Source of the DNA: Salinirussus salinus
GTDB taxonomy: Archaea > Halobacteriota > Halobacteria > Halobacteriales > Haloarculaceae
Direction of reading: 5' to 3'
Assembly (NCBI RefSeq): GCF_009831455.1
Contig: NZ_WOWO01000002.1
Location: forward strand, 248,001 to 312,000
Length of the DNA: 64,000 bases
Position 1 is the stretch's first letter. The number at the start of each line of letters is the position of its first letter. The translations under genes were made by a program, and so were the position numbers. Positions 1 to 64,000 of this stretch are shown one piece after another. A model generated the notes under the pieces. That model saw nothing but the letters and a program-made list of their open reading frames with translations. It was not told the DNA's origin and did not search any database.

Positions 1-123
1 GTCCCGGACCTCCTGATAGCAGCAGCCGCCCGGGAGCACGGGTGTACGCTCGCCACCCGAAACAAGACCGATTTCGACAAGCAACCGATTCACGAACTGC
101 TGTCCGTCGACATCGTTCAGTAG
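1..123 (+). CDS. VapC-type PIN-domain toxin, C-terminal fragment (5' end outside window)
   Basis: The frame opens at base 1 and runs 40 codons to a TAG at 121-123. The peptide starts VPDLLIAAAA and continues through a CTLATRN segment followed by DF. This is the last-helix/last-strand pattern of PIN-domain ribonucleases (VapC), in which the xDxxIAAxA and TxNxxDF segments carry conserved acidic metal ligands. VapC toxins cleave RNA and are paired with a small antitoxin, usually encoded just upstream, which here would lie outside the window. Seen: the motif and stop. Inferred: a complete upstream gene. The fragment is short, so the subfamily cannot be fixed. Confidence 0.72.
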   Translation, partial: VPDLLIAAAAREHGCTLATRNKTDFDKQPIHELLSVDIVQ

Positions 124-429
124 CGACGCCCGCAAACCCGCTCGACCGTCGGTGTCGGCTGCTGACGTCCTCCCCGACACTCACCCCAGTAAAAACGGGC
201 CCTCTGCTGTCTCGAGGCGAGCCCTGGTGAGAATCGGCGTGGGAGCGTTTGTCGCCGGCGGTTGGAGCGCTGGCGCGGCTCCGCCGACGAACTCGAGGCC
301 GAGACGGGCGACGAGGGCTGGTCGGACCTCAACGTGCACGGCCTGTGCACCAGCCGAAGTCCCCCGGAAGCCGGCTCGAAATCCCCGCCAACCGACAGGC
401 CTTTTCGGCTCGCATCAGAGCATGCACGC
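124..429. other. Gap without a supported gene
   Basis: About 300 bases separate the PIN-domain stop from the next start. The frame of the downstream small gene stays open back to 262, but the extra residues are Pro/Arg/Ser rich and lack the acidic haloarchaeal composition. I read this as non-coding or decayed sequence and find no repeat or RNA gene in it. Confidence 0.5.
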
Positions 430-657
430 ATGAGCGAACAGGGGGAGCAGGCGACCGTCGAGATCCCGGCCGACGTCCGGTCGCAGATTGCGGACCGCGT
501 CGAGCACACCGAGTTCGCTGACGTGAACGCCTACGTCACCCACGTTCTCGAGGAGGTACTCCACCAGGCCGGCGAGGACAACGACCTCTCCGGAGAGACA
601 GTCGACGAGGAGCAGGTCGAAGAACGGCTCAAGTCGCTGGGCTACCTGAACGAGTAA
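430..657 (+). CDS. Small ribbon-helix-helix-like protein with a sulfatase-type C-terminal tail
   Basis: A 75-residue acidic protein. Residues 9-40 (VEIPADVRSQIADRV, then a VNAYVTHVLEEVL helix) look like a CopG/Arc ribbon-helix-helix or a short two-helix adaptor. The last 14 residues (QVEERLKSLGYLNE) match the short tail that ends many haloarchaeal sulfatases. It sits 9 bases before a glycosyltransferase start and in the same direction as an epimerase and a sulfatase-family gene whose own C-terminus lacks such a tail. I chose the ATG at 430 because the upstream in-frame sequence is compositionally unlike a protein. The function is unknown; a protein-protein or regulatory role in the surface-glycan cluster is a guess. 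Confidence 0.7.
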   Translation: MSEQGEQATVEIPADVRSQIADRVEHTEFADVNAYVTHVLEEVLHQAGEDNDLSGETVDEEQVEERLKSLGYLNE

Positions 658-666
658 TCCCGCTCG

Positions 667-1812
667 ATGAAGGTCGCATACCTGTATGACGCAGTTCATC
701 CATGGGAGAAAGGCGGCGCCCAGAAGCGGGTCTGGGAGTTGGCCAGGCGGCTGGCCGACGACCACGACGTCCACCTCTACGGGATGCACTACTGGGACGG
801 CCCGGCTGTGATGACCAAAGAGGGTGTGACCCTCCACGGCGTCTGCGAGCCCAGGGAGCTGTACGTCGACGGCCGACGGTCAATCCCCCAGGCGCTCACC
901 TTCGCCGCCAGCCTCGTTCCCCCGCTCCTGCGCGAGGACTTCGATATCATCGACTGCCAGGAGTTCCCCTACTTCCCCTGTTTCGTCGGGAAAGGTCACG
1001 AACTTCTCCGGGACTCGACGCTGGTCGTCACGTGGTACGAGGTCTGGGACGACTACTGGCACGACTACCTCGGCTGGAAGGGCGTCTTCGGGCAGGCCGT
1101 CGAGCGCGCCACCGTCCGGCTGGCCGACACTGTCGTCCCCATCTCGGAGTACATCGCCTCGGACCTGCGGGCCATCGGCCGCACGCACGGGCTCGAGGTC
1201 GTCGAAAACGGCGTCGACTTCGACGGCCTCCAGGATATCCCCGCAGCGGACGCCGACTGGGACCTGGTCTACGTCGGCCGGCTCTCCGAGCACAAGAACG
1301 TCGACTTGCTGCTCGACGCCGCGGCCATCGCCTCCGGGCGGATGGACCGCGAGCTCTCCTGCTGTATCGTCGGCGACGGCCCCGAGCGCGACCGTCTCGA
1401 AGCGCACGCCAAGGACGTCGGCGTCGCCGACCAGGTGGACTTTCTGGGCTTCGTTGAGGCCGACGACGACGTCATCGGGAATATCAAGGCCGGCTCGGTG
1501 TTCGTGCTGCCCTCGACCCGCGAGGGGTTCCCGAACACGATCCTCGAGGCGAACGCGTGTGGCGTCCCGAGCATCGTCGTCGACCACGAGGAGAACGGGT
1601 CGACGGCCGTCGTCGAGGACGGCGTCACCGGCTTCATTACGTCGGTCTCCGCCGAGGCCATTGCCGACCGCGTCGTCGACCTCCTCACAGACGACGACCT
1701 CCTCGCGGACCTTTCTACCGGAGCCAGGGAGTTCGGCTGGGCCCACGACTGGGATGTGATCGTCGACGACCTCGAAGACGTATATTCAAGTGCCGTGCAG
1801 GCAGACGGCTAA
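667..1812 (+). CDS. Glycosyltransferase family 4 (GT-B fold)
   Basis: 381 residues, normal length for GT4. The N-terminal Rossmann half has the GGAQKRVWELA loop (about residues 16-26) that contacts the acceptor or nucleotide. The C-terminal half has YVGRLSEHKNVDLLL near residue 202, an IVGDGPER segment, and the STREGFPNTILEANACG motif starting at about residue 283, whose two Glu residues (E-x7-E) bind the donor nucleotide-sugar. It most likely transfers a sugar from an NDP- or dolichol-linked donor while a surface glycan is built at the cytoplasmic face. It is followed 7 bases later by an epimerase and a sulfatase, so one operon is likely. The exact donor is not readable from sequence. Confidence 0.9.
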   Translation: MKVAYLYDAVHPWEKGGAQKRVWELARRLADDHDVHLYGMHYWDGPAVMTKEGVTLHGVCEPRELYVDGRRSIPQALTFAASLVPPLLREDFDIIDCQEFPYFPCFVGKGHELLRDSTLVVTWYEVWDDYWHDYLGWKGVFGQAVERATVRLADTVVPISEYIASDLRAIGRTHGLEVVENGVDFDGLQDIPAADADWDLVYVGRLSEHKNVDLLLDAAAIASGRMDRELSCCIVGDGPERDRLEAHAKDVGVADQVDFLGFVEADDDVIGNIKAGSVFVLPSTREGFPNTILEANACGVPSIVVDHEENGSTAVVEDGVTGFITSVSAEAIADRVVDLLTDDDLLADLSTGAREFGWAHDWDVIVDDLEDVYSSAVQADG

Positions 1813-1819
1813 CCAGTTG

Positions 1820-2755
1820 ATGTCAGACCGCGATATCCTCGTCACTGGGGGGGCAGGGTTCATCGGCTCGCATCTCGTCCGGCAACTGACCGACGCTGGC
1901 GCGAACGTGCTCGTCGCCGACAACTGCTTTTCGGGCACGCCGTCGCTCGTTCCGGCCGGCGCCCGTCTCGAAACTGTCGACATCAGAGACGAGGAGTTCG
2001 CGGACCTCATCCGCGCGTTCGAGCCCACCGACGTCGTCCATCTCGCTGCCCTCCACTACATTCCTTACTGTAACGCGAATCCCGAGGAGGCGTTCCAGGT
2101 TAACACCATGGGCACCCGCAAGCTCGTCAGCGCGGCCCGCGACCTCCCTGGCCTCGACACGATGGTCTTCGCCTCCTCGGCGGCCGTCTATCCGCCCCGC
2201 AAGGGCCCGAACAGCGAAGCCTCCGAAACCGGTCCGATGGACATCTACGGCGAGACCAAGCTGGTCGGGGAAGACCTGATGCGACTGTTCCACAGGGAGA
2301 CAGGCGTGCCGACGGTGACGGCCCGGCTGTTCAACGTCTACGGCCCCAGCGAGACGAACGAACACCTGGTCCCCGCGGTCCTCGAGCAGGTCCGCCGCGG
2401 CAACCGGGAGATCGAACTCGGAAACTTGACGCCCAAGCGTGATTTCGTCCACGTCTCTGACGTGGCACGCGCGCTGAGGACGCTGCTAGCGGAGTTCGAG
2501 GGCGGCTACGGAACCTACAACGTGGGCACAGGCACCGAGTGGTCGGTCCGGGAGGTCGTCGAGCAGACCAGCGAGGCCCTCGGCGAGGAGATCGAGGTCG
2601 TTCAGGACGAGGACCGCGTCAGGGAGAGCGACCGGCCGCACCTCCAGGCCGACATCTCCCGCATCCGGGCTGACTTCGGCTGGGAGCCCGAGGTCGAGTT
2701 CGTCGCGGGCCTGCGCGACCTGCTCGAACAGGACGAGGAGGTGGTCGTCGCGTGA
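1820..2755 (+). CDS. NAD-dependent nucleotide-sugar epimerase/dehydratase (extended SDR)
   Basis: 311 residues with an N-terminal Rossmann GGAGFIGSHL motif for NAD binding, a FASSAAVY strand carrying the active-site Ser near residue 119, and YGETK near residue 143, the Tyr-x3-Lys catalytic pair. These define UDP-glucose 4-epimerase-like extended SDRs, which change the stereochemistry of, or dehydrate, an NDP-sugar. I chose the ATG at 1820 because it begins directly before the ILVTGGAG strand; a frame start at 1790 would overlap the glycosyltransferase. It shares a GTGA overlap with the following sulfatase gene, pointing to translational coupling. Substrate is unknown. Confidence 0.9.
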   Translation: MSDRDILVTGGAGFIGSHLVRQLTDAGANVLVADNCFSGTPSLVPAGARLETVDIRDEEFADLIRAFEPTDVVHLAALHYIPYCNANPEEAFQVNTMGTRKLVSAARDLPGLDTMVFASSAAVYPPRKGPNSEASETGPMDIYGETKLVGEDLMRLFHRETGVPTVTARLFNVYGPSETNEHLVPAVLEQVRRGNREIELGNLTPKRDFVHVSDVARALRTLLAEFEGGYGTYNVGTGTEWSVREVVEQTSEALGEEIEVVQDEDRVRESDRPHLQADISRIRADFGWEPEVEFVAGLRDLLEQDEEVVVA

Positions 2756-4020
2756 CAGAGCGCAACGTCGTCATCGTGACCTACGACAGCCTCCGGGCGG
2801 ACCACTGCGGGTACATGGGCTACGAGCGGGACACGACCCCCAATCTCGACGAGCTGGCCGAGGAGGGCGTCGGCTTCACGAACGCCATCTCGCCTGCCTC
2901 GCGGACGAACCCGTCGATGGCCGGGGTCTTTACCGGCGAGCCCATGGTTGCCAGAGACCGGGTTGCCGACCCGGACCACGCCCGCCGCCACCTCGCGCGC
3001 TACGGCACGCTCGCCGAGGAAGTCTCCGGCCGGGGGTACACGACCGGTGCGTTCAATCCGAACGCCTACGCGTCGCGCCACTACGGCTTCGACAGAGGCT
3101 TCGACCACTTCGAGGACTTCCTCTTTTCCAGCGACCAGTACCAGCAGGTCTTCCAGAAGCACCTCTCGGATTCCACGCTGTACACGCTGGTCCGGAACTT
3201 CAGGAATTACCTGCGACGCGAGGAGGCGTTCAAGACCTGGGATCGGTACATCGATGAGATCGAGGCGTGGTGTAAGGACCAGTCGGAGCCGTTCCTGCTG
3301 TGGGTTTTTTCGCTCGATACACACTTTCCGCATCTCACTCCCCGACAGCACCGGGAGTGGAGCAGCCTCTTCGAGCAGTACTACTACAACTGGCGGTGCA
3401 ATCAGCTCATCGACGAGATGGACCCTGACCTCTCGGAGAAAGAGGTCCGGAAGATCGTCGACATCTACGACGATTCGGTCCGCTTCGGGGACGTGCTGCT
3501 CTACGAACTCCAGGAACGGCTGGCGGAGTTCGACCCCGTGTACGTGGTCTTTGGCGACCACGGCGAAGCGTTCGGCGAGCGGGATATATACGGGCACTTC
3601 TATCCCTCGCTGTACGAGGAGAACATCCACGTCCCGCTCGTTGTCTCGGAGGCCGTCGACGGGATCGACGACCACACCAAACCGCTCTCGCTCACGCAGG
3701 TCCCGTCGATCGTCTCCCAATTCACTGGCGGCGACGACCGGCCGGAGGTCGGTAACTGGGCCGTCGCGTCGGATTACGACGGGCGGACCGACCGGAATCT
3801 GATCGCAGTCCGAACTGAAGAAGCAAAGCAGATCGTTTCCTGGCAGGACGGACAAGTGGCCCGTGAGGAGACCTACGACCTGCGCGAGGCTACGCTCGAG
3901 GAGTCGCCCCTTCCGATAGACAGCTCGATTCACGAGACGCTGAGGCCACTCACGCAGCGGCGGTATAACCACGAAGAAGAGTTGCTGTCGATCACCTCAA
4001 GCGTCGCTGACGTAGCTTAG
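2752..4020 (+). CDS. Sulfatase/alkaline-phosphatase-superfamily hydrolase
   Basis: 422 residues beginning at a GTG that overlaps the epimerase stop by four bases. The N-terminus has VTYDSLRADHCGYMGY, the first metal-binding Asp segment of the superfamily, followed by TPNLDELAEEG. RTNPSMAGVFTG aligns with the nucleophile loop, with Thr52 in the nucleophile position rather than the Cys/Ser of formylglycine sulfatases. VFGDHGEAFGE supplies the second Asp-His metal pair. The enzyme is likely a phospho- or sulfo-transferase/hydrolase acting on surface glycans. Haloarchaeal glycosylation clusters commonly contain such genes. The C-terminus lacks the short ERLxxLGY tail, which instead appears on the small protein at 430-657. 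Confidence 0.87.
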   Translation: MTERNVVIVTYDSLRADHCGYMGYERDTTPNLDELAEEGVGFTNAISPASRTNPSMAGVFTGEPMVARDRVADPDHARRHLARYGTLAEEVSGRGYTTGAFNPNAYASRHYGFDRGFDHFEDFLFSSDQYQQVFQKHLSDSTLYTLVRNFRNYLRREEAFKTWDRYIDEIEAWCKDQSEPFLLWVFSLDTHFPHLTPRQHREWSSLFEQYYYNWRCNQLIDEMDPDLSEKEVRKIVDIYDDSVRFGDVLLYELQERLAEFDPVYVVFGDHGEAFGERDIYGHFYPSLYEENIHVPLVVSEAVDGIDDHTKPLSLTQVPSIVSQFTGGDDRPEVGNWAVASDYDGRTDRNLIAVRTEEAKQIVSWQDGQVAREETYDLREATLEESPLPIDSSIHETLRPLTQRRYNHEEELLSITSSVADVA

Positions 4021-4520
4021 TCCCAACTTCGCGGAACGTCGACAGCCTCCTGAAGGCCTTCGACGCCGTCACCGCCGAGCACGACGCCACCCTGGGCATC
4101 ATCGGCGACGGGCCCGAGGCAGAGCGCCTGCGCCGACAGGCCCGCCGGCTCGACCACGCCGACCAAGTCACCTTCCTCGGCTTCTTGGTGGAGTACGAGG
4201 CTGTCCTGGGCCACATGCGCGCCGCTAGCGTGTTCGCGTCGCCGTCGACCCGCGAGGGCTTCGGGATCACCTACGCCGAGGCGATGGCCGCCGGCTGTCT
4301 CGTCGTCGGCGCTGACCATCCCGACCCCGCCGCGGACGAGGTAGTCGGCGACGCGGGCTACCTGCCAGTGCCGACCCGCAAGGGCGTCGCCGCTGCACCC
4401 GACGCCGGGCTTTCCGGACAGGCCCCAACAGGCGATCCGCGAGAGCGAGCGCGACAGTTCGACTGGGGAAAGGTCACCGACCAGGCGGAGGAGGTCTCCG
4501 AACGGGCGAGGGCAACGTGA
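4011..4520 (+). pseudogene. Glycosyltransferase family 4 remnant, C-terminal half only
   Basis: The frame is open from 4011 (after a stop at 4008) to the TGA at 4518-4520 and encodes RNVDSLLKAFDAV, LGIIGDGPEAERL, VTFLGFL and a complete STREGFGITYAEAMAAGC motif. These correspond to the donor-binding half of a GT4 enzyme. The whole acceptor-binding half is missing, and the open frame abuts the sulfatase stop. The first ATG (4185) would give only a 111-residue protein that lacks the GDGP segment. I therefore call it a deletion remnant, similar in class to the intact glycosyltransferase at 667-1812. Confidence 0.8.
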
Positions 4521-4696
4521 AGCTAACACCTGCTGGGATCCCCATTTGTGCAGACTGTCCTCGCCTGAGACTGTCGTTAGGAGAATCATCAACAACTCAC
4601 CGCAAGGGTAGTGGAGGTGTCGGTGGACCCATTGCCTACCGTTTCGAAGGATGCCTCACAGCAGTATTTCAGTCCTTTCGTACCTTTCATTCCTAT

Positions 4697-4706
4697 TACT
4701 TTTTAC
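4697..4706 (+). promoter_or_regulatory. Likely TATA element for the toxin-antitoxin pair
   Basis: A T-rich tactttttac stretch lies about 30 bases before the ATG at 4733 in otherwise GC-richer sequence. This is the usual distance for a haloarchaeal TATA element driving a leaderless message. Confidence 0.4.
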
Positions 4707-4732
4707 AATCCTCGCCGTACTCGTACACAGGC

Positions 4733-5104
4733 ATGTCGATCGACCGGGACACCTTCGAGAACACGAGCGAGGAAGAACTCGCGGACCTCTCCGTCCCTGA
4801 CCAGGTACTCGGGTTTCTCGTTGCCAACGATGACCGTGCTTTCAAAGCGCGCGAGGTCGCCTCCCAACTCGGTGCCGACGAGGGCGCAGTCAGTACCGCA
4901 CTCTCGCGGCTGAAAGAGCGAGGGCTGGTCGAACACAAGGCGACGTACTGGGCGGTGACCGACGACGAAGACCGGCTCGAGGGGTACAGTGGCTACGAGC
5001 GGGCGACGGCACTGTTCAACGAGCGACTCGGAGCGGAAGACAAGGAATCGTGGCGTGAGCACGCACCCGGTGAATCTCATCCGAACGTGGAGAGCGAGCA
5101 GTGA
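4733..5104 (+). CDS. Winged-helix (MarR-like) putative antitoxin
   Basis: 123 residues. Residues 20-80 form a winged HTH: VPDQVLGFLVAN, then FKAREVASQLGADEGAVSTALSRLKERGLVEHK, the recognition helix and wing. Small MarR-type proteins of this kind sit directly in front of PemK/MazF-like genes in haloarchaea and are taken as antitoxins that also repress their own operon. Its stop overlaps a GTG (5101) by four bases, which looks like the ancestral toxin start. I chose the ATG at 4733, ahead of the SIDRDTFEN start of the conserved domain and 30 bases after a TATA-like tract. A longer frame start at 4517 is unlikely because its first 72 residues are not acidic. Confidence 0.75.
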   Translation: MSIDRDTFENTSEEELADLSVPDQVLGFLVANDDRAFKAREVASQLGADEGAVSTALSRLKERGLVEHKATYWAVTDDEDRLEGYSGYERATALFNERLGAEDKESWREHAPGESHPNVESEQ

Positions 5105-5117
5105 CTGACGAGGAAGA

Positions 5118-5453
5118 GTGCCCAGTCTTCGAGCGAGGGATGTCGTCTACGGTGATGATCCATTCAAGAGTGAAGAGAATGCCCGACCCTGGCTCGTTCT
5201 CTCGAACCACGAGGGGCGCCCGTTCCACGCCGAGCAGTACCTCGCGGTGACGTTGACTTCGCAATCTTGGATGGATGGGCTCGTCGACATCCCCGATGGA
5301 AGTTGGGTCTGTGGTGGGACACCCGAGGAGAGTCGGGTCGTCCCGTGGGGTATCCAGTCGATCGACCACGAAGACATCGACTTCTGGCAAGGCCGTTTGG
5401 AGAGCGATATCGTCGACGAGGCTGTTGCTGCCCTCGTCGAAGAACTTCGATAG
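5118..5453 (+). CDS. PemK/MazF-family toxin, apparently frameshifted near its start
   Basis: 111 residues from a GTG at 5118. The body has RDVVYGDDPFKSEENARPWLVLS at the N-terminal beta strand, LAVTLTSQSWMDG in the core, and SRVVPWGIQSID, matching PemK/MazF endoribonucleases that cut mRNA. An upstream GTG at 5101, in the other frame, encodes TDEEECPVFERG, which is the expected N-terminus of this family, and then loses the frame. One extra G at 5137-5139 would join it to DVVYGDDP. So either the gene is broken, the sequence has a one-base error, or translation now begins at 5118. The body is otherwise complete and runs to TAG at 5451-5453. Confidence 0.75.
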   Translation: MPSLRARDVVYGDDPFKSEENARPWLVLSNHEGRPFHAEQYLAVTLTSQSWMDGLVDIPDGSWVCGGTPEESRVVPWGIQSIDHEDIDFWQGRLESDIVDEAVAALVEELR

Positions 5454-5573
5454 CGGCTGTGCTACCAGGACAACCCCGGGTACTACCAGGAAGGGATCTC
5501 ATCGGGCCTCAGGGCGGGCACAATCCCACGACGATTGATATTTCCCCGCCAGTCTCAACGAGGCCGAACCTGT

Positions 5574-6129
5574 GATCCAAACTCCGCGTTACTGGACGAG
5601 ATCCCCGAAGCGGCACGGAAGTGAAAGCTACGGCCGTCAACTGCGATCCAAACACGGCCGTAGAGCCCGCAAGTAGAGGGAATTCGGAGTTTTGATCCCG
5701 GTTTTGGACCAGTTTCGTCCGCGAGAGTCAACTCTCGTAATAATCTTATTTTTGCCGAAGAGACCCCGGAGACGTGCTCAGCGCCCTGGTTTGAAATCTT
5801 GTCGCTCTGATGGTGGGCAGCCCACCGAGGTGGCTACCAGCAAACCGCAAGACGGCAACCGTGTTTGGATCCGAAGCCGGCCCGAAGTAACTCACAAATG
5901 ACGAGCGACCTTTCACGTCGGACAGTCTTCCCACGTTCGGAATCGCCAGACGGAATCCGGTCACGTCTACATCCCCACAGCCGGGGGGCGGTTCCAAGAC
6001 TACCGATCCAAACTCCGAATTAGCCACTACTTGCGGGCTCTGAGCGGAGTTTGGATCCCGGATTGAGTGGGTTTCCGACGATCAATGACCCGATAGCCGG
6101 TCCTTAGCCGGTCACGCGGAGTTTGGATC
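5574..6129. repeat. 556-bp non-coding segment with perfect 15-bp terminal inverted repeats and a 9-bp motif array
   Basis: Bases 5574-5588 (gatccaaactccgcg) are the exact reverse complement of 6115-6129. Inside, the 9-mer GATCCAAAC occurs forward at 5574, 5645 and 6005 and reversed at 5863, 6049 and 6121, with a one-mismatch reversed copy at 5689. Two of these pairs bound units of about 54 bp (5645-5697 and 6005-6057) that are imperfect reverse complements of each other, sharing an agcccgcaagtag core. No supported gene lies inside. This looks like a MITE, a decayed transposon, or a cluster of protein-binding sites. No clear target duplication is seen. Confidence 0.7.
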
Positions 6130-6185
6130 GAACGGTGTCCGACCCCGATTCAGCGAAAGGAGTAGTTTTCTCTATCCTAACAGCG

Positions 6186-6380
6186 TCAGGCAGAAGCGGT
6201 GTAGCCAGCGTCCTCGACCACGCGGACCACGTCGCCGATGTCAGCGTCGCCGTCGATCTCGACCTGCTGTGACTCGCGGTCGGCTGTGGCGCCATTGACG
6301 CCGCTCAGCTCACACACCGCCTCTTCGACGGTCTGTTCGCAGTGCTCACACGACATCCCCTCGACGGTGATTGTCGTCAT
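6186..6380 (-). CDS. copZ: Heavy-metal-associated (HMA) domain protein, CopZ-like copper chaperone
   Basis: 64 residues, the size of a free HMA domain. It begins MTTITVEGMSCEHCEQTVEEAV, with the GMxCxHC metal-binding loop (two Cys separated by two residues) and the following helix, then the VEIDGDADIGDVVRVVEDAGYTA tail typical of the ferredoxin-like fold. Such proteins carry Cu(I) to a P-type ATPase or a repressor. No copper ATPase is in the window. A longer start at 6458 would add a basic, non-conserved leader, so the ATG at 6380 is preferred. The gene is divergent from the membrane protein at 6566. Confidence 0.87.
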   Translation of the reverse strand: MTTITVEGMSCEHCEQTVEEAVCELSGVNGATADRESQQVEIDGDADIGDVVRVVEDAGYTASA

Positions 6381-6565
6381 ATCGATATCTACGTCGGCCT
6401 CTTTTGCGGCTTTTCTTTCGATACTTCGGAAGCGATTGACGCTCGGTTTCGAACCCAAAATCTCGTTCCGAACGAGCGGAGTGTTCGTAACGATAAGCGC
6501 ATTGAACGAGGACTCTGTAGGTATAGTTGAGCGCCAGTCATGGCCACTTCCCGATGGTGATCACG

Positions 6566-6922
6566 ATGTCACAGACTGACCGACAGCTCGTCACGCTCGT
6601 GCTCGTCCTTTTCGGAGCGGTCCTGCTGTTGCCCGTGTTAGTGGGCGGGGCGATGGGATTCGGCCCCGCAATGACTGGGATGTGGGACGGCGGGGTCTGG
6701 GGAACCAGACAGTCGTCCTGGTGGATGACCCTGGCCGGTGTCGTCCTCCGGCTGGTGGCGCTCGCCGTCGTCATCGCCGTGGGCTATCTGTTCTACCACG
6801 CGTTGACTGACGAGGACGACTCCGACCAGGCTCTGGAAGATCTCCGTCTCGCCTACGCCCGGGGCGACCTCTCCGATGAGGGGTACGAAAGCCGACGCGA
6901 GAGACTTCAACGAGACATCTGA
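6566..6922 (+). CDS. Two-helix membrane protein with C-terminal SHOCT domain
   Basis: 118 residues. Two hydrophobic segments are visible, about residues 10-30 (LVLVLFGAVLLLPVLVGG) and 53-77 (LAGVVLRLVALAVVIAVGYLFY), the second followed by an acidic linker. The end, ALEDLRLAYARGDLSDEGYESRRERL, is a SHOCT motif, a short C-terminal helix pair common on small membrane proteins and thought to mediate oligomerisation. Other in-frame starts at 6527 and 6554 are possible. It lies 16 bases before another membrane-protein gene on the same strand. The specific role is unknown. Confidence 0.8.
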   Translation: MSQTDRQLVTLVLVLFGAVLLLPVLVGGAMGFGPAMTGMWDGGVWGTRQSSWWMTLAGVVLRLVALAVVIAVGYLFYHALTDEDDSDQALEDLRLAYARGDLSDEGYESRRERLQRDI

Positions 6923-6938
6923 CCAAACAAACCAAACC

Positions 6939-7604
6939 ATGACCCAGCCCTCCTTCGCTGACCACAGGCGTGCCAGCCCGTCCCTGCCGCACTGGCTCGA
7001 CCGGTACACCACTTACGCCCTCTACGGACTGGGTGCCGGAACGCTGCTGGCGGTCGTCGCGCTGTTCACGAACCCGGTGCCCGACCCCTCGTTTCCGTGG
7101 GCGACGCTTCCAGCGTCGCTGCGACTGCCAGTGACCCAGCCACGGGTCGAACACTGGCCGGTGACGTACACCCTCGGCATCTGGCTCTGGATTCTGGGGT
7201 TCCCGGCACTCTTCCTCGCAGGGTACCGCCGATACGGTGACCGCCTCCCGGGCGGGCCGACGGCGTGGCTCGCCGGCCTGCCGGTGCTCGCGATGCTCGC
7301 CTGGACCACCTACTGTCGGTTCTTCTGGCCGAAACTCGAGCCGGCGACGTGGAACGCCCCGTCGTACACGCTGGTCTGCTGGCTGTACTGCTCGTCGTAC
7401 GACCCGCTCTGGAGCAACGCCGCGTACTTCGTTGCTGTACTGGGTGTCGGTGCGACGGTCGTCGCCGCCCGCCGGTTGAGCGTCGCCCCGTACGCGCTGG
7501 GCCTGTTCGGCGTCCTCGCGCTACCGCTGGGGCTGCCGGCCCTGTACGAAGGGTATCGATGTCACAGGACTGCCGGGGCTGCCGCCGACGGCGGTGAGAC
7601 CTGA
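6939..7604 (+). CDS. Polytopic membrane protein of unknown function
   Basis: 221 residues with about five hydrophobic spans: LYGLGAGTLLAVVALF, LGIWLWILGFPALFLAGY, WLAGLPVLAMLAWTTY, YFVAVLGVGATVVAA and YALGLFGVLALPLGLPALY. Between them are loops rich in Trp, Pro and Cys (LVCWLYCSSYDPLW). I do not recognise a family. It follows the SHOCT protein by 16 bases and is probably co-transcribed with it. The proximity to a copper chaperone on the opposite strand may be incidental. The start is the ATG at 6939; the upstream frame overlaps the previous gene. Confidence 0.7.
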   Translation: MTQPSFADHRRASPSLPHWLDRYTTYALYGLGAGTLLAVVALFTNPVPDPSFPWATLPASLRLPVTQPRVEHWPVTYTLGIWLWILGFPALFLAGYRRYGDRLPGGPTAWLAGLPVLAMLAWTTYCRFFWPKLEPATWNAPSYTLVCWLYCSSYDPLWSNAAYFVAVLGVGATVVAARRLSVAPYALGLFGVLALPLGLPALYEGYRCHRTAGAAADGGET

Positions 7605-7699
7605 CGGGACTCTAACTCGGCTCTATCGCTGGCCAGATTCCACCCGCCTCGAAGCCGCTCGCCCCCAGATTTACTGGGACGCCGAGTGTTGCCCACGAC

Positions 7700-8620
7700 A
7701 TGGCGCTTCGCTCAACGCCCGACCACCGGTTCGACCACCTCGAGGGGTACGACTACGAGCCACAGTACGTCACGGCGGTCGACGGCAACGCCGACATGGC
7801 CTACGTCGACGTTGGCAGCGGCGAGGAGACGTTTCTCTGCCTCCACGGCGAGCCCACGTGGGGGTACCTGTACCGGAAGATGATCCCCGAGCTCCGCACC
7901 GAGGGGCGGGTCGTGGTCCCCGACTTCGTCGGCTTCGGGCGGTCGGACAAGTACACGACCGTCGAGGAGTACAGCTTCGAGATGCACTACCAGTCCCTGG
8001 AGACCTTCGTCGAGGAACTGGACCTCCAGGAAGCGACGCTCATCTGCCAGGACTGGGGGTCGGTGCTCGGCCTGCCGCTCGCGGTCTCGGAGCAGCCCCA
8101 CCGGTTCGACCGGGTCGTCGCAGCAAACGCGTTGCTGACCGACGGCGAGCGCGACACCACGCTCACCGACACCTGGTACGGCTTCAAGGAGATGGTGGAG
8201 GCGGCACGGGACCTCCCGCTGGCGACGTTCGACATCTCCGGCCTCATCGACTTCTCCTGCGAGGGGACGCTGTCACCGTCGGCCGCTCGTGCCTACGACG
8301 CTCCGTTCCCGGACGACGAGACCAAGGCCGGCGCCTACGCCTGGCCGCCGATGGTGCCCCAGGACCCCGACATGCCGGGCGCGGACCTCCACGCCGACCT
8401 GCTGGAGGACCTCGAGGAGTACGACAAGCCGTTCCTGACTGCGTTCTCGGACGCCGACGACGTGACGCGCCACTACCGCGACCAGTTGCGTGAACTGGTG
8501 CCGGGGGCCGACGACCAGCCCGACATCTGGATCGAGGACGCCGGCCACTTCCTGCAGGAGGAGGCCGGGGGAGAACTCGCGGAGTACGTCACCGATTTCG
8601 TCCGCCGGACGCGGGGCTGA
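7700..8620 (+). CDS. Haloalkane-dehalogenase-like alpha/beta hydrolase
   Basis: 306 residues. The oxyanion segment HGEPTWGYLYRK (His49 onward) and the nucleophile elbow CQDWGS with Asp118 are diagnostic of haloalkane dehalogenases, in which an Asp rather than a Ser attacks the carbon-halogen bond. The catalytic His is in EDAGHFLQEE, His283. The cap domain (about residues 140-220) contains LTDTWYGFKEMV and SCEGTLSPSAARAYDAPFP, the latter as in dehalogenases. It would convert an alkyl halide to an alcohol and halide; substrate is unknown, and related enzymes can be epoxide hydrolases. A TATA-like gatttact sits about 27 bases upstream. Confidence 0.87.
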   Translation: MALRSTPDHRFDHLEGYDYEPQYVTAVDGNADMAYVDVGSGEETFLCLHGEPTWGYLYRKMIPELRTEGRVVVPDFVGFGRSDKYTTVEEYSFEMHYQSLETFVEELDLQEATLICQDWGSVLGLPLAVSEQPHRFDRVVAANALLTDGERDTTLTDTWYGFKEMVEAARDLPLATFDISGLIDFSCEGTLSPSAARAYDAPFPDDETKAGAYAWPPMVPQDPDMPGADLHADLLEDLEEYDKPFLTAFSDADDVTRHYRDQLRELVPGADDQPDIWIEDAGHFLQEEAGGELAEYVTDFVRRTRG

Positions 8621-8622
8621 GA

Positions 8623-8697
8623 CCCTCTCACGGTGAGGGCTGTCTCGATACACCGCCCCGGACCCGGGGCGTCAGACACCGGTCCCCGCCCGCGGGG
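8623..8697. terminator. Hairpins between two convergent genes
   Basis: Three short GC hairpins lie in the 80 bases between converging stops: ccctc/gaggg (8623-8639), cgccccg/cggggcg (8654-8671) and ccccg/cgggg (8684-8697). They could mark or protect transcript 3' ends. Archaeal termination relies mainly on U-tracts, which are absent, so this is tentative. Confidence 0.3.
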
Positions 8698-8700
8698 TGT

Positions 8701-9771
8701 TCACCGCCGCCCGAGCAGGAGGAGGGCAACAAGCACCGCCACAGCAGTCCCGAGAACGGTGAATCCTGGCGTGCCATCACCGGTCGTTTCGGCGGGGGGC
8801 GTCCCCGTTCGGGTCCGTGGCGTGATGGCGGACTCTCCCGAGCCGTCTGAGGTCGCTGACTGTGTCGCTGCCCTTCCCGTCTTGTCACCGGAGGGCGGAG
8901 GAGATGTAGTTCCCGGCCCCGAGTCAGTCGGTGGCTCCGGCGGACTCGTCGGCGTGACGGTCGTCGAGGGGGGCGTCACCGGTGACGAGACGCTCGTCGT
9001 CGGCGGAGGGACCTCGGTCCCGTCGCCTGCCCCCCGGTCACCGTTGTCGGTCGACGGCGGCGTGCTCGCGGCCCCCTCCCGGACCGTGAGCGAGCGCCCG
9101 TCGCTCTGGCCGAGGAGTTCCTGCCGGCCGAAGGCCTCCTCCTCGCCCTGGGCGATGCCGTAGAGGGTGTACTCGCCCGCATCGAGGCTGGAGGCGTCGA
9201 CCGTCGCGACGTACCCCGACCCGGATGCTGAGGCTTCGACGGTGTTGACCTCCCCGTCGCCTGCGAGCACGGCCTGTACCTTCGCGGGCTCCGGCGGGAC
9301 GGCGGTGTCCACGCGCGATACGTCGATAGCCACCTGGAACTGGTCGCCCTGCTCGACTTCCGAGGGCGCGTCGGCGGCGACCTCGTACCCGCTGACGAGC
9401 AGCGGCAGCACGTCCTGATAGACTCCGTCTGCGTACGGCGAGACTGCGTAGGAGCCCGGTTCGTACCCGGAGAGGTCGTAGGTGAAGGTGTCACTTCCAT
9501 CACCGCGTTTCGAGGCTTCGATCCGCTCCTCGCTGTTACGGATGTGGAGTCGGTACACCTCTTCGGGGGCGTCGACGCTGACCGTCACCTGGTCACCGGC
9601 CCTCGCGCGGATCATCGAGTCGATGGTGTGAGACTGCTGCTGGACGTCGACGGTCCGCTCCGGGACGTCGATGGCCCTGTCCGAGGAGACCTGATAGCCA
9701 CTCGCCGCGGTGAGGGCGGCGCTCAGACTGAGTGCCACAACGAGTACGACGAGGAGCCCGCGGGGACGCAT
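8701..9771 (-). CDS. Secreted cell-surface protein with PGF-CTERM-type archaeosortase tail
   Basis: 356 residues. An N-terminal signal peptide (PRGLLVVLVVALSLSAALTAAS) leads into beta-rich domains of about 200 residues containing repeated YxVSxY-like strands, then a Thr/Ser/Pro-rich low-complexity stretch (about residues 235-330) that is a likely O-glycosylated spacer. The C-terminus is TPGFTVLGTAVAVLVALLLLGRR: a PGF tripeptide, a hydrophobic helix and a basic end. That is the sorting signal processed by archaeosortase A, which replaces the helix with a lipid anchor. The sequence suggests an S-layer-associated surface protein. Its ligand is unknown. It is transcribed away from the next surface-protein gene. 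Confidence 0.82.
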   Translation of the reverse strand: MRPRGLLVVLVVALSLSAALTAASGYQVSSDRAIDVPERTVDVQQQSHTIDSMIRARAGDQVTVSVDAPEEVYRLHIRNSEERIEASKRGDGSDTFTYDLSGYEPGSYAVSPYADGVYQDVLPLLVSGYEVAADAPSEVEQGDQFQVAIDVSRVDTAVPPEPAKVQAVLAGDGEVNTVEASASGSGYVATVDASSLDAGEYTLYGIAQGEEEAFGRQELLGQSDGRSLTVREGAASTPPSTDNGDRGAGDGTEVPPPTTSVSSPVTPPSTTVTPTSPPEPPTDSGPGTTSPPPSGDKTGRAATQSATSDGSGESAITPRTRTGTPPAETTGDGTPGFTVLGTAVAVLVALLLLGRR

Positions 9772-9895
9772 AGCTCCACGTCCGGGGTCGCCTCCCAAGA
9801 AAGGTACGGATACCCGAGTCTTCGGGGGCACGTCTCCGACCCGAAGCCGCGAAGCCGGTAGCCGACCTGCCCGCCGGGTAAGTGTTGGATAAAGA

Positions 9896-9903
9896 GTTTT
9901 AAT
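9896..9903 (+). promoter_or_regulatory. TATA element for the surface protein at 9928
   Basis: The gttttaat tract is centred about 28 bases before the ATG at 9928, in a GC-rich intergenic region between divergent genes. Confidence 0.5.
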
Positions 9904-9927
9904 CTGCGCCTATCTTGTTCGACATAA

Positions 9928-12270
9928 ATGTCTCTTGCTCGGGGGAGACGGGGTGTCCCCGCGTTGGTAGTCGCCCTGGTCGTGATCGTGTCAGTTCTCT
10001 CGTACGTTCCGGCCGCGGGAGCCACCGGCCACACCGACCCGCCACCGCAGGCGGACGTGTTCGAGGTGAGCGACAGCGTGTCGGCGTGGGACCGGGCGGT
10101 CCTCCCGCTCCGCGCCGACACAGCGAGCGCAGCCTACACGGTGCCGAACGCCGAGTGGCGGGTGGTCGATACAAGTGACAACGAGGCCAACCTGAACAAG
10201 GACCCGCTTGCGGTCTACGGTACAGATACGGAGATCACGTTCACCTTCGACGACAGTCTCGCGAACTACGCCGGATTCGCCGACGAGAACGTCGAGGTCG
10301 TCCGGGCCCGTATCGAGGAGTCTGGAGACGGGACCGTCCCGTCGTCGTTCTCCGACGCCCTCGACCAGGTGACCGCGTCCAACGCGAACGAAAACGCGAC
10401 GTTCACCGAGGTCGACCCGTCGCTCGCCGTCGGTGGAGATGGGACAGTGCAGTTCTCGGACACGCCCAGCAAGAGCGGCCACTACCTCTACTTCGTCGCC
10501 GTTAACGAGACCGGCAAGGACGGCTTCACCGTCACGGACGGTGGGGTCGGCGTCGACGGTGAGGTCACGGTCGTCGGGATGGAGCAGGTCGTCGTCCGCA
10601 AGGGCTCAGGGTCAGTGACCCCACCCAGCTCGATCCAGCCCGGGGACAACGCGACCTTCGACGTCGACGCCGGAAGTAGCATCCAGGGAACCGACATCGA
10701 GCAGGCGGTCGTGCTCTACGACGAGGACAGATTCGTTGCCCAGTCGTTCGTCCACGAGATAGACGCGAGCGTCACCAGCGACTTCAACCTCAGCGAGGAC
10801 AGCACCCTCTACTCCGATATCGACGAGGTCAACGGCGTGGGGCGAACGGCGGACCGGATCGGCGCGCTCGGGGTCGATTTCAGTGACGGCACGGTCTCGG
10901 GACCCACGAGTGTCGGGACCATCGTCGACTTCATCGGCGAGGAAGCAAGCACCGACCTGCCGGAAGTGAAGGACAATTCGGACGACCAGGACATCGTCCT
11001 CGACGGGTCGGCCACAGTCATCAACACGACCCATCGTGACACCGAAATCACCGTCGAGACGTTCGACAACTGGACGACTGGCGACTATCGGTTCGTCTAC
11101 GTTGCTGTCGGCGAGGACAGCGGGGAGATGGTCACCGATACTGGGACAGTCACCATCGAACAGGAGAGCGACGACGAAGACGACAGCGACGGCGGTGGCG
11201 GACCGCCTCCCGGAGACGGCGGCACATCCCCGGGCGGTGGCGGCGCGCCCGGTGACGGCGACGACGGTGACGGGGAACCCGAGCCCCCGGACGACGGTGA
11301 GACCGAACCCCCACAACAGCCGGTGGTGATCGAGCCGCCGCTGACCAGAACGAACAACACGGTCACCGCGACGGTCCCCTCCGTGGCAGCGAACCAGTCC
11401 GTCGCACTCGACGTCTCGCTGTCGACCGCGACTGACCGCGGTGGGATCACCGTCGAGCGCCTGCAGGTCACACCCTCCACACCGGCCACGAACGTCACGA
11501 CCCGGGTGACGACAGGGCAGGGGCCGCCGAGTGGCACGCCCGCACTCGACCGCGCGGCATCGGTGGGCTACGTGACCGCCGACCTCGAGAACGTCACCGA
11601 CCCGGACACGACGCCCGGAACCTTCGAATTCACCGTCTCACAGTCGCTTCTCGACGAGACGGATGTCGAGCCCGAAGACATCGTGATGTACCGCTTCACC
11701 GGCGGCGAGTACGTCCCGGTCGAGACGGACTACATGGGTGGCAACCGATTCCAGGCGACCACGCCAGGGTTCTCGACGTTCGCCGTCGGTGCCCCGCCGG
11801 CACCCGCGGCCGACCTGCGGGTGACAGAAGCCTCTCTCGGTGCGGCGACCGTCACCGCCGGGGACAGCGTCGACCTCTCGGTGACGGTTCAGAACGCGGG
11901 CGGGGCCGACGGAACGGCCACGTTCGAGGTCACAGCCGACGGGGAAGTTCTGGCGACCCCCGAAATCTCGGTGCCGGCAAACGCAACCGAAACGGCGACA
12001 GTGCCGGTCGCAATCGACACCGCCGGCGACTACGAGGTCGCGATCAACGGGACAACGGCGGGGACGCTCACCGTCGAGTCGCTGACTCCGACGACGCCGT
12101 CGACCGGGCCGGGCAATCCCGGTCAGGGCACCGCCGGCCCGGGGACGGCGACGCCACCGGGAGACTCGGACGGTCAGGACGGCTTCGGCGGGCTCGGGCT
12201 GGTGGTGCTCGTCCTGGTCATCCTCGGCCTCCTCGCGACAGGGGTGTGGTATGACCGCCGGACGGAGTAG
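9928..12270 (+). CDS. Large surface glycoprotein with PGF-pre-PGF and CARDB-like domains
   Basis: 780 residues. A signal peptide (VPALVVALVVIVSVLSYVPAAGA) is followed by a long extracellular part. A Gly/Pro/Asp spacer (about residues 410-465) leads to a region with MYRFTGGEYVPVETDY and FQATTPGFSTFAVGA, the signature of the PGF-pre-PGF domain. Next, DLRVTEASLGAATVTAGDSVDLSV through a GTLTV strand resembles a CARDB cell-adhesion beta sandwich. A Pro/Gly/Thr spacer and one C-terminal helix (LGLVVLVLVILGLLATGVWYD) anchor it. N-glycosylation sequons are frequent. It probably stands on the outer face of the membrane. The ABC genes that follow could be in the same unit. Confidence 0.82.
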   Translation: MSLARGRRGVPALVVALVVIVSVLSYVPAAGATGHTDPPPQADVFEVSDSVSAWDRAVLPLRADTASAAYTVPNAEWRVVDTSDNEANLNKDPLAVYGTDTEITFTFDDSLANYAGFADENVEVVRARIEESGDGTVPSSFSDALDQVTASNANENATFTEVDPSLAVGGDGTVQFSDTPSKSGHYLYFVAVNETGKDGFTVTDGGVGVDGEVTVVGMEQVVVRKGSGSVTPPSSIQPGDNATFDVDAGSSIQGTDIEQAVVLYDEDRFVAQSFVHEIDASVTSDFNLSEDSTLYSDIDEVNGVGRTADRIGALGVDFSDGTVSGPTSVGTIVDFIGEEASTDLPEVKDNSDDQDIVLDGSATVINTTHRDTEITVETFDNWTTGDYRFVYVAVGEDSGEMVTDTGTVTIEQESDDEDDSDGGGGPPPGDGGTSPGGGGAPGDGDDGDGEPEPPDDGETEPPQQPVVIEPPLTRTNNTVTATVPSVAANQSVALDVSLSTATDRGGITVERLQVTPSTPATNVTTRVTTGQGPPSGTPALDRAASVGYVTADLENVTDPDTTPGTFEFTVSQSLLDETDVEPEDIVMYRFTGGEYVPVETDYMGGNRFQATTPGFSTFAVGAPPAPAADLRVTEASLGAATVTAGDSVDLSVTVQNAGGADGTATFEVTADGEVLATPEISVPANATETATVPVAIDTAGDYEVAINGTTAGTLTVESLTPTTPSTGPGNPGQGTAGPGTATPPGDSDGQDGFGGLGLVVLVLVILGLLATGVWYDRRTE

Positions 12271-12402
12271 CTCCCCCGACCCCGTCGTCACCCTTTGCCG
12301 GCACCGCGTGCCTGCACGCCGGCTCGGCCGCTCTGTGGGGGCCACGACTCGGTGGGATGTGGTACCCGCGCCCGAGCGGTGCAGTGCCGGTCACGAGCAC
12401 CC

Positions 12403-13137
12403 ATGACTGCGAGCAAGACCGACGAGAAGACGGCCACGGTCGGGGAGACGGTCGTCTCGGGTGACGACCTCGTCCGCGAGTACACCCGCGGTCAGGGACG
12501 GTTCACGAGCGACGGACCCACCGTCCGGGCACTCGACGGTGTCTCGGTGTCCGTCGCGCGCGGCGAGGTAGTCGGGGCCGCCGGCCCGAGCGGGAGCGGA
12601 AAATCGACGCTCCTGCACCTGCTCGCAGGGCTCGACACGCCCACCTCGGGGACTGTCCGACTCGCCGGCGAGGACGTCGGCGAGCTCGGAGCGCGGGGTC
12701 GTGCCCGGCTCCGGCTGGACCACGTCGGGGTCGTCTTCCAGCGCTTTCACCTCCTGCCGGCGCTGTCCGCGCGGGCGAACGTGGCGCTCCCGCTGGTCGA
12801 ACAGGGGCTTGGGAAGAGCACGCGACGCGAGCGAGCGGAGGCCCGCCTCGAGGAGGTCGGGCTCGATGACCGCGTGAGACACAAACCCGGGCAGCTCTCC
12901 GGCGGCGAACAGCAACGCGTCGCCATCGCCCGGGCGCTTGTGACTGAACCGGATTTGCTCGTCGCGGACGAACCGACCGGCGAACTCGACGCAGCCACGA
13001 GCGACACGGTCCTCTCGGCGCTCGAGGCGGTCGCCGACGAGCGCGCGGTCGTCGTCGCGTCACACGACGAGCAAGCACTCGACGTCTGCGACCGGGTGCT
13101 CCACCTCCGGGACGGAACGCTCCGCGAGGACGACTGA
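12403..13137 (+). CDS. ABC transporter ATP-binding protein, LolD/MacB type
   Basis: 244 residues. Walker A is GPSGSGKST at residues 61-69, the ABC signature is LSGGEQQRVAIARAL, Walker B is LLVADEPTGELD and the switch His lies in VVVASHDEQAL. Together with the partner permeases this defines the MacB/LolD branch, which uses ATP to drive mechanotransmission or export of lipoproteins, peptides or drugs rather than ion-coupled import. Two FtsX-type permeases follow immediately on the same strand. The ATG at 12403 was chosen because sequence before it is not conserved in this family. The first 40 residues are a poorly conserved leader ahead of the core. Confidence 0.92.
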   Translation: MTASKTDEKTATVGETVVSGDDLVREYTRGQGRFTSDGPTVRALDGVSVSVARGEVVGAAGPSGSGKSTLLHLLAGLDTPTSGTVRLAGEDVGELGARGRARLRLDHVGVVFQRFHLLPALSARANVALPLVEQGLGKSTRRERAEARLEEVGLDDRVRHKPGQLSGGEQQRVAIARALVTEPDLLVADEPTGELDAATSDTVLSALEAVADERAVVVASHDEQALDVCDRVLHLRDGTLREDD

Positions 13138-13138
13138 G

Positions 13139-14365
13139 ATGCCCGGGAACCGGCTCGTGGCACTGGTGGGCCTCGGCGCACGCCGGATCGTCGGCCGGGT
13201 CCGGATCGCCCCACAGCGAGTCCTCCTGTGCGTGCTGGGTGTCGGGCTGGCGGTTGGGTTGATGGTCGCCGTCACCGGTATCTCCCTGGGGCTGGCCTCC
13301 CAGACGGTCATCGAGGGGGACGACGTCGACTACTGGGTCGTTCCGAAAGGCGCGGACGTGCAGTCGCTCGCAGTCTCGACCGGTGGGGTCCAGCTCGGCG
13401 GGGTGCACGGGGCGAGCGAGCGCCTCGCGGCCGACCCGCGGGTCGAGTACGCGACACCGGTCCTGCTCGAACTGCTGCCGGTGCGGGACGCGACCACCGG
13501 CGAGCAGACGTACGTCCTCGCCGTCGGCGTCGTCGCGCGCCAAGAGGGGACGGTGCTGGGGCTACCGACGGACCCGCTCGCTCCCGGGGACCCCCACTAC
13601 GCGAACGGGAGTTACGACGGGCCCTGGACCGGGGATGTCGTGCTCAACGAAGCCGCTGCGACGCTCACCAACGCCTCCACGGGTGCCCGCCTCGACCTCG
13701 TCCGGGGTGGAGCCAACCGGTCGCTGACCGTCTCCGGTGTCGGGTCCGGCGAGACGACTACCGGTGTCGGCACGCCCCCTCTCGCGCTCGTGCACCTGAG
13801 CGAACTCCAGTCGCTCACCGGCGCGACCGAGGGCGACCTGGCCGACCAGGTGCTGGTCAGCACCGACGACCGGGGGGTCAGAGAGCGGGTGGAGCGTGTC
13901 TACCCGCGGACGACCGTCGTGACGCGGAGCGGGCTCGCCGCCCAGCAGGTGACGGCGTCGAACCTGCCGCTGGCCGTCGCCGTCGCCGCCCTGGTCTCGG
14001 CTGTCGTCGTCGGGGTGCTCTTCGTGACGACGCTGATGGGACTGGAGGTGAACGCGGACCGCCGCCACCTCGGGACGCTGGCCGCGCTCGGCCTCGGCCG
14101 GCGGTCGCGGTCGCTCCTGGTCGCCGCCGAGACCGTCACTGTCTCGCTGCTCGGTGGCGTCGTCGGGGTCGTCCTGGGGTTGCTGGCCATCCTCGCCATG
14201 AACTTCCTCGGGGGCGCGACGTCCGGGGTCGGCGCCGTCGCCAGGTTCGACCCGCTCCTGCTGGGGTACGCCCTGGCGGTGGCCGCGGTCATCGGGCTGC
14301 TCGGGGCACTGTACCCCATCCTGCTGAGCCGGCGGACCGACCCGCTCGAGGTGGTCGCGCGGTGA
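13139..14365 (+). CDS. FtsX/MacB-type ABC transporter permease (first of two)
   Basis: 408 residues starting one base after the ATPase stop. A first transmembrane helix lies at about residues 24-45 (VLLCVLGVGLAVGLMVAVTGISLG). A large extracytoplasmic domain of some 220 residues follows, then three helices in the C-terminal third (LAVAVAALVSAVVVGVLFVTT, LLGGVVGVVLGLLAILAMNF, LLGYALAVAAVIGLLGALYPI). That is the MacB periplasmic core plus FtsX topology. It probably pairs with the second permease at 14394 as a heterodimer on the ATPase. The substrate is not known, but the neighbouring surface proteins make a role in surface-protein or lipoprotein handling plausible. Confidence 0.88.
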   Translation: MPGNRLVALVGLGARRIVGRVRIAPQRVLLCVLGVGLAVGLMVAVTGISLGLASQTVIEGDDVDYWVVPKGADVQSLAVSTGGVQLGGVHGASERLAADPRVEYATPVLLELLPVRDATTGEQTYVLAVGVVARQEGTVLGLPTDPLAPGDPHYANGSYDGPWTGDVVLNEAAATLTNASTGARLDLVRGGANRSLTVSGVGSGETTTGVGTPPLALVHLSELQSLTGATEGDLADQVLVSTDDRGVRERVERVYPRTTVVTRSGLAAQQVTASNLPLAVAVAALVSAVVVGVLFVTTLMGLEVNADRRHLGTLAALGLGRRSRSLLVAAETVTVSLLGGVVGVVLGLLAILAMNFLGGATSGVGAVARFDPLLLGYALAVAAVIGLLGALYPILLSRRTDPLEVVAR

Positions 14366-14393
14366 CCCGACCGGTACGCGGGGTGCTACCGCG

Positions 14394-15629
14394 GTGAGCC
14401 GGCTGGCGCGGGTGCGGGCGCTGGCGGGTATCACCGGCGCACAGCTGTGGCACGACCGGACGCGGACGGTCCTCGCGGTCCTCGGGGTCGCGATGGCCGT
14501 GCTCGCCTCGGTCCTGCTGGTGAGTGTCGGGGCCGGCGTCGTCGAGACCGGCCAGCAGAAGTTCGACCAGTCCGGCCGGGACCTGTGGGTCACCGGCGGC
14601 CCCGTCCAGCTCCGCCCCGGCTCTGTCGGTGGCTTTCAGAACTCGCTGGTCGGGGCACACGACCTCGCGGATTCAATCGAGAACCACGAGGCCGTCTCGA
14701 CGGCCGTACCGATGACCTTCCAGACGGTGTACGCGAGTGCCAACACCTCCGAATTCCGGACGGTCGTGGCCGTGGGCGCGCCCGCACGGGGCCCTTCGGT
14801 CACGATCACCGAGGGGCGGCCGTTCCAGTACCGCGACGTTCACTACGGCGACGGTAACTACTCGGGGCCAATGACCTACGAGGCCGTCCTCAACGAGCGG
14901 GCGGCCGACCTGCTCGGCGTGTCGGTCAACGACACCGTCCACGTCGGTGGCACGCTCGCAGCGGCCCGGCAACACGAGTTCCGCGTGGTGGGCATCTCAC
15001 CCACCTACTCCCGGTTCGTCGGGGCGCCGACCGCCACGCTCCATCTCAGCGAACTCCAGGAGCTCGTCGGCACGACAGCGAGCGACCGCGCGACCTTCAT
15101 TTCCGTCCGGCTCACGGACGGGGCGTCGGTGACGGCGGTCGAACGGGACCTCGCGACCCGGTATCCGGAGTACACGGTGCGGACGAACCGCGACCAGCTC
15201 GAGGCGACGCTGCAGGACCAGGCGGTCGTCCTCGTCAGCGGCGCCAGCCTGGTCGCGCTCGCTGTCCTCGCGGGCGTGCTGTTGCTTCTGAACCTCCAGC
15301 TCTCCTTCGTCACCCGCCACCGGGAGCGCTTCGGCGCGGTCAAAGCCACCGGCGTGTCCGGCACCTCACTGCTGGTCCTGGTCGGGTGCAACGCGGTCTG
15401 TATCGGGTTACTGGGCGGGGTGGTCGGGGTGGCGCTGGCCGTCCCGAGCCTCTGGGGCGTCAACTACGTCGCCGAGGCAGTGACGGGCTTTCAGGGGCTC
15501 GTCACCGTCTCCCCGGCCATCCTGCTCGGGGGGCTCGGCCTGGCCGTCGCCGTGAGCTGTCTCGGCGGGATCGTCGCCGGCGTCTACCTGGCGCGGATGC
15601 GCGTCCTCCCGGCGCTGCGCTCGGAGTGA
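14394..15629 (+). CDS. FtsX/MacB-type ABC transporter permease (second of two)
   Basis: 411 residues from a GTG 28 bases after the first permease. The layout is the same: helix at about residues 22-45 (TVLAVLGVAMAVLASVLLVSVGAG), a large outside domain with FQNSLVGAHDLADSI and a LSELQELVGT element also seen in its partner (LSELQSLTGA), then three C-terminal helices. The repeated element shows the two permeases are paralogues that arose by duplication and then diverged. They probably form an asymmetric pair with the ATPase at 12403. No ATP-binding motifs are present, as expected for permeases. Confidence 0.87.
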   Translation: MSRLARVRALAGITGAQLWHDRTRTVLAVLGVAMAVLASVLLVSVGAGVVETGQQKFDQSGRDLWVTGGPVQLRPGSVGGFQNSLVGAHDLADSIENHEAVSTAVPMTFQTVYASANTSEFRTVVAVGAPARGPSVTITEGRPFQYRDVHYGDGNYSGPMTYEAVLNERAADLLGVSVNDTVHVGGTLAAARQHEFRVVGISPTYSRFVGAPTATLHLSELQELVGTTASDRATFISVRLTDGASVTAVERDLATRYPEYTVRTNRDQLEATLQDQAVVLVSGASLVALAVLAGVLLLLNLQLSFVTRHRERFGAVKATGVSGTSLLVLVGCNAVCIGLLGGVVGVALAVPSLWGVNYVAEAVTGFQGLVTVSPAILLGGLGLAVAVSCLGGIVAGVYLARMRVLPALRSE

Positions 15630-15637
15630 CCGGGCGC

Positions 15638-16762
15638 TCAGAACCGTCCGGGACGGTACGCGTCCAGGTCGACCTCCGGGTCCCGGCCGGCGAGGAGGTC
15701 CGCGACCAGCTTCCCCGTATAGGGCCCTAGCTGGAGTCCGGTCGCGCCGTGTCCCGTCGCGAGAAACGCCCCATCGACGCCCGGGACCGCCCCCACGAGC
15801 GGGAGGCCGTCGGCGGCGACCGGCCGGAGTCCGGCCCTGAGGTCGCGAACGCGGGCGTCGTCCAGCCCCGGCGCCAGCGCCCGAGCCGTCCCGAGCAGTT
15901 CGTGGACGCCCGCGACCGTCGTGTCGGCGCGGTAGCCGACCTCTTCGTCGGTCGCGCCGATGGCCACCCGCCCGCCGTCCCAGGGGACGAGATACCGGTG
16001 GCCGAAGCCCGTCACGACCGGCCAACCGCCGGTGTCGGCCTCCGTCTCCACGTGGACGATCTGTCCCCGGACCGGATCGACGGGCACGTCCAGGCCGAGC
16101 TGGTCGGCGAAGGCCGGCGACCACGCGCCGCCGGCGAGGACGACGGTGTCGGCCGCCAGTTCCCCACTGGTGGTCTCGACGCCGGTCACAGTCCCACCCG
16201 CGGTCCGGAGGCGCTCGACGGCGCCGTCGCGGACGTCGAGCCCGTGGGTTCGTCCCGCGGCCCGGAGTGCCGCCTCGAACTGTTTGCCGTCCACGCGGGC
16301 GCCGCGCTCGTAGTACAGCGCGCGCTCGGGCGTCGCCAGCGGCGGCACTCGCTCGACTGCTTTCTCGGGTGCGAGTTCCGTGACCGTCCCCCCGGCGGGG
16401 TAGCCCATCGTCGCCTGCCGCTCGCGCAGGCGCCGCTCGACTTCCTCGAAGGTGCCGACCGCGTCGTCGTCCATCGCGACGGCCAACAGTCCACACTGGG
16501 TGTACCCGGTCTCCTCAACCCCCGTCTCGCGGAGTTCGTCGACCAGGTGGGGGTAGTACTGGACGGCCGGCGCGGCCAGCCGGAACCACTCGTCGGAGGC
16601 GTTGCGGCTGCTGGTCGGCGGGGAGAGGATCCCCGCGCCAGCGTCGGTCGCCCGGCCCGGGTCCCTGCGGTCAACGAGGACCGTCCCGTGCCCGTCGCGG
16701 GCCAGGTGGTAGGCGACCGCCGAGCCGACGATGCCACCGCCGACCACGACTGCGTCGGTCAT
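15638..16762 (-). CDS. FAD-dependent oxidoreductase, glycine/D-amino-acid oxidase family
   Basis: 374 residues. An N-terminal Rossmann motif GGGIVGSAVAYHLAR is followed by VLVDRRDPGRATDAGAGIL, the FAD ribityl segment of the DAO family. A second FAD contact is AADTVVLAGGAWS, and the C-terminal GLRPVAADGLPLVGAVPGVDGAFLATGHGATGL carries the final FAD-binding GHGATG. Such flavoenzymes oxidise small amines, for example glycine, sarcosine or D-amino acids, or deaminate amino acids by way of an electron-transfer chain. The substrate cannot be read. It is convergent with the permease gene 8 bases away. Confidence 0.87.
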   Translation of the reverse strand: MTDAVVVGGGIVGSAVAYHLARDGHGTVLVDRRDPGRATDAGAGILSPPTSSRNASDEWFRLAAPAVQYYPHLVDELRETGVEETGYTQCGLLAVAMDDDAVGTFEEVERRLRERQATMGYPAGGTVTELAPEKAVERVPPLATPERALYYERGARVDGKQFEAALRAAGRTHGLDVRDGAVERLRTAGGTVTGVETTSGELAADTVVLAGGAWSPAFADQLGLDVPVDPVRGQIVHVETEADTGGWPVVTGFGHRYLVPWDGGRVAIGATDEEVGYRADTTVAGVHELLGTARALAPGLDDARVRDLRAGLRPVAADGLPLVGAVPGVDGAFLATGHGATGLQLGPYTGKLVADLLAGRDPEVDLDAYRPGRF

Positions 16763-17086
16763 ACGCCCCGTTTGCCGCTCCGGGGTTGTCAGTCCCGGGG
16801 CCTGGCCGGTCGGGGACAGTCACCCGGCCGACCGGCTGCCGGGACGACGCCTTCACACGTCGGACCGCGCGCCCGAGCCTGAACCACCCACTGAGGTCCG
16901 GTCTTAACAACCCACTCACAAAATGAGCGTTGAGAGGATCGAGGCGGGAATATAGGTATCCGCTCGTACGTCCCCGGATGTGCCGGTTCTGGCCCTGTAT
17001 CACTCAAATCTGATTTTGAAACGCCCGCGACAAATTATCAAATTTACGATATATTTATGGGGTGCGAGCGGGACCGTCCAGACGCC
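16763..17086. other. Divergent intergenic region with promoter signals
   Basis: About 320 bases between divergent genes. The last 100 bases are AT-rich and contain an atatattta tract (17049-17057), 30 bases before the peptidase start. A gaatatag tract near 16950 is a second possible promoter. I see no gene or RNA here. Confidence 0.5.
17049..17057 (+). promoter_or_regulatory. TATA element for the S9 peptidase
   Basis: The atatattta tract sits 30 bases before the ATG at 17087, the standard spacing for a leaderless haloarchaeal gene. It overlaps a closer ATG at 17057, which for that reason cannot be the real start. Confidence 0.65.
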
Positions 17087-18835
17087 ATGACAGCGACAAC
17101 CGACGCAAACGCGGACGCCGAACGTCTCGAAGAGTACGTGAACAGCCTCGCCGGCACGCACGGTATCTCGGGGTACACGACCACACCCGACGGGACGGTC
17201 GTGTACGCCGCGTACGCGGACGGCGGCTACGACCTGCGGACCGAAACGGAGTGGCTCACCGACGCCGACGGCGACGTCACGTCCCCGGAGTGGCTGGACG
17301 GGCGAGAGACACTGCTCGCCCTCCGGGACGTCGACGGAAACGAGCAGTTCGACCTGCTCGAGGTCGACCCCGAGACCGGCGAGGTCACTCCCTTCCTCGA
17401 CGACGAGTACATGAACGTCAAGGCCCGACAGCACCCGACCGACCCGGACCGGGTCGCGTTCGTCTCCAACCGCGACCGGTCGCTGGACCTGTACACGCTG
17501 GACCTCGCGGACGGGACCGTCACGCGCCGTTCGGAGGCGGCGGAGCCGGTCCTGGGGTACGCGTGGTCGCCCGACGGCGACCGCCTCGTCTACCAGGCCG
17601 GCACCTTCGAGGAGTCGGCGCTGCGGGTCGTCAGCCTCGAGCTGGACCGGGACGACGTCTTCGTCGACGAGCCCGACTCAGAGCAGTCCATCGCCTTCAC
17701 CGACGACGGCGCCGGCGCCTGGTCCGAGGCGGGCGTGGTCTTCACGACCAACCACCGGACCGGCTACCGCGAGCTCGCGGTCGCCGCCGGCGACGGCGAG
17801 TACGACCTCCGCTACGTCAACAACCGCGACAAGTACGACCCGCAGTGGACCGACGACGGGGGGATCGCCTTCCTCGAAGCCCGGGGAGGCAACCGCGAGC
17901 TGCGCGTCCTCGAGGACGGCGACGTGACGGCTGTCGAGCGGACCGGGATGAACATGGACGTGAAGACGACCGACGGCGAGGTCTACTACAAGCACTGGAG
18001 CCCGGCGACGGCTGGCGACCTCCGGCGGAAGGGAGAGCGAAAAGGAGAGACCGTGGTCGACACGGGACAGGTCGACATCCAGACGGTCGCGCCCGAGGAA
18101 CTGACCTACGAATCCTTCGACGGCCAGGACGTCGCGGCCCGGCTCTACCGGCCGGCAGGGGATCCAGTCGGCGGGCTGGTCAAGGCCCACGGCGGTCCGG
18201 AAGCCCAGCACTACAACCGGCTGGACATGGTGACCCAGACGCTCGTCCACGCCGGCTTCGAGGTGCTGGCGCCGGACTTCCGGGGCAGTCTGGGCTACGG
18301 ACGCGCGTTCCGGAAAGCCAGCGACGGCGACCTGGGCGGGGACGACCTCACGGACGTGGTCGCCGGCGCGGAGTACCTCCGCGGCCGGGGTCGCGAGCGG
18401 GTCGGGCTGCTGGGTGGCTCCTACGGCGGGTACATGACGCTGATGGGTGTCGGCGCGACCGACGCCTTCGACGCCGGCGCCAGCGTCTGTGGCGTCGTCA
18501 ACTGGGCGACGGCCGTCGAGAACGCCCGGGCCTACCTGGGCGACGTGCTGATGCGCAAGCTCGGCGGCACGCCCGAGGAGAAACCCGACCTCTACGAGGA
18601 GCGGTCGCCGGTCACCTACACCGACGACATCGACGTGCCGCTTTTGGTCGTCCAGGGGGCGAACGACCCGCGCGTCCCACAGAGCGAGGCCGAACAGCTC
18701 GTCGACTCGCTGGCCGAGCGTGACGTCGACCACGAGTACCTGCTCTTCGAGGACGAGGGTCACGGCGTCGTCAAGACAGAGAACCGCGTCGAGTACATCA
18801 CCCGCACCGTCGAGTTCTTCGAGGACCATCTCTGA
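17087..18835 (+). CDS. S9-family serine peptidase (prolyl oligopeptidase/acylaminoacyl peptidase type)
   Basis: 582 residues. The N-terminal two thirds form a beta-propeller (repeating blades such as YAWSPDGDRLVYQ and AFVSNRDRSLDLYTLDL) that gates the catalytic domain. The alpha/beta-hydrolase domain has GGSYGGYMT with Ser445, ANDPRVPQSEAEQL with Asp527, and DEGHGVVK with His559, a full catalytic triad. It cleaves short peptides, probably in the cytoplasm since no signal peptide is seen. The start at 17087 is set by the upstream TATA spacing. A methyltransferase gene begins 11 bases after the stop. Confidence 0.92.
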   Translation: MTATTDANADAERLEEYVNSLAGTHGISGYTTTPDGTVVYAAYADGGYDLRTETEWLTDADGDVTSPEWLDGRETLLALRDVDGNEQFDLLEVDPETGEVTPFLDDEYMNVKARQHPTDPDRVAFVSNRDRSLDLYTLDLADGTVTRRSEAAEPVLGYAWSPDGDRLVYQAGTFEESALRVVSLELDRDDVFVDEPDSEQSIAFTDDGAGAWSEAGVVFTTNHRTGYRELAVAAGDGEYDLRYVNNRDKYDPQWTDDGGIAFLEARGGNRELRVLEDGDVTAVERTGMNMDVKTTDGEVYYKHWSPATAGDLRRKGERKGETVVDTGQVDIQTVAPEELTYESFDGQDVAARLYRPAGDPVGGLVKAHGGPEAQHYNRLDMVTQTLVHAGFEVLAPDFRGSLGYGRAFRKASDGDLGGDDLTDVVAGAEYLRGRGRERVGLLGGSYGGYMTLMGVGATDAFDAGASVCGVVNWATAVENARAYLGDVLMRKLGGTPEEKPDLYEERSPVTYTDDIDVPLLVVQGANDPRVPQSEAEQLVDSLAERDVDHEYLLFEDEGHGVVKTENRVEYITRTVEFFEDHL

Positions 18836-18845
18836 GCCACCGACA

Positions 18846-19550
18846 ATGACAACACCTTCCACCAACCACGCAGAACGGCGCTCACACAGTGACGACGCGA
18901 ACGGCGCGCACGACGACAATGACCCTGCAGCGCACCGGCCGATGACGGTCGGGGAGATCCAGAACGCCTACGCCGACTACGCGGACCGCCTGGGCCGGTT
19001 CGAGTGGGCCGACCGGCTGGTCGCGGGCCGGTACCGCCGGGCCCGGTTCGGGGACGTCTCCGGCCGGGTGCTCGATGTCGCCTGCGGGACCGGGCCGAAC
19101 TTCCGGTATCTCCCCGAGACGGTCGACCTCGTCGGGGTCGACATCAGCCCGGAGATGCTCGACAACGCCGCGGACCGCCTCGCGGACCTCGAGGTCGACG
19201 GCACGCTCGAGCGGATGGACGCTCAGGACCTGGCGTTCGACGACGACAGCTTCGACGCCGTGATTTCGGCGCTGTCGACCTGTACGTTCCCCGACCCTGT
19301 CGCCGCGCTCCGGGAGATGGAGCGCGTCTGCAAACCCTCGGGGACCATCCGGCTCGTCGAACACGGCAAGAGCGACGTCGGCCCGGTCGCGCGCTTCCAG
19401 GAGTGGCGCGAGGACGCCCACTACGCGAAGATGGGGTGTCGCTGGACTCAGGAGCCCCACGAGGTCGTCGCCGAGGCCGGTCTGTCGGTGCGGGACAGCT
19501 CCACCGGCCTGCTCGGGATGGTCACGACCTTCGAGATCGACCCCGCGTGA
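18846..19550 (+). CDS. Class I SAM-dependent methyltransferase
   Basis: 234 residues. After an acidic, poorly conserved leader of about 30 residues, the SAM site is VLDVACGTGPNFRYLPE (motif I), followed by VGVDISPEMLDNA (acidic motif II), DAQDLAFDDDSFDAVIS (motif III) and a LREMERVCKPSGTIRLVEHG segment, as in Methyltransf_11/UbiE-like enzymes. The substrate is a small molecule or lipid; which one is unknown. It begins 11 bases after the S9 peptidase gene and is probably in the same transcript. An in-frame start upstream would overlap that gene, so 18846 is chosen. Confidence 0.86.
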   Translation: MTTPSTNHAERRSHSDDANGAHDDNDPAAHRPMTVGEIQNAYADYADRLGRFEWADRLVAGRYRRARFGDVSGRVLDVACGTGPNFRYLPETVDLVGVDISPEMLDNAADRLADLEVDGTLERMDAQDLAFDDDSFDAVISALSTCTFPDPVAALREMERVCKPSGTIRLVEHGKSDVGPVARFQEWREDAHYAKMGCRWTQEPHEVVAEAGLSVRDSSTGLLGMVTTFEIDPA

Positions 19551-19623
19551 GGCCGCCCCCGGAGGGACTCCCCCGCCAGGGGTCGCCCCGGGATTTCATT
19601 ACCGACGGGGCCGACCCGCCGGC

Positions 19624-20547
19624 ATGGACACCGAGCGGACGGCGGCCGAGGTGTTCGGGCTGCTCTCCGACGAGACTCGCCTCGACATCCTCCGGACGGT
19701 GGCGGAGGCACAGAACGAGGACCACAGGACGGGCGTCGCCGAACTCTCCTTCTCGGAGGTCTACGACCGGGTCGATGTCGACGGGACCTCCAAGCTGTCC
19801 TACCATCTCGGCGAGCTGACGGGTACGTTCCTCCGCAAGCACGACGAAGGGTACGCCTTCAGCCACGCCGGCGAGCAGATGGTCCGGTTCATCCTGGCGG
19901 AGAACTACCGCCAGCCGCCCGACATCGGGCCGGTCGAGGCCGACGGGACCTGCCTGCGCTGTGGCGAGCCCGGCCTGGAGGCGGTCCTCCAGGACCAGTA
20001 CTTCGTGCTCCGGTGCCCGGACTGTGAGCGGCCGACCTTCACGTACCGGGTCACGCCGGCGCAGGCGCGCAGCCACGCCGAGGCCGACCTGGTCGAGGCC
20101 GTGACCTGGGAGCTGGCCGGCGACCTGCTCAAGACGCGCCAGGGGGTCTGCCCGGACTGTGCCGGCCGGCTCGACACCGACGTGATCGACCTGGACGACG
20201 TGCCGAGCGGGGAGACGGTGCCGACGTCGTTCGCGGCTGCGAGTGAGTGTCGGGAGTGTCTGCGGTATCTCGGGCTGCCGCTGTCACACGCCGCCGCCTA
20301 CCACCCGGAGTCGGTCGCCTTCCACTGGGAGCACGGTATCGACATCGCGGGCACCGGCCTGTGGGAGTTTCACGACCGCCTCCACGACGGCCGGTGGACT
20401 ACCGACCGCGTCGACACCGACCCGGACGAGTACCGCGTCGAGCTCGAACAGGAATCCGCGACGCTGCGGCTCTACCTCGACGACGAGGCGACCGTCACCC
20501 GGACCGAGCGCGTCCGGAGCAGGGACCAGCGCGGTCGCCGGTCCTGA
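19624..20547 (+). CDS. ArsR-type winged-helix transcriptional regulator with zinc-ribbon-like C-terminal part
   Basis: 307 residues. Residues 3-80 are a winged HTH: AAEVFGLLSDETRLDILRTV, VYDRVDVDGTSKLSYHLGELTG and a YAFSHAGEQMVRFI wing. The C-terminal part has two CxxC pairs in its first half (CLRCGEPG and CPDCERPTF) and two more (CPDCAGRL and CRECLRYLG), consistent with zinc ribbons, followed by an effector-like beta domain. Haloarchaea carry many such ArsR/DUF regulators of unknown ligand. A TATA-like ggatttcatt lies about 28 bases upstream, fitting a leaderless start. Confidence 0.84.
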   Translation: MDTERTAAEVFGLLSDETRLDILRTVAEAQNEDHRTGVAELSFSEVYDRVDVDGTSKLSYHLGELTGTFLRKHDEGYAFSHAGEQMVRFILAENYRQPPDIGPVEADGTCLRCGEPGLEAVLQDQYFVLRCPDCERPTFTYRVTPAQARSHAEADLVEAVTWELAGDLLKTRQGVCPDCAGRLDTDVIDLDDVPSGETVPTSFAAASECRECLRYLGLPLSHAAAYHPESVAFHWEHGIDIAGTGLWEFHDRLHDGRWTTDRVDTDPDEYRVELEQESATLRLYLDDEATVTRTERVRSRDQRGRRS

Positions 20548-20702
20548 GTGTTCGCGGACAGCCCGGCAACACAAACCTGAACACGGAGCTGCCGACACTC
20601 CACCGTCCTGTGGGTTCCAGTTCACGTGCTGAATGCTGGGCGCGTATTTCCTAGAACACACGAGGGACATGTCTTCTGCGCCCCCGGCGGACACAACAGG
20701 TA

Positions 20703-20765
20703 GTGAACTACCCCTGCCTACTCACTCGCGGCGTAGCCGCTCGTTCCTTGAGGCAGGGGCTTCCT
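20703..20765. mobile_element. IS200/IS605-type right-end / guide-RNA hairpin remnant
   Basis: A strong two-part hairpin is present: cccctgcct (20711-20719) pairs with aggcagggg (20751-20759), and the loop contains gcggc/gccgc (20728-20740). From memory, this hairpin, preceded by a gtgaactac context, recurs at the ends of haloarchaeal IS200/IS605 or IS1341-type elements next to TnpB, where the transcribed end acts as the guide RNA. No TnpA or TnpB gene is nearby, so it would be a solo end left after element loss. The family assignment needs a database comparison. Confidence 0.55.
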
Positions 20766-20798
20766 GCCAGCGGCCGCACTGCATGGAGGACGACCCCG

Positions 20799-20808
20799 AT
20801 ATATGATA
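20799..20808 (+). promoter_or_regulatory. TATA element for the AI-2E-family permease
   Basis: The atatatgata tract lies about 30 bases before the ATG at 20835, in the correct place for a leaderless transcript. It starts 40 bases after the end of the IS-like hairpin. Confidence 0.5.
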
Positions 20809-20834
20809 ACACCCTGGGGCTAACTCGGTCACGT

Positions 20835-21836
20835 ATGGACGCCGAGCGCGGATTCCAGCTCGTATTGCTTGCCATTGCCGTGGTGCTGGTGTTCCTGCTA
20901 TTGCGTCCATTTCTGTCCGTCATACTGGGAGCGATTCTGTTAGCGTACTTGCTCTCAGCGCCCTACGATTGGCTGGCCCCTCGTGTCGGCGAACGGATCG
21001 CTGCTATATCGCTGATCCTTGCTACACTTTCAACACTTCTCGTTCCGGTTGTCCTGCTTACGTCCTTTGTTTTCCAGGGAGTCAATGAACTGCAACGGGC
21101 GATCGGTCAGGGAGATACGGTCACCGAAGTTGACGGAGTGCGGGCGCTATTGGAGGAGGTTTTCGGTATCCAAATTGAAGAGGGAATGTCGGCGGTGGAG
21201 CTTCTTCGTCAGGGCGACGTGCTCGAGCTGGCACAGAGCGCCGTCGGTACGTTCGGCGGCATCTCCGAGGTGTTCGTCCATCTGACGGTACTGCTGTTCA
21301 CCTGGTATTACCTGATGAAAGACGGTGACAGGCTGCTCTCGTGGATGGGCAACGTGGCGCCGATGCCCGAGGAGACGCAGACACGCCTCGTAACCAGAGT
21401 GAACGAGCTGATGTATTTCGTCGTGGTCGGTAACTTCGCTGTCGCGGTGGTCGACGGGCTTCTGGTAGCGCTGGGGTTGTTGGTCTTGGGGTTCGACAAT
21501 GTCATTTTCTGGGCGTTCGTTTCGGTCTTCCTTGCGCTGATCCCGCTCGTTGGGTCGATGTTGGTCTGGGTGCCCGCGGCGACCTACCTCGTCATCCTCG
21601 GCAACGTGACGGCCGGCATCGGTCTCTTCATCTACGGGTTTCTCGTCGTGGGGTCCGTTGATAACGTTCTCCGGCCGTTTCTCGGAGCGCCAGAGATCGG
21701 ACTCGATCCGGGTCTCTTCGTCATCGGAGTCCTAGCCGGACTCTCGCTTTTCGGCGCCGTTGGTATCTTCTACGGCCCGGTCCTACTGGTGCTCGCAAAA
21801 GCCGTGACCGAGATAGTCGGTCGGGATCTCCAGTAA
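20835..21836 (+). CDS. AI-2E family (PF01594) membrane permease
   Basis: 333 residues with the usual topology of this family: two hydrophobic spans at the start (LVLLAIAVVLVFLLLRPFLSVILGAILLAYLL), a soluble loop containing GDTVTEVDGVRALLEEVF, then five to six spans. Conserved family features include WYYLMKDGDRLL, GNFAVAVVDGLLVALGLLVLG, ALIPLVGSMLVWVPAATYL and GSVDNVLRPFLGAPEIGLDPGLFVIGVLAGLSLFGAVGIFYGPV. Members range from autoinducer export to Na/H antiport; the substrate here is unknown. The ATG at 20835 matches a TATA element; earlier in-frame codons belong to the IS-like end. Codon usage is more AT-rich than its neighbours. Confidence 0.87.
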   Translation: MDAERGFQLVLLAIAVVLVFLLLRPFLSVILGAILLAYLLSAPYDWLAPRVGERIAAISLILATLSTLLVPVVLLTSFVFQGVNELQRAIGQGDTVTEVDGVRALLEEVFGIQIEEGMSAVELLRQGDVLELAQSAVGTFGGISEVFVHLTVLLFTWYYLMKDGDRLLSWMGNVAPMPEETQTRLVTRVNELMYFVVVGNFAVAVVDGLLVALGLLVLGFDNVIFWAFVSVFLALIPLVGSMLVWVPAATYLVILGNVTAGIGLFIYGFLVVGSVDNVLRPFLGAPEIGLDPGLFVIGVLAGLSLFGAVGIFYGPVLLVLAKAVTEIVGRDLQ

Positions 21837-21950
21837 AAGGATCTGGACAGTTTATCAGCAGGTCGATATCTGCAGTTCAAGAGACAGGGCGCACATTCAG
21901 CGGAGAGTGCCCAATACCCTATTGAGGTAGGAGGACGGACGAACCGAGTA

Positions 21951-23405
21951 ATGGCTGATCTCCTGATTCACGACGCGACTGTCGTCACGGTGAATCGAGA
22001 GAATCAGATACTGAAGAGCGGTTCTATTCGGGTGACGGACGGAACTATTTTGTCGGTCGAACCGACTGAACCCGCAGACCGAGACTCAACCGCGAGTCAC
22101 GTGATCGATGCCAGTGGCAAGATCGTGGTCCCTGGCCTTATCGACGCCCACCGACACACCGATTTCACGCTCGTCCAGGGTTTGTTCAGCGATCTTGATG
22201 GCGGTGAACTGCTGAAAGAGGCCTTTGCGTTGTATCACACCGCCGAACCGACGCTGGGAGAATCATTCTTCGACGCGGCGTGGCAACTCGCCTGCCTGCG
22301 TCAGCTTACCCACGGCGTCACGACGGTCAACGCGATGGACTTCACGCCGGAACTCGGGGCGGAAGCCATCGGAGAGTCGGGCTTACGCGGCGTGATCGGC
22401 CCAGAACTTGCAGATTTCGTTAATCCCGCCTCCGCGTCCGAACAGCTCGCGGATGCCCGTCGATTCATCGAAACCTACCACGATACCTACGATGGGCGAG
22501 TTACCGCGAGTATCGCACCGGGCGGTGAAGCCGGCTGTTCGCGGGAACTATGGGAGGGTGTGGCTGAACTGCGAGCCGACTATCCCGACTTGCGCCTCCA
22601 CACTCACCTATACGACTCGGCTGAGGCAGATACGATGGCCGCCGGAAGCGGCTTCAGCGACCCGCTCGACCTGCTTGACCGATACGGCCTCCTTGATGAA
22701 CGAACGCTACTAACTCACCTACTGCATGCAAACAGGGAGGACGCGCGACGGATCGCGGACGCCGGCGCACACGTCCTGCACTGTCCAACGGTGTACAGTT
22801 ATTTCCAGGCCGGGGATCGAACCTGGTTCCCGCTCCCTGCGCTCCGCGAATTCGGCGCGAACGTCGTCATCGGCCTGGACGACCCGTTCTGGTTCGATTG
22901 CTGGGACCTCATCCAAGAAGCCAAACACGCCCGTCTGTTGTCGAACTTCGCGTACGGTGCCCAGCAGTGGTCCTCGTATGACCTGCTCAAAATGCTTACC
23001 ATCGAAGCCGCACGCGCACTCGGGCTCGACGACCAGATCGGGAGTCTCGAACCCGGGAAACGCGCTGACTTCGTCGTCATCGATGCCGATACTCCCCGCC
23101 ACCAGCCATACAGCAACCTCCCGTCGGTGCTGATGAACTCGGTGACTGCAGGAGACATCGAGACGGTCGTTGTTAACGGTGAGATTCTGATGCAGGAGCG
23201 GGCGGTCCAATCGATGGATGTCAGGAGCGTTCGCACAGCCGCCACACGAGAGCGGGAACGACTTCAAACCGAAACCGGCTGGGAAACTTCACTCGCTGGC
23301 AGTACACCACCAGACAAATCGATACTCCGACGCGTGTCTGCACGACCGCTGTTACGTGCGGTGCAACAATATGGCCGCGGCGTTGCCAACCAACACCTTG
23401 GATGA
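21951..23405 (+). CDS. Amidohydrolase, TrzA/SsnA chlorohydrolase-like (cytosine-deaminase superfamily)
   Basis: 484 residues. The start is a beta-sandwich half, then VVPGLIDAHRHTDFTL with the HxH metal pair, LRLHTHLYDSAEA with the third His, LLTHLLHANREDARRI, and IGLDDPFWFD with the metal Asp. The C-terminal LEPGKRADFVVIDAD closes the sandwich domain. It probably deaminates or dechlorinates a purine, triazine or amino-sugar-type substrate using one divalent metal. The last 60 residues are an unusual Arg-rich extension. The gene is more AT-rich than the flanking chromosome, suggesting transfer. Confidence 0.85.
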   Translation: MADLLIHDATVVTVNRENQILKSGSIRVTDGTILSVEPTEPADRDSTASHVIDASGKIVVPGLIDAHRHTDFTLVQGLFSDLDGGELLKEAFALYHTAEPTLGESFFDAAWQLACLRQLTHGVTTVNAMDFTPELGAEAIGESGLRGVIGPELADFVNPASASEQLADARRFIETYHDTYDGRVTASIAPGGEAGCSRELWEGVAELRADYPDLRLHTHLYDSAEADTMAAGSGFSDPLDLLDRYGLLDERTLLTHLLHANREDARRIADAGAHVLHCPTVYSYFQAGDRTWFPLPALREFGANVVIGLDDPFWFDCWDLIQEAKHARLLSNFAYGAQQWSSYDLLKMLTIEAARALGLDDQIGSLEPGKRADFVVIDADTPRHQPYSNLPSVLMNSVTAGDIETVVVNGEILMQERAVQSMDVRSVRTAATRERERLQTETGWETSLAGSTPPDKSILRRVSARPLLRAVQQYGRGVANQHLG

Positions 23406-23614
23406 TCGAACGCAGGCCTATCTATCGGCTACTCCGGTGGCGACGCACTGGGATAACCAATCGCCGTCTGCGGAATGCGTCCCCTGTATGGGTCAGGGCG
23501 TATTGACAGAAGCGGAGACGTGTTCGAAGGCGCCGATGAGTACAGGGGGTGTATCGGTCACAGGATGGAGCGTCTCTCACGAAACGTTTTCCGGCTGTTT
23601 CTCCTACGTCAGAT

Positions 23615-23836
23615 ATGTCCACGACTGTGGCGACTCCGGATGCGGACGAACTTTGCGCGTACTGCGACTCCCGAATTTTCGACCACGACCCGATCTGTGT
23701 CCGTGATTGTGACGACGGCTGCGGTTCCCCCCAGTACTTCTGTAACTACGCGTGTCTCGCGGCATACATCGAGGAAAACAGCCTGACGACAGGGAATGCG
23801 TGTACGTGGAACCCCGAGGGAAGCAACTGCTGCTAA
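23615..23836 (+). CDS. 73-residue cysteine-rich protein with TRASH/MYM-like zinc finger
   Basis: Ten of 73 residues are Cys: 14, 17, 28, 32, 36, 43, 47, 63, 72 and 73. LCAYC gives a CxxC pair, and YFCNYACLAAYIEEN resembles the C-terminal half of a TRASH or MYM-type zinc finger (FCxxxCxxxY). A second group, CVRDCDDGC, and the terminal NCC could bind a second metal. Such treble-clef domains act in metal sensing or trafficking. I do not recognise this protein. It lies alone, 209 bases after the amidohydrolase, in AT-richer sequence. The start is the ATG before the acidic STTVATPDADEL leader. Confidence 0.7.
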   Translation: MSTTVATPDADELCAYCDSRIFDHDPICVRDCDDGCGSPQYFCNYACLAAYIEENSLTTGNACTWNPEGSNCC

Positions 23837-23945
23837 TCGGCTGTATCGCTTACAGAGATTGCTGACTAATGCTCGCTATTCAGCAGCTCCACCGTATCAG
23901 TTGGGTAGAACTTAGGAAACGAAAGACAGCGTGGACCCGCAGCCC

Positions 23946-26486
23946 TCAGTCGTCGGCGATGGCGACGCCGTCGGTCGCAGCGTCGGCGTCGACTGACGCC
24001 GGACCGTAGCGGGCCCAGAGGGCGAGCATGCTCGGGAGGACGAACACCGCCACGACGAAGGACGTGACCATGGCGAGCACGACCAGCGTCCCGAAGCTCT
24101 GGAACTGCGGGTGGGGGTGGAGCAACAGCGCGCTGAACGCGCCCGCAGAGGTGAGCGTGCTCCCGAGCAGCGCCCCGCCGGTGCCGGTGGTCGCTTCGAC
24201 CAGGGCGTCGTGGACCGACCGCCCGCGCTCGCGCTCGTGGACGAACCGGTCGCTGACGTGGATGTTGTAGTCGATGCCCACGCCGATGACGAGACTCAAC
24301 AGGAGGGCCGTCAGAAGCGTCAGCGGGACCTCGAACAGCCACATGCCCCCGACGACCAGCGCCGTCACCAACGTGACCGGCACGGCCGTCACCGCGCCCA
24401 GCGAGGCGCTGCCGGCGACGAGGCGGTAGACGAGCGTGAGGAGAACGCCGACAGCCCCCAGCGCCAGGACCAGCGTCATCAGGATGCTGTCGGCGGTCTG
24501 TGAGAGGCCGGCCTCCTGGAGGGTGGCGCTGCCGGCGGCGGTCGCCGAGACGCCGTCGTGTCCGTCCGCAGCGGCCGCCAGGCTGTGCATGCCGTCGGCC
24601 TGGACGGTGATGGTCGCGTCCGGCTGGACCGGGACGACCACCCGCAGCGAGCGGTATTCGGCGCCGGCCGCGTCCCCGTCGCCGGCAGTCCCGGCCCGGT
24701 CGATGACCTGGCTGGCCCGATCGGGGGCGGCCGCGTACAGCGCGTCGTAGACGCCCTCGAGGTTCCGGTCGGGGACGCCGTCGTCGTCGGTGTCCGCGGC
24801 GGCGAGCGTCTCCGCGAACGCGGGGTCCTCCTCGGCGACCGCCGCCATCACGGTCAGCGGCGAGGTCACGGGGGTAGCGCCGCTGCCGCTCTGCTGGTAG
24901 ACGACCGCGGTTTCGCTGGCAGTCTCGTGAACGGCCTGGACTGCCTCCAGCGCGGCCGGGTCGGTCACTGCCCCCTCGACGAGTACGTTCGACCGGCTCC
25001 GGGCGTCCTCGTCGGCCGCCCGGTAGTGGTCGGCGACGTAGGCCCGTTCGTTCGCCTCCTCGGCGACCTCCCAGGCCAGCGGCCCGGGCAGGTCCTGCTT
25101 CCACTCCGCGACGCCGCCGTCGCCCTGCTGGACGGACTGCCTGTCGAGGTCGGCCCAGGCGACCGCCCCGGCCGCTCCGACGACCAGCGCGAGGACGACC
25201 ACGACCGGCGCAGCGCGCCTCGCGAGGCTGGCCCCGCGGCGCAGCACTCCCTCGAGCCACCCGGTCTTGCCCAGCGGGGCCTTGCGGCGGTCGAGACCGA
25301 CCCGTTCGAGGAGGCCGTCGACCGTGACTTTGAGTGCGGGCACCAGCGTCACCGAGACGACGAACGTGGAGACCACACCCAGCGAGATGGCTACGCCGAG
25401 CTGTCTGATGACCGCGAGTTCGTTCGCGGTGTTAGAGAGAAATCCGACCACCGCCGTCAGCGTCACCAGCCCCAGCGCGGCAACGAGCGAGGTGAGCCCG
25501 CGAGCCATCGGGTCGTGGATACTCTCGTCCTGACTGCGCTCTTCGCGGTAGCGCATGAACACGTGCAGGCCGTAGTCGACGCTCAGCCCGACGATGAGGA
25601 CCGGGCCGATTATCAGCGACATGCCGGCCGGGATCCCCAGCCAGCCGAGGATCCCGAACATCCACAGCACGGAGAGGACGACCCCGGTGAAGCCGACCAG
25701 GATGTCGACCAGGTCCCGGTAGGAGAAGGCCAGCACCAGGAGGATGAGCAACAGGGCGACCGGCACGACGAGACCCATCGTGTTCCCCATGTACTGGGCG
25801 TTAGCTTCAGCACTCGCGTGTTCGCCGGCGGTGAAGTACTCGGGGCTCTGGCGCTGGTCCGCGGTTTCGTAGAGGACGGCAGTCGCCGCCGACCGGTCAC
25901 CGGTCTCGGCGAAGCGGAACACCATCCGGTGGCTCTCGGCGCTCGCCGTCCCGGGTTCGTAGCCCTCGGGGAGTAACTCCAGCGCCGGCGACCCCTCCGT
26001 CAGCGTTTGCTCGACGAGGCGCTCGACCTCGGACGCGCTCGCGGCCTCCAGCGCGGCGGTCTGTTCCTCGAGTCCCGCACCTGGGTCGCCCGCAGCGCGG
26101 ACGGCGACCAGGTTCGCGACGCCGACGACTTCGCGGTCGCCCAGCGCAGCCGCGACCGATTCGTTCTCCCGGACCGCCTGCTGGAAGCGCAGCGAGTCGA
26201 GCAGTGCTGCCTTCGAGAGGGCGTTGTCCTCGGCGCGAACGTAGACGGCCGCCGACTCCGTGTCGGTGCCGTTCTGCCCGCCGCCGGGCCCGTAGTTGTC
26301 CTGGATGTACGTCAGCGTCTCGGCGACCTCGGTGTCGCCGGCGGCCCCGGTCGCGTCGGCCTCGCTGGTCAACTGTAGCTGGCTCGCGCCCGCGACCACG
26401 CCGCCGGAGAGGACCAGCAACAGGAGCAGCGTCACCAGGTTGTGCTCGGTGACGAAATCGAAGACGCTCCGCAGCGGGTCGTTCAT
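23946..26486 (-). CDS. MMPL/RND-family transporter (HpnN-like)
   Basis: 846 residues built as two homologous halves. Each half has one N-terminal helix, a large extracytoplasmic domain and a cluster of five helices. The first cluster contains IGPVLIVGLSVDYGLHVFMRYREER and the second VIGVGIDYNIHVSDRFVHERER; both carry the GxxxDY motif whose Asp relays protons in the RND superfamily. It probably moves a lipid or hydrophobic compound using the proton or Na+ gradient. Halobacterial homologues of MmpL/HpnN are common and mostly uncharacterised. A dyad-containing promoter region lies 120 bases upstream of the start at 26486. Confidence 0.88.
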   Translation of the reverse strand: MNDPLRSVFDFVTEHNLVTLLLLLVLSGGVVAGASQLQLTSEADATGAAGDTEVAETLTYIQDNYGPGGGQNGTDTESAAVYVRAEDNALSKAALLDSLRFQQAVRENESVAAALGDREVVGVANLVAVRAAGDPGAGLEEQTAALEAASASEVERLVEQTLTEGSPALELLPEGYEPGTASAESHRMVFRFAETGDRSAATAVLYETADQRQSPEYFTAGEHASAEANAQYMGNTMGLVVPVALLLILLVLAFSYRDLVDILVGFTGVVLSVLWMFGILGWLGIPAGMSLIIGPVLIVGLSVDYGLHVFMRYREERSQDESIHDPMARGLTSLVAALGLVTLTAVVGFLSNTANELAVIRQLGVAISLGVVSTFVVSVTLVPALKVTVDGLLERVGLDRRKAPLGKTGWLEGVLRRGASLARRAAPVVVVLALVVGAAGAVAWADLDRQSVQQGDGGVAEWKQDLPGPLAWEVAEEANERAYVADHYRAADEDARSRSNVLVEGAVTDPAALEAVQAVHETASETAVVYQQSGSGATPVTSPLTVMAAVAEEDPAFAETLAAADTDDDGVPDRNLEGVYDALYAAAPDRASQVIDRAGTAGDGDAAGAEYRSLRVVVPVQPDATITVQADGMHSLAAAADGHDGVSATAAGSATLQEAGLSQTADSILMTLVLALGAVGVLLTLVYRLVAGSASLGAVTAVPVTLVTALVVGGMWLFEVPLTLLTALLLSLVIGVGIDYNIHVSDRFVHERERGRSVHDALVEATTGTGGALLGSTLTSAGAFSALLLHPHPQFQSFGTLVVLAMVTSFVVAVFVLPSMLALWARYGPASVDADAATDGVAIADD

Positions 26487-26604
26487 CGCTCGTCCCTCCT
26501 CGACGGGTGAGGGGTGTGATGGTCTGCGTACGATACCTCCGGGGACCGTTCGGTGCGTCTCATCTGTCGCGTCACCTACCCGGAACGTCGGCGGATAGCT
26601 ACAT

Positions 26605-26622
26605 AAATATTATCGAATATTT
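26605..26622. promoter_or_regulatory. Palindromic operator-like dyad near the MMPL promoter
   Basis: Seven-base arms aaatatt and aatattt flank a 4-base centre in the AT-rich tract upstream of the transporter at 26486. This is the kind of symmetric site bound by dimeric repressors. No regulator gene is adjacent, so the binding factor is unknown. Confidence 0.45.
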
Positions 26623-26640
26623 GATAAATTAACAGGGCTA

Positions 26641-26746
26641 TTTCAAAATCGGTATTGAGCGGCTCGCCGGGTTTTTGAGGCCACGAGCGCGCTATCGAGT
26701 GAGATGGATGCAGATCCGGGCGAGCCGCTCAACGCCGATTTTGAAA
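26641..26746. repeat. 106-bp element with 31-bp imperfect terminal inverted repeats
   Basis: Bases 26641-26671 match the reverse complement of 26716-26746 at 28 of 31 positions, around a 44-base centre. The transcript would fold into one long hairpin. The size and near-perfect ends suggest a MITE or a recombination/regulatory palindrome. No target duplication is evident. Confidence 0.7.
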
Positions 26747-26837
26747 GTAATATGTTACTTCGCTCGCGCGGCGGACCAGTCCGCTCAGGCGCGCAGCGTG
26801 GGAGCGCCCGGTCCTTTGGGCCCCGGTGACGCCGGCC

Positions 26838-27589
26838 GCGGTTCACTCCTTGCGGGCCGCATAGATGACCGTCGGCGGCACGTTCGCCATGAGCTCCGGG
26901 TCGAAGCTCCCGAACTCGGAGACGTACGCCTCGGGGTCGGCGTAGCCGGGTTCCCGGACCTCTTCGACCGCGAATCCGGCGTCGACCAGGAGGTTCACCG
27001 TCTCGCTCACCGGTCGCCGGTGGATAACCATCTCGGCGTCCAATTCCTCGCTGTAGGCCCGGCGCGGGCTGGGGTCGAAGTAGCTCCGCGCGAACTCCCC
27101 GGTTCCGGGGTCGAGCAGCTTGTAGTAGGGGTGGTCGACGCTGAAGACTAGCCTGCCGCCGTCGGTCAGAATCCGGGCAGCTTCCTCGAAGCACGCCTCC
27201 AGGTCTTCGACCCACTGGAAGGCAAACGCCGAGAAGCCGAGGTCGAAGGCGCCATCGGGGACCGTCGACAGGTCCGTGACACTGCTCTCGATGAACTCGA
27301 TATCCTGGCCGTGGCGCTCGGCGTTCTTCCGCGCGTGACCGAGCTGTGCGGCGGAGATGTCGACGCCGGTGACGTCTGCTCCCCGTTTGGAGACGGCGAT
27401 CCCGAACTGCGCGCCACCGCAGCCCAGCTCGATAGCCCTCGTCCCGTCCAGGTCTCCGAGCAGGCCGAGGTCGTCGTCCTTGGGCGCGCCGGGTCCCCAG
27501 TCCATTCCCACCTGGATCTCGCCGTCGCCGTACTCCTCTTGGAACCGGTCGGCCCAACTGTTCCACCACTCGCGCGCCTTCTCGTCCAT
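26838..27589 (-). CDS. Class I SAM-dependent methyltransferase
   Basis: About 248 residues. SAM motif I is AIELGCGGAQFGIAVSKRG, motif II is VTGVDISAAQLGHARKNA, then IEFIESSVTDLSTVPDGAFDLGFS and a GGRLVFSVDHPYYKLLDP segment. The N-terminal acidic helix KAREWWNSWADRFQEEY is typical of haloarchaeal Methyltransf_25/11 proteins. The substrate is unknown. A TATA-like tract near 27612-27618 (minus sense ttttatc) sits 25 bases upstream of the ATG at 27589, which supports a leaderless start. Confidence 0.86.
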
Positions 27590-27653
27590 ACCCCATATGA
27601 AGTTTCGCTGATAAAACGTGTTGTGGTGGCGGCCGCGACGCCGTCAGGCCGGC

Positions 27654-29054
27654 TCAGGTCCGGTCGTCCGTGATGTCGTAGGCGATAACGTCGCTCCCGA
27701 CGCCGGCGAACAGCCGGTTGCCGGCCCCGACCGTCCCGAGGTAGGGCCCGGGCGTCTCGAAGGTGCCACGTACCTCGCCGTCCACCTCTCCGAGGACCAC
27801 CACCTCGCGGTCCGGGCCGATGCCGCGGTCGACGGCGACGTGGTCGGCCAGGACCGCACGGAGGTGCGTGTACTCGTAGTCTGCGGGCCGGTAGCGCCAG
27901 CGGACCGTTCCCGACGCGCGGTCGACGGCGGGGATCTGCGTCCCGCCGTCGTTGTACAGGGTTTCCGGGGTAGTCGGTACCTCGGGGACACCGAAGTACG
28001 GGACCCGGAACTGCTCTTCGCCGTTCCGATCAAGCGCGAGGAAGGGACCGACCCCGGCGTGGATCGTCCCGTCCTGAAGTCCCAGGTCGCGGGGCCCGCG
28101 CTCCCAGTCGCCGGCCGTCCACAGCAGGGACCCGTCGGCCGGGTCGTAGCGGCCGACGCCGCCGCGCTCTGTCCCCTCCGCGCCCGCACCGGCGAGCAGG
28201 ATACCCTCCTCGGCCAGCGGGGTGAGCGGGGTTACCGTTCCGGTGTCGACGCTCCACCGCTCGGTTCCGTCCGGGTCGACGGCGCGCAGCCGCAGCTGGT
28301 TGGTGTCGCGGCCGCTTCGCTCCAGCGCGTAGGCGCCGTGACTCGCCACGTCGGCGCCGCGAAGCTCCGGCACGTCGACGTGCCAGCGCTCCTCGCCGGT
28401 GGCGCGGTCGAGGCCGTAGAGGCGCCCCTCGCCCCGCGGCGACTGGTTCGGCCCGATCTCGTTCGGGTGGCGAGCGATCTCCTCGCCCGCCAGGACGACG
28501 ACGTCACCGAGGACGCCGAGCACCCGGAGGAAAAAACCCTCCTCGAACGTCCAGCGAACGTCGCCGGTCGCGGGCTCGAGCGCCTCGACGTGGGAGGCCA
28601 GCGTCTCGTCGGTGAACGTCTCGCTGACCGCGTAGACCGCTCTCTCGGTGACGGTGAGACCCGGGTCGCGTTCCTCGGCGCCGCGAGCAGTCGCTGTCCA
28701 CTCCAGGCGACCTTTCCGGGCCGTGAGGCGAGCGATTTCCCGGGACTCCGTGGCGGCGTACAGTGGGCCGGCCGGGTCGTCGGTCGGTCCGGACCCGGGC
28801 AGCAGGAGGGTATCCACCCGGCCGGAGAGCCGGTCGGCGGTCCAGGCGTCGGCGGCGGCGAACTCCGCTGTGGGAGCCGCTGTGGAGGTCACCGTCTCTG
28901 CCGGGGGCGCCGTGGCCGTACCCGGCGTATCGACCGGGGTGTCCATGGAAGTCGTAGCCTCGGCCGGGTCGTCGCCGCCCGCACAGCCCGCAAGTGACGC
29001 TACCGCAGCCGCACCACACAGCTGGAGGAACTGTCGGCGGGGACCTGTCGGCAT
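27654..29054 (-). CDS. Tat-exported lipoprotein with PQQ/quinoprotein-like beta-propeller
   Basis: 466 residues. The N-terminus has a twin Arg (RRQFLQLCGAAAVASLAGCAGG): a Tat signal ending in a LAGC lipobox, so the mature protein is a lipid-anchored surface protein. Then a Thr/Ala/Pro linker and repeated blades with WSVDTG, GERWHVDVPELR, GSLLWTAG and GTVRWRYRP-type strands, the eight-bladed BamB/PQQ-like fold. No PQQ ligands are obvious, so the fold may serve as a scaffold or sugar/peptide binder. The start 29054 is preferred because the twin Arg falls six residues in. Function unknown. Confidence 0.84.
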   Translation of the reverse strand: MPTGPRRQFLQLCGAAAVASLAGCAGGDDPAEATTSMDTPVDTPGTATAPPAETVTSTAAPTAEFAAADAWTADRLSGRVDTLLLPGSGPTDDPAGPLYAATESREIARLTARKGRLEWTATARGAEERDPGLTVTERAVYAVSETFTDETLASHVEALEPATGDVRWTFEEGFFLRVLGVLGDVVVLAGEEIARHPNEIGPNQSPRGEGRLYGLDRATGEERWHVDVPELRGADVASHGAYALERSGRDTNQLRLRAVDPDGTERWSVDTGTVTPLTPLAEEGILLAGAGAEGTERGGVGRYDPADGSLLWTAGDWERGPRDLGLQDGTIHAGVGPFLALDRNGEEQFRVPYFGVPEVPTTPETLYNDGGTQIPAVDRASGTVRWRYRPADYEYTHLRAVLADHVAVDRGIGPDREVVVLGEVDGEVRGTFETPGPYLGTVGAGNRLFAGVGSDVIAYDITDDRT

Positions 29055-29511
29055 GATTCGTGTTCCATGATAACTCCCAACATACAAATCTTGTGTCGCT
29101 CGACGCGACCACGGGCCACCGGATCCCGGACGTGACGACGGCAGACACTCCAGCGGGGCTCTGCTACCGCCGACCCACCGCCGGCTCAGCGACCCTCGGT
29201 GGTCTGACCGACTGCAGAAACCGGACCGAACACAGCACCGGGAAGGTGTGGGTGTGGGGCACCTCCCGGCTGCTGTAATGTCGAAAGGCGACAGGATGAC
29301 AGTCGTAACCGTTTGGGGCTCTGGTCCTGTTACCGTCCGTCCCGATGGTGGGTCTCTCAGTGGGTGGACGGCATGTGCGTGTTACACTGTCACAGGCATA
29401 CGTCCGTGGCTTGGCCTACCAGGCGGTGGTTCCCGGGCCGCAGGGACGTGATTCCGCCCCGACAGTGCGTTCGGGGCCGGCTCGTCTCGGCCGGCTGTCG
29501 GGTCCGGCCGT
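29055..29511. other. 457-base gap, no gene seen
   Basis: Both flanking genes are on the minus strand. Small frames on either strand here lack acidic composition and conserved motifs. I see no tRNA, repeat or clear terminator. The first 40 bases past 29054 should hold the lipoprotein promoter. Confidence 0.5.
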
Positions 29512-31227
29512 TCAGGCCCCGCCGTGTTCGCGCTCGTGGCGTTTCTCCAGTTCGCCGAGCTTGATCTTCTCGCTGGCGGTCTTGGGGAGTTCGTCGACTA
29601 TCTCCAGCTTCCGGGGGTACTCGTGTTTCGAGAGTTCGGACTTGGCGAACTCGACGAGCTCGTCCCGGAGCTCCGGCGTCTCCTCGTACCCGGGTGCCAG
29701 GGTGACGTAGGCCTTGACGACGTTGCCGCGGGTCTCGTGGTCGACGCCGATGACGCCCGCCTCCTCGACGGCGTCGTGGTCGATGAGCGTCTCCTGGACC
29801 TCGCCGGGGCCGATCCGGTAGCCCGCCGAGATGATGACCTTGTCCGCGCGGCCGCGGTACCACCAGTAGCCGTCCTCGTCGACCTCCGCGAGGTCGCCCA
29901 TCCGCTGCCATCCCTCGGGACTCTCCCCCGCCATCGGACCCGAGCCGCCCGACTGGTAGGCACAGATCTCGCCGACCACACCCGGCTCGTCGATGAAGAC
30001 CATCTCCTCGGTCGGGGCCGGGTTCTCCTCGGTCGCCGGCGGGCACTCCGAGCCGTCACAGAGCCGGACTTCCTTCCCCGGCGTCGGCTTGCCCATCGAG
30101 CCGTGTTTGACCTCCCAGTCGGGGAACGGGTAGTTACAGACGAGCATCCCGCCCTCGCTGAGCCCGTAGGCGTCCAGCGGGGCGGTCCCGAAGTGCTCGT
30201 CGATCCAGGCGGCGGTGTCGCCGTCGCAGGTCTCGCCGGCGGTCACCAGCACCCGCAGGTCGATATCGTAGGCGTCCACGTTCACGTCGCCCGCCCGAAG
30301 CTGTCGGAACACCGTCGGCGCGACCATGGCGTTCGTCACGTCCCAGCGCTCCAGGGTATCCAGCCACATCTCGGAGTCGAACCGGCCGCGGTAGGCGCCG
30401 ATGTTCGTACCCTGCAAGCCCGGAGCGAGCGTGCCGACAGTCAGCCCGTACGACCAGGCCGGGGAGGCCGCCGCGAAGTAGGTGTCCTCCGGCAGCAGGT
30501 CGACCACGAAGGTGATGTAGGGCTCGATCCCCACCGCAGTCGCGTGCTCGGAGGTCAGCTGGGAGGGCTGGCCGGTCGTCCCCGACGAGTAGACCATCCC
30601 GTAGGTCTCTGTGGGCGCCATCCGGATCGCGTCGTAGCTGTCGGATTCGCGCTCGACCTCGTCGTAGTGGAGCATCTCCACTCCTTCGATAGAGCCGGTC
30701 CCCTCCACGGCCCGGCTCCCGTCCGCGGACCCGCTTCCCTCCCCGACGAGGACGACCCGCTCCAGGGCCGGCATCTCCCCGGATTCGACCTTCCCGAGGT
30801 GGTCGGCGGTCGTGAACAGCGTCGTCGCCTCTGCATCGGCCATCCGGTAGGACAGCGCATCCGGGCCGAACTTCGTATCCAGCGGCAGGAAGACTCGCTG
30901 GGTCTTGACTCCCCCGAAGAGCGCGGCGTACAGCTCCAGCCGGGGCGGAAGCATCAGCCCGAACCGCTCCCCCCGGTCGAGATGTCCCTCGAAGAAGTTC
31001 GCCGCCCTGTTCGCGGCCCGGTTCAGCTCGTCGAAGCTGTAGGCCTCGTCGCCACCGGTCGCGAAGTCGCGGATCCGCAGGGCCGTCTCGCTGGAGCCGG
31101 CGTGCCGTCCCAGCGCCTCCTCCGCGAGGTTGAACGACTCCGGCTCACCGGCCTCGAGCATCCGCTCCCAGGCGCCCTCCGGCCAGTAGGTCTCCGATAC
31201 CGCGTCGTAGATGTCCGTGTATGTCAT
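29512..31227 (-). CDS. Acyl-CoA synthetase-like protein (ANL superfamily) with degenerate ATP loop
   Basis: 571 residues with the adenylate-forming fold. Motifs: a YSSGTTGQPSQLTSEH stretch in place of the P-loop (normally TSGTTGKPKG), LDAYGLSEGGMLVCNYP (adenylation core), EDGYWWYRGRADKVIISAGYRI (hinge) and PKTASEKIKLGELEKR at the position of the catalytic Lys motif (normally T-x-G-K). The conserved Lys of the P-loop is absent. Related haloarchaeal proteins are annotated as acetate, propionate or benzoate-CoA ligases. Activity is uncertain. It may be a ligase with an altered loop or a non-catalytic relative. A TATA-like tract at 31248-31256 precedes the start. Confidence 0.82.
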   Translation of the reverse strand: MTYTDIYDAVSETYWPEGAWERMLEAGEPESFNLAEEALGRHAGSSETALRIRDFATGGDEAYSFDELNRAANRAANFFEGHLDRGERFGLMLPPRLELYAALFGGVKTQRVFLPLDTKFGPDALSYRMADAEATTLFTTADHLGKVESGEMPALERVVLVGEGSGSADGSRAVEGTGSIEGVEMLHYDEVERESDSYDAIRMAPTETYGMVYSSGTTGQPSQLTSEHATAVGIEPYITFVVDLLPEDTYFAAASPAWSYGLTVGTLAPGLQGTNIGAYRGRFDSEMWLDTLERWDVTNAMVAPTVFRQLRAGDVNVDAYDIDLRVLVTAGETCDGDTAAWIDEHFGTAPLDAYGLSEGGMLVCNYPFPDWEVKHGSMGKPTPGKEVRLCDGSECPPATEENPAPTEEMVFIDEPGVVGEICAYQSGGSGPMAGESPEGWQRMGDLAEVDEDGYWWYRGRADKVIISAGYRIGPGEVQETLIDHDAVEEAGVIGVDHETRGNVVKAYVTLAPGYEETPELRDELVEFAKSELSKHEYPRKLEIVDELPKTASEKIKLGELEKRHEREHGGA

Positions 31228-31372
31228 TCGCTACCGATTCCCCGCACGGCATCTTAAAATCCGGGGGCAGGCCGCCGTCGACGGACGCCGCTCTCGCGGT
31301 GTCGACCGGTTCGTCGATGACGCTACGAGCGCACTGAATCCCGGACAGCCGACGGACATTTCCCGGGACCCG

Positions 31373-31870
31373 TCACTGTGTGGCGAAGTCGGTGAACTCG
31401 TCGGCGACGACGAAAGTCACCGGGTCCTCACCCTCGACACCGAAGCCGACGGCGAGCATCTCCTCGTCCGGGTCGTTGACCTCGGCCGTTCGGCTCCTCT
31501 CGACCGCCCCGTACATCGAGTCCGTCACCTCGACTGTGACCTCGTAGGCGCCGGATTCCTGCCAGACGTCGCTGTAAACCGCCGTCGCGCCCTCGGTCGG
31601 CTCGTCGGGCTCCTTGGCTTTCAGCTCGAAGCGCTCCTCGAGCGCTGTCGACCCGTCCGGGGCGAGGACGGTGACCGACCCCGAGAGCGCCTCCGGCGTT
31701 TCGTTGAAGACGTTCACGTCCTCGAGCGCTTCGTCCGCGACCGCGTTGACGAGGTCTGTACAGCCAGCCAGGCCGGCAGTCGCGAGCGTTCCGAGACCGG
31801 CAAGCACCGACCGACGGGAGATTGACGGTGCTCGACTGCTCTGAGCGTCGGTTGTGGAGGGCACGTTCAT
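31373..31870 (-). CDS. Small Tat lipoprotein of unknown function
   Basis: 165 residues. An SRRSVLAGLGTLATAGLAGC leader has a twin Arg and a LAGC lipobox near residue 36. The mature part is an acidic single beta domain (NVFNETPEALSGSVTVLAPDGST through AVERSRTAEVNDPDEEMLAVGFGVEG). This looks like a small immunoglobulin-like or lipocalin-like fold, but I do not recognise the family. It probably sits on the outer face of the membrane. It is the first of two lipoprotein genes in tandem with the DUF4097 gene, though the intervening 97 bases are not obviously promoter-free. Confidence 0.7.
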   Translation of the reverse strand: MNVPSTTDAQSSRAPSISRRSVLAGLGTLATAGLAGCTDLVNAVADEALEDVNVFNETPEALSGSVTVLAPDGSTALEERFELKAKEPDEPTEGATAVYSDVWQESGAYEVTVEVTDSMYGAVERSRTAEVNDPDEEMLAVGFGVEGEDPVTFVVADEFTDFATQ

Positions 31871-31966
31871 CGCGATCCGGGCTTGGCCCCTACGCGGATT
31901 AAGCCCTCAGATAGCTATAACGGATTTTGAAGCCTCCCCTGGCTCGTCTCTGGCGTCGGACCCGAG

Positions 31967-32731
31967 TCAGTTCCGGACCGTGATGTCGCCGTTGGTCGTC
32001 TCGCACCGAACCTCGTGTGTCCCGTCACCAGTCACCGTCTCGAGGCTGTCGGTGTCGCTGACCGACAGACCGTCGACGCCCTCGACGCTCACGTCGCCGT
32101 TTGTCGTCTCCAGCGAAAACTGCGCGGCCATCGACGCCGGTGTGACGACCTCGATGTCGCCGTTCGTGCTCTCGGCGGTCACGTCGGCACCCTCGTCGAG
32201 CCGGAGCGAGACCTCGCCGTTGGTCGTCACGGCCGTCGCGGCTCTGCGGTGGTCCCGCACGTCGATGTCGCCGTTGGTCGTCTCGGAGTCGAGGTCGGCG
32301 TCGAGCCCTTCGGCCTCCACGTCGCCGTTCGTCGTCCCGGCCTCCACCGCCGACAGCGACTCCGGAACCGCCAGATCGAGGTTCACCTCCGAGTTCGTGC
32401 CGAACGACGGGAGCCACCCGTCGTCGGGGTGGTCGGCGGCGAGGACGAGCGTGTCACCCTCCCGGCGGGTCTCGAGACCCACGTCCGCGAGGTCCTCCTC
32501 GCTGGGCGCGCGCTTCTGCCCGTCGATTTTCACCGACTGCCGCTGGTCGTCCCGTACCGTGATATCCCCGTTCGTCACGTCGACGGACAGCGACGTTACC
32601 CCGTCGGCCGCGAGTTCGTCCGTGACCGGAGCAGAGGCGGTGAGTTCGCCGGACGCGCAGCCGGCCAGGCCCGCGCTCGCTGCGGCGGCACAGCCCGCCA
32701 GTACCTCGCGTCTGGAGACGTTCTTGTTCAT
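31967..32731 (-). CDS. Tat lipoprotein with DUF4097 beta-strand repeats
   Basis: 254 residues. Signal SRREVLAGCAAAASAGLAGC, with twin Arg and LAGC lipobox. The mature protein has seven copies of a T(T/S)NGD(V/I) hexapeptide about every 20 residues, for example VTNGDI, TTNGDV and STNGDI, each followed by a strand. This is the DUF4097 parallel beta-helix, in which the Asn-Gly-Asp turn stacks along the helix. Function is unknown; related proteins are cell-surface or secreted adhesin-like. A TATA-like tract lies near 32751-32760. Confidence 0.85.
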   Translation of the reverse strand: MNKNVSRREVLAGCAAAASAGLAGCASGELTASAPVTDELAADGVTSLSVDVTNGDITVRDDQRQSVKIDGQKRAPSEEDLADVGLETRREGDTLVLAADHPDDGWLPSFGTNSEVNLDLAVPESLSAVEAGTTNGDVEAEGLDADLDSETTNGDIDVRDHRRAATAVTTNGEVSLRLDEGADVTAESTNGDIEVVTPASMAAQFSLETTNGDVSVEGVDGLSVSDTDSLETVTGDGTHEVRCETTNGDITVRN

Positions 32732-32894
32732 ACCCGGGACCCCGACCCGGTGGATAATAAACCGGGCCGCGGTGTTTCACCGCGCGCAACGGTGGCCCGG
32801 TCGGTCCGGGTACCGCTGTGGGGCGTCTTCCGGAAGGGAATGGAATGCGAGCCGGCTGTGAGAGCGGTCGTCTCTCCGACCGGCGAGAATCTTC

Positions 32895-33779
32895 CTATCG
32901 GTCGGCGCGCCCGCTGGTCTCCGGGATGTCGGCCCCCGCAGCCCCGGTCCCGTCCCCACCGAGTCGCGAGAAGTCCATGTCGCCGAAGTACTCCGGCGAC
33001 GTCCGCTCGGTGGCGTAGAGATAGAGCGCGGTCTTGGCCACGCCGTTGAGCGCTTTGCCGAGCAACAGCCCGACCAGGAACGCGGAGCCACCGACCAGCA
33101 CCGCGAGCAGCAGCTGGAGGGTCCCGAGCCCGGCCGTCAGGACGTAGGTGACCCCGCCGAGCGCGACGCCGACCAGCGCGAGCAGGAAGGCGACGATGTC
33201 GATCGCCCCCATCGCGCCGAGCGACTCGCCCCAGGTGTCCTTGAACGTGCCCGCGCTCTCCTCGAACATCCCTCTCACCGACGGGTTCCGAAACACGATC
33301 ACCGGGACGACGAAGTAGGTCATCACGCCCCAGGCGAGCGCGAAGAGCCCGGCGAGCAGTTCCGCGACGATGTTGTCCTGGGACTCGACGGCCTTGATCA
33401 GCGTGCCGACGACCGCGGCGACCACCGACCAGACCAGCAGCGGCAGCTTCCGCTGCCAGGCCGTCGCCATCGCCGCGCGGATGGAGGGCTCACCGCCGCG
33501 GAAGACCGTGCGCGTGGCCGCGACCAGCGCCGCGGTGAAAAACGACGCGACGAACGTTTCGACCAGGTACGCGACGAACAGTGCGCCGAACAGCGCCGGC
33601 CCCGGGTCCTGCAGGAGCGGTCCGGTCAGGAAGAGACTCCCGAACAGCGTCAGGATGAACGCGATACCCGACACTCCGCCGGCGAGCGGGAAGACGAACA
33701 GTTTCGGGTGGGCTCTGAGCACGCGGCCGCTCCGCCGGGCCATGCCGAACCCCACTTTGAGGCGTTTGAACAGTCCCAT
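32895..33779 (-). CDS. Polytopic membrane protein, DUF6159-like
   Basis: 294 residues. Six or so hydrophobic spans, beginning with LFVFPLAGGVSGIAFILTLFGSLFL, LFVAYLVETFVASFFTAALV, VWSVVAAVVGTLIKAV, ELLAGLFALAWGVMTYFVVPVIVF, MGAIDIVAFLLALVGVALGGVTYVL and LLLAVLVGGSAFLVGLLLGKALN, and a cytosolic acidic tail (YFGDMDFSRLGGDG). The pattern fits DUF6159 proteins, a haloarchaeal/bacterial membrane family of unknown function. I chose the ATG at 33779 because the nine preceding residues are basic and poorly conserved. Confidence 0.75.
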   Translation of the reverse strand: MGLFKRLKVGFGMARRSGRVLRAHPKLFVFPLAGGVSGIAFILTLFGSLFLTGPLLQDPGPALFGALFVAYLVETFVASFFTAALVAATRTVFRGGEPSIRAAMATAWQRKLPLLVWSVVAAVVGTLIKAVESQDNIVAELLAGLFALAWGVMTYFVVPVIVFRNPSVRGMFEESAGTFKDTWGESLGAMGAIDIVAFLLALVGVALGGVTYVLTAGLGTLQLLLAVLVGGSAFLVGLLLGKALNGVAKTALYLYATERTSPEYFGDMDFSRLGGDGTGAAGADIPETSGRADR

Positions 33780-33906
33780 GTGACCTGACGGTCGAGCCCT
33801 CGCCACCTCAAGGCCCCCGGAGGGTTTCTCATTCGGCGACTCCCCACAAGGTACTTATCGGCAACCGCGACCTGTCCGACCCCCGTCTCCCGACGCCGTG
33901 GGCGGT

Positions 33907-34728
33907 TCACAGGTACTCGACGTCTTCCACGGCGGAGTTGTAGATCCGCCACTCGCCCTGGTAGGTTCGCAACTCGTGGGTCTGGTGGGCGCGGTTGTCC
34001 CTGAACCCCGAGATGTCCGCCCGCGTCGTCTGGACGACCTCGACGTCCGCCCGGTCGCCGGAGACGTCGGCGGACTCGATGGTGACCTCGACAGTCAGCT
34101 CCCCGGCCGAGACCTGCTGGAGCAACGCTTCCGTCTGGGACCGCGTTCGGTCGTAGATCGGGGATTCGGGGTGCATCGTCTCCATGTACCTGTCGACGTC
34201 GCCCGCCTCCAGGGCCTGTGCGTTCTCCTCGATGACCGCGCGGACGTCGTCGGGCACGTCGCCGCCGAGCAGAAAGAACGCACCCCCGCCGACCGCGACG
34301 ACGCCGACGCCGCCGGCGACGAGGAGAGCCCGCCGACTCACGCCTCCACCATCCCCGTCCAGTCCCCGTCCCTGCTGTCCAGGTTTCCGCTGTGGCTGTC
34401 GCTGCTGTGGCTGCTGTTGCCCTGGCTGCTGTCGCTGTGGCTGCTGTCGCTGTGGCTGCTGTCGCTGTGGCTGTCCCTGCTGTGGCTGTCCCCGGTGTTG
34501 CTCCCCCTGCCGCGGTTGGCTCTGCGGGGGCTGCCCGTGAGATGGCTGTTCGCGGCCTGGCTGACCGCCCTGTCCCTGCTGTCGATTCGGCCGCTCCTGC
34601 CGGGGCGAGTCCTGCGGCGGCTGGCTGTCCCCCCGGTCGTTCCGGGCTTCACCGAGCGACGCTCCACAGGAGCTACAGAACGTGTCCGCTCCGTCGACGG
34701 TTCGACCACAGTTCGGGCACGACGGCAT
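33907..34728 (-). CDS. Zinc-ribbon, Gln-rich, single-helix, NTF2-like protein
   Basis: 273 residues in four parts. Residues 4-22 are a zinc ribbon (CPNCGRTVDGADTFCSSCG). Residues 27-125 are a low-complexity Gln/Pro/Arg spacer with QPQRQ-type tandem units. Residues 128-155 are a hydrophobic helix (SRRALLVAGGVGVVAVGGGAFFLLGG). The C-terminal 110 residues (EENAQALEAGDVDRYMETMHPESP, then beta strands) look like an NTF2-like/SnoaL cone domain, probably outside the membrane. The order predicts a cytosolic zinc domain joined to an external small-molecule or protein-binding domain. Function unknown. A TATA-like tract lies near 34755. Confidence 0.8.
   Translation of the reverse strand: MPSCPNCGRTVDGADTFCSSCGASLGEARNDRGDSQPPQDSPRQERPNRQQGQGGQPGREQPSHGQPPQSQPRQGEQHRGQPQQGQPQRQQPQRQQPQRQQPGQQQPQQRQPQRKPGQQGRGLDGDGGGVSRRALLVAGGVGVVAVGGGAFFLLGGDVPDDVRAVIEENAQALEAGDVDRYMETMHPESPIYDRTRSQTEALLQQVSAGELTVEVTIESADVSGDRADVEVVQTTRADISGFRDNRAHQTHELRTYQGEWRIYNSAVEDVEYL
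34426..34485 (-). repeat. 15-bp tandem codon repeats encoding the Gln/Pro/Arg spacer
   Basis: Three perfect tandem copies of a 15-bp unit (34426-34440, 34441-34455, 34456-34470) and a degenerate fourth (34471-34485). Each full unit encodes five residues of the PQRQQ spacer of the zinc-ribbon protein. Exact nucleotide identity points to recent expansion by slippage or unequal crossing over. Confidence 0.85.
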
Positions 34729-34885
34729 GTCACAAGCACCGGGAAGGGTTCTAATAAGTATTCATATGATGATTGGTAACAGACTCCCTCCGCTACCGGT
34801 CCGTGCCGCTACGCGGCCACGAACCCGTTGTGACGCGTGCCACGAAGGCAAATCCTCTTGAGCGCGGGGTGGGATACGCCGAGGG

Positions 34886-35347
34886 ATGACTGGTCAGGAC
34901 CGGCCGCCGGAGACCGGAGCGGAGACTGGAGACGAGGAGCCCCCGCCGTCGGAGCGCGGCAGTTCCTTCCCCGAGGGCACGTTCAACGACTGGCTCGGGC
35001 TCACGGTGGAGGAGATGGGCGACGGCAGGGCCGTCCTCTCGGTCGCCTACGAGGAGTTCAAGCAGAACCCCGACGGGGTGATGCAGGGCGGGGTCACCGC
35101 GACGCTGACCGACGTGGCCGGAGCCGTGGCGGTCCGGAGCGCGCTCGAGGGCGAGGAGGTCCCCATGGCGACGACGAACCTGGAGGTGAACTACCTCCGT
35201 CCCGTCACGGACACGGCGTACGCGACGGGCGAACTGGTCCGGCTCGGAGAGGCGAACGCGGTCATCGACGTGGAGGTCGAGAGCACGGCGCCGAGCGGCG
35301 AGCGGAAGACCGTCGCCATCGGAACGGTGACGTACACGCGCCAGTGA
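34886..35347 (+). CDS. PaaI-type hotdog thioesterase
   Basis: 153 residues. After a 30-residue acidic leader, the hotdog fold reads FNDWLGLTVEEMGDGRAVLS, NPDGVMQGGVTATLTDVAGAVAV (the active-site segment, normally with a His before GG, here VMQGG) and TTNLEVNYLRPVTDTAYATGELVRLG, then a final strand. PaaI-like enzymes hydrolyse acyl- or hydroxyphenylacetyl-CoA thioesters. The neighbourhood has a methylmalonyl-CoA-epimerase-like gene and acyl-CoA genes. It starts 68 bases before that gene. The substrate cannot be predicted. Confidence 0.85.
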   Translation: MTGQDRPPETGAETGDEEPPPSERGSSFPEGTFNDWLGLTVEEMGDGRAVLSVAYEEFKQNPDGVMQGGVTATLTDVAGAVAVRSALEGEEVPMATTNLEVNYLRPVTDTAYATGELVRLGEANAVIDVEVESTAPSGERKTVAIGTVTYTRQ

Positions 35348-35415
35348 GGCCGTCGCCGGCCCGGCGGCAGTCTGGCGGTATCTATTTTCCGGGCCGTGCC
35401 GATGGTCGGCACACG

Positions 35416-35883
35416 ATGCACGACACGCCGATCCGCGTCGACCACGTGGGGATCGCCGTCGAGTCGGTCGAGGCCGCCGAGCCGGTGTTGCAGGCGCTTG
35501 GCTGTGAGAAGCTCGTCGACGACACCGTCGAGGGCCGCTTTCGCTGGGTGTACTACACGCTCGGCGGGGCGTCGCGCCTCGAACTCATCGAACCGGTGGC
35601 CGAGGAGTCGTTTCTCACTGACTTTCTCGACCGGAACGGGCCGGGGCTCCACCACGTCACCTTCGAGGTGGCCGACATCGACGCGGTAATCGACACCCTG
35701 GAAGGGGAGGACATCGCCGTGGTGGACTACCAGGAGTTCGACGGCTGGACGGAGGCGTTCGTCTCGCCGGGGAACCCGACCGGTGCACTCTTCCAGCTGA
35801 TGGAGTACCACGAGAGCTACGTCGAGGAGACGGGGACGCCGGCGGAGTCGCTGTTCATCGACGGCCGCCCGGTCGGCGAGTGA
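35416..35883 (+). CDS. Glyoxalase/methylmalonyl-CoA epimerase-like protein
   Basis: 155 residues of the vicinal-oxygen-chelate fold: RVDHVGIAVESVEAAEPVLQALG (first beta-alpha-beta module with metal His10), RLELIEPVAEESF with a metal Glu, LHHVTFEVADIDAVI with the second metal His, and GNPTGALFQLMEY with the final Glu. Methylmalonyl-CoA epimerases have exactly this layout and interconvert (R)- and (S)-methylmalonyl-CoA in propionate metabolism. Another glyoxalase-like activity is possible. The gene lies between a thioesterase and a kinase-like gene. Confidence 0.78.
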   Translation: MHDTPIRVDHVGIAVESVEAAEPVLQALGCEKLVDDTVEGRFRWVYYTLGGASRLELIEPVAEESFLTDFLDRNGPGLHHVTFEVADIDAVIDTLEGEDIAVVDYQEFDGWTEAFVSPGNPTGALFQLMEYHESYVEETGTPAESLFIDGRPVGE

Positions 35884-35938
35884 GCCCCGCTCGCGACCGG
35901 CTCGCGGGTATCCGAGGGGAGGCTACCGACCGCCGGAC

Positions 35939-35948
35939 AACTATTTAC
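35939..35948 (+). promoter_or_regulatory. TATA element for the phosphotransferase
   Basis: The aactatttac tract is centred about 29 bases before the ATG at 35973. This spacing supports that start over the earlier in-frame ATG at 35952. Confidence 0.5.
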
Positions 35949-35972
35949 GACATGGCCCGGGTTGTTGGGAGT

Positions 35973-37046
35973 ATGTCCGCCGAAGACGACTACGAGACAC
36001 GCATCGCCGACGAGGAGGCGCTCGCAGCCCATCTCGGATCGGTGCTCGGCGAGGTGGACACCTACGCCGTCGAGCGCCACGAGGGCGGCCACTCCAACGA
36101 GACGCTCTTCGTGACCTGGGGCGACCGCGACCTGGTCGTTCGGCGGCCGCCGCCGGGCGAAACAGCGGAGAGCGCCCACGACGTGCTCCGGGAGTACACC
36201 GTGCTCTCGGCGCTGGGAGACACTGACGTCCGCACGCCGACCGTCGTCCACGCCTGCGAGGACGAGTCGGTGATCGGCAGCGAGTTCTACGTGATGGAGC
36301 AGCTGGCGGGCGACGTCATCCGCGACGAGGAGCCCGACCGGTTCGGCACGCCGGCCCGCCGCGAGCGGCTCGGCGAGGAACTGGTGGACGCGCTCGCCGA
36401 GATCCACCAGGTCGACTACGAGGCTGTCGGGCTCGGCGACTTCGGCCACCCCGAGGGGTACCTCGAACGCCAGGTCGACCGGTGGTGGAAGCAGTACGAG
36501 TGGGCCTTCGAGGTCACCGAGGAGGTCCGGTCGATCCCGGCCGTCGCGGAGGTCGGGGAGTGGCTCGAGGAAAACGTCCCCGAAGCACCCACCCACACGC
36601 TGGTCCACGGGGACTACAAGCTGGACAACGTGATGTTCGGGCCCGGGATTCCGCCCGAACTCGTCGGCGTCTTCGACTGGGAGATGAGCACGCTCGGGGA
36701 CCCGCTGGCGGACCTCGGGTGGATGCTCCACTTCTGGCGCGACCCTGACGACCCCGGCCCCCGCGAGGGCGACTCCGCTCCTGTCTTCACCGAGCGCGAG
36801 GGGTACCCGACCCGGCGGGAGCTCGTCGACCGGTACGAGCGACAGACCGGAATCGAGTTCGAGAACGAACGCTTCTACCGGGCGCTGACGGCGTTCAAGA
36901 TGGGTGGCATCGGGGAGATGTTCTTCCGGCGGTATCTGGAGGGCAACAGCGCCGACCCCACCTACCCGCTGATGGAGGAGCAGGTCCCGCTCCGCGTCCA
37001 GCGAGCAAAGGAGTTCATCGAGGCTGGCGACGACGGCCTCGTCTGA
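35973..37046 (+). CDS. Aminoglycoside-phosphotransferase-family kinase (ACAD10/11-like)
   Basis: 357 residues with the protein-kinase-like fold: a DLVVRRPPPGE nucleotide Lys/Arg region, TLVHGDYKLDNVMF with the catalytic loop HGD (His212, Asp214) and Asn219, and VGVFDWEMSTLGDPLADLGWML with the metal-binding DW. The C-terminal ALTAFKMGGIGEMFFRRYLEGN is as in the APH domains joined to acyl-CoA dehydrogenases (ACAD10/11), which phosphorylate hydroxyacyl-CoA during degradation. Its position beside thioesterase and epimerase genes fits acyl-CoA catabolism. The substrate is not shown directly. Other in-frame ATGs at 35880 and 35952 exist. Confidence 0.85.
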   Translation: MSAEDDYETRIADEEALAAHLGSVLGEVDTYAVERHEGGHSNETLFVTWGDRDLVVRRPPPGETAESAHDVLREYTVLSALGDTDVRTPTVVHACEDESVIGSEFYVMEQLAGDVIRDEEPDRFGTPARRERLGEELVDALAEIHQVDYEAVGLGDFGHPEGYLERQVDRWWKQYEWAFEVTEEVRSIPAVAEVGEWLEENVPEAPTHTLVHGDYKLDNVMFGPGIPPELVGVFDWEMSTLGDPLADLGWMLHFWRDPDDPGPREGDSAPVFTEREGYPTRRELVDRYERQTGIEFENERFYRALTAFKMGGIGEMFFRRYLEGNSADPTYPLMEEQVPLRVQRAKEFIEAGDDGLV

Positions 37047-37125
37047 ACGAGCCCGTCGTCCGGGGACTGAACGGGTGGCATCGACCGTCCCGGGTCGCTC
37101 CTGCGACCGGGCCTGCAGCTGTCAG

Positions 37126-37500
37126 CTACGATTCGTTGACCGGGGCTGTACTCTCCGCCTCGAGCTTCTCGATACGGGCGGCCTTCCGTTCCTCCCGTCG
37201 CGCTCGCGCCGAGTCGGCCATCATCCCCTGGTGCCACTCCATGCCTTGGTCCGTTTCGAGCGTAACCGACGACACGCCGTCCAACCCGCCGACTTTCCCC
37301 TCGACCTCGTCGACGAAATAGGGGATCTGCATACAGAACGGGGAGGTGAGCCGCAGCGAGACGGTCACGTGGGCCGACTCTATCTCGATGTCCGCCACCA
37401 GCCCCATCTCGACGAGGCCGAGGTCCGTCCCGTTGGCCGCACTGCACGGGTCGACGACCTCGTCCAGCCGCCGTTCGACCAGCTCCCGGTCGACCGTCAT
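37126..37500 (-). CDS. DUF59/MIP18-type iron-sulfur assembly protein, amidohydrolase partner
   Basis: 124 residues. The DUF59 body is present: VVDPCSAANGTDLGLVEMGLVADIEI with Cys19, VTVSLRLTSPFCMQIPYFVDEV with a second Cys, and a VTLETDQGMEWHQGMMADSARARREER helix at the end. Related proteins act as scaffolds or carriers in Fe-S cluster delivery (PaaD/SufT class). Its start overlaps the preceding amidohydrolase stop by four bases, so the two are translated as a unit. In bacterial propane/acetone monooxygenase operons, the same DUF59 and amidohydrolase pair occurs. Confidence 0.82.
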   Translation of the reverse strand: MTVDRELVERRLDEVVDPCSAANGTDLGLVEMGLVADIEIESAHVTVSLRLTSPFCMQIPYFVDEVEGKVGGLDGVSSVTLETDQGMEWHQGMMADSARARREERKAARIEKLEAESTAPVNES

Positions 37501-38597
37501 CCGACCACCTCGTCTGCCGCCTGCGTCGTCGAGTACGGCGCAGCCAGCTCGTCTCCCCCCTGACTGAACTCGTCGTCCTCGATACGGGACCTGGCTTCGT
37601 CGATATCTAGCCCGATGAACTCGGCGTAGTTCTCCCCGAGGATCTTCCGTTTGTGCTCGTCAGTGAGGTGCGGGACCTCACTCGTTCCACCCATGCTTTC
37701 GCGGACGTCTTCCGGGAACTGGAACTCGGCGAACGCTTCGAGTTGCGGGCGGGGGTGGATCGACATCGCCCCGGAGCTGTAGAACAGTTTCTCGACCCCG
37801 AGTTCGCCGGTCATGCTGAGCAGCTCGGCAAACACGTTGGCGAAGCGGCGCTCGTTCGCGACGAGGAGCGGGAAGAGCCCCTCGAGGTTGGCGTAGACGT
37901 TCGGGAATCTGGCCAGTTGCCAGGCAGTCTCCTCGGCGAAGGCGACCCCGGCGTGGACGATACTGAAGTCGATATCGGGGAAGCTCTCGGCCGCCACGTC
38001 CACGTCACCGGGATGGTAGTCCGACCGCGGGACCGGGCCGAACGGGATAGCCTTGTGGATGTCGATGCGGTCGAGACCCATGTCGACCGCCTTCTCGAAC
38101 ACCGGGAAGGCCACCTCCGGGTCGCCCATGCTCCAGCCCTCGTAGGTGTCCTCGCTCCAGTGTGACGGGTACAGTTTGACACCCAGCGGGTCGAAGGCGT
38201 CGGCCTGTTCCTCCAGGGCCCGCTCCCACCCGTCCCGGAGGGGGTCGACCGAGGCGTACGCCCGGAACCTGTCGGGCCACCGATCCATCACCTCGGCGGC
38301 TTTCTCGTTGGCGACGAGCCCGTCGTGGAACGCGTACATCGGGACGGGCTGGAAGGTCGCCATGTCCGTCCGGCTCTCCCGGAAGAGCATGTTCGCCGTC
38401 TCCTCGACGCCCCAGTCCCGGACGAACCCGTCTTGCGAAAGGTGATACTCCGCCGGCCCGATATCCGTGTTGCCGGCGAGCATCCCGACGATCCCCTCGG
38501 CGTGGCGCTCGTTCCGGTAGTTCGAGGGCGCCATGTTGTACGCGTGCGTGATCGAGTCGTAGACGAACGTCTCGTTGAGGTCTACCACGGACGACAC
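37497..38597 (-). CDS. Amidohydrolase-2-family TIM-barrel protein with altered metal site
   Basis: 366 residues of the amidohydrolase_2 TIM barrel. Features are YDSITHAYN near the start in place of the usual DxHxH, PLGVKLYPSHW, RIDIHKAIPFGP, IDFSIVHAGVAFAEETAW and FYSSGAMSIHPRPQLEAF. The last segment is where family members, including the second copy at 43750, have STDxPH with a metal Asp; here that Asp is Gly. So the metal centre may be changed or lost. The gene is joined by a 4-base overlap to the DUF59 gene. The start is a GTG at 38597. It is divergent from a zinc alcohol dehydrogenase. Confidence 0.82.
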   Translation of the reverse strand: MSSVVDLNETFVYDSITHAYNMAPSNYRNERHAEGIVGMLAGNTDIGPAEYHLSQDGFVRDWGVEETANMLFRESRTDMATFQPVPMYAFHDGLVANEKAAEVMDRWPDRFRAYASVDPLRDGWERALEEQADAFDPLGVKLYPSHWSEDTYEGWSMGDPEVAFPVFEKAVDMGLDRIDIHKAIPFGPVPRSDYHPGDVDVAAESFPDIDFSIVHAGVAFAEETAWQLARFPNVYANLEGLFPLLVANERRFANVFAELLSMTGELGVEKLFYSSGAMSIHPRPQLEAFAEFQFPEDVRESMGGTSEVPHLTDEHKRKILGENYAEFIGLDIDEARSRIEDDEFSQGGDELAAPYSTTQAADEVVG

Positions 38598-38751
38598 CCC
38601 CGGACACCGGACCGCGCGGTGCTGACTGTGCTATGTTCTACCGTGGCTATGTCACACATACGTCTCCCGGAATGGTTACCTCAAAATCATAAATCTACTG
38701 GTCGGCCCCCCGGTCCCACCCCGACGAGGGAGGGAACGCAGGACCCCTCAA

Positions 38752-38760
38752 CATTTAATG
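38752..38760 (+). promoter_or_regulatory. TATA element for the alcohol dehydrogenase
   Basis: The catttaatg tract lies about 27 bases before the ATG at 38784, in an intergenic region between divergent genes. Confidence 0.5.
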
Positions 38761-38783
38761 ACTATGGATTGAAACGTACCCGC

Positions 38784-39854
38784 ATGAGAGCCGCGACGTA
38801 CCACGGACAGGGAGACGTCCGCGTCGAAGAGGTCGACGCCCCTGCTGGTCCCGGGGCGGACGAGATCCGGGTCTCGGTCACCGCCTGCGGGATCTGCGGG
38901 TCGGACCTCCACGAATACGCCGCCGGGCCGGTCGCGATCCCCGACGACGACCCACACCCGCTCACCGGCGAGACGCTCCCGGTCCCGCTGGGCCACGAGT
39001 TCGCCGGGGAAGTCGCCGAGGTCGGTGCCGACGTCGACGACATCTCCGCTGGCGACCCCGTGACGGTCAATCCCCTCCTCTACTGCGGGGAGTGTCGACA
39101 CTGTGTTGCCGGTCACCACAACCGGTGTGAATCCGGCGGCTTCATCGGCCTCTCCGGGGGCAGGGGTGGACTCGCCGAGGAGGTCGTCGTTTCGCGGGAG
39201 AAAGCCGTCCGGCTCCCGGACGCGCTCCCCGTCGGGTACGGCGCGCTCGCCGAACCCTTCAGCGTCGGCTTCCACGCCGTCCGTACCAGTCCCCTCGCTC
39301 CAGGCGACTCCGTCGCCGTCTACGGTGCCGGCCCGATCGGCCTCACCGTCATCCAGGCTGCCCGCGCCGCCGGCGCCGACACGGTCTACGCCGTCGAACC
39401 GCAGGACACACGCCGCGACCTCGCCGGGGCCGTCGGGGCGGACGGGACGCTGGACCCGACCGCGACGGACACGGTCGCGCAGATCCACGAGCGGGCCGGC
39501 GGCGTCGACGTCTCCTTCGAAGTCGCCGGCGTCGAGCAGACGCTGCAGGATGCGGTCACAGCGACCACCGCCGGCGGCCACACTACCGTCATCAGCCAGT
39601 TCGAGGGCGCCGTGGAGGTCGACCCGAACCTCTTCGTCATGGGCGAACGCTCCCTCGACGGCACGCTCGCGTACGAGGGTGGCCCCCGGTCGGACGAGGA
39701 GTTCGGTCCCGTCGTCGGGATGTTCGCATCCGGCGCGCTCGACCCCGAGCCCCTCGTCAGCAGCTGCATCCCCCTCGACGATGTCGTCGAAGACGGCTTC
39801 GATGCGCTGCTGGACCCCGACCGGGAGGAGGTGAAGGTTCTCGTCGAACTGTAG
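38784..39854 (+). CDS. Zinc-dependent alcohol dehydrogenase (MDR, butanediol/threonine-dehydrogenase-like)
   Basis: 356 residues. Catalytic zinc ligands lie in CGICGSDLHEYAAG and PLGHEFAGEVAEVG (His of GHE). The structural zinc lobe is LLYCGECRHCVAGHHNRC, with four Cys. The coenzyme site is SVAVYGAGPIGLTVIQAARAAGA, followed by an AVEPQDTRR acidic turn that usually prefers NAD. The shape matches (R,R)-butanediol and sorbitol-type dehydrogenases. It could oxidise a short secondary alcohol or ketol, such as 2-propanol-like compounds. It is transcribed divergently from the amidohydrolase/DUF59 pair. Confidence 0.9.
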   Translation: MRAATYHGQGDVRVEEVDAPAGPGADEIRVSVTACGICGSDLHEYAAGPVAIPDDDPHPLTGETLPVPLGHEFAGEVAEVGADVDDISAGDPVTVNPLLYCGECRHCVAGHHNRCESGGFIGLSGGRGGLAEEVVVSREKAVRLPDALPVGYGALAEPFSVGFHAVRTSPLAPGDSVAVYGAGPIGLTVIQAARAAGADTVYAVEPQDTRRDLAGAVGADGTLDPTATDTVAQIHERAGGVDVSFEVAGVEQTLQDAVTATTAGGHTTVISQFEGAVEVDPNLFVMGERSLDGTLAYEGGPRSDEEFGPVVGMFASGALDPEPLVSSCIPLDDVVEDGFDALLDPDREEVKVLVEL

Positions 39855-39917
39855 CCCGGCCATGGACCGACCACCGTCCGGGGAAAGTTTCAACCCCCCG
39901 TCGCGTCAGGTGCGCGT

Positions 39918-40901
39918 ATGACGGCTACTGGCATCACCGTGGGCGGCGGCGACCGCGAGGACCTGTTCGAGTACGCGACTCTGGCCGAGTCGGCGGGGCT
40001 CGAGTCGGTCTGGGTCGGGGAGTCGTGGGGTCCCGCCTCCGTACCGGCGATGACGCAGTTGCTCGAACGCACCGACACGATCGACGTCTGCTCGGGTATT
40101 TTCAACATCTACAGCCGGACGCCGGGGCTCGTCGCCATGACGGCGAACACGCTCGCGGACATCGGGGACGGCCGCTTTCGCGTCGGCATCGGCGCGAGCG
40201 GTCCGGCGGTGATCGAGAACTTCCACGGCGTCGAGTTCGAGGCGCCGCTCCGGCGGACCCGGGAGTACATCGAGACCGTCCGGGGTTTTCTCCGCGGCGA
40301 CCGCGTCGAGTACGACGGCGAATTCTTCGACCTCTCGGGGTTCCAGCTCGACGTGGACACCTACCACGAGTGTCCGATATACGTCGCGGCAATGGGTGAA
40401 ACGAACCGCCAGCTGTCCGGGGAATTCGCCGACGGCTGGATGCCCTTTATCCTCCCGTCGTCGGGGCTCGACGACGCGCTCGAGGCCGTCCACCGTGGTG
40501 CCTCTCGCGGCGACCGCGAGCCCGACGCCATCGACGTGGCACCGTGGGTCCCGACCTGCATCTCCGAGACAGACCCAGAGGCGGCACGCCAGCACGCCGC
40601 CTCAGTCGTCGGCTTCTACGTCGGCGCGATGGGCGACTACTACGCCGATGCCGTCACCAACTTCGGGTTCGGCGAGGAGGCCGACGCCATCCAGGCGGGC
40701 TGGGCGGACGACGGGCCTGCCGGGGCCGCCGCCGCGGTCACCGACGAGATGGTCGACGCGTTCTGCGCCGCCGGGACACCCGAACAAGCAGCCGAGAGCT
40801 TCGACCGTTTCGGGGCGGCCGGGGCCGACTCGCCGGTGGCCTACCTCCCGGCCCAGAGTGCGCCGGAGGAGATGCTTCGCGAGACAGTCGAGCATCTCTG
40901 A
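39918..40901 (+). CDS. LLM-class flavin/F420-dependent oxidoreductase
   Basis: 327 residues of the luciferase-like TIM barrel: FEYATLAESAGLESVWVGESW at the start, LLERTDTIDVCSGIFNIYSRTPGLVAMTANTLADIGDGRFRVGIGASGP in the core and PIYVAAMGETNRQLSGEFADGWMPF towards the end. This is the pattern of F420-dependent reductases such as Mer, or FMN-dependent monooxygenases. Haloarchaea make F420, so either cofactor is possible. It begins 63 bases after the alcohol dehydrogenase and probably shares its transcript. Confidence 0.87.
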   Translation: MTATGITVGGGDREDLFEYATLAESAGLESVWVGESWGPASVPAMTQLLERTDTIDVCSGIFNIYSRTPGLVAMTANTLADIGDGRFRVGIGASGPAVIENFHGVEFEAPLRRTREYIETVRGFLRGDRVEYDGEFFDLSGFQLDVDTYHECPIYVAAMGETNRQLSGEFADGWMPFILPSSGLDDALEAVHRGASRGDREPDAIDVAPWVPTCISETDPEAARQHAASVVGFYVGAMGDYYADAVTNFGFGEEADAIQAGWADDGPAGAAAAVTDEMVDAFCAAGTPEQAAESFDRFGAAGADSPVAYLPAQSAPEEMLRETVEHL

Positions 40902-41008
40902 ACGTCGGTAGATGTAACGGCGGTCGTTGCCACCCTTTTTGTGGACTCGCGCGGACAGTCCGGTATGGATTCGGTGTACGTGACTGCTGCCGACAGCCGG
41001 ACGGGTCG

Positions 41009-42334
41009 ATGGTAGACGTCGGCCCCTCGCTGCTCCGGCTCGTGTTCGCGCTGTTTCTCGTCGTTCTGAACGGCTTCTTCGTCGCCGCGGAGTTCGCCTT
41101 CGTCCGGGTCCGCGCCACCTCGGTCGAACAGCTCGTCGAGGAGGGGCGAGCCGGCGCGGAGAGTCTCCAGGACGTGATGGGGGACCTCGACAACTACCTC
41201 GCGGTGACGCAACTCGGCATCACGCTCGCCTCGCTGGGGCTGGGGTGGGCCGGCGAACCCGCCATCGCGTCGCTGCTGGAACCGGCGCTGGAGTCGGTCC
41301 TCCCGGCGTCGCTCATCCACCTGGTCGCCATCGCGGTCGGCTTCTCGATCATCACCTTCCTCCACGTCGTCTTCGGCGAACTCGCCCCGAAGACGTTCGC
41401 GATCGCCCAGACCGAGCGGTTCTCGCTGTACCTCGCGCCGCCGATGAAGGTCTTCTACTACCTCTTCTACCCGGGCATCGTCGTCTTCAACGGGGCGGCC
41501 AACGCGTTCACCAGCCTCCTGGGTGTGCCGCCGGCCTCCGAGTCCGACGAGACGCTCGGGGAGCGGGAGATCCGCCGCGTGCTGGCACGCTCCGGCGAGG
41601 CGGGCGACGTCGACGTCGCGGAGGTGGCGATGATCGACCGCGTGTTCGAGCTCGACGACACCAGCGTCCGGGAAGTCATGGTCCCGCTGCCGGACGTGGT
41701 GAGCGTGCCGGCCGACGCCACACTGGCCGAACTCCGGGAGGCCGTCTTCGAGTCAGGACACACGCGCTATCCAGTCGTCGAGGCCGACGACCCGACCCAG
41801 GTGGTCGGCTTCGTCGACCTCAAGGACGTGCTGCGCGCGAGCGAGAGCGCGGACGCCGGGACGACGACCGCCGGCGATATCGCCCGCGAGATACTCGTCG
41901 TCCCGGAGACGACCGCGATCAACGACCTCCTCCTGCAGTTCCGGGAGGAACACCAGCAGATGGCCGCGGTGATCGACGAGTGGGGGTCGCTGGAGGGGAT
42001 CGCGACGGTCGAGGACGTCGTCGAGGCCGTCGTCGGCGACCTCCGCGACGAGTTCGACACCGACGAGCGCGAACCGTCGGTCCGCGAGCGCGGCGACGGC
42101 GGGTTCGACGCCGACGGCGGCGTCCCGCTGTCGGCGGTCAACGACGTGCTCGACCTCGCACTCGACCACGAGGCGGTCGAAACGGTCGGCGGGTTCGTGC
42201 TCAGCCGGCTCGACCGTGCGCCCGAACCCGGCGACAGCGTCGACGTACCCGGACACACCATCGAGGTGACTGGGGTCGACGGCACCCGGATCTCGACGGT
42301 ACGGATCTACGAGCGCGAGGGGAGTGACGAGTGA
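41009..42334 (+). CDS. CNNM/HlyC family membrane protein with CBS pair (CorC-like)
   Basis: 441 residues. The DUF21 membrane domain (about residues 1-140) has LVFALFLVVLNGFFVAAEFAFVRVR and FGELAPKTFAIAQ, as in magnesium-linked transporters. A pair of CBS domains follows (VREVMVPLPDVVSVPADATLAEL, then TRYPVVEADDP and IAREILVVPETTAINDLLLQF), then the CorC_HlyC domain at the end (VPLSAVNDVLDLALDHEAVETVGGFVLSRL). Members export Mg2+ or Co2+ or regulate cation balance. CBS domains probably sense ATP or AMP. The ATG at 41009 is inside a longer frame; the region before it lacks domain similarity. Confidence 0.88.
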   Translation: MVDVGPSLLRLVFALFLVVLNGFFVAAEFAFVRVRATSVEQLVEEGRAGAESLQDVMGDLDNYLAVTQLGITLASLGLGWAGEPAIASLLEPALESVLPASLIHLVAIAVGFSIITFLHVVFGELAPKTFAIAQTERFSLYLAPPMKVFYYLFYPGIVVFNGAANAFTSLLGVPPASESDETLGEREIRRVLARSGEAGDVDVAEVAMIDRVFELDDTSVREVMVPLPDVVSVPADATLAELREAVFESGHTRYPVVEADDPTQVVGFVDLKDVLRASESADAGTTTAGDIAREILVVPETTAINDLLLQFREEHQQMAAVIDEWGSLEGIATVEDVVEAVVGDLRDEFDTDEREPSVRERGDGGFDADGGVPLSAVNDVLDLALDHEAVETVGGFVLSRLDRAPEPGDSVDVPGHTIEVTGVDGTRISTVRIYEREGSDE

Positions 42335-42585
42335 GTCGGCACTGACGGGTGCGTCCCGCATCCCGGACGGTGACTCCGGAGACCGGCGGGTGCCGACTGA
42401 TCCCGACTGGGTGTCTCTTCGCACGGGTCGGCGGCACCTGGCTATCCGGGTCGACCCCCGTTCACCCCCGGCTCCTCCAGTTTTCGACCAGTCGCGTCCG
42501 GAACGTTCCCGGAAGCGTCCTGGCGGCACCCGCGCAGTCGTCTCGGCCACAAAGCATATTGTCACGCTGCCAACTTGTATCGCGT
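42335..42585. other. Intergenic stretch with leaderless promoter, no gene seen
   Basis: About 250 bases between the CNNM gene and the GTG start of the zinc-ribbon protein. An aaagcatatt tract at 42551-42560 is 30 bases before that start. The rest shows nothing I can name. Confidence 0.4.
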
Positions 42586-42816
42586 GTGTGGAAGAAACCA
42601 CTGCAGTGGCTACGAGCCCGATTCGCGACCGGATCTGAAGCCGAGGAGACCCGGAGAAGGAACGGCGAAGACCCCGAACCGGGGCGGCTCTACGAGTGTC
42701 CTGACTGTGGAACTGTCTACATCAGCACGGACCCCCAGCCCTGCTCCGACTGCGACAGTGACGTCGAGAACGTCCCGAACGAACGCGACCTGGGGATCAA
42801 GACGAACGAACTGTGA
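42586..42816 (+). CDS. 76-residue zinc-ribbon protein from a leaderless GTG start
   Basis: The protein begins WKKPLQWLRARFATG (after the start residue), then an acidic spacer and LYECPDCGTVYISTDPQPCSDCDSDVENV, which contains a CPxCG ribbon and a second CxxC pair. Two CxxC pairs define a zinc ribbon. The TATA-like tract about 30 bases before the GTG, and the absence of other starts in that frame close by, support this start. Small CPxCG zinc proteins of this type are widespread in haloarchaea and some affect fitness, but the function of this one is unknown. Confidence 0.7.
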   Translation: MWKKPLQWLRARFATGSEAEETRRRNGEDPEPGRLYECPDCGTVYISTDPQPCSDCDSDVENVPNERDLGIKTNEL

Positions 42817-42897
42817 GCGCGGGGCCTGGCAGCACGCGAGAAGCCCGGAGCCGCGCATGGGCAGACATTCTTTAGCGCCCCGCCAGTACCCTCGCGC

Positions 42898-43296
42898 ATG
42901 GACGCCGACCCCGACGGTGGCGGGGATGTCGAGAAGTTAGAGGGGAGAGACCCGGGGGAAGACCCGGAAGACCCGTACGAGGACACCGACATCTCCGAGC
43001 TGCCGGACTGGTGGCGGAGAACCATCGAGGAGTTCCGGCGGTACGGGCTCCGTCCGTACCGTCCGCCGCGCTTCGAGGACGGGGTGCTCAAACACGAGAC
43101 CGTCGACGACCTCGAGCAAGAATACGGGATCGAGATCCGCTTTGTCGCGTACGCGTCGCAGGTCGGGAACGCGTGGGAGGTACAGGTCGACGGAGAGGCG
43201 GTCGGGAAGATCGAACGCCGGCGTTCGCCGGAGGGCTACACGGTCTACGGGATGGAGAGCGACGCGTTCGTCGACTTCGTCGAAGCGAAGCTCTGA
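42898..43296 (+). CDS. Conserved-type acidic small protein of unknown function
   Basis: 132 residues. An acidic, disordered N-terminal third (DPDGGGDVEKLEGRDPGEDPEDPYEDTDIS) precedes WWRRTIEEFRRYGLRPYRPPRFEDG and a compact end domain (IEIRFVAYASQVGNAWEVQVDGEAVGKIERRRSPEGYTVYGMESDAF). The composition is typical for a haloarchaeal cytosolic protein. I do not recognise a family. It may be paired with the upstream zinc-ribbon gene or the downstream Rieske gene, both on the same strand, but each has its own promoter-like tract. Confidence 0.72.
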   Translation: MDADPDGGGDVEKLEGRDPGEDPEDPYEDTDISELPDWWRRTIEEFRRYGLRPYRPPRFEDGVLKHETVDDLEQEYGIEIRFVAYASQVGNAWEVQVDGEAVGKIERRRSPEGYTVYGMESDAFVDFVEAKL

Positions 43297-43353
43297 CCGC
43301 TCGCCCGGAACTCCCGTCGCGGGCTTGTGTCCCCGGGACTGGGGCGGCAGCGG

Positions 43354-43363
43354 AACTTATAAC
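43354..43363 (+). promoter_or_regulatory. TATA element for the Rieske protein
   Basis: The aacttataac tract is centred about 30 bases before the ATG at 43389, so the start is well supported as leaderless. Confidence 0.6.
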
Positions 43364-43388
43364 TGGTCGACTGGGGTTGGAGAGAGCA

Positions 43389-43748
43389 ATGCCAACACGT
43401 CACCTGATCGCCGAGGAGTCCGAACTCGCCGAGGAGGGCGACCGCGTCCTGGCCGACGTCCGCGGGACCGAGGTCGCGGTGTTCCGGGTCGAGGGAGAAC
43501 TCCACGCGCTGGTGAATTTCTGTGTCCACCAGGGTGGCCCGCTCTGCGAGGGCGACCTCTCCGGCGAGTACGGCATCGCGGACGACGGCTGGGAGTGGAC
43601 CTACGACGACGTCCAGAAGAACGTCACCTGCCCCTGGCACGGCTGGAAGTTCGACGTCCGCGACGGGAAGAGCATCGACGACGACCGGTACCGGGTCCCG
43701 ACCTACGACGTGGAGGTCGAGGACGGTAACGTCTACGTCCTGCGGTAG
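43389..43748 (+). CDS. Rieske-type [2Fe-2S] ferredoxin
   Basis: 119 residues. FCVHQGGPLCEG gives Cys45 and His47; the second pair, Cys81 and His84, is in VTCPWHGWKFD. This Cys-x-His and Cys-x2-His set binds one Rieske cluster. The short length and lack of a membrane anchor suggest a free electron carrier, as for the ferredoxin part of ring-hydroxylating oxygenases, or a nitrite-reductase-like small subunit. A catabolic oxygenase is not seen nearby. It is convergent with an amidohydrolase, which ends one base later on the opposite strand. Confidence 0.88.
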   Translation: MPTRHLIAEESELAEEGDRVLADVRGTEVAVFRVEGELHALVNFCVHQGGPLCEGDLSGEYGIADDGWEWTYDDVQKNVTCPWHGWKFDVRDGKSIDDDRYRVPTYDVEVEDGNVYVLR

Positions 43749-43749
43749 T

Positions 43750-44871
43750 TCAGATCCCGAACACCTCCATCGCCTTCTCGCCCATCAGCTTGCGCACCTG
43801 GTCGTCGTCGAGCTGTGCTTTCGCCGGTTTGAGGACCTCGCTGGGCGGGTCGAAGTCGGGGTGGGGATGGTCCGTCGAATACAGCAGCGTGTCGCCGCCG
43901 CCGGCCATCTCCATCGCCCACCCCATGTGCTGGGTGTCGTCGGTGTGACCGAGCGGCTGGGTCGTGATGTGGAACTGGTCTCTGATGTACTCGCTGGGCC
44001 GTTTCGTGAGCATCGGGAAGTCCTGCGAGCACTGGAGGTAGTGGTCGTCGAGCCGCCACATCATCCAGGGGAGCCACTCCGCACCCGACTCCTGGAGCAC
44101 CCACTCAAGGTCGGGGAACTTCTCGGGGACGCCGTTGCAGACAAGCGAGATGAGGTGCCACATCGATTCGACGGGGAAGCTGAAGGCGTGGCTCTCCGAG
44201 AACGTCTCGGCCCACCGGCGCTGGACGGGGAACGTGCTCGCGGCCTGGACGTCCTGGCTGTGCATCACGACGGGGAGCCCGTGGTCCTGGGCGGCCTCGT
44301 AGATGGGGTCGTACATGCGGTGCCCCGCCGGCGGCACCAGCCCCGCCGCGGGGAGCTGTACACCGACGACCTGGTCTTCGGTGGCCATGCGGTCGATCTC
44401 CTCGGGCATCCGGTCGGGCACCTGGCTGGCGACCGAGAGGGTCGCGTAGAGGCGGTCGTCCGTGTCGATCCACTTGTCGAGCAGCCAGTCGTTGTAGGCC
44501 CGCGCGAGCGCGTCTGCGGTCTGGTCGTGGTTGACTGTCCCGAGCAGCCCCGGCGGGGTGAGGACGCTGTAGTCGACGTTGAACTCGTTCATGAACCCGA
44601 TCTTCCCCTCCGGGTCCGTCGAGTCGTGGCCCGCCCCCGAACTCGAGTAGGCGTCGGCGTTCGGGAAGGCGGGGCTCGCGCGTGTGACTGTGTAGATCTC
44701 GTTGTACACCATCCCGCTCTCGGCCGCCGTTTCGATCATGTCACGGGCGGCGTTCGACTCGTCGATGTAGTCGACGAGGTGCTCGGCCGCCGAAAAGGAC
44801 AGGTGCGAGTCCGCGTCGACGATAGTCAGTTCTTCCGCGGTGAGGGCGGGTTCTGTCTGCTGGGTTGCCAT
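43750..44871 (-). CDS. Amidohydrolase-2-family TIM-barrel protein with intact metal site
   Basis: 373 residues. Metal ligands appear intact: IVDADSHLSFSAAEH (DxDxH) at the start, GVQLPAAGLVPPAGHRMYDPIYEAAQDHGLPVVMHSQDVQAA mid-chain, LISLVCNGVPEKFPDLEWVLQESGAEW and LLYSTDHPHPDFDPP with the metal Asp. This is the ACMSD/decarboxylase and hydrolase branch. Paralogue of the protein at 37497 but with the canonical end motif. A TATA-like aataaatt tract (44901-44908, minus-strand sense) about 30 bases upstream supports the start at 44871 over the longer frame. Substrate unknown. Confidence 0.85.
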   Translation of the reverse strand: MATQQTEPALTAEELTIVDADSHLSFSAAEHLVDYIDESNAARDMIETAAESGMVYNEIYTVTRASPAFPNADAYSSSGAGHDSTDPEGKIGFMNEFNVDYSVLTPPGLLGTVNHDQTADALARAYNDWLLDKWIDTDDRLYATLSVASQVPDRMPEEIDRMATEDQVVGVQLPAAGLVPPAGHRMYDPIYEAAQDHGLPVVMHSQDVQAASTFPVQRRWAETFSESHAFSFPVESMWHLISLVCNGVPEKFPDLEWVLQESGAEWLPWMMWRLDDHYLQCSQDFPMLTKRPSEYIRDQFHITTQPLGHTDDTQHMGWAMEMAGGGDTLLYSTDHPHPDFDPPSEVLKPAKAQLDDDQVRKLMGEKAMEVFGI

Positions 44872-44969
44872 GCGTTGCCACACCATTCAGCACCCGGTAC
44901 AATAAATTCGGTGGGGGGTCGTGGGCGGACCTGGGGGAGTGAAAATCCACTATGGTGACAGAAGACGAA

Positions 44970-44990
44970 TGCTCCGACAGGGATTTGAAC
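44970..44990 (-). repeat. Extra copy of the tRNA-Glu 3' end
   Basis: A 21-base segment (tgctccgacagggatttgaac) matches the tRNA-Glu 3' part at 45084-45104 at 20 of 21 positions. The context before it, cagaag, is also shared. It lies about 95 bases beyond the tRNA 3' end, in tRNA orientation. This is what an attachment site left by an integrative element would look like. Confidence 0.6.
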
Positions 44991-45083
44991 TCGCCGAGAC
45001 GTGCTCGCTACGCTGCGCGCGACTCGTCTGCTCGAATCCCTTTGTGTGCTTCCTTCTTCACTCACTCCGTTCGTTCAGAAGAG

Positions 45084-45158
45084 TGCTCCGACAGGGATTC
45101 GAACCCTGGTCATTGCCTCGAGAGGGCAATATGATTGGCCGGACTACACTATCGGAGC
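45084..45158 (-). tRNA. tRNA-Glu (anticodon CUC)
   Basis: The minus strand reads GCTCCGATAGTGTAGTCCGG at the 5' end. The acceptor stem GCTCCGA/TCGGAGC, anticodon stem TTGCC/GGCAA around loop CTCTCGA, and T arm CAGGG/CCCTG around TTCGAAT all pair. The anticodon CUC reads GAG, so it charges Glu. Length about 75 with discriminator A. CCA is not encoded. Confidence 0.93.
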
Positions 45159-45213
45159 GCCCGAACGCAAGCAGACGTAGCGACAGAATGCTTTTAACCA
45201 TTGCGTTTCGCCC

Positions 45214-46515
45214 TCACTCCTCGTCGAAGGGCGAGCCGGCGGCGTCGGGTTCGTGGCCGCTGAGGCTGATGATGTTCTCCCGGCCGACCCGGAGCTTGCT
45301 GATCTCCCCGTCTTCCTCCATCTCCGAGAGGAGCATGCTCACCTTCGATTTCGACCACTCGGTCTCGTCGACGATGTCGACCTGCTTCATCCGCCCGCCG
45401 TTGTCCTCGAGCAGCCTGCGGACGCGGTCCTCGTCGGAGAGCAGTTCCGCCTCCGATACCGGCGGGCTGGCGGCCGGGTCCCGGGTCTGTGCCCCGGCTG
45501 TCCCGGCCGAGGGGCCACCGGCGTCGCCCGGCGAACCGGTCTCCCCGTCAGTGCCGGACGCCCTGCCGGCCGGGATGGCGCCGCTGTACCAGGCCAGACC
45601 GACCAGCCCGAGGAGCAACACCACCCCGAGCGCGACCGGGAGCATCAGCCCGGAGCCCCCGTCGTTCGGCGACGACCCGTTCGGGTCACCCGCGCCGTCG
45701 GAGCCCGCGCCCCCGTTCGTCCCGGACCCGTCGGACCCGGGAGTAGCCGTTCCCTCTCCAGGTGTTTCCGCTCCGGCCTCGACTCGCGCGTACGCGACGC
45801 GCGGCCGGGCGTCGAGAAAGCGCCGCTCGCCGACCCAGGTGACGGTGTCGCTAGCCCCGAGAGCCCCGCCGGCCACGGAGTCCGGCTCCGGGTCGACGCC
45901 GTCGGCGGCGAAGCTGAGGTTCCGTCCGTGAGCGAAGACGAGGCGCTGGTCCGTATCGATGTACATCCCGCCCTCGAAGACGTCCGAGACGACGACCCGG
46001 TCCTCGCGGACCTGCGCGAAGCCACTCCACAGGAAGGAGAGTTCGACGACCCCCACGGCCTGGGTCCCGCCGGGCTGTGTCCGCACGAACGCCGCCCGCC
46101 GGAAGCCGGTTGCCGTCATGTTCCGCCCGGTCGCGTTCGTCCCGAAGGCGGTCAGCCGCTCGGCCCGGGTCCGGAAGTCGCGGACGAACGCCGGTTCGGT
46201 GCGCTCGAACTCGGCGGCGTACTCCTCGAAGGTGGCGACCTGTGACTCGTTCTCCAGCAGGCGCAGGTACTGGAGCGTCCAGCGAGCCGACCCGTTCTCG
46301 TAGGCCGTGACACGGAAGACCGTGCTGTCGAACCCGTCGGGCGTCGCCTGGGGGACGGGGCCGGGAGCGGTCTGTGACGCGAGTCCGGCGTTCGCTGCCG
46401 GCTCACCCGCCGACCCGGGCGCGGCGGCCGAGGCCGCAGCGAGCGCGGGGGCCGCGGCGACCGCTCCGAGTACGAGAACCGCGACGAGGCCGACCGCCCC
46501 CAACCGTCGGGTCAT
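45214..46515 (-). CDS. Membrane-anchored protein with C-terminal winged-helix domain
   Basis: 433 residues. A signal peptide (AVGLVAVLVLGAVAAAPALAAASAAAP) leads into an external part of about 250 residues with N-glycosylation sites (for example NATGRNMTATG). A low-complexity Gly/Ser/Asp stretch, one helix (LMLPVALGVVLLLGLVGLAWYSG) and a second linker lead to a cytosolic winged HTH at the end (ELLSDEDRVRRLLEDNGGRMKQVDIVDETEWSKSKVSMLLSEMEEDGEISKLRVGRENIISL). The domain order predicts a transmembrane signal protein: an outside domain linked directly to a DNA-binding domain. Similar haloarchaeal proteins are annotated DUF7345/DUF7343. Confidence 0.85.
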   Translation of the reverse strand: MTRRLGAVGLVAVLVLGAVAAAPALAAASAAAPGSAGEPAANAGLASQTAPGPVPQATPDGFDSTVFRVTAYENGSARWTLQYLRLLENESQVATFEEYAAEFERTEPAFVRDFRTRAERLTAFGTNATGRNMTATGFRRAAFVRTQPGGTQAVGVVELSFLWSGFAQVREDRVVVSDVFEGGMYIDTDQRLVFAHGRNLSFAADGVDPEPDSVAGGALGASDTVTWVGERRFLDARPRVAYARVEAGAETPGEGTATPGSDGSGTNGGAGSDGAGDPNGSSPNDGGSGLMLPVALGVVLLLGLVGLAWYSGAIPAGRASGTDGETGSPGDAGGPSAGTAGAQTRDPAASPPVSEAELLSDEDRVRRLLEDNGGRMKQVDIVDETEWSKSKVSMLLSEMEEDGEISKLRVGRENIISLSGHEPDAAGSPFDEE

Positions 46516-46556
46516 CTGTTCGGTACCTCTGCTGGCCGACGGGAAAAGCGCTGTGT

Positions 46557-49500
46557 CTACCGGTGGGGAAGCGCCTCGGCGAGCGCCTCGGCGGGGTGGG
46601 ACGGCGTTTCGCCCTTCAGGACCTCCTCGCCCAGCTGCGAGCGGCAGGACGCGCCGGGCGCGACCACTCGCTCCCCCGGGCTTTCGGTGACCTGGCTCTC
46701 GAGGATGGAGCCGATGGCCCGACTCATCGAGTAGTGCTCGGCCTCGTAGCCGAAGCTCCCGGCCATGCCACAGCAGCCCGAGTCCAGCGCGTCGACCGCG
46801 TAGCCGGCCCGCCGGAGTACCCCTACCGCGTGGTGGTCGCGCTTGACCGCCGTCTGGTGACAGTGGCCGTGGTAGGTCAGCGTCTCGTCGGGCGCCTCGA
46901 AGGGGACGCGCTCGTCGAGGCGGTGGCGGTCCAGATACTCACAGACTCCGTAGGTGTTGGCGGCGACCCGCTCGACGGTGTCGCCGGCGAGCAGGTCCAG
47001 GTAGTCGGACTGGAACATCACCGCGTCGGAGGGCTCGACGACCACGACGTCGAACCCCTCGGCGAGGGACGGCGCCAGCGCGCGGACGTTCGTCCGCGCC
47101 CGCTCGCGGGCCGTGTCGAGAAAGCCCTTCGAGTGGGCCGCCCGCCCGCTCGGAGCGACGCCCTCCGCCAGGCGGACGTGAACGTCCGCCGCCTCCAGCA
47201 CCCGGACGGCCGCCTTCCCGGCCTCGGGGTGGCTGTAGTTGGTGTACGTGTCGGGGAAGAGGACTGCCTTCCGGACCGCCTCGCCAGGCTCGACGGCGGG
47301 CTCGCGGCCGGCCATCCAGTCGGTCAAGGTCTTCCGGCGGAAGGTCGGCAGGTCGCGCTCGCGGGCGATCCCCAGGGCCTTCTCGGCGACGAGCCCGCTT
47401 CCCGGGAGGTTCCCCGCCCAGTTGGAGAGGGGTGCGAGCGCGCTCGCCAGCCGGCTCACGCTGTCGATGTTGGCAAACAGGCGGTCCCGGAGCGTGGTCG
47501 CGCCCTCCTGGTGGGCCTGGTACTCGACTTCGGCCTTGAGTTTCGCCATGTCGACCTCGCTGGGGCAGTCCCGGGCACACCCCTTGCAGCCGATACACAG
47601 GTCCATCACCTCCGAGACGAACTCCTCGTCGGTGACGTCGTCGGGCAGGTCGCCGCTCATCGCCTGCCGGAGCATGTTCGCCCGGCCGCGGGTGCTGGTC
47701 ACCTCCTCCTCGGCAGCCCGGAACGTCGGGCACATCACGCCGCCGGTGGTCTCCTGGGGACCCCGACACCCCCCGCAGCCGTGACAGAGTTCGACCATTC
47801 CCTGCATCCCGTTGTCGTTGTCCCATTCCAGCCGGGGCTCGAAGCCCAGGTCGAGGTCGTACTCGGGATCGAAACGGAGGTGGTCGGTCATCTCGACGAC
47901 GCGGGCCCGCTCGGGAACGTCCGCGCCGGGCTCGCGGTAGCCGACGACCTGCCCGGGGTTGAACAGCCAGCCGGGGTCGAAGGCCTCCTTCAGCGACAGC
48001 GAGAGGTCCCAGACCCGCTGGCCGTACAGCTTGTGGTTCCACCGGCTGCGCGCCCGGCCGTCACCGTGTTCGCCGGAGACGCTGCCGCCCTGCTCGACGA
48101 CCAGGTCGGTGGCTTTCTCCGCGATCGCCCGCATCGTCTCCACGCCCTCGACGGTCTTGGTGTCGACCAGCGGGCGGATGTGCAGACAGCCCGGCCCGGC
48201 GTGGCCGTAGAAGCTCGCGACCGACCCCTCCTCCGCGAGCAGTTCCTGGAAGCCGGCCACGAAGTCGGGCAGCTGCTCGGGCGGGACGGCGGCGTCCTCG
48301 ATGAAGCTGATGTGTTTCTCGTCCGTCGTCCGGCCCAGGAGAATGGGCAGGCCGCTCTTGCGGAGCTTCCAGAAGCGGTCCCGCTCGGCCTGGTCGTGGG
48401 CCTCCGCCGCCGCCGTCGCGTAGGCCGGCGCGTCGGTCGTCTCCGCGGCGCCGTCTGCGGGGCTGGCTGCCGTTTCCGCTCCCGGAAACCGGTCGGCCAG
48501 CAGGTCCGCAACTTTCTCCCGACCCTCCTCGTCGCTGTCGGCGTAGAACTCGACGAGCAGAACCGCGCCGGTCCCTGCCGCGACCATCTCCTCGACGAGC
48601 GCACCGAACTCCTCGGTATCGCGGGCCAGGTCCAGCAGAACGTCGTCGAGCACCTCGACGGCCGCCGGGTCGTGAGCGACGATCGGTGCCACGTCCCGGC
48701 TGGCGTCGAGCAGGTCCTCGTACTGGAGCAGCGCCATCGCCTTCGTCTCCGGGACCGCCTCCAGCGAGACCGTCGCCTCCGTGACGATAGCGAAGGTCCC
48801 TTCGCTGCCCGCCAGCAGCCGGGCCAGGTTGACCGTCCCCGTCTCGGCCTCCTCGACCAGCCGGTCGAGGTTGTACCCCGAGACGTTGCGCTTGAGGTCC
48901 GGGTAGGCCTCCGCGACGGTCTCCCGTTCGTCGAGGATGCGGGCGACGGCGGCGTAGACCCGCTGCTCGGTGTTCCCTTCGGGGTCCGCGCGTTCGCGGA
49001 GGTCGGCGACCGCTATCTCGCCGAACTCCGTCACCGTCCCGTCCGCGAGGACGGCCTCGCAGGATTCGACGTAGGCGTCGGTCTTGCCGTACTGAAGGGA
49101 GTGTGAGCCCGTGGAGTTGTTCCCGATGGCGCCGCCCAGCGCGCTCTTGTCCCCCCACGCCGGGTCCGGGGCGAACTTGAGGTCGTGGTCGGCGAGTGCG
49201 GCGTTCAGGTCGCCCAGGTAGACGCCGGGGTCCGCGCGGGCGACTTCCCTCTCGGGGTCGACCTCGTGGACCCGGTCCATGTGCCGGGTGAAATCGAGGA
49301 CGACCGCCTCGTTGACCGTCTGGCCGGCGAGGCTGGTCCCGCCGCCCCGAGGGAGCACCGGCACGTCCCGGTCGGCACACAGCGAGACGGCGGCTGCCAC
49401 GTCGCCGGTCGACTGCGGGAAGACGACCCCGACCGGCGTCACCTCGTAGGCGCTGGCGTCGGTCGCGTACAGCTGGCGGGAGTACTCGTCGAAGCGGACC

Positions 49501-49634
49501 TCGCCGTCGACGCGCCCCTCGAGCGCCGCGACGAGGTCGGGGCGCGTCTCGGCGCCACCCTGGTAGTCGTAGTCGGATCGGGGGTCCGCTGCCGGGTCGA
49601 CCCCGGCACCTGTCCCCGCGTCGTCGACACCCAT
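46557..49634 (-). CDS. FAD- and Fe-S-containing D-lactate/glycolate dehydrogenase-type protein
   Basis: 1025 residues. The N-terminal half is an FAD-binding PCMH-type oxidase domain (YATDASAYEVTPVGVVFPQST, VLPRGGGTSLAGQTV, GAIGNNSTGSHSLQYGKTDAYV), then a substrate domain with VSGEHGDGRARSRW. The C-terminal half has two ferredoxin-like sites (CHGCGGCRGPQ through a CPTF, and CIGCKGCARDCPSEVDMAKL) and CCG domains (HGHCHQ and GCCGMAGSFGYE) for a non-cubane Fe-S cluster. This layout matches haloarchaeal Dld-type D-lactate dehydrogenases and glycolate oxidase fusions, which feed electrons to the respiratory chain. The substrate, D-lactate or glycolate, is not fixed. Confidence 0.88.
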   Translation of the reverse strand: MGVDDAGTGAGVDPAADPRSDYDYQGGAETRPDLVAALEGRVDGEVRFDEYSRQLYATDASAYEVTPVGVVFPQSTGDVAAAVSLCADRDVPVLPRGGGTSLAGQTVNEAVVLDFTRHMDRVHEVDPEREVARADPGVYLGDLNAALADHDLKFAPDPAWGDKSALGGAIGNNSTGSHSLQYGKTDAYVESCEAVLADGTVTEFGEIAVADLRERADPEGNTEQRVYAAVARILDERETVAEAYPDLKRNVSGYNLDRLVEEAETGTVNLARLLAGSEGTFAIVTEATVSLEAVPETKAMALLQYEDLLDASRDVAPIVAHDPAAVEVLDDVLLDLARDTEEFGALVEEMVAAGTGAVLLVEFYADSDEEGREKVADLLADRFPGAETAASPADGAAETTDAPAYATAAAEAHDQAERDRFWKLRKSGLPILLGRTTDEKHISFIEDAAVPPEQLPDFVAGFQELLAEEGSVASFYGHAGPGCLHIRPLVDTKTVEGVETMRAIAEKATDLVVEQGGSVSGEHGDGRARSRWNHKLYGQRVWDLSLSLKEAFDPGWLFNPGQVVGYREPGADVPERARVVEMTDHLRFDPEYDLDLGFEPRLEWDNDNGMQGMVELCHGCGGCRGPQETTGGVMCPTFRAAEEEVTSTRGRANMLRQAMSGDLPDDVTDEEFVSEVMDLCIGCKGCARDCPSEVDMAKLKAEVEYQAHQEGATTLRDRLFANIDSVSRLASALAPLSNWAGNLPGSGLVAEKALGIARERDLPTFRRKTLTDWMAGREPAVEPGEAVRKAVLFPDTYTNYSHPEAGKAAVRVLEAADVHVRLAEGVAPSGRAAHSKGFLDTARERARTNVRALAPSLAEGFDVVVVEPSDAVMFQSDYLDLLAGDTVERVAANTYGVCEYLDRHRLDERVPFEAPDETLTYHGHCHQTAVKRDHHAVGVLRRAGYAVDALDSGCCGMAGSFGYEAEHYSMSRAIGSILESQVTESPGERVVAPGASCRSQLGEEVLKGETPSHPAEALAEALPHR

Positions 49635-49715
49635 ATCCCCTCCTTTGGCCCCGCCCCGAATAATCCATCGCCGGCCACGGCTTCTCTGCGGGGAGACCCG
49701 GCCGCTCTGGTCCGG

Positions 49716-49895
49716 CTACTCCTCCTCGATGCTCGCCTCCGGCGCGTTCTGCTTCACGCTCTCGATTCCCTGTTTGGCCTTCTGCTTGGACGCGTAGCCC
49801 TCGCCGCTGTCGGCGATGATGTTGCCGTTCTCGTGGCGGAGCCGCCAGCGGTACTGTCCTGCGTTGTCCTCGTACAGTTCGAAGGTCGCTGTCAT
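49716..49895 (-). CDS. DUF1508 (HVO_2922/YegP-like) small protein
   Basis: 59 residues, not apparent from long-frame searches. The chain begins TATFELYEDNAGQYRWRLRH and continues NGNIIADSGEGYASKQKAKQ with a GIESVKQNAPEA helix. This is one DUF1508 unit, a small beta-beta-alpha fold seen as single or paired copies in bacteria and in the haloarchaeal HVO_2922 group. Function is unknown. It lies between the FAD/Fe-S dehydrogenase and thyX, all on the minus strand; spacing is 43 bases to thyX. Start and stop are unambiguous. Confidence 0.87.
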   Translation of the reverse strand: MTATFELYEDNAGQYRWRLRHENGNIIADSGEGYASKQKAKQGIESVKQNAPEASIEEE

Positions 49896-49938
49896 ACAAC
49901 TATCCCCTCAGGAGCCAGATGGAAATAGCCGACGGCCG

Positions 49939-50682
49939 TCAGGGCGCCAGGCGGTTCTTCCGGCCTTTCATCTCGCGCTCGTAGTAGTCGAAGGTGACCG
50001 GACACCAGTCCGCCGCGAGGTCGAGCAGCTCTTCTGTCAGCTCACGGATCTCCCACTGTGCGTCCGCAGCCGCTCGCATGTCAGCCACGTGCATCAACAT
50101 CCTGACATTCATCGACATCACGATGTTGACCTTCGTGCCGATGGGCAGCACGAACCGGGCGTCCTCGGGGGGCATCCCCAGGTCGAGCAGCTCCTGGTAG
50201 CTCTCGACGGCGTCGGCGACGGTCTCCCGGAACAGCTCCTCACGGCGACGGACCTGCTCCTCGTCGACATCGGCCGTTCGCTGGTTCCGGCCGACCCAGT
50301 CCGGGTCGGTCGCGGAGGGCGGGACGACGACCATCTCGCCGTCGCGGACGGCCGCTGGGTCGACGTCGTCGAACGCGACGTAGCGCATGCTCCGGACGTC
50401 GAATGAGACGTGGCGGTGGCGGGTGATCTGGGCCATACACGACCGGCTTACCCCTTTCACCGCGAAGGTGGCCTGTGGGTGTTCGAAGGGCCCGAAGTGA
50501 CCGTGGTCCATCAGGTGGCCGATGAGGGTCCGCATCTTCTCTTCTGTCGTGTCTCCGTCGACCGTCTCCATCGTCTCCTCGAAGGTGAGGTCGCCGACAA
50601 ACTCCTGCATGTAGTCGTTTCGGGCCGCTTTGCAGATGAGCTCCTCCGGGTTCTCTGTTGCCTCGACGAGTTGGACTTCCAT
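49939..50682 (-). CDS. thyX: FAD-dependent thymidylate synthase ThyX
   Basis: 247 residues. The ThyX signature RHRHVSFDVRSMRY is present (usual form RHRxxSxNxxSxRY, with the Asn changed to Asp here), together with HGHFGPFEHPQATFAV and the FAD/dUMP contacts VNIVMSMNVRMLMHVADMR. It makes dTMP from dUMP with methylene-folate and FAD. The ATG at 50682 fits the family's usual start (MEVQLVEATENPEE); an in-frame ATG at 50694 would overlap the endonuclease gene. No intein or intron interrupts it. Confidence 0.93.
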   Translation of the reverse strand: MEVQLVEATENPEELICKAARNDYMQEFVGDLTFEETMETVDGDTTEEKMRTLIGHLMDHGHFGPFEHPQATFAVKGVSRSCMAQITRHRHVSFDVRSMRYVAFDDVDPAAVRDGEMVVVPPSATDPDWVGRNQRTADVDEEQVRRREELFRETVADAVESYQELLDLGMPPEDARFVLPIGTKVNIVMSMNVRMLMHVADMRAAADAQWEIRELTEELLDLAADWCPVTFDYYEREMKGRKNRLAP

Positions 50683-50683
50683 G

Positions 50684-51451
50684 TCAGGCTGCATTAGTGG
50701 TTGTGTGCCTCCTGTAAAACGCTTCCTTCAGCTCCTCGTACATTTCTTTGCTCCCGGTCTCGAATTTGTACTCGAAGCCCGGTACCGGCTCGCCGACGTA
50801 CTCGAAAAACCACTCAGTCTCATCGGAAGTCAGCATGAGTCTCCCCTCGTGAAATGTTGGAGTGATGGGCGTCGGGTCAAAGAGTCCGCGGACGAATGCT
50901 TTCCGGTCTTTCTCGTTGTACGCAGAGATCCAGACCTGGGGACGTGTGTGTCCTTTTGTTCCCCACAGCAAGTTTCCGTCACAGACGTACCAGAGCTTGA
51001 GAGTTATTGGCTGTAGTCGCAAATCCTCGGGGAAGCGTTTCTGTTCTTCGGTGTACCATTCGGCATACCGATTGAGTTCTGTATGTCGGCGCGTCGTCAA
51101 GAGATACTGGTCACGGATCTCGTAGTCGACGGATGCAAACCGCTCTAGTGCCGACGAGCGATTCGCTTCGCGGATCTCGTCACTCGTCCGACGGAGGGTG
51201 ACAGTATTCGAAAGCCACGCCAGCTGTTCGTCGATCCATTCCAAGAATCGGGAGTTGACGCTGTGTACCTCCATCCGAGGGTTCGCTGCTGATGGGGGGT
51301 TGTGAACTGTTGCGTCGCCCATCAACAACCCGCTCAGTATTTCATGGCGGCGCCGGTCGAGCGGCGGATAAGAACAGTCGGCCGACATAGCCCAGTGCTG
51401 CGCGAGCCGCTCGTAGGAATCACCACACGCCGGACATTCAGTATCCCCCAT
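50684..51451 (-). CDS. Free-standing LAGLIDADG-type homing endonuclease
   Basis: 255 residues. Two motifs fit the LAGLIDADG dimer core: ILSGLLMGDATV (residues 38-49) and ITLKLWYVCDGN (149-160), each with an acidic end residue for metal-dependent DNA cutting. A C2HC or zinc-ribbon-like start (CPACGDSYERLAQHWAMSADC) may add DNA recognition. It is followed with one base of spacing, or with an 11-base overlap for the longer thyX start, by thyX in the same direction. The base composition is more AT-rich than its neighbours, consistent with an acquired gene. Confidence 0.82.
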   Translation of the reverse strand: MGDTECPACGDSYERLAQHWAMSADCSYPPLDRRRHEILSGLLMGDATVHNPPSAANPRMEVHSVNSRFLEWIDEQLAWLSNTVTLRRTSDEIREANRSSALERFASVDYEIRDQYLLTTRRHTELNRYAEWYTEEQKRFPEDLRLQPITLKLWYVCDGNLLWGTKGHTRPQVWISAYNEKDRKAFVRGLFDPTPITPTFHEGRLMLTSDETEWFFEYVGEPVPGFEYKFETGSKEMYEELKEAFYRRHTTTNAA

Positions 51452-51570
51452 TAACCGGTTGTACCAGCGCTTCCAGCAATAAGAATCGGCCTGCTGGTGA
51501 AAGTGGAGAACCTGTTAGGTCGACGTTCGAGCTCGAGAACAAAAGGCCCGCCACGGACCGCTCAGGGAGA

Positions 51571-52251
51571 CTACAGCACCCGCCAGGGCGAGGGGTCGCC
51601 GCCGAGCCCGCGCACGCGGACCTCCCGTTGCCCCTCGCGCTCGCGAAGTTGCACCTGGCCGTCGAAGTTCTGTTTGAGCACCTGCAGGGTCTGCTGGTCG
51701 TGAGCGCTCTCGTCGATGGTGAACAACCCGACGAAGCCCGCCCCGTCCAGCCGCGAGGCGAGGACGTGACAGAACTTGAAGACGGTCTTCTCATCGGTGT
51801 AGGTCAGCATCGTGGACAGCGAGGTCAGCCCGAACCGGCCGCGGTCGTACCCGCCGACGTCGACCCGGTCGAGTGCCTCCGTGATGCAGACGCCGATGCT
51901 GGTCAGGTCCGCGGGGTCCGAGACGCGGTGGACGTGGCTGCCGCCCTCGAGTTCCTGGCTCTCGCGGCTCCCCTCCGCACGGCAGTCGACCACGCTGAGT
52001 GCTCGCCCCTCGAACTCCGCCCGCTCGCGGATGTCGTCGACGAACCCCTCCGCGGTGCCGCTCGTCGTGACGGCGAGTGCGGCCTCGCTCCGGGAGAGTC
52101 CGTCGGCCAGAAACGACTGCAGCAGCCCGTCTTTGCCGGTCATCGCCGGGCCGGAGATCAGCAGCGCAGTCCCCGACGGAACCGACCGCAGGCGGTCGAC
52201 GTCGAGCACGCCCCCGAGGTCGTAGGCGCCGCGGTCAGCCGCCCCCGCCAT
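51571..52251 (-). CDS. RecA-superfamily/DUF7504-like protein
   Basis: 226 residues. A P-loop-like GTALLISGPAMTGKDGLLQSFL segment is at residues 28-50. Later strands (ALAVTTSGTAEGFVDDIRERAE and GLFTIDESAHDQQTLQVLKQNFDGQVQLRE) follow the KaiC/RecA layout, although a clear Walker B is not obvious. Haloarchaeal DUF7504 proteins of this type sit beside HalX regulators. The 17-base overlap with the upstream response-regulator gene shows coupled translation. It may be the ATP-using partner of that regulator. The cue is unknown. Confidence 0.75.
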   Translation of the reverse strand: MAGAADRGAYDLGGVLDVDRLRSVPSGTALLISGPAMTGKDGLLQSFLADGLSRSEAALAVTTSGTAEGFVDDIRERAEFEGRALSVVDCRAEGSRESQELEGGSHVHRVSDPADLTSIGVCITEALDRVDVGGYDRGRFGLTSLSTMLTYTDEKTVFKFCHVLASRLDGAGFVGLFTIDESAHDQQTLQVLKQNFDGQVQLREREGQREVRVRGLGGDPSPWRVL

Positions 52252-52819
52252 CGTCGACCCCCCGGATGGCCGCGATGAACTCTTCGTCGTCCGCGATGCC
52301 GCCGATCGTCTCCGAGAGCCGGTCGCGCAACTCCTCGACCTCCGCCGTCAGCCGCCGGTACTCCCGGTTCTCCGCCAGCGCCGCGTCCTCCTTGGTCGCC
52401 TCGAGCGCCGCCCGCTTCTCGACCAGGGCGTAGTACTCCCGGAGCAGGCTGTCGTACTCCGACCGCGCCAGCAGGGCCTCGACGGTCTCTGTCAACTGGT
52501 CGGCGTCCACCGGCTTCGAGAGGTAGGTGTCAAAGCCCATCTCGAGGATCTCGAAGTCCGGGTCGACAGCCGTCACCATCGCCACCCGGCAGTCGATGCC
52601 CCGTTCGCGGATCCGTTCGAGGAGCTCGTCGCCGGACAGCCCGGGCATCTTCCGGTCGAGCAACACCACGTCGACCGAGTCGTCGAGCCGGCGTAATCCC
52701 TCGTCGCCGTCCGCGGCCACCCGGACCTCGTAGGCCTCCTCGAGCCAGATCTCGTAGGTCCCAGCGACGTCGGGCTCGTCCTCGACGATCAGCACGACGG
52801 GGTCGTCTGTCCCATCCAT
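52235..52819 (-). CDS. HalX-domain response regulator
   Basis: 194 residues. The receiver domain at residues 1-118 has the acidic pocket VLIVEDEPD, the phosphoacceptor Asp in VVLLDRKMPGLSGDELL, and the switch Lys in DTYLSKPVD. The C-terminal helices (LLREYYALVEKRAALEATK through LTAEVEELRDRLSETI) are the HalX domain, found only in haloarchaea. There is no DNA-binding HTH, so output is probably through protein contact. No histidine kinase gene is in the window; the DUF7504-like gene overlaps its 3' end. Confidence 0.92.
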   Translation of the reverse strand: MDGTDDPVVLIVEDEPDVAGTYEIWLEEAYEVRVAADGDEGLRRLDDSVDVVLLDRKMPGLSGDELLERIRERGIDCRVAMVTAVDPDFEILEMGFDTYLSKPVDADQLTETVEALLARSEYDSLLREYYALVEKRAALEATKEDAALAENREYRRLTAEVEELRDRLSETIGGIADDEEFIAAIRGVDDGGGG

Positions 52820-52931
52820 CTCGTCTCGCCGGGGGGTTGTATTTCAGTCCACATAGCCCTGTGGGTTGGCCGGTCGTCGCCGCTCCGGAGTTCGATAGGC
52901 TTAAACTGCCAGGTCGGAAACTACCGGCCGC

Positions 52932-53003
52932 GGGCTCGTAGATCAGTGGTAGATCATCCCCCTGGCACGGGGAAGGCCCGGGGTTCAAATCCCCGCGAGT
53001 CCA
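52932..53003 (+). tRNA. tRNA-Ala (anticodon GGC)
   Basis: GGGCTCG at the 5' end pairs with CGAGTCC at the 3' end. The D arm is GATC/GATC, the anticodon stem is TCCCC/GGGGA with loop CTGGCAC, and the T arm is CGGGG/CCCCG around TTCAAAT. The GGC anticodon reads GCC. The discriminator is A. CCA is not encoded. Confidence 0.93.
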
Positions 53004-53063
53004 CTCGACTCACTTCGTTCGTCTCATTCCCTCGCGAGCCCCCGCTCACTCCGTTCGCGGGGA

Positions 53064-53122
53064 CCCCGCGAGTCCACTCGCTCCGCGGGTCGTTCCGCTC
53101 GCGAGACCCCCGCGAGTCCACT
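53064..53122 (+). repeat. Two downstream copies of the tRNA-Ala 3' end
   Basis: The tRNA 3' end and flank, ccccgcgagtccactcg, recurs at 53064-53080 and, for ccccgcgagtccact, at 53108-53122. These are exact matches of 15 to 17 bases and keep the tRNA orientation. With the copy inside the tRNA they form three direct repeats over about 130 bases, separated by short GC-rich spacers. The pattern suggests stacked attachment sites or repeat-driven duplication. Confidence 0.7.
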
Positions 53123-53161
53123 GGGTCCCGTAAGCCCGGCTGGCTCCCGAACCACCAGGGT

Positions 53162-53476
53162 TCAGGTCCGGTCGATCTGCGTCTGCTCGGCCGCGACGAA
53201 CGTCTCGGACCCCGCCAGAAACTCCGCCTCGTCGGCCTGGATCGCCTCGTTCAGTTCCTCGGTGAACCCCGACTGGATGTCCTCGGTCGACTCGAAGTAC
53301 AGCTCCGCGACCCCGTCGTAGGGGGCGTCCCCGGGGTTGATCGCCGGGGCGATGGTGTACCGCTGCAGCGTCGACACCTTCTCGATCTGCTTGACGTGTT
53401 CCTCGTCCCAGTACTCGACGAACGCCTCCCAGTCCAGGTCGTCCCGTTTCTCGACCAGCGCCACGATCTTGAGCAT
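53162..53476 (-). CDS. EthD-family dimeric alpha-beta barrel protein
   Basis: 104 residues. LKIVALVEKRDDLDWEAFVEYWDEEHVKQIEKVSTLQRYTIAP follows the EthD pattern of a ferredoxin-like dimer, with an acidic and aromatic pocket, then YDGVAELYFESTEDIQSGF and a final strand. EthD proteins often accompany oxygenases or degradation enzymes, with unknown chemistry. A TATA-like ataatataact lies about 25 bases upstream of the ATG at 53476. No companion oxygenase is nearby. Confidence 0.82.
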   Translation of the reverse strand: MLKIVALVEKRDDLDWEAFVEYWDEEHVKQIEKVSTLQRYTIAPAINPGDAPYDGVAELYFESTEDIQSGFTEELNEAIQADEAEFLAGSETFVAAEQTQIDRT

Positions 53477-53627
53477 ACCTGACACAGGTGTCCCGGGGAT
53501 AATATAACTCCGCCGCGTGCCGGCCCGTCGCGCGCCCGTGGAGGCTTCGCACAATCTCGCAGCTAGCACAGTCCCGCAGTCAGCATAGTCCCGTAGCTAT
53601 TTGCCGGAGACGCGAGAGCGGGGAGGT

Positions 53628-54113
53628 ATGGAACGGATCGAACTCGATGAGGCGCCGCCGGCAGCACTCTCGACCGGGTACGGCCGTCTCGCGCTCGACG
53701 ACGCGCTCGGCGCGACCGACCTGGCGGTCAAGTACTACGACCTCGACCCCGGGGAGGTCTTCTCCGGAGCGTACCACACCCACGAGAGCCAGGAGGAGAT
53801 CTTCATCATCCTTGAGGGGGAGGCGACCTGGGACACCGAGGAGGGCGAAGCCAGCATGACACTGTCTGCCGGGGAGGCGGTTCGCTTCGCGCCCGGCGAG
53901 TTCCAGCACGGCTACGTCGAGGAGAGTCGCGAGGAAGGCGTCCGCGCGCTCGCGCTCGGCGCGCCGCCGGGGATGGACGAAACCGTCTCGAAGTTCACAT
54001 GCCCCGCCTGCGAGGAGGTGACCGAGCACGACGTCGACCTCGATGCCGACGAGCGGGTCTCGACGGCGACCTGCCGGAACTGCGGGAACGAGGTCAGGAC
54101 GGAGCTGGGCTGA
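53628..54113 (+). CDS. Cupin-domain protein with C-terminal zinc ribbon
   Basis: 161 residues. The cupin motif AYHTHESQEEIFIILEGEATWDTEEG gives His50, His52 and Glu57 as likely metal ligands, and a later His is in EFQHGYVEE. The final 35 residues (KFTCPACEEVTEHDVDL, ending STATCRNCGNEV) are a zinc ribbon, an added part. It may be a small-molecule-binding regulator or a sugar- or acid-handling enzyme. A TATA-like tagctattt near 53593 is about 30 bases upstream, so the start is leaderless; the ggaggt is too close to be a ribosome site. Confidence 0.82.
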   Translation: MERIELDEAPPAALSTGYGRLALDDALGATDLAVKYYDLDPGEVFSGAYHTHESQEEIFIILEGEATWDTEEGEASMTLSAGEAVRFAPGEFQHGYVEESREEGVRALALGAPPGMDETVSKFTCPACEEVTEHDVDLDADERVSTATCRNCGNEVRTELG

Positions 54114-54152
54114 CGGCCGCCCGGGGACCGTCGGGTGCGCCCCGGCCCGGCC

Positions 54153-55793
54153 TCAGTCGCCGGCTTCCTCTTCCTCGCCCAGCTGGACGTCGTCGAAGCG
54201 GTCCCGGAGCGTCTTCTTGTCGAACTTCCCGGTCGAGGTCTTGGGGATCTCGTCGAGGAACTGGTACTCGTCGGGGAGCCACCAGTCGGGGTAGGTCTCG
54301 GCGAGGTGTTCGTTGAGCTCCTCCGCGGTCACTTCCATCCCCTCCCGGAGGACGACACACGCCATCGGCCGCTCCTGCCACTTGGCGTGGGGGACGGCGA
54401 TCACGGAGGCCTCGCTGACCGCCTCGTGGCCGATCAGCTCGTTTTCCAGGTCGACACTCGAGATCCACTCGCCGCCGCTTTTGATGACGTCTTTCTCGCG
54501 GTCGACCAGGTCGAGGTAGCCGTCCTCGTCCTGGGTGGCGATGTCGCCGGTCTTGAACCAGCCGTCCTCGGTGAACGATTCCGCGTTTGCATCCGGCCGG
54601 TTGTGGTAGCTGTCCAGCACCCACGGCCCGCGCACCTCGAGTTCGCCCATCGACTCGCCGTCCTTGGGGACGACGTTGCCCTCGTCGTCGCGGATCCGCG
54701 TCTCGATGCCCGGCACCGGGAAGCCCGCCTTGGCGCGTTTGGCGTAGCGTTCCTCCGCCGGCGCGTCCTGCAGTTCCTTCCGCAGCGTCGACAGCGACCC
54801 CAGCGGCGTGGTTTCGGTCATTCCCCAGCCCTGGATGATCGGCGCGTCGTACTCCTCGTCGTACTTGCGGATGAGCGACTCCGGCGGGGCCGAGCCGCCG
54901 ACGGTGAGCCGCTCGATATTGGAGATGTCGACCTCGGGGTTCTCGTCGAGGAACTCCGCCATCTCCAGCCAGATGGTCGGGACCGCCGCCGAGAAGGTCA
55001 CCTCCTCCTCGTCGATCAGCCGGGCGATGCTCTCGGGGTCGGTGTGGACCGTCGGGAACACCTGCTTGGCTCCGACCATCGTCGAGGCGTAGGGGACCCC
55101 CCAGCCGTTGGCGTGGAACATCGGCACCACCGGCAGGGTGACGTCGGACTCGCCGATCCCGTTGGCGTCGGTGTGACCGGTCATCACGCTGTGGAGGTAG
55201 ATGGCCCGGTGGCTGTACTGGACGCCCTTGGGCTTGCCCGTCGTCCCGGAGGTGTGACACATGCCGTACTCGGAGTCCTCGTCGAGTTCGGGCCAGTCGT
55301 ACTCCGTGGGGTGGCCCTCGATGAGCTCCTCGTAGGAGACCACCGGCTCGAGGCTCGTCTCGGGCACCTCGTCGGCCAGGACGACGTACTGCTCGACGGT
55401 GTCGAGCTGGTCGGCGTTGGCCTCGACCTTCTCGAGCAGGGCGGGGTCGACGAAGAGGACTTCGTCGGCGGCGTCATTGATCGTGAACTGGAAGTGGCCG
55501 TCGGGCAGGCGCATGTTGCACATGTGGAGGCTCCGGCCCGTACAGCCCGGCGCGAAGTAGAGTTCGAGGTGCCGGTAGTGGTTCATCGCGACCGCGCCCA
55601 CCCGACCGTCCTCGCTGACCCCGAGCTCGTCCAGCGCGTGCCCCAGCTGGGCGATCCGGTCGGCCGCGTCGGCGTAGGTGTACCGGTGTTTCGAGCCGTC
55701 GGGCTGGAGCGTGACGATCTCGCGGTCCGGGAACAGCTCTTCCGCGCGACCGATGAGCTTGTCGATGGTGAGTTGAACGTCCATCATAGACAT
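54153..55793 (-). CDS. AMP-forming fatty-acyl-CoA synthetase
   Basis: 546 residues with complete ANL motifs: CHTSGTTGKPKGVQYSH (P-loop), IQGWGMTETTPLG (core), GWFKTGDIATQDEDGYLDLVDREKDVIKSGGEWISSVDLEN (hinge) and PKTSTGKFDKKTLRDRF (catalytic Lys region). This is the medium- to long-chain fatty-acid-CoA ligase family: it adenylates a fatty acid and transfers it to CoA. A TATA-like cttataag tract (55815-55822) is about 25 bases upstream. The next gene, a CoA transferase, is divergent. Confidence 0.9.
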   Translation of the reverse strand: MSMMDVQLTIDKLIGRAEELFPDREIVTLQPDGSKHRYTYADAADRIAQLGHALDELGVSEDGRVGAVAMNHYRHLELYFAPGCTGRSLHMCNMRLPDGHFQFTINDAADEVLFVDPALLEKVEANADQLDTVEQYVVLADEVPETSLEPVVSYEELIEGHPTEYDWPELDEDSEYGMCHTSGTTGKPKGVQYSHRAIYLHSVMTGHTDANGIGESDVTLPVVPMFHANGWGVPYASTMVGAKQVFPTVHTDPESIARLIDEEEVTFSAAVPTIWLEMAEFLDENPEVDISNIERLTVGGSAPPESLIRKYDEEYDAPIIQGWGMTETTPLGSLSTLRKELQDAPAEERYAKRAKAGFPVPGIETRIRDDEGNVVPKDGESMGELEVRGPWVLDSYHNRPDANAESFTEDGWFKTGDIATQDEDGYLDLVDREKDVIKSGGEWISSVDLENELIGHEAVSEASVIAVPHAKWQERPMACVVLREGMEVTAEELNEHLAETYPDWWLPDEYQFLDEIPKTSTGKFDKKTLRDRFDDVQLGEEEEAGD

Positions 55794-55900
55794 TCGATAG
55801 CATCACCCGGCAGCGACTTATAAGTTGACGACATCGGCCCGCGGACGGCGAATCGGCGGGTCGGGAGCGTGCGAGGCAGGACGTCCCGCGGACCCTGCAC

Positions 55901-55910
55901 GCTTATTTCC
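55901..55910 (+). promoter_or_regulatory. TATA element for the CoA transferase
   Basis: The gcttatttcc tract is about 25 bases before the ATG at 55932, which fits a leaderless start and excludes the longer frame start at 55869. Confidence 0.55.
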
Positions 55911-55931
55911 CTGGCCGCGGCAGGGGAGGGT

Positions 55932-57101
55932 ATGCGACTCGACGGAGTGCGCGTCCTCGACCTCTCGCAACTGCTCCCGGGCCCGTACGCCACGCAACTG
56001 CTGGCGGACGCGGGCGCGGACGTGATCAAAGTGGAGACCGCGGACGTCGGCGACGGCGCCCGCTACTCGCCGCCCCAGACCGAGGACGGCGTCGGTGCCC
56101 TGTTCGACGCCGTCAACCGCGGCAAGCGCAGCGTCGCGCTCGACCTCAAAGACGAGGAGGGACACGAGGCGTTCATGCGGCTGGCCGAGACCGCCGACGT
56201 CGTCTTCGAGCAGTTCCGCCCCGGCGTCGTCGACCGGCTGGGCGTCGACTACGAGTCCGTCCGGGAGCACAATCCGGACATCGTCTACTGCTCGCTGACG
56301 GGCTTCGGTCAGGCCGGCCCCCACGAGGACCGGGTGGGCCACGACCTCAACTACATCGGGATGGCGGGGCTGCTCGACATGACCCGCGAGGACCCCGACA
56401 TGGCTCCGCAGATCCCCGGCTACCCCGTCGCCGACATGGCCGGCGGCCTCCTGTCGGCCTTTGGCATCGTCGGCGCGCTCGCCTCCCGCGAACTCGGCAA
56501 CACCGGCGGCGAGTACGTCGACGTGGCGATGACCGACGTGATCCTCTCCTTTTCGCAGGCGGTCGCCCACGAGGGGCTGACCGGCGGCGACCCGCGACCC
56601 GGCGCGACGACGCTCAGCGGCGGGCTCCCCTGGTACGACGTCTACGAGACCGCCGACGGCGAGTACGTCACCATCGCCGCCCTCGAGCCGAAATTCTGGG
56701 AGACCTTCTGCGAGGCCGTCGGCCGGGAGGACCTGGTCGACAGCCACAACACGGACGACCCCGCGGAACTCGCGGCGGTCCGCGAGGAACTCGAGGGGAT
56801 CTTCGCCGGGAAGACCCGCGCGGAGTGGGAGGCCGAACTCGGGGACGTGGAGGCGATGGTCGCGCCGGTCCGCACGCCCGCGGAGGCCTACGACAGCGAC
56901 CACGTCGCGGCCCGCGGCCTGGTCGACGAGAGCACCCACACCCCGCGGGTCGGCTTCCCGGTCCACTCCTCGGAGGCCGCCGACGGCGCCCGGACAGGCC
57001 CGCCGGGCCACGGCGCGGACACCCGCGACCTGCTCGCGGAGGCCGGCTACGGCGAGGAGGAACTCGACCGCCTGGCCGAGGACGGCGTCCTCGGCGAGTA
57101 G
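55932..57101 (+). CDS. CaiB/BaiF-family CoA transferase (class III)
   Basis: 389 residues. Start RLDGVRVLDLSQLLPGPYATQLLADAGADVIKVE is the family signature. The catalytic Asp of class III transferases is in the VGHDLNYIGMAGLLDM segment. A VDVAMTDVILSFSQAVAHEGL segment and a VRTPAEAYDSDHVAARGL segment close the interleaved-ring fold. It moves CoA between carboxylic acids, for example succinyl-CoA to a substrate acid. Related enzymes also act as alpha-methylacyl-CoA racemases. Next to an SDR and a fatty-acyl ligase, it fits acid degradation. Confidence 0.87.
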   Translation: MRLDGVRVLDLSQLLPGPYATQLLADAGADVIKVETADVGDGARYSPPQTEDGVGALFDAVNRGKRSVALDLKDEEGHEAFMRLAETADVVFEQFRPGVVDRLGVDYESVREHNPDIVYCSLTGFGQAGPHEDRVGHDLNYIGMAGLLDMTREDPDMAPQIPGYPVADMAGGLLSAFGIVGALASRELGNTGGEYVDVAMTDVILSFSQAVAHEGLTGGDPRPGATTLSGGLPWYDVYETADGEYVTIAALEPKFWETFCEAVGREDLVDSHNTDDPAELAAVREELEGIFAGKTRAEWEAELGDVEAMVAPVRTPAEAYDSDHVAARGLVDESTHTPRVGFPVHSSEAADGARTGPPGHGADTRDLLAEAGYGEEELDRLAEDGVLGE

Positions 57102-57131
57102 CCGCGTCGGTTCGCGGTCCGGCTGCAGTCC

Positions 57132-57908
57132 TCAGTAGGTGAACAGGTCGACGCCGCCGGTTGCGCCCATGACCTGCCCGGTCACGTAGGAGGCCTGCTC
57201 TGAGGCCAGGTAGGCGGTGAGGTTCGCCACGTCGGCCTCCGTCCCGAGGTGGCCCATCGGGGTCGCCCGGGCGATGTCGGCGTAGTGTGGGCTGATCTCC
57301 TCGAGTTCGTCGGGCGTCAGGTCGGCCAGGTCCGCGACGACGATGTTGGGGGCGACGATGTTCGAGGTGACGCCGTCGGGGGCGCCTTCGAGCGCCAGCG
57401 TCTTGCCGAAGCCGATGAGCCCGGCCTTCGTCGTCGAGTAGGAGAGCTGCCCGAAGCCGCCGTACCAGCCGGCCATCGAGGACATCGTGATGATCCGGCC
57501 CCAGCCGCGCTCGCGCATCGCGGGGAAGACCTCCTTGGTGATGTTGTAGGTGCCGGTGAGGTTGATCAGGACGTCCCGGTCCCAGAGGTCTTCGTCGAGC
57601 TCGCCGGCGCGGCCGGTGGCGTCGACCATCCCGGCGTTGTTGACGAGCACGTCGATCCCGCCGGTCGCCTCGCGCAGTTCCCCGACGGTCTCCGCGACCT
57701 GTTCGCGGTCGGTGAGGTCACAGACCGCGGCGATGGCCTCGCCGCCCTCGTCCTCGATCTCGTCGGCGACCTCCTGGGCGCCGTCCTCGTCGACGTCCAG
57801 TACCACGACCTCCGCACCCTCTTCGGCCAGTGTGTGACAGTCCTCGCTCCCGATGCGACCCGCACCGCCGGTGACAAGCGCCGTCTTGTCGTCGAGTCCG
57901 AAATCCAT
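57132..57908 (-). CDS. Short-chain dehydrogenase/reductase
   Basis: 258 residues. TALVTGGAGRIGSEDCHTLAEEGAEVVVLDVDED is the Rossmann cofactor site, with the final acidic residue suggesting NAD. VLVNNAGMVD and IITMSSMAGWYGGFGQLSYSTTKAGL give the NNAG and Ser/Tyr-x3-Lys catalytic set, and IVAPNIVVADLADL follows. It probably oxidises or reduces a hydroxyacyl or keto substrate, such as a 3-hydroxyacyl-CoA, in the same pathway as the CoA transferase, with which it converges 30 bases away. Confidence 0.88.
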   Translation of the reverse strand: MDFGLDDKTALVTGGAGRIGSEDCHTLAEEGAEVVVLDVDEDGAQEVADEIEDEGGEAIAAVCDLTDREQVAETVGELREATGGIDVLVNNAGMVDATGRAGELDEDLWDRDVLINLTGTYNITKEVFPAMRERGWGRIITMSSMAGWYGGFGQLSYSTTKAGLIGFGKTLALEGAPDGVTSNIVAPNIVVADLADLTPDELEEISPHYADIARATPMGHLGTEADVANLTAYLASEQASYVTGQVMGATGGVDLFTY

Positions 57909-58002
57909 TGCACTCGTCCGTTCGGAGGCACCGCTCATAAAGCTCGGCCACCCGGCAGGTGTCGTCCGGACGGTGTGGCACGGCGGTACCGGACCCGGCC
58001 GC

Positions 58003-59313
58003 TCAGGCCCCCGCGGGTGCCTCCGTTTCCGGCTCCTCCGTCCCGGAGGCCCGGAGGTGGAGCCAGGTGACACAGCCCAGCGAGACGAGCCCGGAGGTCG
58101 CCGCGAGCGCGAACAGGAGCCGGTAGCCAAAGAGCGTGTAGACGCGGGCGCCGCCGACGGTCTGGCCGGTCCAGTAGGCGTCGAGGATCGCCCCCATCAC
58201 GGTCGGGAAGACGGCCGCGCCGCCGAAGGCCAGCGCGTTGACGGTCCCGGTGGCGACGCCGCTGGCCCCGCTGCCGTAGCCTTCCTTGACGACCGTATAG
58301 CCCAGCGCGTACCCCCCGGCGAGGAAACTCACCATGAAGAAGACCAGGCCCACGCTCCAGAGCGGCGGCTTGCCCGCGAGCGCGAGCAGCGCGAACGCGC
58401 TCGTGTACAGCACCGCACCGCCGACCATCAGCCGCGTGCGCACGCCCAGGTAGTCCGAGATTCTGCCGATGACCGGCGGCCCGAGCAGGAGACCGACGCT
58501 GCCGAGGAGAACCGTCGTGGAGGCGGCCGTGACCGACTGGTCGTACACCTGCGCGACGTAGGGGACGCCCCAGAGCCCGAGGACTGTGAGGTTGAGCCCG
58601 GTCGAACAGAACAGCGCGATCCCGGCGAGCCAGGTGTCCCGACCGCGGAGGACGGTCCGGGCGTTCGCGGCGACGTCCCGGAGACTCAGCGTCGGCGAGG
58701 AGGGCACGTTCTCCACGGGTTCGAGGCCGGCGTCGGCCGGCGTGTCCCGCGCGAGCAGCCAGACGACGACCGCGATGACGAAGCCCGCGCCCCCGAGCGC
58801 GAAGAAGGTCATCCGGAGGCCGACGGTCTGCTGGAACACCGACAGCGGCGTGGTCGCGAGGATCCCGCCCAGACCGGCGATGGCGATGGTGAGGCCGTTC
58901 ATCGTCGCGAACTCGTCGGGGCGGTACCAGTTCGCACAGAAGCGCAGGGTGGCGATGAAGATGACACTCGCGCCGAGCCCGATGCAGAGCCGCGCGAGGA
59001 AGGCCACGGGGTACACCTCCGCGAGCCCGAAGGCCACCCCGCCCAGACTCATGACGAGGACGCCGACGGTCGCGGTCGTCCGGATCCCGAGCCGGTCCGA
59101 GAGCACGCCCGCAGCCACCTGCATGGGCGCGTAGACGTAGAAAAACGAGGAGTGGAGCGTCCCGAGTTGCGAGCCCGTGGCGTCGAAGGCGCGCATCAGG
59201 TCCTCGGAGAGCACCGCCGAGGAGAGGCGGTGGACGTTCACCAGCAGGAAGCCCAGGGCGAGGGCGACCCAGACGACCCAGCGGCGCCGCGTGGGGTCAG
59301 ACCAGATGTCCAT
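58003..59313 (-). CDS. Major facilitator superfamily transporter
   Basis: 436 residues with twelve hydrophobic spans. Features are VWVALALGFLLVNVHRLSSAVLSEDLM at the start, YVYAPMQVAAGVLSDRLGIRTTATVGVLVMS (the A-motif DRLGxR region) and GRISDYLGVRTRLMVGGAV in the second half. It moves a solute with a proton or Na+; metabolite or organic-anion:proton families are most similar. Substrate unknown. The ATG at 59313 is chosen because sequence before it is not hydrophobic and not conserved. Confidence 0.87.
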   Translation of the reverse strand: MDIWSDPTRRRWVVWVALALGFLLVNVHRLSSAVLSEDLMRAFDATGSQLGTLHSSFFYVYAPMQVAAGVLSDRLGIRTTATVGVLVMSLGGVAFGLAEVYPVAFLARLCIGLGASVIFIATLRFCANWYRPDEFATMNGLTIAIAGLGGILATTPLSVFQQTVGLRMTFFALGGAGFVIAVVVWLLARDTPADAGLEPVENVPSSPTLSLRDVAANARTVLRGRDTWLAGIALFCSTGLNLTVLGLWGVPYVAQVYDQSVTAASTTVLLGSVGLLLGPPVIGRISDYLGVRTRLMVGGAVLYTSAFALLALAGKPPLWSVGLVFFMVSFLAGGYALGYTVVKEGYGSGASGVATGTVNALAFGGAAVFPTVMGAILDAYWTGQTVGGARVYTLFGYRLLFALAATSGLVSLGCVTWLHLRASGTEEPETEAPAGA

Positions 59314-59474
59314 CACCGGCCCCACTCGCCCCCCGGGCAAAACGTTTGATGTACGTGGCCGCGCCACAGGGAGCGCGAGTCAGTACCCGAGGGGGCACAA
59401 CACACGGGCCCGGGAGGAACTACGGGGAGTCCCAGAGGGACAAACTGTATCAGTCAGCGCGGAAACCGGGAGAT

Positions 59475-60533
59475 ATGTTCGACAAGTCGACGTGGATCCG
59501 GCTGCCGCGCAACGTCGTCGTGGGCCACGGCGTGCTCGCGCAGACGGGCGACGTCGTCGCGGACCTTCACCTGTCGGGCCGGCCGCTCGTGGTCACCAGC
59601 CCGACACCACGAACCGTCGCCGGTGAGCGGGTCCGGGACCTCCTCTCTGACGCCGACACCGACCCCGCGCTCGTCGAGGTCGAGGAGGCCAGCTTCGCGG
59701 CCGTCGAGCGGGTGATCGAGGCCGCACGCGAGGCCGGCGCCGGCTACCTCGTGGGGGTGGGCGGCGGCAAGGCGATCGACATCGCGAAGATGGCCGCCGA
59801 GGACCGCGACATCGGCTTCGTCTCGGTCCCGACCGCAGCCAGCCACGACGGCATCGTCTCCGGCCGCGGGTCGGTTCCCGACCGCGACACCCGCCACAGC
59901 GTGGCCGCCGAGCCGCCGCTGGCGGTCATTGCAGACACGGAAGTCCTCGCGGAGGCTCCCTGGCGGCTGACGACTGCGGGCTGTGCGGACATCATCTCGA
60001 ACTACACCGCCGTGCGGGACTGGGAGCTGGCCCACCGGCTCCAGAACGTCGAGTACTCCGAGTACGCCGGCGCGCTCTCGCGGATGACCGCCGAGATGCT
60101 CGTCCAGAACGCCGACTCGATCAAGGAGGGTCTGGAGGAGTCCGCCTGGGTCGTCGTGAAGGCACTGGTCTCCTCGGGGGTCGCGATGTCCATCGCGGGC
60201 TCCTCCCGGCCGGCAAGCGGCGCCGAACACCTCTTCTCCCACCGGCTGGACCGGCTCGCGCCTGGGGCGGCTCTGCACGGCCACCAGGTGGGCGTCGGGG
60301 CCATCATGACCGAGTACCTCCACACCGGCGAGAACGGCGACTGGCGGGACGTCCGCCGCGCGCTGACGGCGATCGGCGCGCCGACGACCGCCGCCGAGCT
60401 GGGGATCGACGAGGCGACCGTCATCGAGGCGCTGACGACCGCCCACGAGATCCGGGACCGCTACACGATCTTCGGCAACGGGATGAACGAGGCGGCGGCC
60501 CGGGAGGCCGCTACCGTCACCGGCGTCATCTGA
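59475..60533 (+). CDS. egsA: NAD(P)-dependent sn-glycerol-1-phosphate dehydrogenase
   Basis: 352 residues. The dinucleotide and metal fold of the iron-type dehydrogenase family is shown by GAGYLVGVGGGKAIDIAKMAA, VSVPTAASHDGIVSGRGSV and GCADIISNYTAVRDWELA with metal Asp, then SGAEHLFSHRLDRL and ALHGHQVGVGAIMTEYL with metal His residues. It reduces dihydroxyacetone phosphate to sn-glycerol-1-phosphate, the first committed step of archaeal membrane-lipid backbones. The start at 59475 begins with FDKSTWIRLPRNVVVG, typical for the family. It precedes gatE by 89 bases. Confidence 0.95.
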   Translation: MFDKSTWIRLPRNVVVGHGVLAQTGDVVADLHLSGRPLVVTSPTPRTVAGERVRDLLSDADTDPALVEVEEASFAAVERVIEAAREAGAGYLVGVGGGKAIDIAKMAAEDRDIGFVSVPTAASHDGIVSGRGSVPDRDTRHSVAAEPPLAVIADTEVLAEAPWRLTTAGCADIISNYTAVRDWELAHRLQNVEYSEYAGALSRMTAEMLVQNADSIKEGLEESAWVVVKALVSSGVAMSIAGSSRPASGAEHLFSHRLDRLAPGAALHGHQVGVGAIMTEYLHTGENGDWRDVRRALTAIGAPTTAAELGIDEATVIEALTTAHEIRDRYTIFGNGMNEAAAREAATVTGVI

Positions 60534-60622
60534 GTCGGCAGGCCGGGCGGGTATCTGTCCGCTTCCGCAAGCCGGGGCCCCGATAGTGCGTTTTTTGCCC
60601 CCGCGGCGTGTGGCCTCCGGTA

Positions 60623-62500
60623 ATGAGCACCGGCGAGTACGACTACGAGGAGCTGGGGCTGGTGGCCGGCCTGGAGATCCACCAGCAACTCGACACCGAG
60701 ACCAAGCTGTTCTGTGCGTGTCCGACGGACCTGCGCGAGCCCGAGGAGTCGACGCGTCGCTTCACCCGGTATCTCCACCCCACCAAGTCGGAGCTGGGGG
60801 AGATCGACGCCGCCGCCCTCGAGGAGAGCCGCGTCGAGCGGGAGTTTGAGTATCTTGCCTACGACTCCACCTGCCTGGTCGAGGAAGACGACGAGCCCCC
60901 GGGGCGGGTCGACCGCGAGGCCATGGAGACGACCCTCGAGATCGCCGCCCTGCTGGACATGGACCCGGTCGACCAGGCCCACGTCATGCGGAAGATCGTC
61001 GTCGACGGCTCCAACACCACTGGCTTCCAGCGCTCGATGCTCGTCGCGACCGACGGCGCCATCGAGACCAGCGAGGGGCCGGTCGGCGTCGAGGACATGA
61101 TGCTCGAAGAGGAGAGCGCCCAGCGCGTCGAGGAGACCGACACCGGGGTGCGCTACAGCCTCGACCGCCTGGGGATCCCCCTCGTCGAGATCGGCACCGA
61201 CCCCGACATCCGGAGCCCGGAACAGGCCCGCGAGGCCGCCGAACGGATCGGGATGTTGCTTCGCTCGACGGGAAAGGTCAAACGCGGCCTCGGAACGATC
61301 CGCCAGGACGTCAACGTCTCCATCGCCGAGGGCGCACGCGTGGAGATCAAGGGCGTCCAGAGTCTGGATGACATCGACGACATCGTCCGCAACGAGGTGG
61401 CCCGCCAGGCCGAACTCCTCGATATCCGGGCTGAACTCACCGACAGGGACGCGGCCGTCGGCGACCCCCGGAACGTGACCGAGGTCTTCGCGGACACCGA
61501 CAGCGGCGTCATCCGGGGCGCACTCTCCGATGGCGGGCGGGCGATGGCCGTCCGGCTGGCGGGTTTCGACGGGCTCGTCGGCCACGAGCTCCTGCCCGAC
61601 CGCCGGCTGGGGACGGAGTTCGCCGACCACGCCAAACGCCACGGTGCGGGAGGCATCTTCCACACCGACGAACTCCCCGCCTACGGCGTCACCGAGGAGG
61701 AAGTCGAGGCGCTACGGGAGGCCGTGGGGGCGGAGGAGGGGGATGCGGTCGCGCTCGTTGCCGACGACCCGGAGACCGCCGAACTGGCCATCGACGCCGT
61801 CGCCGAGCGCGCGGCCACCGCCATCGAGGGCGTCCCCGAGGAGACCCGGGACGCAAACGAGGACGGCACCACCCGGTACCTGCGGCCGCTGCCGGGTGCG
61901 GCGCGGATGTACCCCGAGACGGACGTGCCGCCAGTCGAACCCGACCCCTCGGAGGTCGAGCCGCCCGAGCTCCTTACCGAGAAGGTCGACCGCTACCAGC
62001 AGGAGTTCGGCCTCGACGGGAGCCTGGCCGAACAGGTCGCCTACGGCCGCCGGATGCCGCTGTTCGAGGCGGCCGTCGAGCGCGGCGTCGACCCCAACCT
62101 CGCGGCCCGGACCGTCGAGTCCACCGTCACGGAGCTTCGCCGGGACGGCGTCCCCGTCGAGGAACTGACCGACGACCACTTCCGCGGGGTCTTCGCCCTG
62201 CTGGCCGACGACGAGGTGGCTTCCGAGGGCGTCCCGGACCTGCTGACCGCGCTGGCCGAGGAGCCTGCCCTCTCCGCCGAAGAGGCTGCCGAACAGGAGG
62301 ACCTGGGGAGCGCCAATACGGAGGCGGTCCGCGAAGCGGTCGTGGAGGTCGTCGAGCGCCACGCCGACCAGGTCGAGGAGGAGGGGATGGGTGCCTTCTC
62401 CGCGCTGATGGGCGAGTGCATGGGCGCGCTGCGGGGGAAAGCCGAGGGCGACGTCGTGAGCGACGTGCTCCGCGAGGAGATCCAGAAGCGGGCTACCTGA
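60623..62500 (+). CDS. gatE: Glutamyl-tRNA(Gln) amidotransferase subunit E
   Basis: 625 residues. LVAGLEIHQQLDTETKLFCACP is the GatB/GatE start with Cys metal ligands. RKIVVDGSNTTGFQRSML, PLVEIGTDPDIRSPEQAREAAERIGMLLRSTGKVKRGLGTIRQDVNVSI and VRLAGFDGLVGHELLPDRRLGTEFADHAK follow. The Yqey-like tail closes with a GECMGALRGKAEGDVVSDVLREEIQKRA segment. GatE works with GatD to convert Glu-tRNA(Gln) to Gln-tRNA(Gln); GatD is not in the window. The start ATG at 60623 sits in taatg context. Confidence 0.96.
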   Translation: MSTGEYDYEELGLVAGLEIHQQLDTETKLFCACPTDLREPEESTRRFTRYLHPTKSELGEIDAAALEESRVEREFEYLAYDSTCLVEEDDEPPGRVDREAMETTLEIAALLDMDPVDQAHVMRKIVVDGSNTTGFQRSMLVATDGAIETSEGPVGVEDMMLEEESAQRVEETDTGVRYSLDRLGIPLVEIGTDPDIRSPEQAREAAERIGMLLRSTGKVKRGLGTIRQDVNVSIAEGARVEIKGVQSLDDIDDIVRNEVARQAELLDIRAELTDRDAAVGDPRNVTEVFADTDSGVIRGALSDGGRAMAVRLAGFDGLVGHELLPDRRLGTEFADHAKRHGAGGIFHTDELPAYGVTEEEVEALREAVGAEEGDAVALVADDPETAELAIDAVAERAATAIEGVPEETRDANEDGTTRYLRPLPGAARMYPETDVPPVEPDPSEVEPPELLTEKVDRYQQEFGLDGSLAEQVAYGRRMPLFEAAVERGVDPNLAARTVESTVTELRRDGVPVEELTDDHFRGVFALLADDEVASEGVPDLLTALAEEPALSAEEAAEQEDLGSANTEAVREAVVEVVERHADQVEEEGMGAFSALMGECMGALRGKAEGDVVSDVLREEIQKRAT

Positions 62501-62957
62501 GCGCGAACTCGTGGACGGGCCACTCGGCCTCGTAGGAGAGGTGCATCTCGGGGTCGATGCCGACCTCCGCGGGGTCGCGCACCCGGAGTTCGACGGCCGA
62601 GCCGATTTCGACCTCTTCCAGGTCCGCGGTCACTCGCCCGGCCAGCCGCGCGCCCGAGTCGAGTTCGACGACTGCGACCGTCACCGGCGCGAGGTCGGCG
62701 AACGGTGAGGGCGGCTGGTAGACGGCGGTGTAGCTGACGACCGTCCCGGTCTGTGGCTGCTCCTCGGTCTCGACCGCCCGACTCCCGCAGCCGTAACAGG
62801 CCGGCCGCGGCGGCACGAGGTGGGTCCCACAGTCCGTACACCGGCCGGCGACGAGCCGCCCCTCCGCGAGCGCGTCGAAGAAGCCGGGCAGCGTGAAGGG
62901 GGAGCCGCTGGTGACGTCTTCGGGCGCAAGCGGCCCCGTCCGCGGTCCCTCCGTCAT
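62493..62957 (-). CDS. DUF35 OB-fold/zinc-ribbon protein, thiolase partner
   Basis: 154 residues. A short helix (FTLPGFFDALAEGRLVAGRC) leads into a zinc ribbon (CTDCGTHLVPPRPACYGCGS), then an OB-fold beta barrel (VVSYTAVYQPPSPFADLAPVTVAVVELDSGARLAGRV) and a final strand. DUF35 proteins pair with thiolases and can bridge thiolase and a partner enzyme to pass acyl-CoA. The four-base overlap with the thiolase stop shows coupled translation. Its 3' end overlaps gatE by eight bases in convergent orientation. Confidence 0.88.
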   Translation of the reverse strand: MTEGPRTGPLAPEDVTSGSPFTLPGFFDALAEGRLVAGRCTDCGTHLVPPRPACYGCGSRAVETEEQPQTGTVVSYTAVYQPPSPFADLAPVTVAVVELDSGARLAGRVTADLEEVEIGSAVELRVRDPAEVGIDPEMHLSYEAEWPVHEFALR

Positions 62958-64000
62958 CTGCCGGCCCTCCGGAGGACGTGTACTGCGGTGTGGGCATCCG
63001 CCAGGCCACCCTCGTTGATCAGCAGCGCGGTATCCGCATCCGGGACCTGACGGTCGCCGGCCCGGCCGGTCAGCTGCTCGTACCCCTCGACGGCCTGGAA
63101 CAGCCCGGTCGCGCCGATGGGGTGACCGCGCGCCTTGAGGCCGCCGCTGGTGTTGACCCGGACGTCGGTCCACCCCGGAGAGCGCTCGCCGGGCTCGCGG
63201 ACCGTCTCGGCGCCCCTCCCCCCGGGGGCGAAGCCGGCCGCCTCCGCGAGCAGCGCCTCGCAGACGGTGAAGGCGTCGTGGACCTCCGCGACGTCCACGT
63301 CGGCCGGTTCGACCCCCGCCTCCTCGTAGGCGCGGCCCGCGGCCACGTCCGCGCCTTCGACGTAGGTGAGGTCGCGCTCGGCGACCGCGAGCGTGTTCGC
63401 CGCGGTCCCGACCCCTGCGACTTCGACGGGCTCGGTGCCCAGGTCGGCCGCAGTTCCGGGCTCAGCGACGAGCACCGCGGCTGCGCCGTCGCTGACGGGC
63501 GCGCAGTCGTACAGCTTCAGCGGCGGCGCCACCGGGTCGGACTCGAGGACCGTCTCGACGTCGACCTCGTGGTCGAACATCGCGCGCGGGTTGGCGGCGG
63601 CGTTGCGGTGGTTCTTGACCGCGATCCGCGCCAGGTCCTCCTCGGTCGCGTCGGTCTCGTGGAGATAGCGCCGGGCCAGCAGCGCGTACTGGCTGGGCGC
63701 GGTGATGCCCGAGCGCTGTTCCAGCGCGCGCTCGAAAGCCGCCGCCAGGGCGTTGGTCGCGCCCTCGGTCCCCCCGGCGGTCATCTTCTCGACCCCGCAG
63801 GCCAGCACCGCGTCGTGGACCCCGGCCCGGACGTCCCGAACGGCGTTTTTCAGCGCGAGCGCGCCCGCAGCAGCGCAGGCCTCCACGCGCTCGGCCGGGC
63901 AGTTGCGCAGCCCGGCCCACTCCGCCAGCAGCGTCCCCTGCATGATCTGGTTCTCGTAGCGCTCGGACTGTGCGCCGACGTAAACGGCGTCGACGACCTC
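62954..64000 (-). CDS. Thiolase (SCP2/acetyl-CoA acetyltransferase type), 5' end outside window
   Basis: 349 residues are in the window, and the frame continues past 64000, where it reads EVVDAVYVGAQSERYENQ before the first in-window ATG. The nucleophile Cys is in ERVEACAAAGALALKNAV. A second acid/base site is AEVHDAFTVCEALLAEAAGF, and GGLKARGHPIGATGLFQ gives the His of the HPIGATG motif. The end NEGGLADAHTAVHVL lacks the final catalytic Cys found in classic thiolases, as in SCP-x-like members. It is likely catabolic, cleaving a 3-ketoacyl-CoA, with the DUF35 protein. Confidence 0.87.
   Translation of the reverse strand, partial: EVVDAVYVGAQSERYENQIMQGTLLAEWAGLRNCPAERVEACAAAGALALKNAVRDVRAGVHDAVLACGVEKMTAGGTEGATNALAAAFERALEQRSGITAPSQYALLARRYLHETDATEEDLARIAVKNHRNAAANPRAMFDHEVDVETVLESDPVAPPLKLYDCAPVSDGAAAVLVAEPGTAADLGTEPVEVAGVGTAANTLAVAERDLTYVEGADVAAGRAYEEAGVEPADVDVAEVHDAFTVCEALLAEAAGFAPGGRGAETVREPGERSPGWTDVRVNTSGGLKARGHPIGATGLFQAVEGYEQLTGRAGDRQVPDADTALLINEGGLADAHTAVHVLRRAGR

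Follow-up and report, generated by a model that had tools for sequence, protein, structure and literature searches.

A symmetric box array in haloarchaeal genomes as a candidate docking site for a HerA/VirD4-type DNA translocase

Architecture of the segment

The window, which is the whole 64,000-nucleotide stretch of DNA that was analyzed, carries a 556-bp segment (Table 1) preceded by two genes: one at 4733-5104 encodes a MarR-like winged-helix protein (E 1e-6), the other a protein of 111 aa without a Pfam match. The original prediction had called these neighbors a toxin-antitoxin pair; the two genes are there, and the label is plausible only. Upstream of the winged-helix gene, a truncated glycosyltransferase fragment (window 4017-4520) suggests that the region has been rearranged.

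The 15-bp terminus at 5574-5588 (GATCCAAACTCCGCG) is the exact reverse complement of that at 6115-6129 (CGCGGAGTTTGGATC), and GATCCAAAC or its complement occurs at 5574, 5645, 5689 (with one mismatch), 5863, 6005, 6049, and 6121, so that the perfect inverted ends and the seven-copy 9-mer array of the original prediction were both recovered. Only five matches to GATCCAAAC with one mismatch were found in the remaining 63.4 kb of the window, which places the cluster of seven boxes in 556 bp far beyond chance (Poisson, ~6e-14). The 13-mer GATCCAAACTCCG occurs four times in the 3.37-Mb genome, each time within the segment, and its reversed control does not occur. Two units of about 54 bp had been described as inverted copies of each other; when 5645-5697 and 6005-6057 (~53 bp each) were compared in this orientation without gaps, 32 of 53 positions were alike, with the resemblance located at the ends and in the CCCGCAAGTAG core, and because this core is displaced by a few bases the units are not clean inverted copies. 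None of the open reading frames of at least 70 aa in the segment is kept in the 73%-identical congener copy, in agreement with the earlier view that no coding frame is convincing.

Table 1. Parts of the element in the window and homologous frames elsewhere
Feature	Position	Strand	Sequence or remark
Whole element	5574..6129	.	Orphan copy, symmetric box array, exact 15-bp inverted ends
Homologous frame to 5574..6129	L012:8931-9474, L022:2498-3050, others		
Box L1	5576..5586	+	TCCAAACTCCG
Box L2	5647..5657	+	TCCAAACACGG; 71 bp after L1
Accessory core, left unit	5667..5673	+	CCGCAAG
Box L2'	5685..5695	-	TCAAAACTCCG; one mismatch; end of left ~53-bp unit
Weak additional box	5698..5708	-	TCCAAAACCGG; one mismatch; congener copy has box too
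Central core	5843..5855	+	AACCGCAAGACGG; asymmetric
Central box	5859..5869	-	TCCAAACACGG on minus strand
Box R2'	6007..6017	+	TCCAAACTCCG; start of right ~53-bp unit
Accessory core, right unit	6030..6036	-	CCGCAAG (CTTGCGG on +)
Box R2	6045..6055	-	
Box R1	6117..6127	-	Outer right box

The element family and its partner ATPase

A copy that is 73% identical over the whole segment lies beside the same winged-helix gene in a genome of the same genus (G145). In this congener, two elements (L022:1044-1590, of type TCCACAC, and L022:2498-3050, of type TCCAAAC) flank one winged-helix gene within 2 kb. On the second replicon of the genome under study (C4), a partial match at 590930-591475 lies directly 3' of an ATPase gene at 587033-590944 (+) and starts within the final codons of that gene, which encodes a protein of 1302 aa. 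Relatives with altered boxes are present in other families of Halobacteria, and the shared frame comprises an outer box, 71 bp, a second box, about 9 bp, CCGCAAG, a centre, and a mirror arm; the centre is asymmetric, AA(A/C)YCG..AGACG....CCG-box, and the 71-bp spacing between L1 and L2 is found nearly everywhere in the family. The box consensus is 11 bp (TYCANAMWCSG), with the type set by base 5 (and base 2). A search for further haloarchaeal copies had been suggested, and an independent unit pattern matched about 86 times, in 48 of the 391 genomes, versus about 9 times for the reversed control. In many Halobacteria, the frame stands directly 3' of a gene for a HerA/VirD4-like ATPase of about 1200-1300 aa. 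Within 1.4 kb downstream of the ATPase genes (51 rows, 40 of them distinct), 66 exact boxes were counted versus 3 in equal coding controls. No boxes were found downstream of a well-supported sister clade of the ATPase, and some element-type ATPases have no recognizable box nearby. Distant blastn of the element against plasmid and phage collections gave no real match. Two other search strategies were discarded: a generic 21-bp centre pattern, run on the whole class, returned mainly noise outside the true family, and a de novo k-mer repeat search was drowned by GC-rich coding repeats.

The C4 partner protein matches PF10412 (TrwB_AAD_bind) with 39.7 bits against a Pfam cut-off of 20.5, with TraD-like NCBIfam matches below cut-off. 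Foldseek matches of its predicted core (pLDDT 84) are DndH, HerA, and TrwB (E ~1e-10), and the core fold and Walker motifs place the protein in the HerA/VirD4 (TrwB) clan. The C-terminal third (pLDDT 83) contains a region with CxxC, a winged helix that resembles MarR, and a domain that appears PD-(D/E)XK-like from a weak Foldseek match to Can2/Card1 (wHTH + REase; E 8e-4), the closest match, and from residues D331, E346, E348, and K364 (D..ExE..K), which are invariant in A1, an alignment of the ATPase C-terminal domain. A profile search of this C-terminal domain against PDB sequences gave no match; the domain is present in 159 of 391 genomes of the class.

The ATPase genes are found in integrated elements and on plasmids without a recognizable relaxase, and each of the 156 plasmid records that carry the family is classed as non-mobilizable, i.e., without a known relaxase; PF03432, the relaxase family searched, was absent from 9 of 10 genomes examined, including the genome under study. 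The transfer apparatus was assessed by VirB4 only. In most element-bearing genomes examined, a VirB4 relative lies 10-50 kb from the ATPase gene on the same contig, mostly in divergent orientation; this linkage was seen in G000, G296, G338, G404, G406, G402, G234, G422, and G260, and VirB4 was also found by list comparison in G380, G450, G378, G349, G262, G307, G285, G367, and G185. In the genome under study, the VirB4 gene is at C4:558355-560223(-). Two properties of an oriT or clt locus are present, namely a non-coding cis site that adjoins its transfer gene and a transfer apparatus (VirB4) encoded alongside. Further neighbors of the ATPase genes include TFB and ArdC-like genes and, close to many of them, a gene with an RPA-like OB fold. 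On pNRC200 (L200:7132-14058), a distant ATPase relative is located between a VirB4 and a primase gene in a compact cluster, with no boxes downstream.

The copy in the window is an orphan with no ATPase gene nearby. One to four dispersed orphans are found per genome (one to five copies in all), and copies are 65-84% identical overall with the boxes strictly kept. Pairs of dispersed copies within one genome align over 535 bp at 77% (L024/L025), 660 bp at 84% (L193/L194), and 575 bp at 70% (L188/L189), and homology stops sharply at the element borders. No target-site duplications are visible at the borders of L193/L194 and L024/L025, where the copies are old. The right-flank gene of L194 occurs in related genomes without an element match beside it; its left flank was not found in relatives, so the joint of an empty site could not be read. 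Orphans sit between ordinary host genes, with no common partner gene besides TnpB-like insertion sequences and chance pairs, and two of them (L188 and L063) retain pieces of the ATPase. Orphans may have been captured from transferred DNA, may be what remains of decaying integrated elements, or may have transposed. As minor observations, orphans of two unrelated genera adjoin a DUF4330 gene (L057:1176-2600 in G144 and L190:423-1625 in G392); CAAX-protease-like genes (L058:1436-2281 and 4353-5036) lie on both sides of another; and surface-polysaccharide clusters with glycosyltransferases and UDP-glucose dehydrogenase (window 667-4520, L064:2319-3647, and L179:572-3548), of a kind frequently swapped among strains, adjoin some orphans.

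Box types and residue 1242 of the ATPase

Boxes are of type TCCAAAC in the window, TCCACAC in copy A of G145, TTCACA in G184, G401, and G260, TTCAGA in G406, and TTCATA in most genomes, and within one element a change of type affects all boxes together. The type of the orphans was compared with that of the ATPase-linked copy in the 15 genomes having both, using genome weighting and types compiled by hand; the two agreed in 13.5 of 15 genomes, versus a shuffled mean of 4.5. Genus g77 alone has T, C, and G types, and its orphans follow. The exceptions are G246 and, in part, G392, with orphans of a different type.

The alignment column that best tracks base 5 is residue 1242 of the C4 ATPase (A1 column 380) in the motif IWVVMT[Q/R/H]xxGH, and this residue sits where a predicted helix makes its first turn. 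It is Arg with C-type boxes (12/12), Gln with T-type boxes (18/18), and His with G-type boxes; one of the Arg/C-type cases, G402/L193, was not among the genes from which the column was picked and was read later. The C type arose by about four changes on the protein tree, at least two of which are forced by starred branches. Contacts of Arg to the G opposite C and of Gln to A are common in protein-DNA recognition. With A-type boxes, the residue is Gln, Gln, and Thr, so residue 1242 alone fails to explain A versus T. Because the column was selected out of about 330 and the alignment rows are related, the residue-base covariation is strong but short of proof. Type matching and this covariation point to direct recognition, and at the sequence level it is strongly suggested that the boxes are read by the C-terminal domain of the ATPase. 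Column 407 of A1 also tracks type, with Thr in T-type, Asn, Ser, or Gly in C-type, and Lys in G-type rows.

Interpretation and alternatives

With a probability of roughly 0.55, the segment is a cis docking or initiation site, similar to oriT or clt, for a HerA/VirD4-type hexameric DNA translocase. Of the three possibilities raised originally, the best fit is an array of binding sites for a factor whose gene lies elsewhere, most likely the C4 ATPase. The translocase would use its C-terminal winged helix and PD-(D/E)XK-like domain to read the 11-bp boxes, with a single residue, where a helix begins, reading base 5. The linked site, placed just 3' of the ATPase gene in integrated conjugative-type elements or plasmids with VirB4 nearby, would act in the manner of an oriT or of clt in Streptomyces; the odds of such a transfer role are about even. 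The outer symmetric boxes may serve in loading the pump or giving it an orientation, the cut position or the direction of pumping is probably fixed by the asymmetric centre, and orphans could be used in trans, marking chromosomal or plasmid DNA for mobilization. The sequences document the architecture and spread of the family, its linkage to the ATPase and VirB4, the type matching, and the residue-base covariation; we infer that DNA would be physically bound, cut, and transferred at the site, with transfer starting there in cis and, through the orphans, in trans. The literature searched contained no description of such a site, and as far as could be found the family would be a previously undescribed, widespread docking site of salt-loving archaea.

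A structured non-coding RNA gene would account for folding that is much better than that of shuffled sequences (z -8.1), but this extreme folding is explained by the inverted boxes alone, Rfam gave no match to the segment, and direct-repeat boxes, which are unable to pair, also change in concert; box-core spacers are 50% alike between arms versus 39% between elements, with no helix-like covariation, and an RNA gene is very improbable. An operator array for the adjacent gene pair is barely credible: the pair is adjacent here, as is the winged-helix gene in the congener, but it lies upstream of the segment rather than downstream, and most other copies adjoin unrelated genes, so the toxin-antitoxin neighbor, beside which copies might have been expected, is incidental.

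The mobile element of the original prediction (a MITE or dead transposon), with a transposase acting in trans on boxes at its ends, finds partial agreement in perfect inverted ends, in dispersed copies with sharp borders in one genome, and in the element-free relatives of the L194 flank. The low copy number, divergence with preserved boxes where near-identical copies would be expected, and the lack of visible target-site duplications tell against it, no transposase with the same ends was found, and box type follows the VirD4-like ATPase; it is regarded as unlikely, and the original interpretation as partly supported overall. A centromere-like partition site or replication start of a plasmid family would make the FtsK/HerA-like ATPase a segregation motor and the orphans remnants of integrated plasmids. 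Iteron-like arrays on plasmids and integrated elements, together with the RPA-like gene, fit such a function, which is nonetheless unlikely given that the genes linked to the element encode a conjugation-class ATPase and VirB4 rather than Rep or ParA, and that several copies last on one chromosome, which is disfavored for a centromere or origin. A further possibility is a role in defence, in which the ATPase would be a nuclease resembling Mad8, DndH, or HerA-DUF4297 and the element would regulate it or mark self DNA. In favor are a PADLOC mad8 match (E 7e-12), DndH as best fold match, with HerA-DUF4297 complexes also matched, and the Can2/Card1-like domain. The mad8 match is limited to the ATPase core, common to the whole HerA/VirD4 clan, and the neighbors are the VirB4, RPA-like, TFB, and ArdC-like genes instead of defence partners, which leaves a defence function improbable.

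For the docking-site reading, the relevant background is the open question of how transfer is initiated in archaea, where many VirB4 and coupling proteins occur almost without relaxases; unknown relaxases have been suggested (PMC3158045), and other work states that archaeal genomes are devoid of apparent relaxases and proposes that HerA-NurA takes the place of the relaxosome in archaeal DNA exchange (PMC9905601). A site that corresponds to a conjugation-type pump at the level of single bases and amino acids is a candidate for the missing archaeal transfer start site, and with the site and the protein both defined and recognition predicted to depend on a single residue, the question becomes directly testable in ordinary haloarchaeal strains. 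More tentatively, and with the odds somewhat against it, haloarchaeal conjugation may be relaxase-free, a single protein that joins a VirD4/HerA translocase to a sequence-reading nuclease-like domain both recognizing and opening the site, and orphans on chromosomes making host DNA transferable.

The closest functional parallel is TraB-clt of Streptomyces, in which TraB recognizes 8-bp repeats at clt for conjugation of double-stranded DNA and chromosomal clt-like sequences are thought to mobilize markers (PMC4170104). Both systems have one translocase of the FtsK/HerA clan, short repeats, and a cis locus on the element's own plasmid, whereas the haloarchaeal element has a VirB4 gene nearby and an archaeal host. 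To our knowledge, the TRS repeats of clt have no symmetric 540-560 bp frame and TraB lacks a domain of the PD-(D/E)XK-like kind. The oriT of type IV secretion systems and its VirD4/TrwB coupling protein resemble the haloarchaeal system in the TrwB-matching core, the nearby VirB4, the inverted repeats, and the non-coding cis site; unlike a classical oriT, the haloarchaeal system has no recognizable relaxase gene or known nic site, and a probable recognition domain and a possible nuclease are fused into the coupling ATPase. HerA-NurA also couples a HerA-like motor to a nuclease, but NurA is a separate protein of RNase H fold, whereas in the haloarchaeal ATPase the nuclease-like domain is part of the motor protein and goes with particular boxes. 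Haloarchaeal mobile elements carrying HerA/VirB4/VirD4 are described in PMC9259645; these integrated elements and the VirB4-ATPase-primase cluster of pNRC200 have a similar gene set, and no cis site is described in the parts of that source consulted. The VirB4 of pNRC200 is 86-97% identical across many genera, which suggests recent spread.

Follow-up and report, generated by a model that had tools for sequence, protein, structure and literature searches.

The window analysed here, a 64,000-nucleotide stretch of the Salinirussus salinus genome, encodes an amidohydrolase and a DUF59 protein whose genes constitute a two-gene unit, not a trio with the neighboring alcohol dehydrogenase (ADH). The genes of this pair overlap, or nearly so, and are inherited together across archaea and bacteria. 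Amidohydrolase-DUF59 pairs fall into two cleanly separate kinds, denoted M and W; the pair in the window belongs to kind W and does not appear to be left over from a propane monooxygenase operon.

Organization of the locus

The genes discussed below, with the most significant profile matches of their products, are the following:

34886-37046, + strand: genes for a hotdog thioesterase, a methylmalonyl-CoA-epimerase-like protein and an APH-type kinase, which converge on the DUF59 gene (context)
37126-37500, - strand: DUF59/FeS_assembly_P protein, 124 aa (Pfam PF01883, E 2.1e-11)
37497-38597, - strand: kind-W amidohydrolase (Amidohydro_2, TIM barrel), 366 aa (Pfam PF04909, E 4.4e-16)
38598-38783, no strand: divergent intergenic region between the amidohydrolase and ADH starts, 186 bases (from sequence)
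38784-39854, + strand: Zn-dependent medium-chain ADH, 356 aa (ADH_N, E 5.4e-26; ADH_zinc_N, E 8.7e-24)
39918-40901, + strand: luciferase-like F420-type oxidoreductase, 3' of the ADH gene (PF00296, E 5.7e-70; context)
43389-43748, + strand: small Rieske [2Fe-2S] ferredoxin (PF00355, E 8e-16; separate system)
43750-44886, - strand: candidate amidohydrolase-related dinuclear oxygenase (structure-entry matches and ligand residues; separate system)

The sequence-only reading of this DNA had recognized DUF59, amidohydrolase and ADH genes that are translationally coupled or divergent, and this description is borne out by the Pfam matches, by the 4-base overlap (ATGA) of the amidohydrolase stop with the DUF59 start, and by the 186 bases that separate the divergent start codons of the amidohydrolase and the ADH. 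Judged by eye, the intergenic region contains A/T-rich, TATA-like stretches towards both genes. A longer ADH open reading frame starting at 38325 is spurious. The product of 39918-40901 scores 310 bits against TIGR04024, below the cut-off of 345.

The amidohydrolase-DUF59 pair and its neighbors

Of 86 kind-W loci, 84 have a DUF59 gene directly 3' of the amidohydrolase gene, and the remaining two are at contig ends; the same order is seen in all 30 class-level haloarchaeal loci. In 66 of the 84 pairs, the genes are separated by a gap of -4, -8 or -1 base. The distance matrices of the two proteins, compared for 82 of the 84 pairs, correlate with r 0.82 (maximum of 1000 permutations, 0.09), a value to be read with the proviso that common ancestry alone would also yield a correlation. 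Kind W is represented in archaea, actinobacteria, proteobacteria and myxobacteria, and its score band is reached in 54 of 391 haloarchaeal genomes; the window amidohydrolase sits among the haloarchaeal kind-W proteins, the nearest of which is 74% identical. A literature search, outside which most subscription papers fell, turned up no paper describing the pair. In a paper on haloarchaeal PaaD, the amidohydrolase in the expression table is an unrelated one.

The closest solved chain to the ADH is 6ie0, an (R,R)-butanediol dehydrogenase (E 2.9e-87), suggesting a 2,3-butanediol-dehydrogenase-like (BdhA) enzyme. A fixed trio is contradicted by the gene neighborhoods: only 5 of the 86 loci, the window and four others, have a related ADH at a distance of up to 1.1 kb, and in the closest relatives of the pair (L091, L092, L093, L031 and L036) no ADH of the same cluster is present. 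The ADH is an optional neighbor of the pair rather than a constant member. Kind-W pairs also have catabolic neighbors, including SDR, AMP-ligases, thiolase, acyl-CoA dehydrogenase, FAA hydrolase and cupin. Compared to regions 5-10 kb away, the enrichment of SDR, ADH and AMP-ligase genes near the pair is weak (for SDR, modest, with 0.60 per 10 kb near the pair vs 0.36 far from it), and there is none for acyl-CoA dehydrogenase and thiolase. In the myxobacterial loci, it is not the acyl-CoA set that recurs but a sensor kinase, an M28 peptidase, transporters and a 2OG-Fe oxygenase-like protein.

Two kinds of pairs and the monooxygenase connection

Kind M was found in six plasmid monooxygenase operons, as well as in many haloarchaea, where it lies beside an alcohol dehydrogenase. 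Its amidohydrolase retains the customary metal ligands, HxH and Asp (H16 and H18 each in 28, and D223 and D276 each in all 29 rows of the alignment, at least four of which are duplicates: L027/L059, L030/L062, L066/L067 and L068/L079), and its DUF59 protein is about 250 aa long and of the DPE type in 29 of 29 rows. Additional operon proteins fit the kind-M residues, except for A18 in L206, a record with a PF02332 match near the amidohydrolase locus. Kind W, with residues numbered and counted in the alignment of the 86 loci, lacks two standard metal ligands, namely the initial His of the HxH motif and the Asp that follows strand 8, whereas His18, His181, His215, Glu223, Asn237, Glu239 and His281 are invariant in 86 of 86; Glu223, Asn237, Glu239 and His281 are absent from kind M. 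The window amidohydrolase carries I16, H18, E223 and G276 in place of the H16-x-H18, Asp223 and Asp276 of kind M, and was rejected as a member of that kind. The partners segregate in the same manner: DP-C DUF59 proteins go with kind W and DPE proteins with kind M, and the window DUF59, with 124 aa and DPC, differs from the kind-M partner in both length and motif.

In the amidohydrolase tree (105 of the 141 aligned sequences and three outgroups, 36 near-copies and fragments having been left out), the operon-linked amidohydrolases form one clade (support 100). The window protein falls outside this clade and differs from it at residues 16, 223, 237, 239, 276 and 281 as well as in the DUF59 partner. 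Constraining the window protein to group with the operon clade lowers the log-likelihood by 46 (AU test, p 0.064); this grouping is therefore not formally excluded by the tree on its own. With outgroup branches of 3.4 to 5.7, the root is unsure and, accordingly, neither kind is claimed to be ancestral.

The sequence-only reading linked the genes to monooxygenase operons and considered a soluble diiron monooxygenase encoded elsewhere in the genome. A PF02332 profile search of the genome itself (4 contigs totalling 3.37 Mb, completeness 99.8%) produced no matches, a negative result that is informative because the same search detects the known monooxygenase operon in an Aminobacter plasmid record, used as the positive control; the control genomes never matched. 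PF02332 is missing altogether from 17 of the 21 genomes with a kind-W pair and is present in 4 of the 391 haloarchaeal genomes. The notion that the pair is the accessory set of such an enzyme, encoded elsewhere or lost, draws on the presence of the same broad families in monooxygenase operons (see also PMC9213486), but the clade, the ligands and the DUF59 type all differ from those of the operon kind. Judged by the refutation criteria of the sequence-only reading itself, the link to these operons does not hold. We consider this explanation extremely unlikely and largely refuted. A separate role, the other option proposed, is the better of the two; it is not specifically archaeal.

A candidate dinuclear oxygenase in the window

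The statement that the window contains no diiron monooxygenase holds for the soluble PF02332 type only, because a homologue of another dinuclear oxygenase class is encoded about 4 kb past the ADH. The product of 43750-44886 matches 8sm7 (E 9.7e-55), SfbO (8sm6, E 9.3e-44) and the AibH chains of 6m1w (E 3.1e-32 and 9.7e-31), and contains all six known metal ligands, D26, H28, H209, E266, D339 and H342, in addition to D344. This is the ligand set of AibH2: D-x-H, H, E and D-x-x-H (PMC7782822). The adjacent gene (43389-43748) encodes a small Rieske protein; the two genes are convergent and, therefore, do not form one transcript. These sequence features make 43750-44886 a candidate amidohydrolase-related dinuclear oxygenase of the PtmU3/AibH2/SfbO class.

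Proximity within the window could imply that the pair, or its DUF59 protein, serves this putative oxygenase and its ferredoxin. However, no conserved link between the two systems was found: near the other 85 kind-W loci, there was no oxygenase homologue of comparable score (the best, in L126, at 1.8e-13), and an oxygenase homologue is present in 7 of 20 kind-W genomes vs 30 of 146 genomes of the same family overall (hypergeometric p 0.08). Such a connection thus appears very unlikely.

Predicted active site and the DUF59 partner

The AlphaFold2 model of the paired amidohydrolase is a TIM barrel (mean pLDDT 95.6), in which His18, His181 and His215 are predicted to lie at or just after strands 1, 5 and 6, with Glu223 and His281 shortly past strands 6 and 8. 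When this model was compared to solved structures, the best neighbor was 3irs (Z 25.2), with DitZ (8uyr), for which the literature search yielded no paper, and the oxygenase entries 8sm7-8sm9 (Z about 18) among the others; among sequence searches of solved structures, phmmer gave zero matches and a profile search 3irs only (E 5.5e-6).

Given that PF04909 includes dinuclear oxygenases (PMC10811679), that 8sm7-8sm9 are structural neighbors, and that LLM and FAD oxygenases are neighbors of the pair in some loci, the paired amidohydrolase might itself be an oxygenase whose iron site is assembled by DUF59. This is improbable: the AibH2-type ligand set is not there, three of the six ligands being different by position (V/I16, His215 for Glu, and G276) and the place of His340 being variable (position 279), all as placed by eye; the 10 kb around each of the other 85 loci contain no homologue of the window Rieske protein, and decarboxylases and 3irs are structurally closer.

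The window DUF59 protein belongs to the DUF59/MIP18 family (PF01883, 44.4 bits vs a cut-off of 23.5); its AlphaFold2 model (mean pLDDT 96.0) has a SufT-like fold, the closest solved one being 3cq2 (E 1.1e-7). Seven positions, D17-P18-C19, G33, T52, C56 and W89, are identical in 84 of 84 kind-W partners, and a short DUF59 with DP-C and the second Cys is encoded in 84 of 86 kind-W loci, the other two being cut by contig ends. In the DUF59 comparison, the DP-C exceptions are two kind-W rows that represent one locus (G131) read twice; in addition, no DUF59 was found in the fragmentary locus G107, and one more locus is cut by a contig end. At 30.4 of 180 bits against the NCBIfam equivalog, the protein does not score as PaaD (phenylacetyl-CoA epoxidase). 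As a rule, DUF59 proteins serve as general assembly factors. A role of the family in the maturation of Fe-S proteins is known (PMC4982691).

Proposed function

The reading that we prefer, if tentatively, is that kind W comprises a metal-dependent lyase or hydrolase with a rewired site and its own DUF59 partner, involved in small-molecule catabolism. Under this proposal, His18, His181, His215, His281 and a Glu would coordinate the metal, most likely iron, which the DUF59 protein would insert or hold. The amidohydrolase would have lyase, hydrolase or decarboxylase activity towards intermediates produced, perhaps, by acyl-CoA enzymes and dehydrogenases (SDR or Zn-ADH) encoded nearby; in S. salinus, the divergent butanediol-dehydrogenase-like ADH might supply or remove the substrate. 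A bolder version, possible but somewhat unlikely, posits an undescribed class of two-component metalloenzymes, in which an iron (or iron-sulfur) site made up entirely of His and Glu replaces the usual zinc-type site of the amidohydrolase barrel, the two-cysteine DUF59 loads or completes it as a dedicated insertase or second subunit, and the catabolic module has spread between haloarchaea and several bacterial phyla.

Alternatively, the amidohydrolase-like protein could be a non-enzyme that joins DUF59 in a complex for the maturation or scaffolding of another metalloenzyme. The loss of two canonical metal ligands and the iron-sulfur assembly type of the partner point in this direction, as do the precedent of AibH1, a non-catalytic subunit with the amidohydrolase fold (PMC7782822), and the occurrence of kind M in monooxygenase operons that also encode GroEL. 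We regard this alternative as unlikely, considering that no one client enzyme is found repeatedly next to kind W and that many polar active-site residues are invariant, unlike in a typical pseudoenzyme.

If the preferred reading is correct, a DUF59 protein linked one-to-one with one family of enzymes, whose active-site residues have changed in concert, would provide a simple two-protein system for testing DUF59 function, and the blanket annotation "amidohydrolase family protein / iron-sulfur cluster assembly protein" would be corrected in many genomes, including the 54 haloarchaeal ones.

Comparison with known systems

With the SufT/MIP18 Fe-S assembly proteins, the window DUF59 shares the fold and the conserved Cys, but it has DP-C, with extra residues inserted there, instead of DPE, is paired with an amidohydrolase, and scores below the cut-offs of the SufT-type NCBIfam models (42.8 of 143.4 and 37.9 of 202.6 bits). 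The PF04909 decarboxylases (2,3-dihydroxybenzoate, 5-carboxyvanillate, ACMSD) have in common with the window amidohydrolase the TIM barrel and the His at strands 5 and 6 (Z 18-21), whereas the latter lacks the first metal His and the Asp, and identity over the structural match is 10-16%. The dinuclear oxygenases PtmU3, AibH2 and SfbO belong to the same fold family, but the paired amidohydrolase lacks their six-ligand set, and no Rieske partner of the window type was seen near its relatives. Finally, the genes of propane/acetone-type monooxygenase operons similarly include adjacent PF04909 and DUF59 genes, often with an alcohol dehydrogenase nearby; the operon kind, however, is characterized by HxH, Asp223, Asp276 and a DPE DUF59 of about 250 aa, and the window kind by V/I16, Glu223, Gly276, His281 and a short DP-C DUF59.

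Gene arrangement

The sequence-only reading had described a trio of DUF59, amidohydrolase and alcohol dehydrogenase genes, translationally coupled or divergent, either as the accessory set of a propane/acetone monooxygenase whose oxygenase lies elsewhere or as a set with a separate archaeal role. The trio observation is real, and Pfam assignments place all three gene types as reported:

37126-37500, minus strand: DUF59 protein
37497-38597, minus strand: Amidohydro_2 family amidohydrolase
38784-39854, plus strand: Zn-alcohol dehydrogenase (ADH)

The amidohydrolase stop and DUF59 start codons share an ATGA overlap, and the ADH gene is divergent from the amidohydrolase gene across a 186-base gap. 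The core is a widespread two-gene unit of predicted function with an unusual active site. The closest solved relative of the ADH is (R,R)-butanediol dehydrogenase, and ADH relatives adjoin the pair in four other loci (53, 53, 42 and 35% identity). Elsewhere in the window, 33907-34728 (minus strand) encodes a zinc-ribbon protein whose long linker is a Gln/Pro/Arg-rich repeat.

Two kinds of amidohydrolase-DUF59 pairs

The window amidohydrolase, used as the query, matched 38 of 146 same-family genomes. Reading these same-family loci together with plasmid records and 80 loci from named genomes separated two kinds of pairs: kind W, to which the window pair belongs by its alignment residues and DUF59 type, and kind M, the type found in monooxygenase operons. 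Across the kind-W alignment (86 loci: the 80 named genome loci, five plasmid loci and the window), His18, Lys141, His181, Lys182, His215, Glu223, Asn237, Glu239 and His281 are each invariant, position 16 is V, I, L, S or T, and position 276 is G or A. A DUF59 gene directly follows the amidohydrolase in 84 of the 86 loci, both exceptions being explained by contig edges; in 66 of these 84 the two genes are spaced by -4, -8 or -1 base, and all 84 partners share D17, P18, C19, G33, T52, C56 and W89 (DUF59 numbering). Among 25 further kind-W rows, the motif reads DPC-S/T in 20 and DPC-A in one and is missing in two (a single locus, read twice); one row stops at a contig end, and in one fragmentary locus no DUF59 was seen. 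In a class-level draw, which partly repeats genomes read earlier, 30 of 30 loci share these residues and have a DUF59 with DP-C.

Kind M was read in 29 rows, which include at least four duplicates. Its amidohydrolase has H16-x-H18, Asp223, Gly237, Ala239 and Asp276, and its partner DUF59 is about 250 aa long and carries DPE. Of 21 same-family genomes with kind M, 20 have an NAD(P)-alcohol dehydrogenase no more than 3 kb away, usually in divergent orientation; two of the 21, G040 and G041, appear the same at this locus. All amidohydrolases adjoining annotated monooxygenase subunits (Aminobacter, Bradyrhizobium, Caballeronia, Ponticoccus and Gemmobacter) are kind M, as is that of a Rhodococcus aetherivorans plasmid, about 2 kb from a gene of the soluble diiron monooxygenase hydroxylase family PF02332; Rhizobium N324 has kind M in a record without a PF02332 gene. 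The second His of HxH is replaced by Ala in two kind-M amidohydrolases (loci L084 and L206).

Phylogeny and distribution of the monooxygenase

In a tree of 105 of the 141 amidohydrolase sequences and three outgroups, the root of which is unsure, kind M forms a single clade (support 100), and the window protein groups with Salinadaptatus and Natrinema (support 99) within a haloarchaeal group, outside that clade. The split persisted when six plasmid rows were added, of which five come from records with a monooxygenase operon or a PF02332 gene. Forcing the window sequence onto the M clade worsened the log-likelihood by 46 units, but with an AU p of 0.064; therefore, the residue and partner differences weigh more in the argument than the tree.

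A PF02332 search of the Salinirussus salinus genome (3.37 Mb, 4 contigs) produced no hydroxylase match, extending to the genome the absence noted for the window. None of the 14 built-in control genomes ever matches PF02332, hence the choice of an Aminobacter plasmid with a known monooxygenase operon as the positive control, which did match. The monooxygenase reading of the trio is thus not supported: the genome lacks PF02332, and residues, DUF59 partner and clade all differ from those of the operon proteins, which are kind M.

A profile search of 391 haloarchaeal genomes matched the amidohydrolase in 152, with kind W in 54 (≥326 bits) and kind M only in 98 (≤240 bits), counts that reflect score bands, with residues read for fetched loci only. 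PF02332 was found in four of the 391, two of these being kind-W genomes, in none of the 98 genomes assigned only kind M by score band, and in one of the 146 same-family genomes, which carries kind M; from these counts, kind M in haloarchaea mostly occurs without a soluble monooxygenase. Searched one by one, 17 of 21 genomes with the kind-W pair lacked PF02332. PF02332 subunit pairs occur in rare haloarchaea, namely those four and genome G047 (C1:183311-185142).

Neighbors of the kind-W pair

Families recurring around kind W include SDR dehydrogenases, AMP-ligases, thiolases, acyl-CoA dehydrogenases, alpha/beta hydrolases, FAA hydrolase, a cupin and luciferase-like enzymes; in Natrinema, ligase and thiolase genes precede the pair. 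Compared with regions 5-10 kb away, SDR, ADH and AMP-ligase genes are modestly enriched near the pair, and acyl-CoA dehydrogenase and thiolase genes are not.

Predicted structure and function

The AlphaFold2 model of the amidohydrolase is a TIM barrel (mean pLDDT 95.6), with 3irs as the nearest structural neighbor (Z 25.2); PF04909 decarboxylases come next at Z about 21, ahead of the amidohydrolase-related oxygenases at about 18. His18, His181 and His215 are placed at, or immediately after, strands 1, 5 and 6, Glu223 in the helix after strand 6, and His281 in a loop beyond strand 8; these strand positions suggest a putative metal site. The DUF59 model (pLDDT 96.0) matches SufT-like proteins. 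Adjacency, co-inheritance and the paired motif change give good support for the two proteins working together. The kind-W amidohydrolase may be a metal-dependent lyase or hydrolase with an altered site that would be loaded, or completed, by the DUF59 partner, which may insert a metal, most likely iron.

A candidate dinuclear oxygenase

Two further genes lie tail to tail:

43389-43748: Rieske ferredoxin
43750-44886, minus strand: PF04909 protein, candidate amidohydrolase-related dinuclear oxygenase (from solved relatives and ligand residues)

The best solved relatives of the latter are amidohydrolase-related dinuclear oxygenases (8sm7, E 9.7e-55; SfbO; AibH proteins). Its D26, H28, H209, E266, D339, H342 and D344 include all six AibH2-type ligands, spaced much as given for AibH2 (PMC7782822). 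Such oxygenases, their Rieske neighbors and their haloarchaeal occurrence are already published (PMC10811679, PMC10401708, PMC12141560). The Salinirussus genome encodes five homologs (E ≤1e-30), four of them outside this locus (C1:45759-46895, C1:388985-389860, C2:959967-960785 and C2:1218701-1219531). Because the other 85 kind-W loci have no strong homolog nearby (best 1.8e-13) and oxygenase homologs and kind W co-occur weakly (7/20 against the 30/146 same-family genomes with at least one homolog at E 1e-30 or better; p 0.08), we treat the oxygenase and Rieske protein as a system separate from the pair. Upstream of the Rieske gene, 42898-43296 is a 132-aa ORF with no Pfam or NCBIfam match.

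Comparison with known systems

No account of the kind-W pair turned up in the literature searched, a collection that includes few subscription journals and no bioRxiv preprints. Monooxygenase operons with amidohydrolase and Fe-S assembly genes are in print (PMC9213486). In PMC7176365, an amidohydrolase-like protein is reported as abundant, together with a Mim-type operon, in the proteome. In a Thermomicrobium roseum plasmid (locus L080), a DUF59-amidohydrolase-ADH set lies at 530 kb and PF02332 genes about 370 kb away. Loci L053-L074 (haloarchaeal genomes), L078 and L079 combine a kind-M amidohydrolase, a long DUF59 and an alcohol dehydrogenase. This composition, that of the monooxygenase operons, is conserved and common in haloarchaea lacking PF02332.
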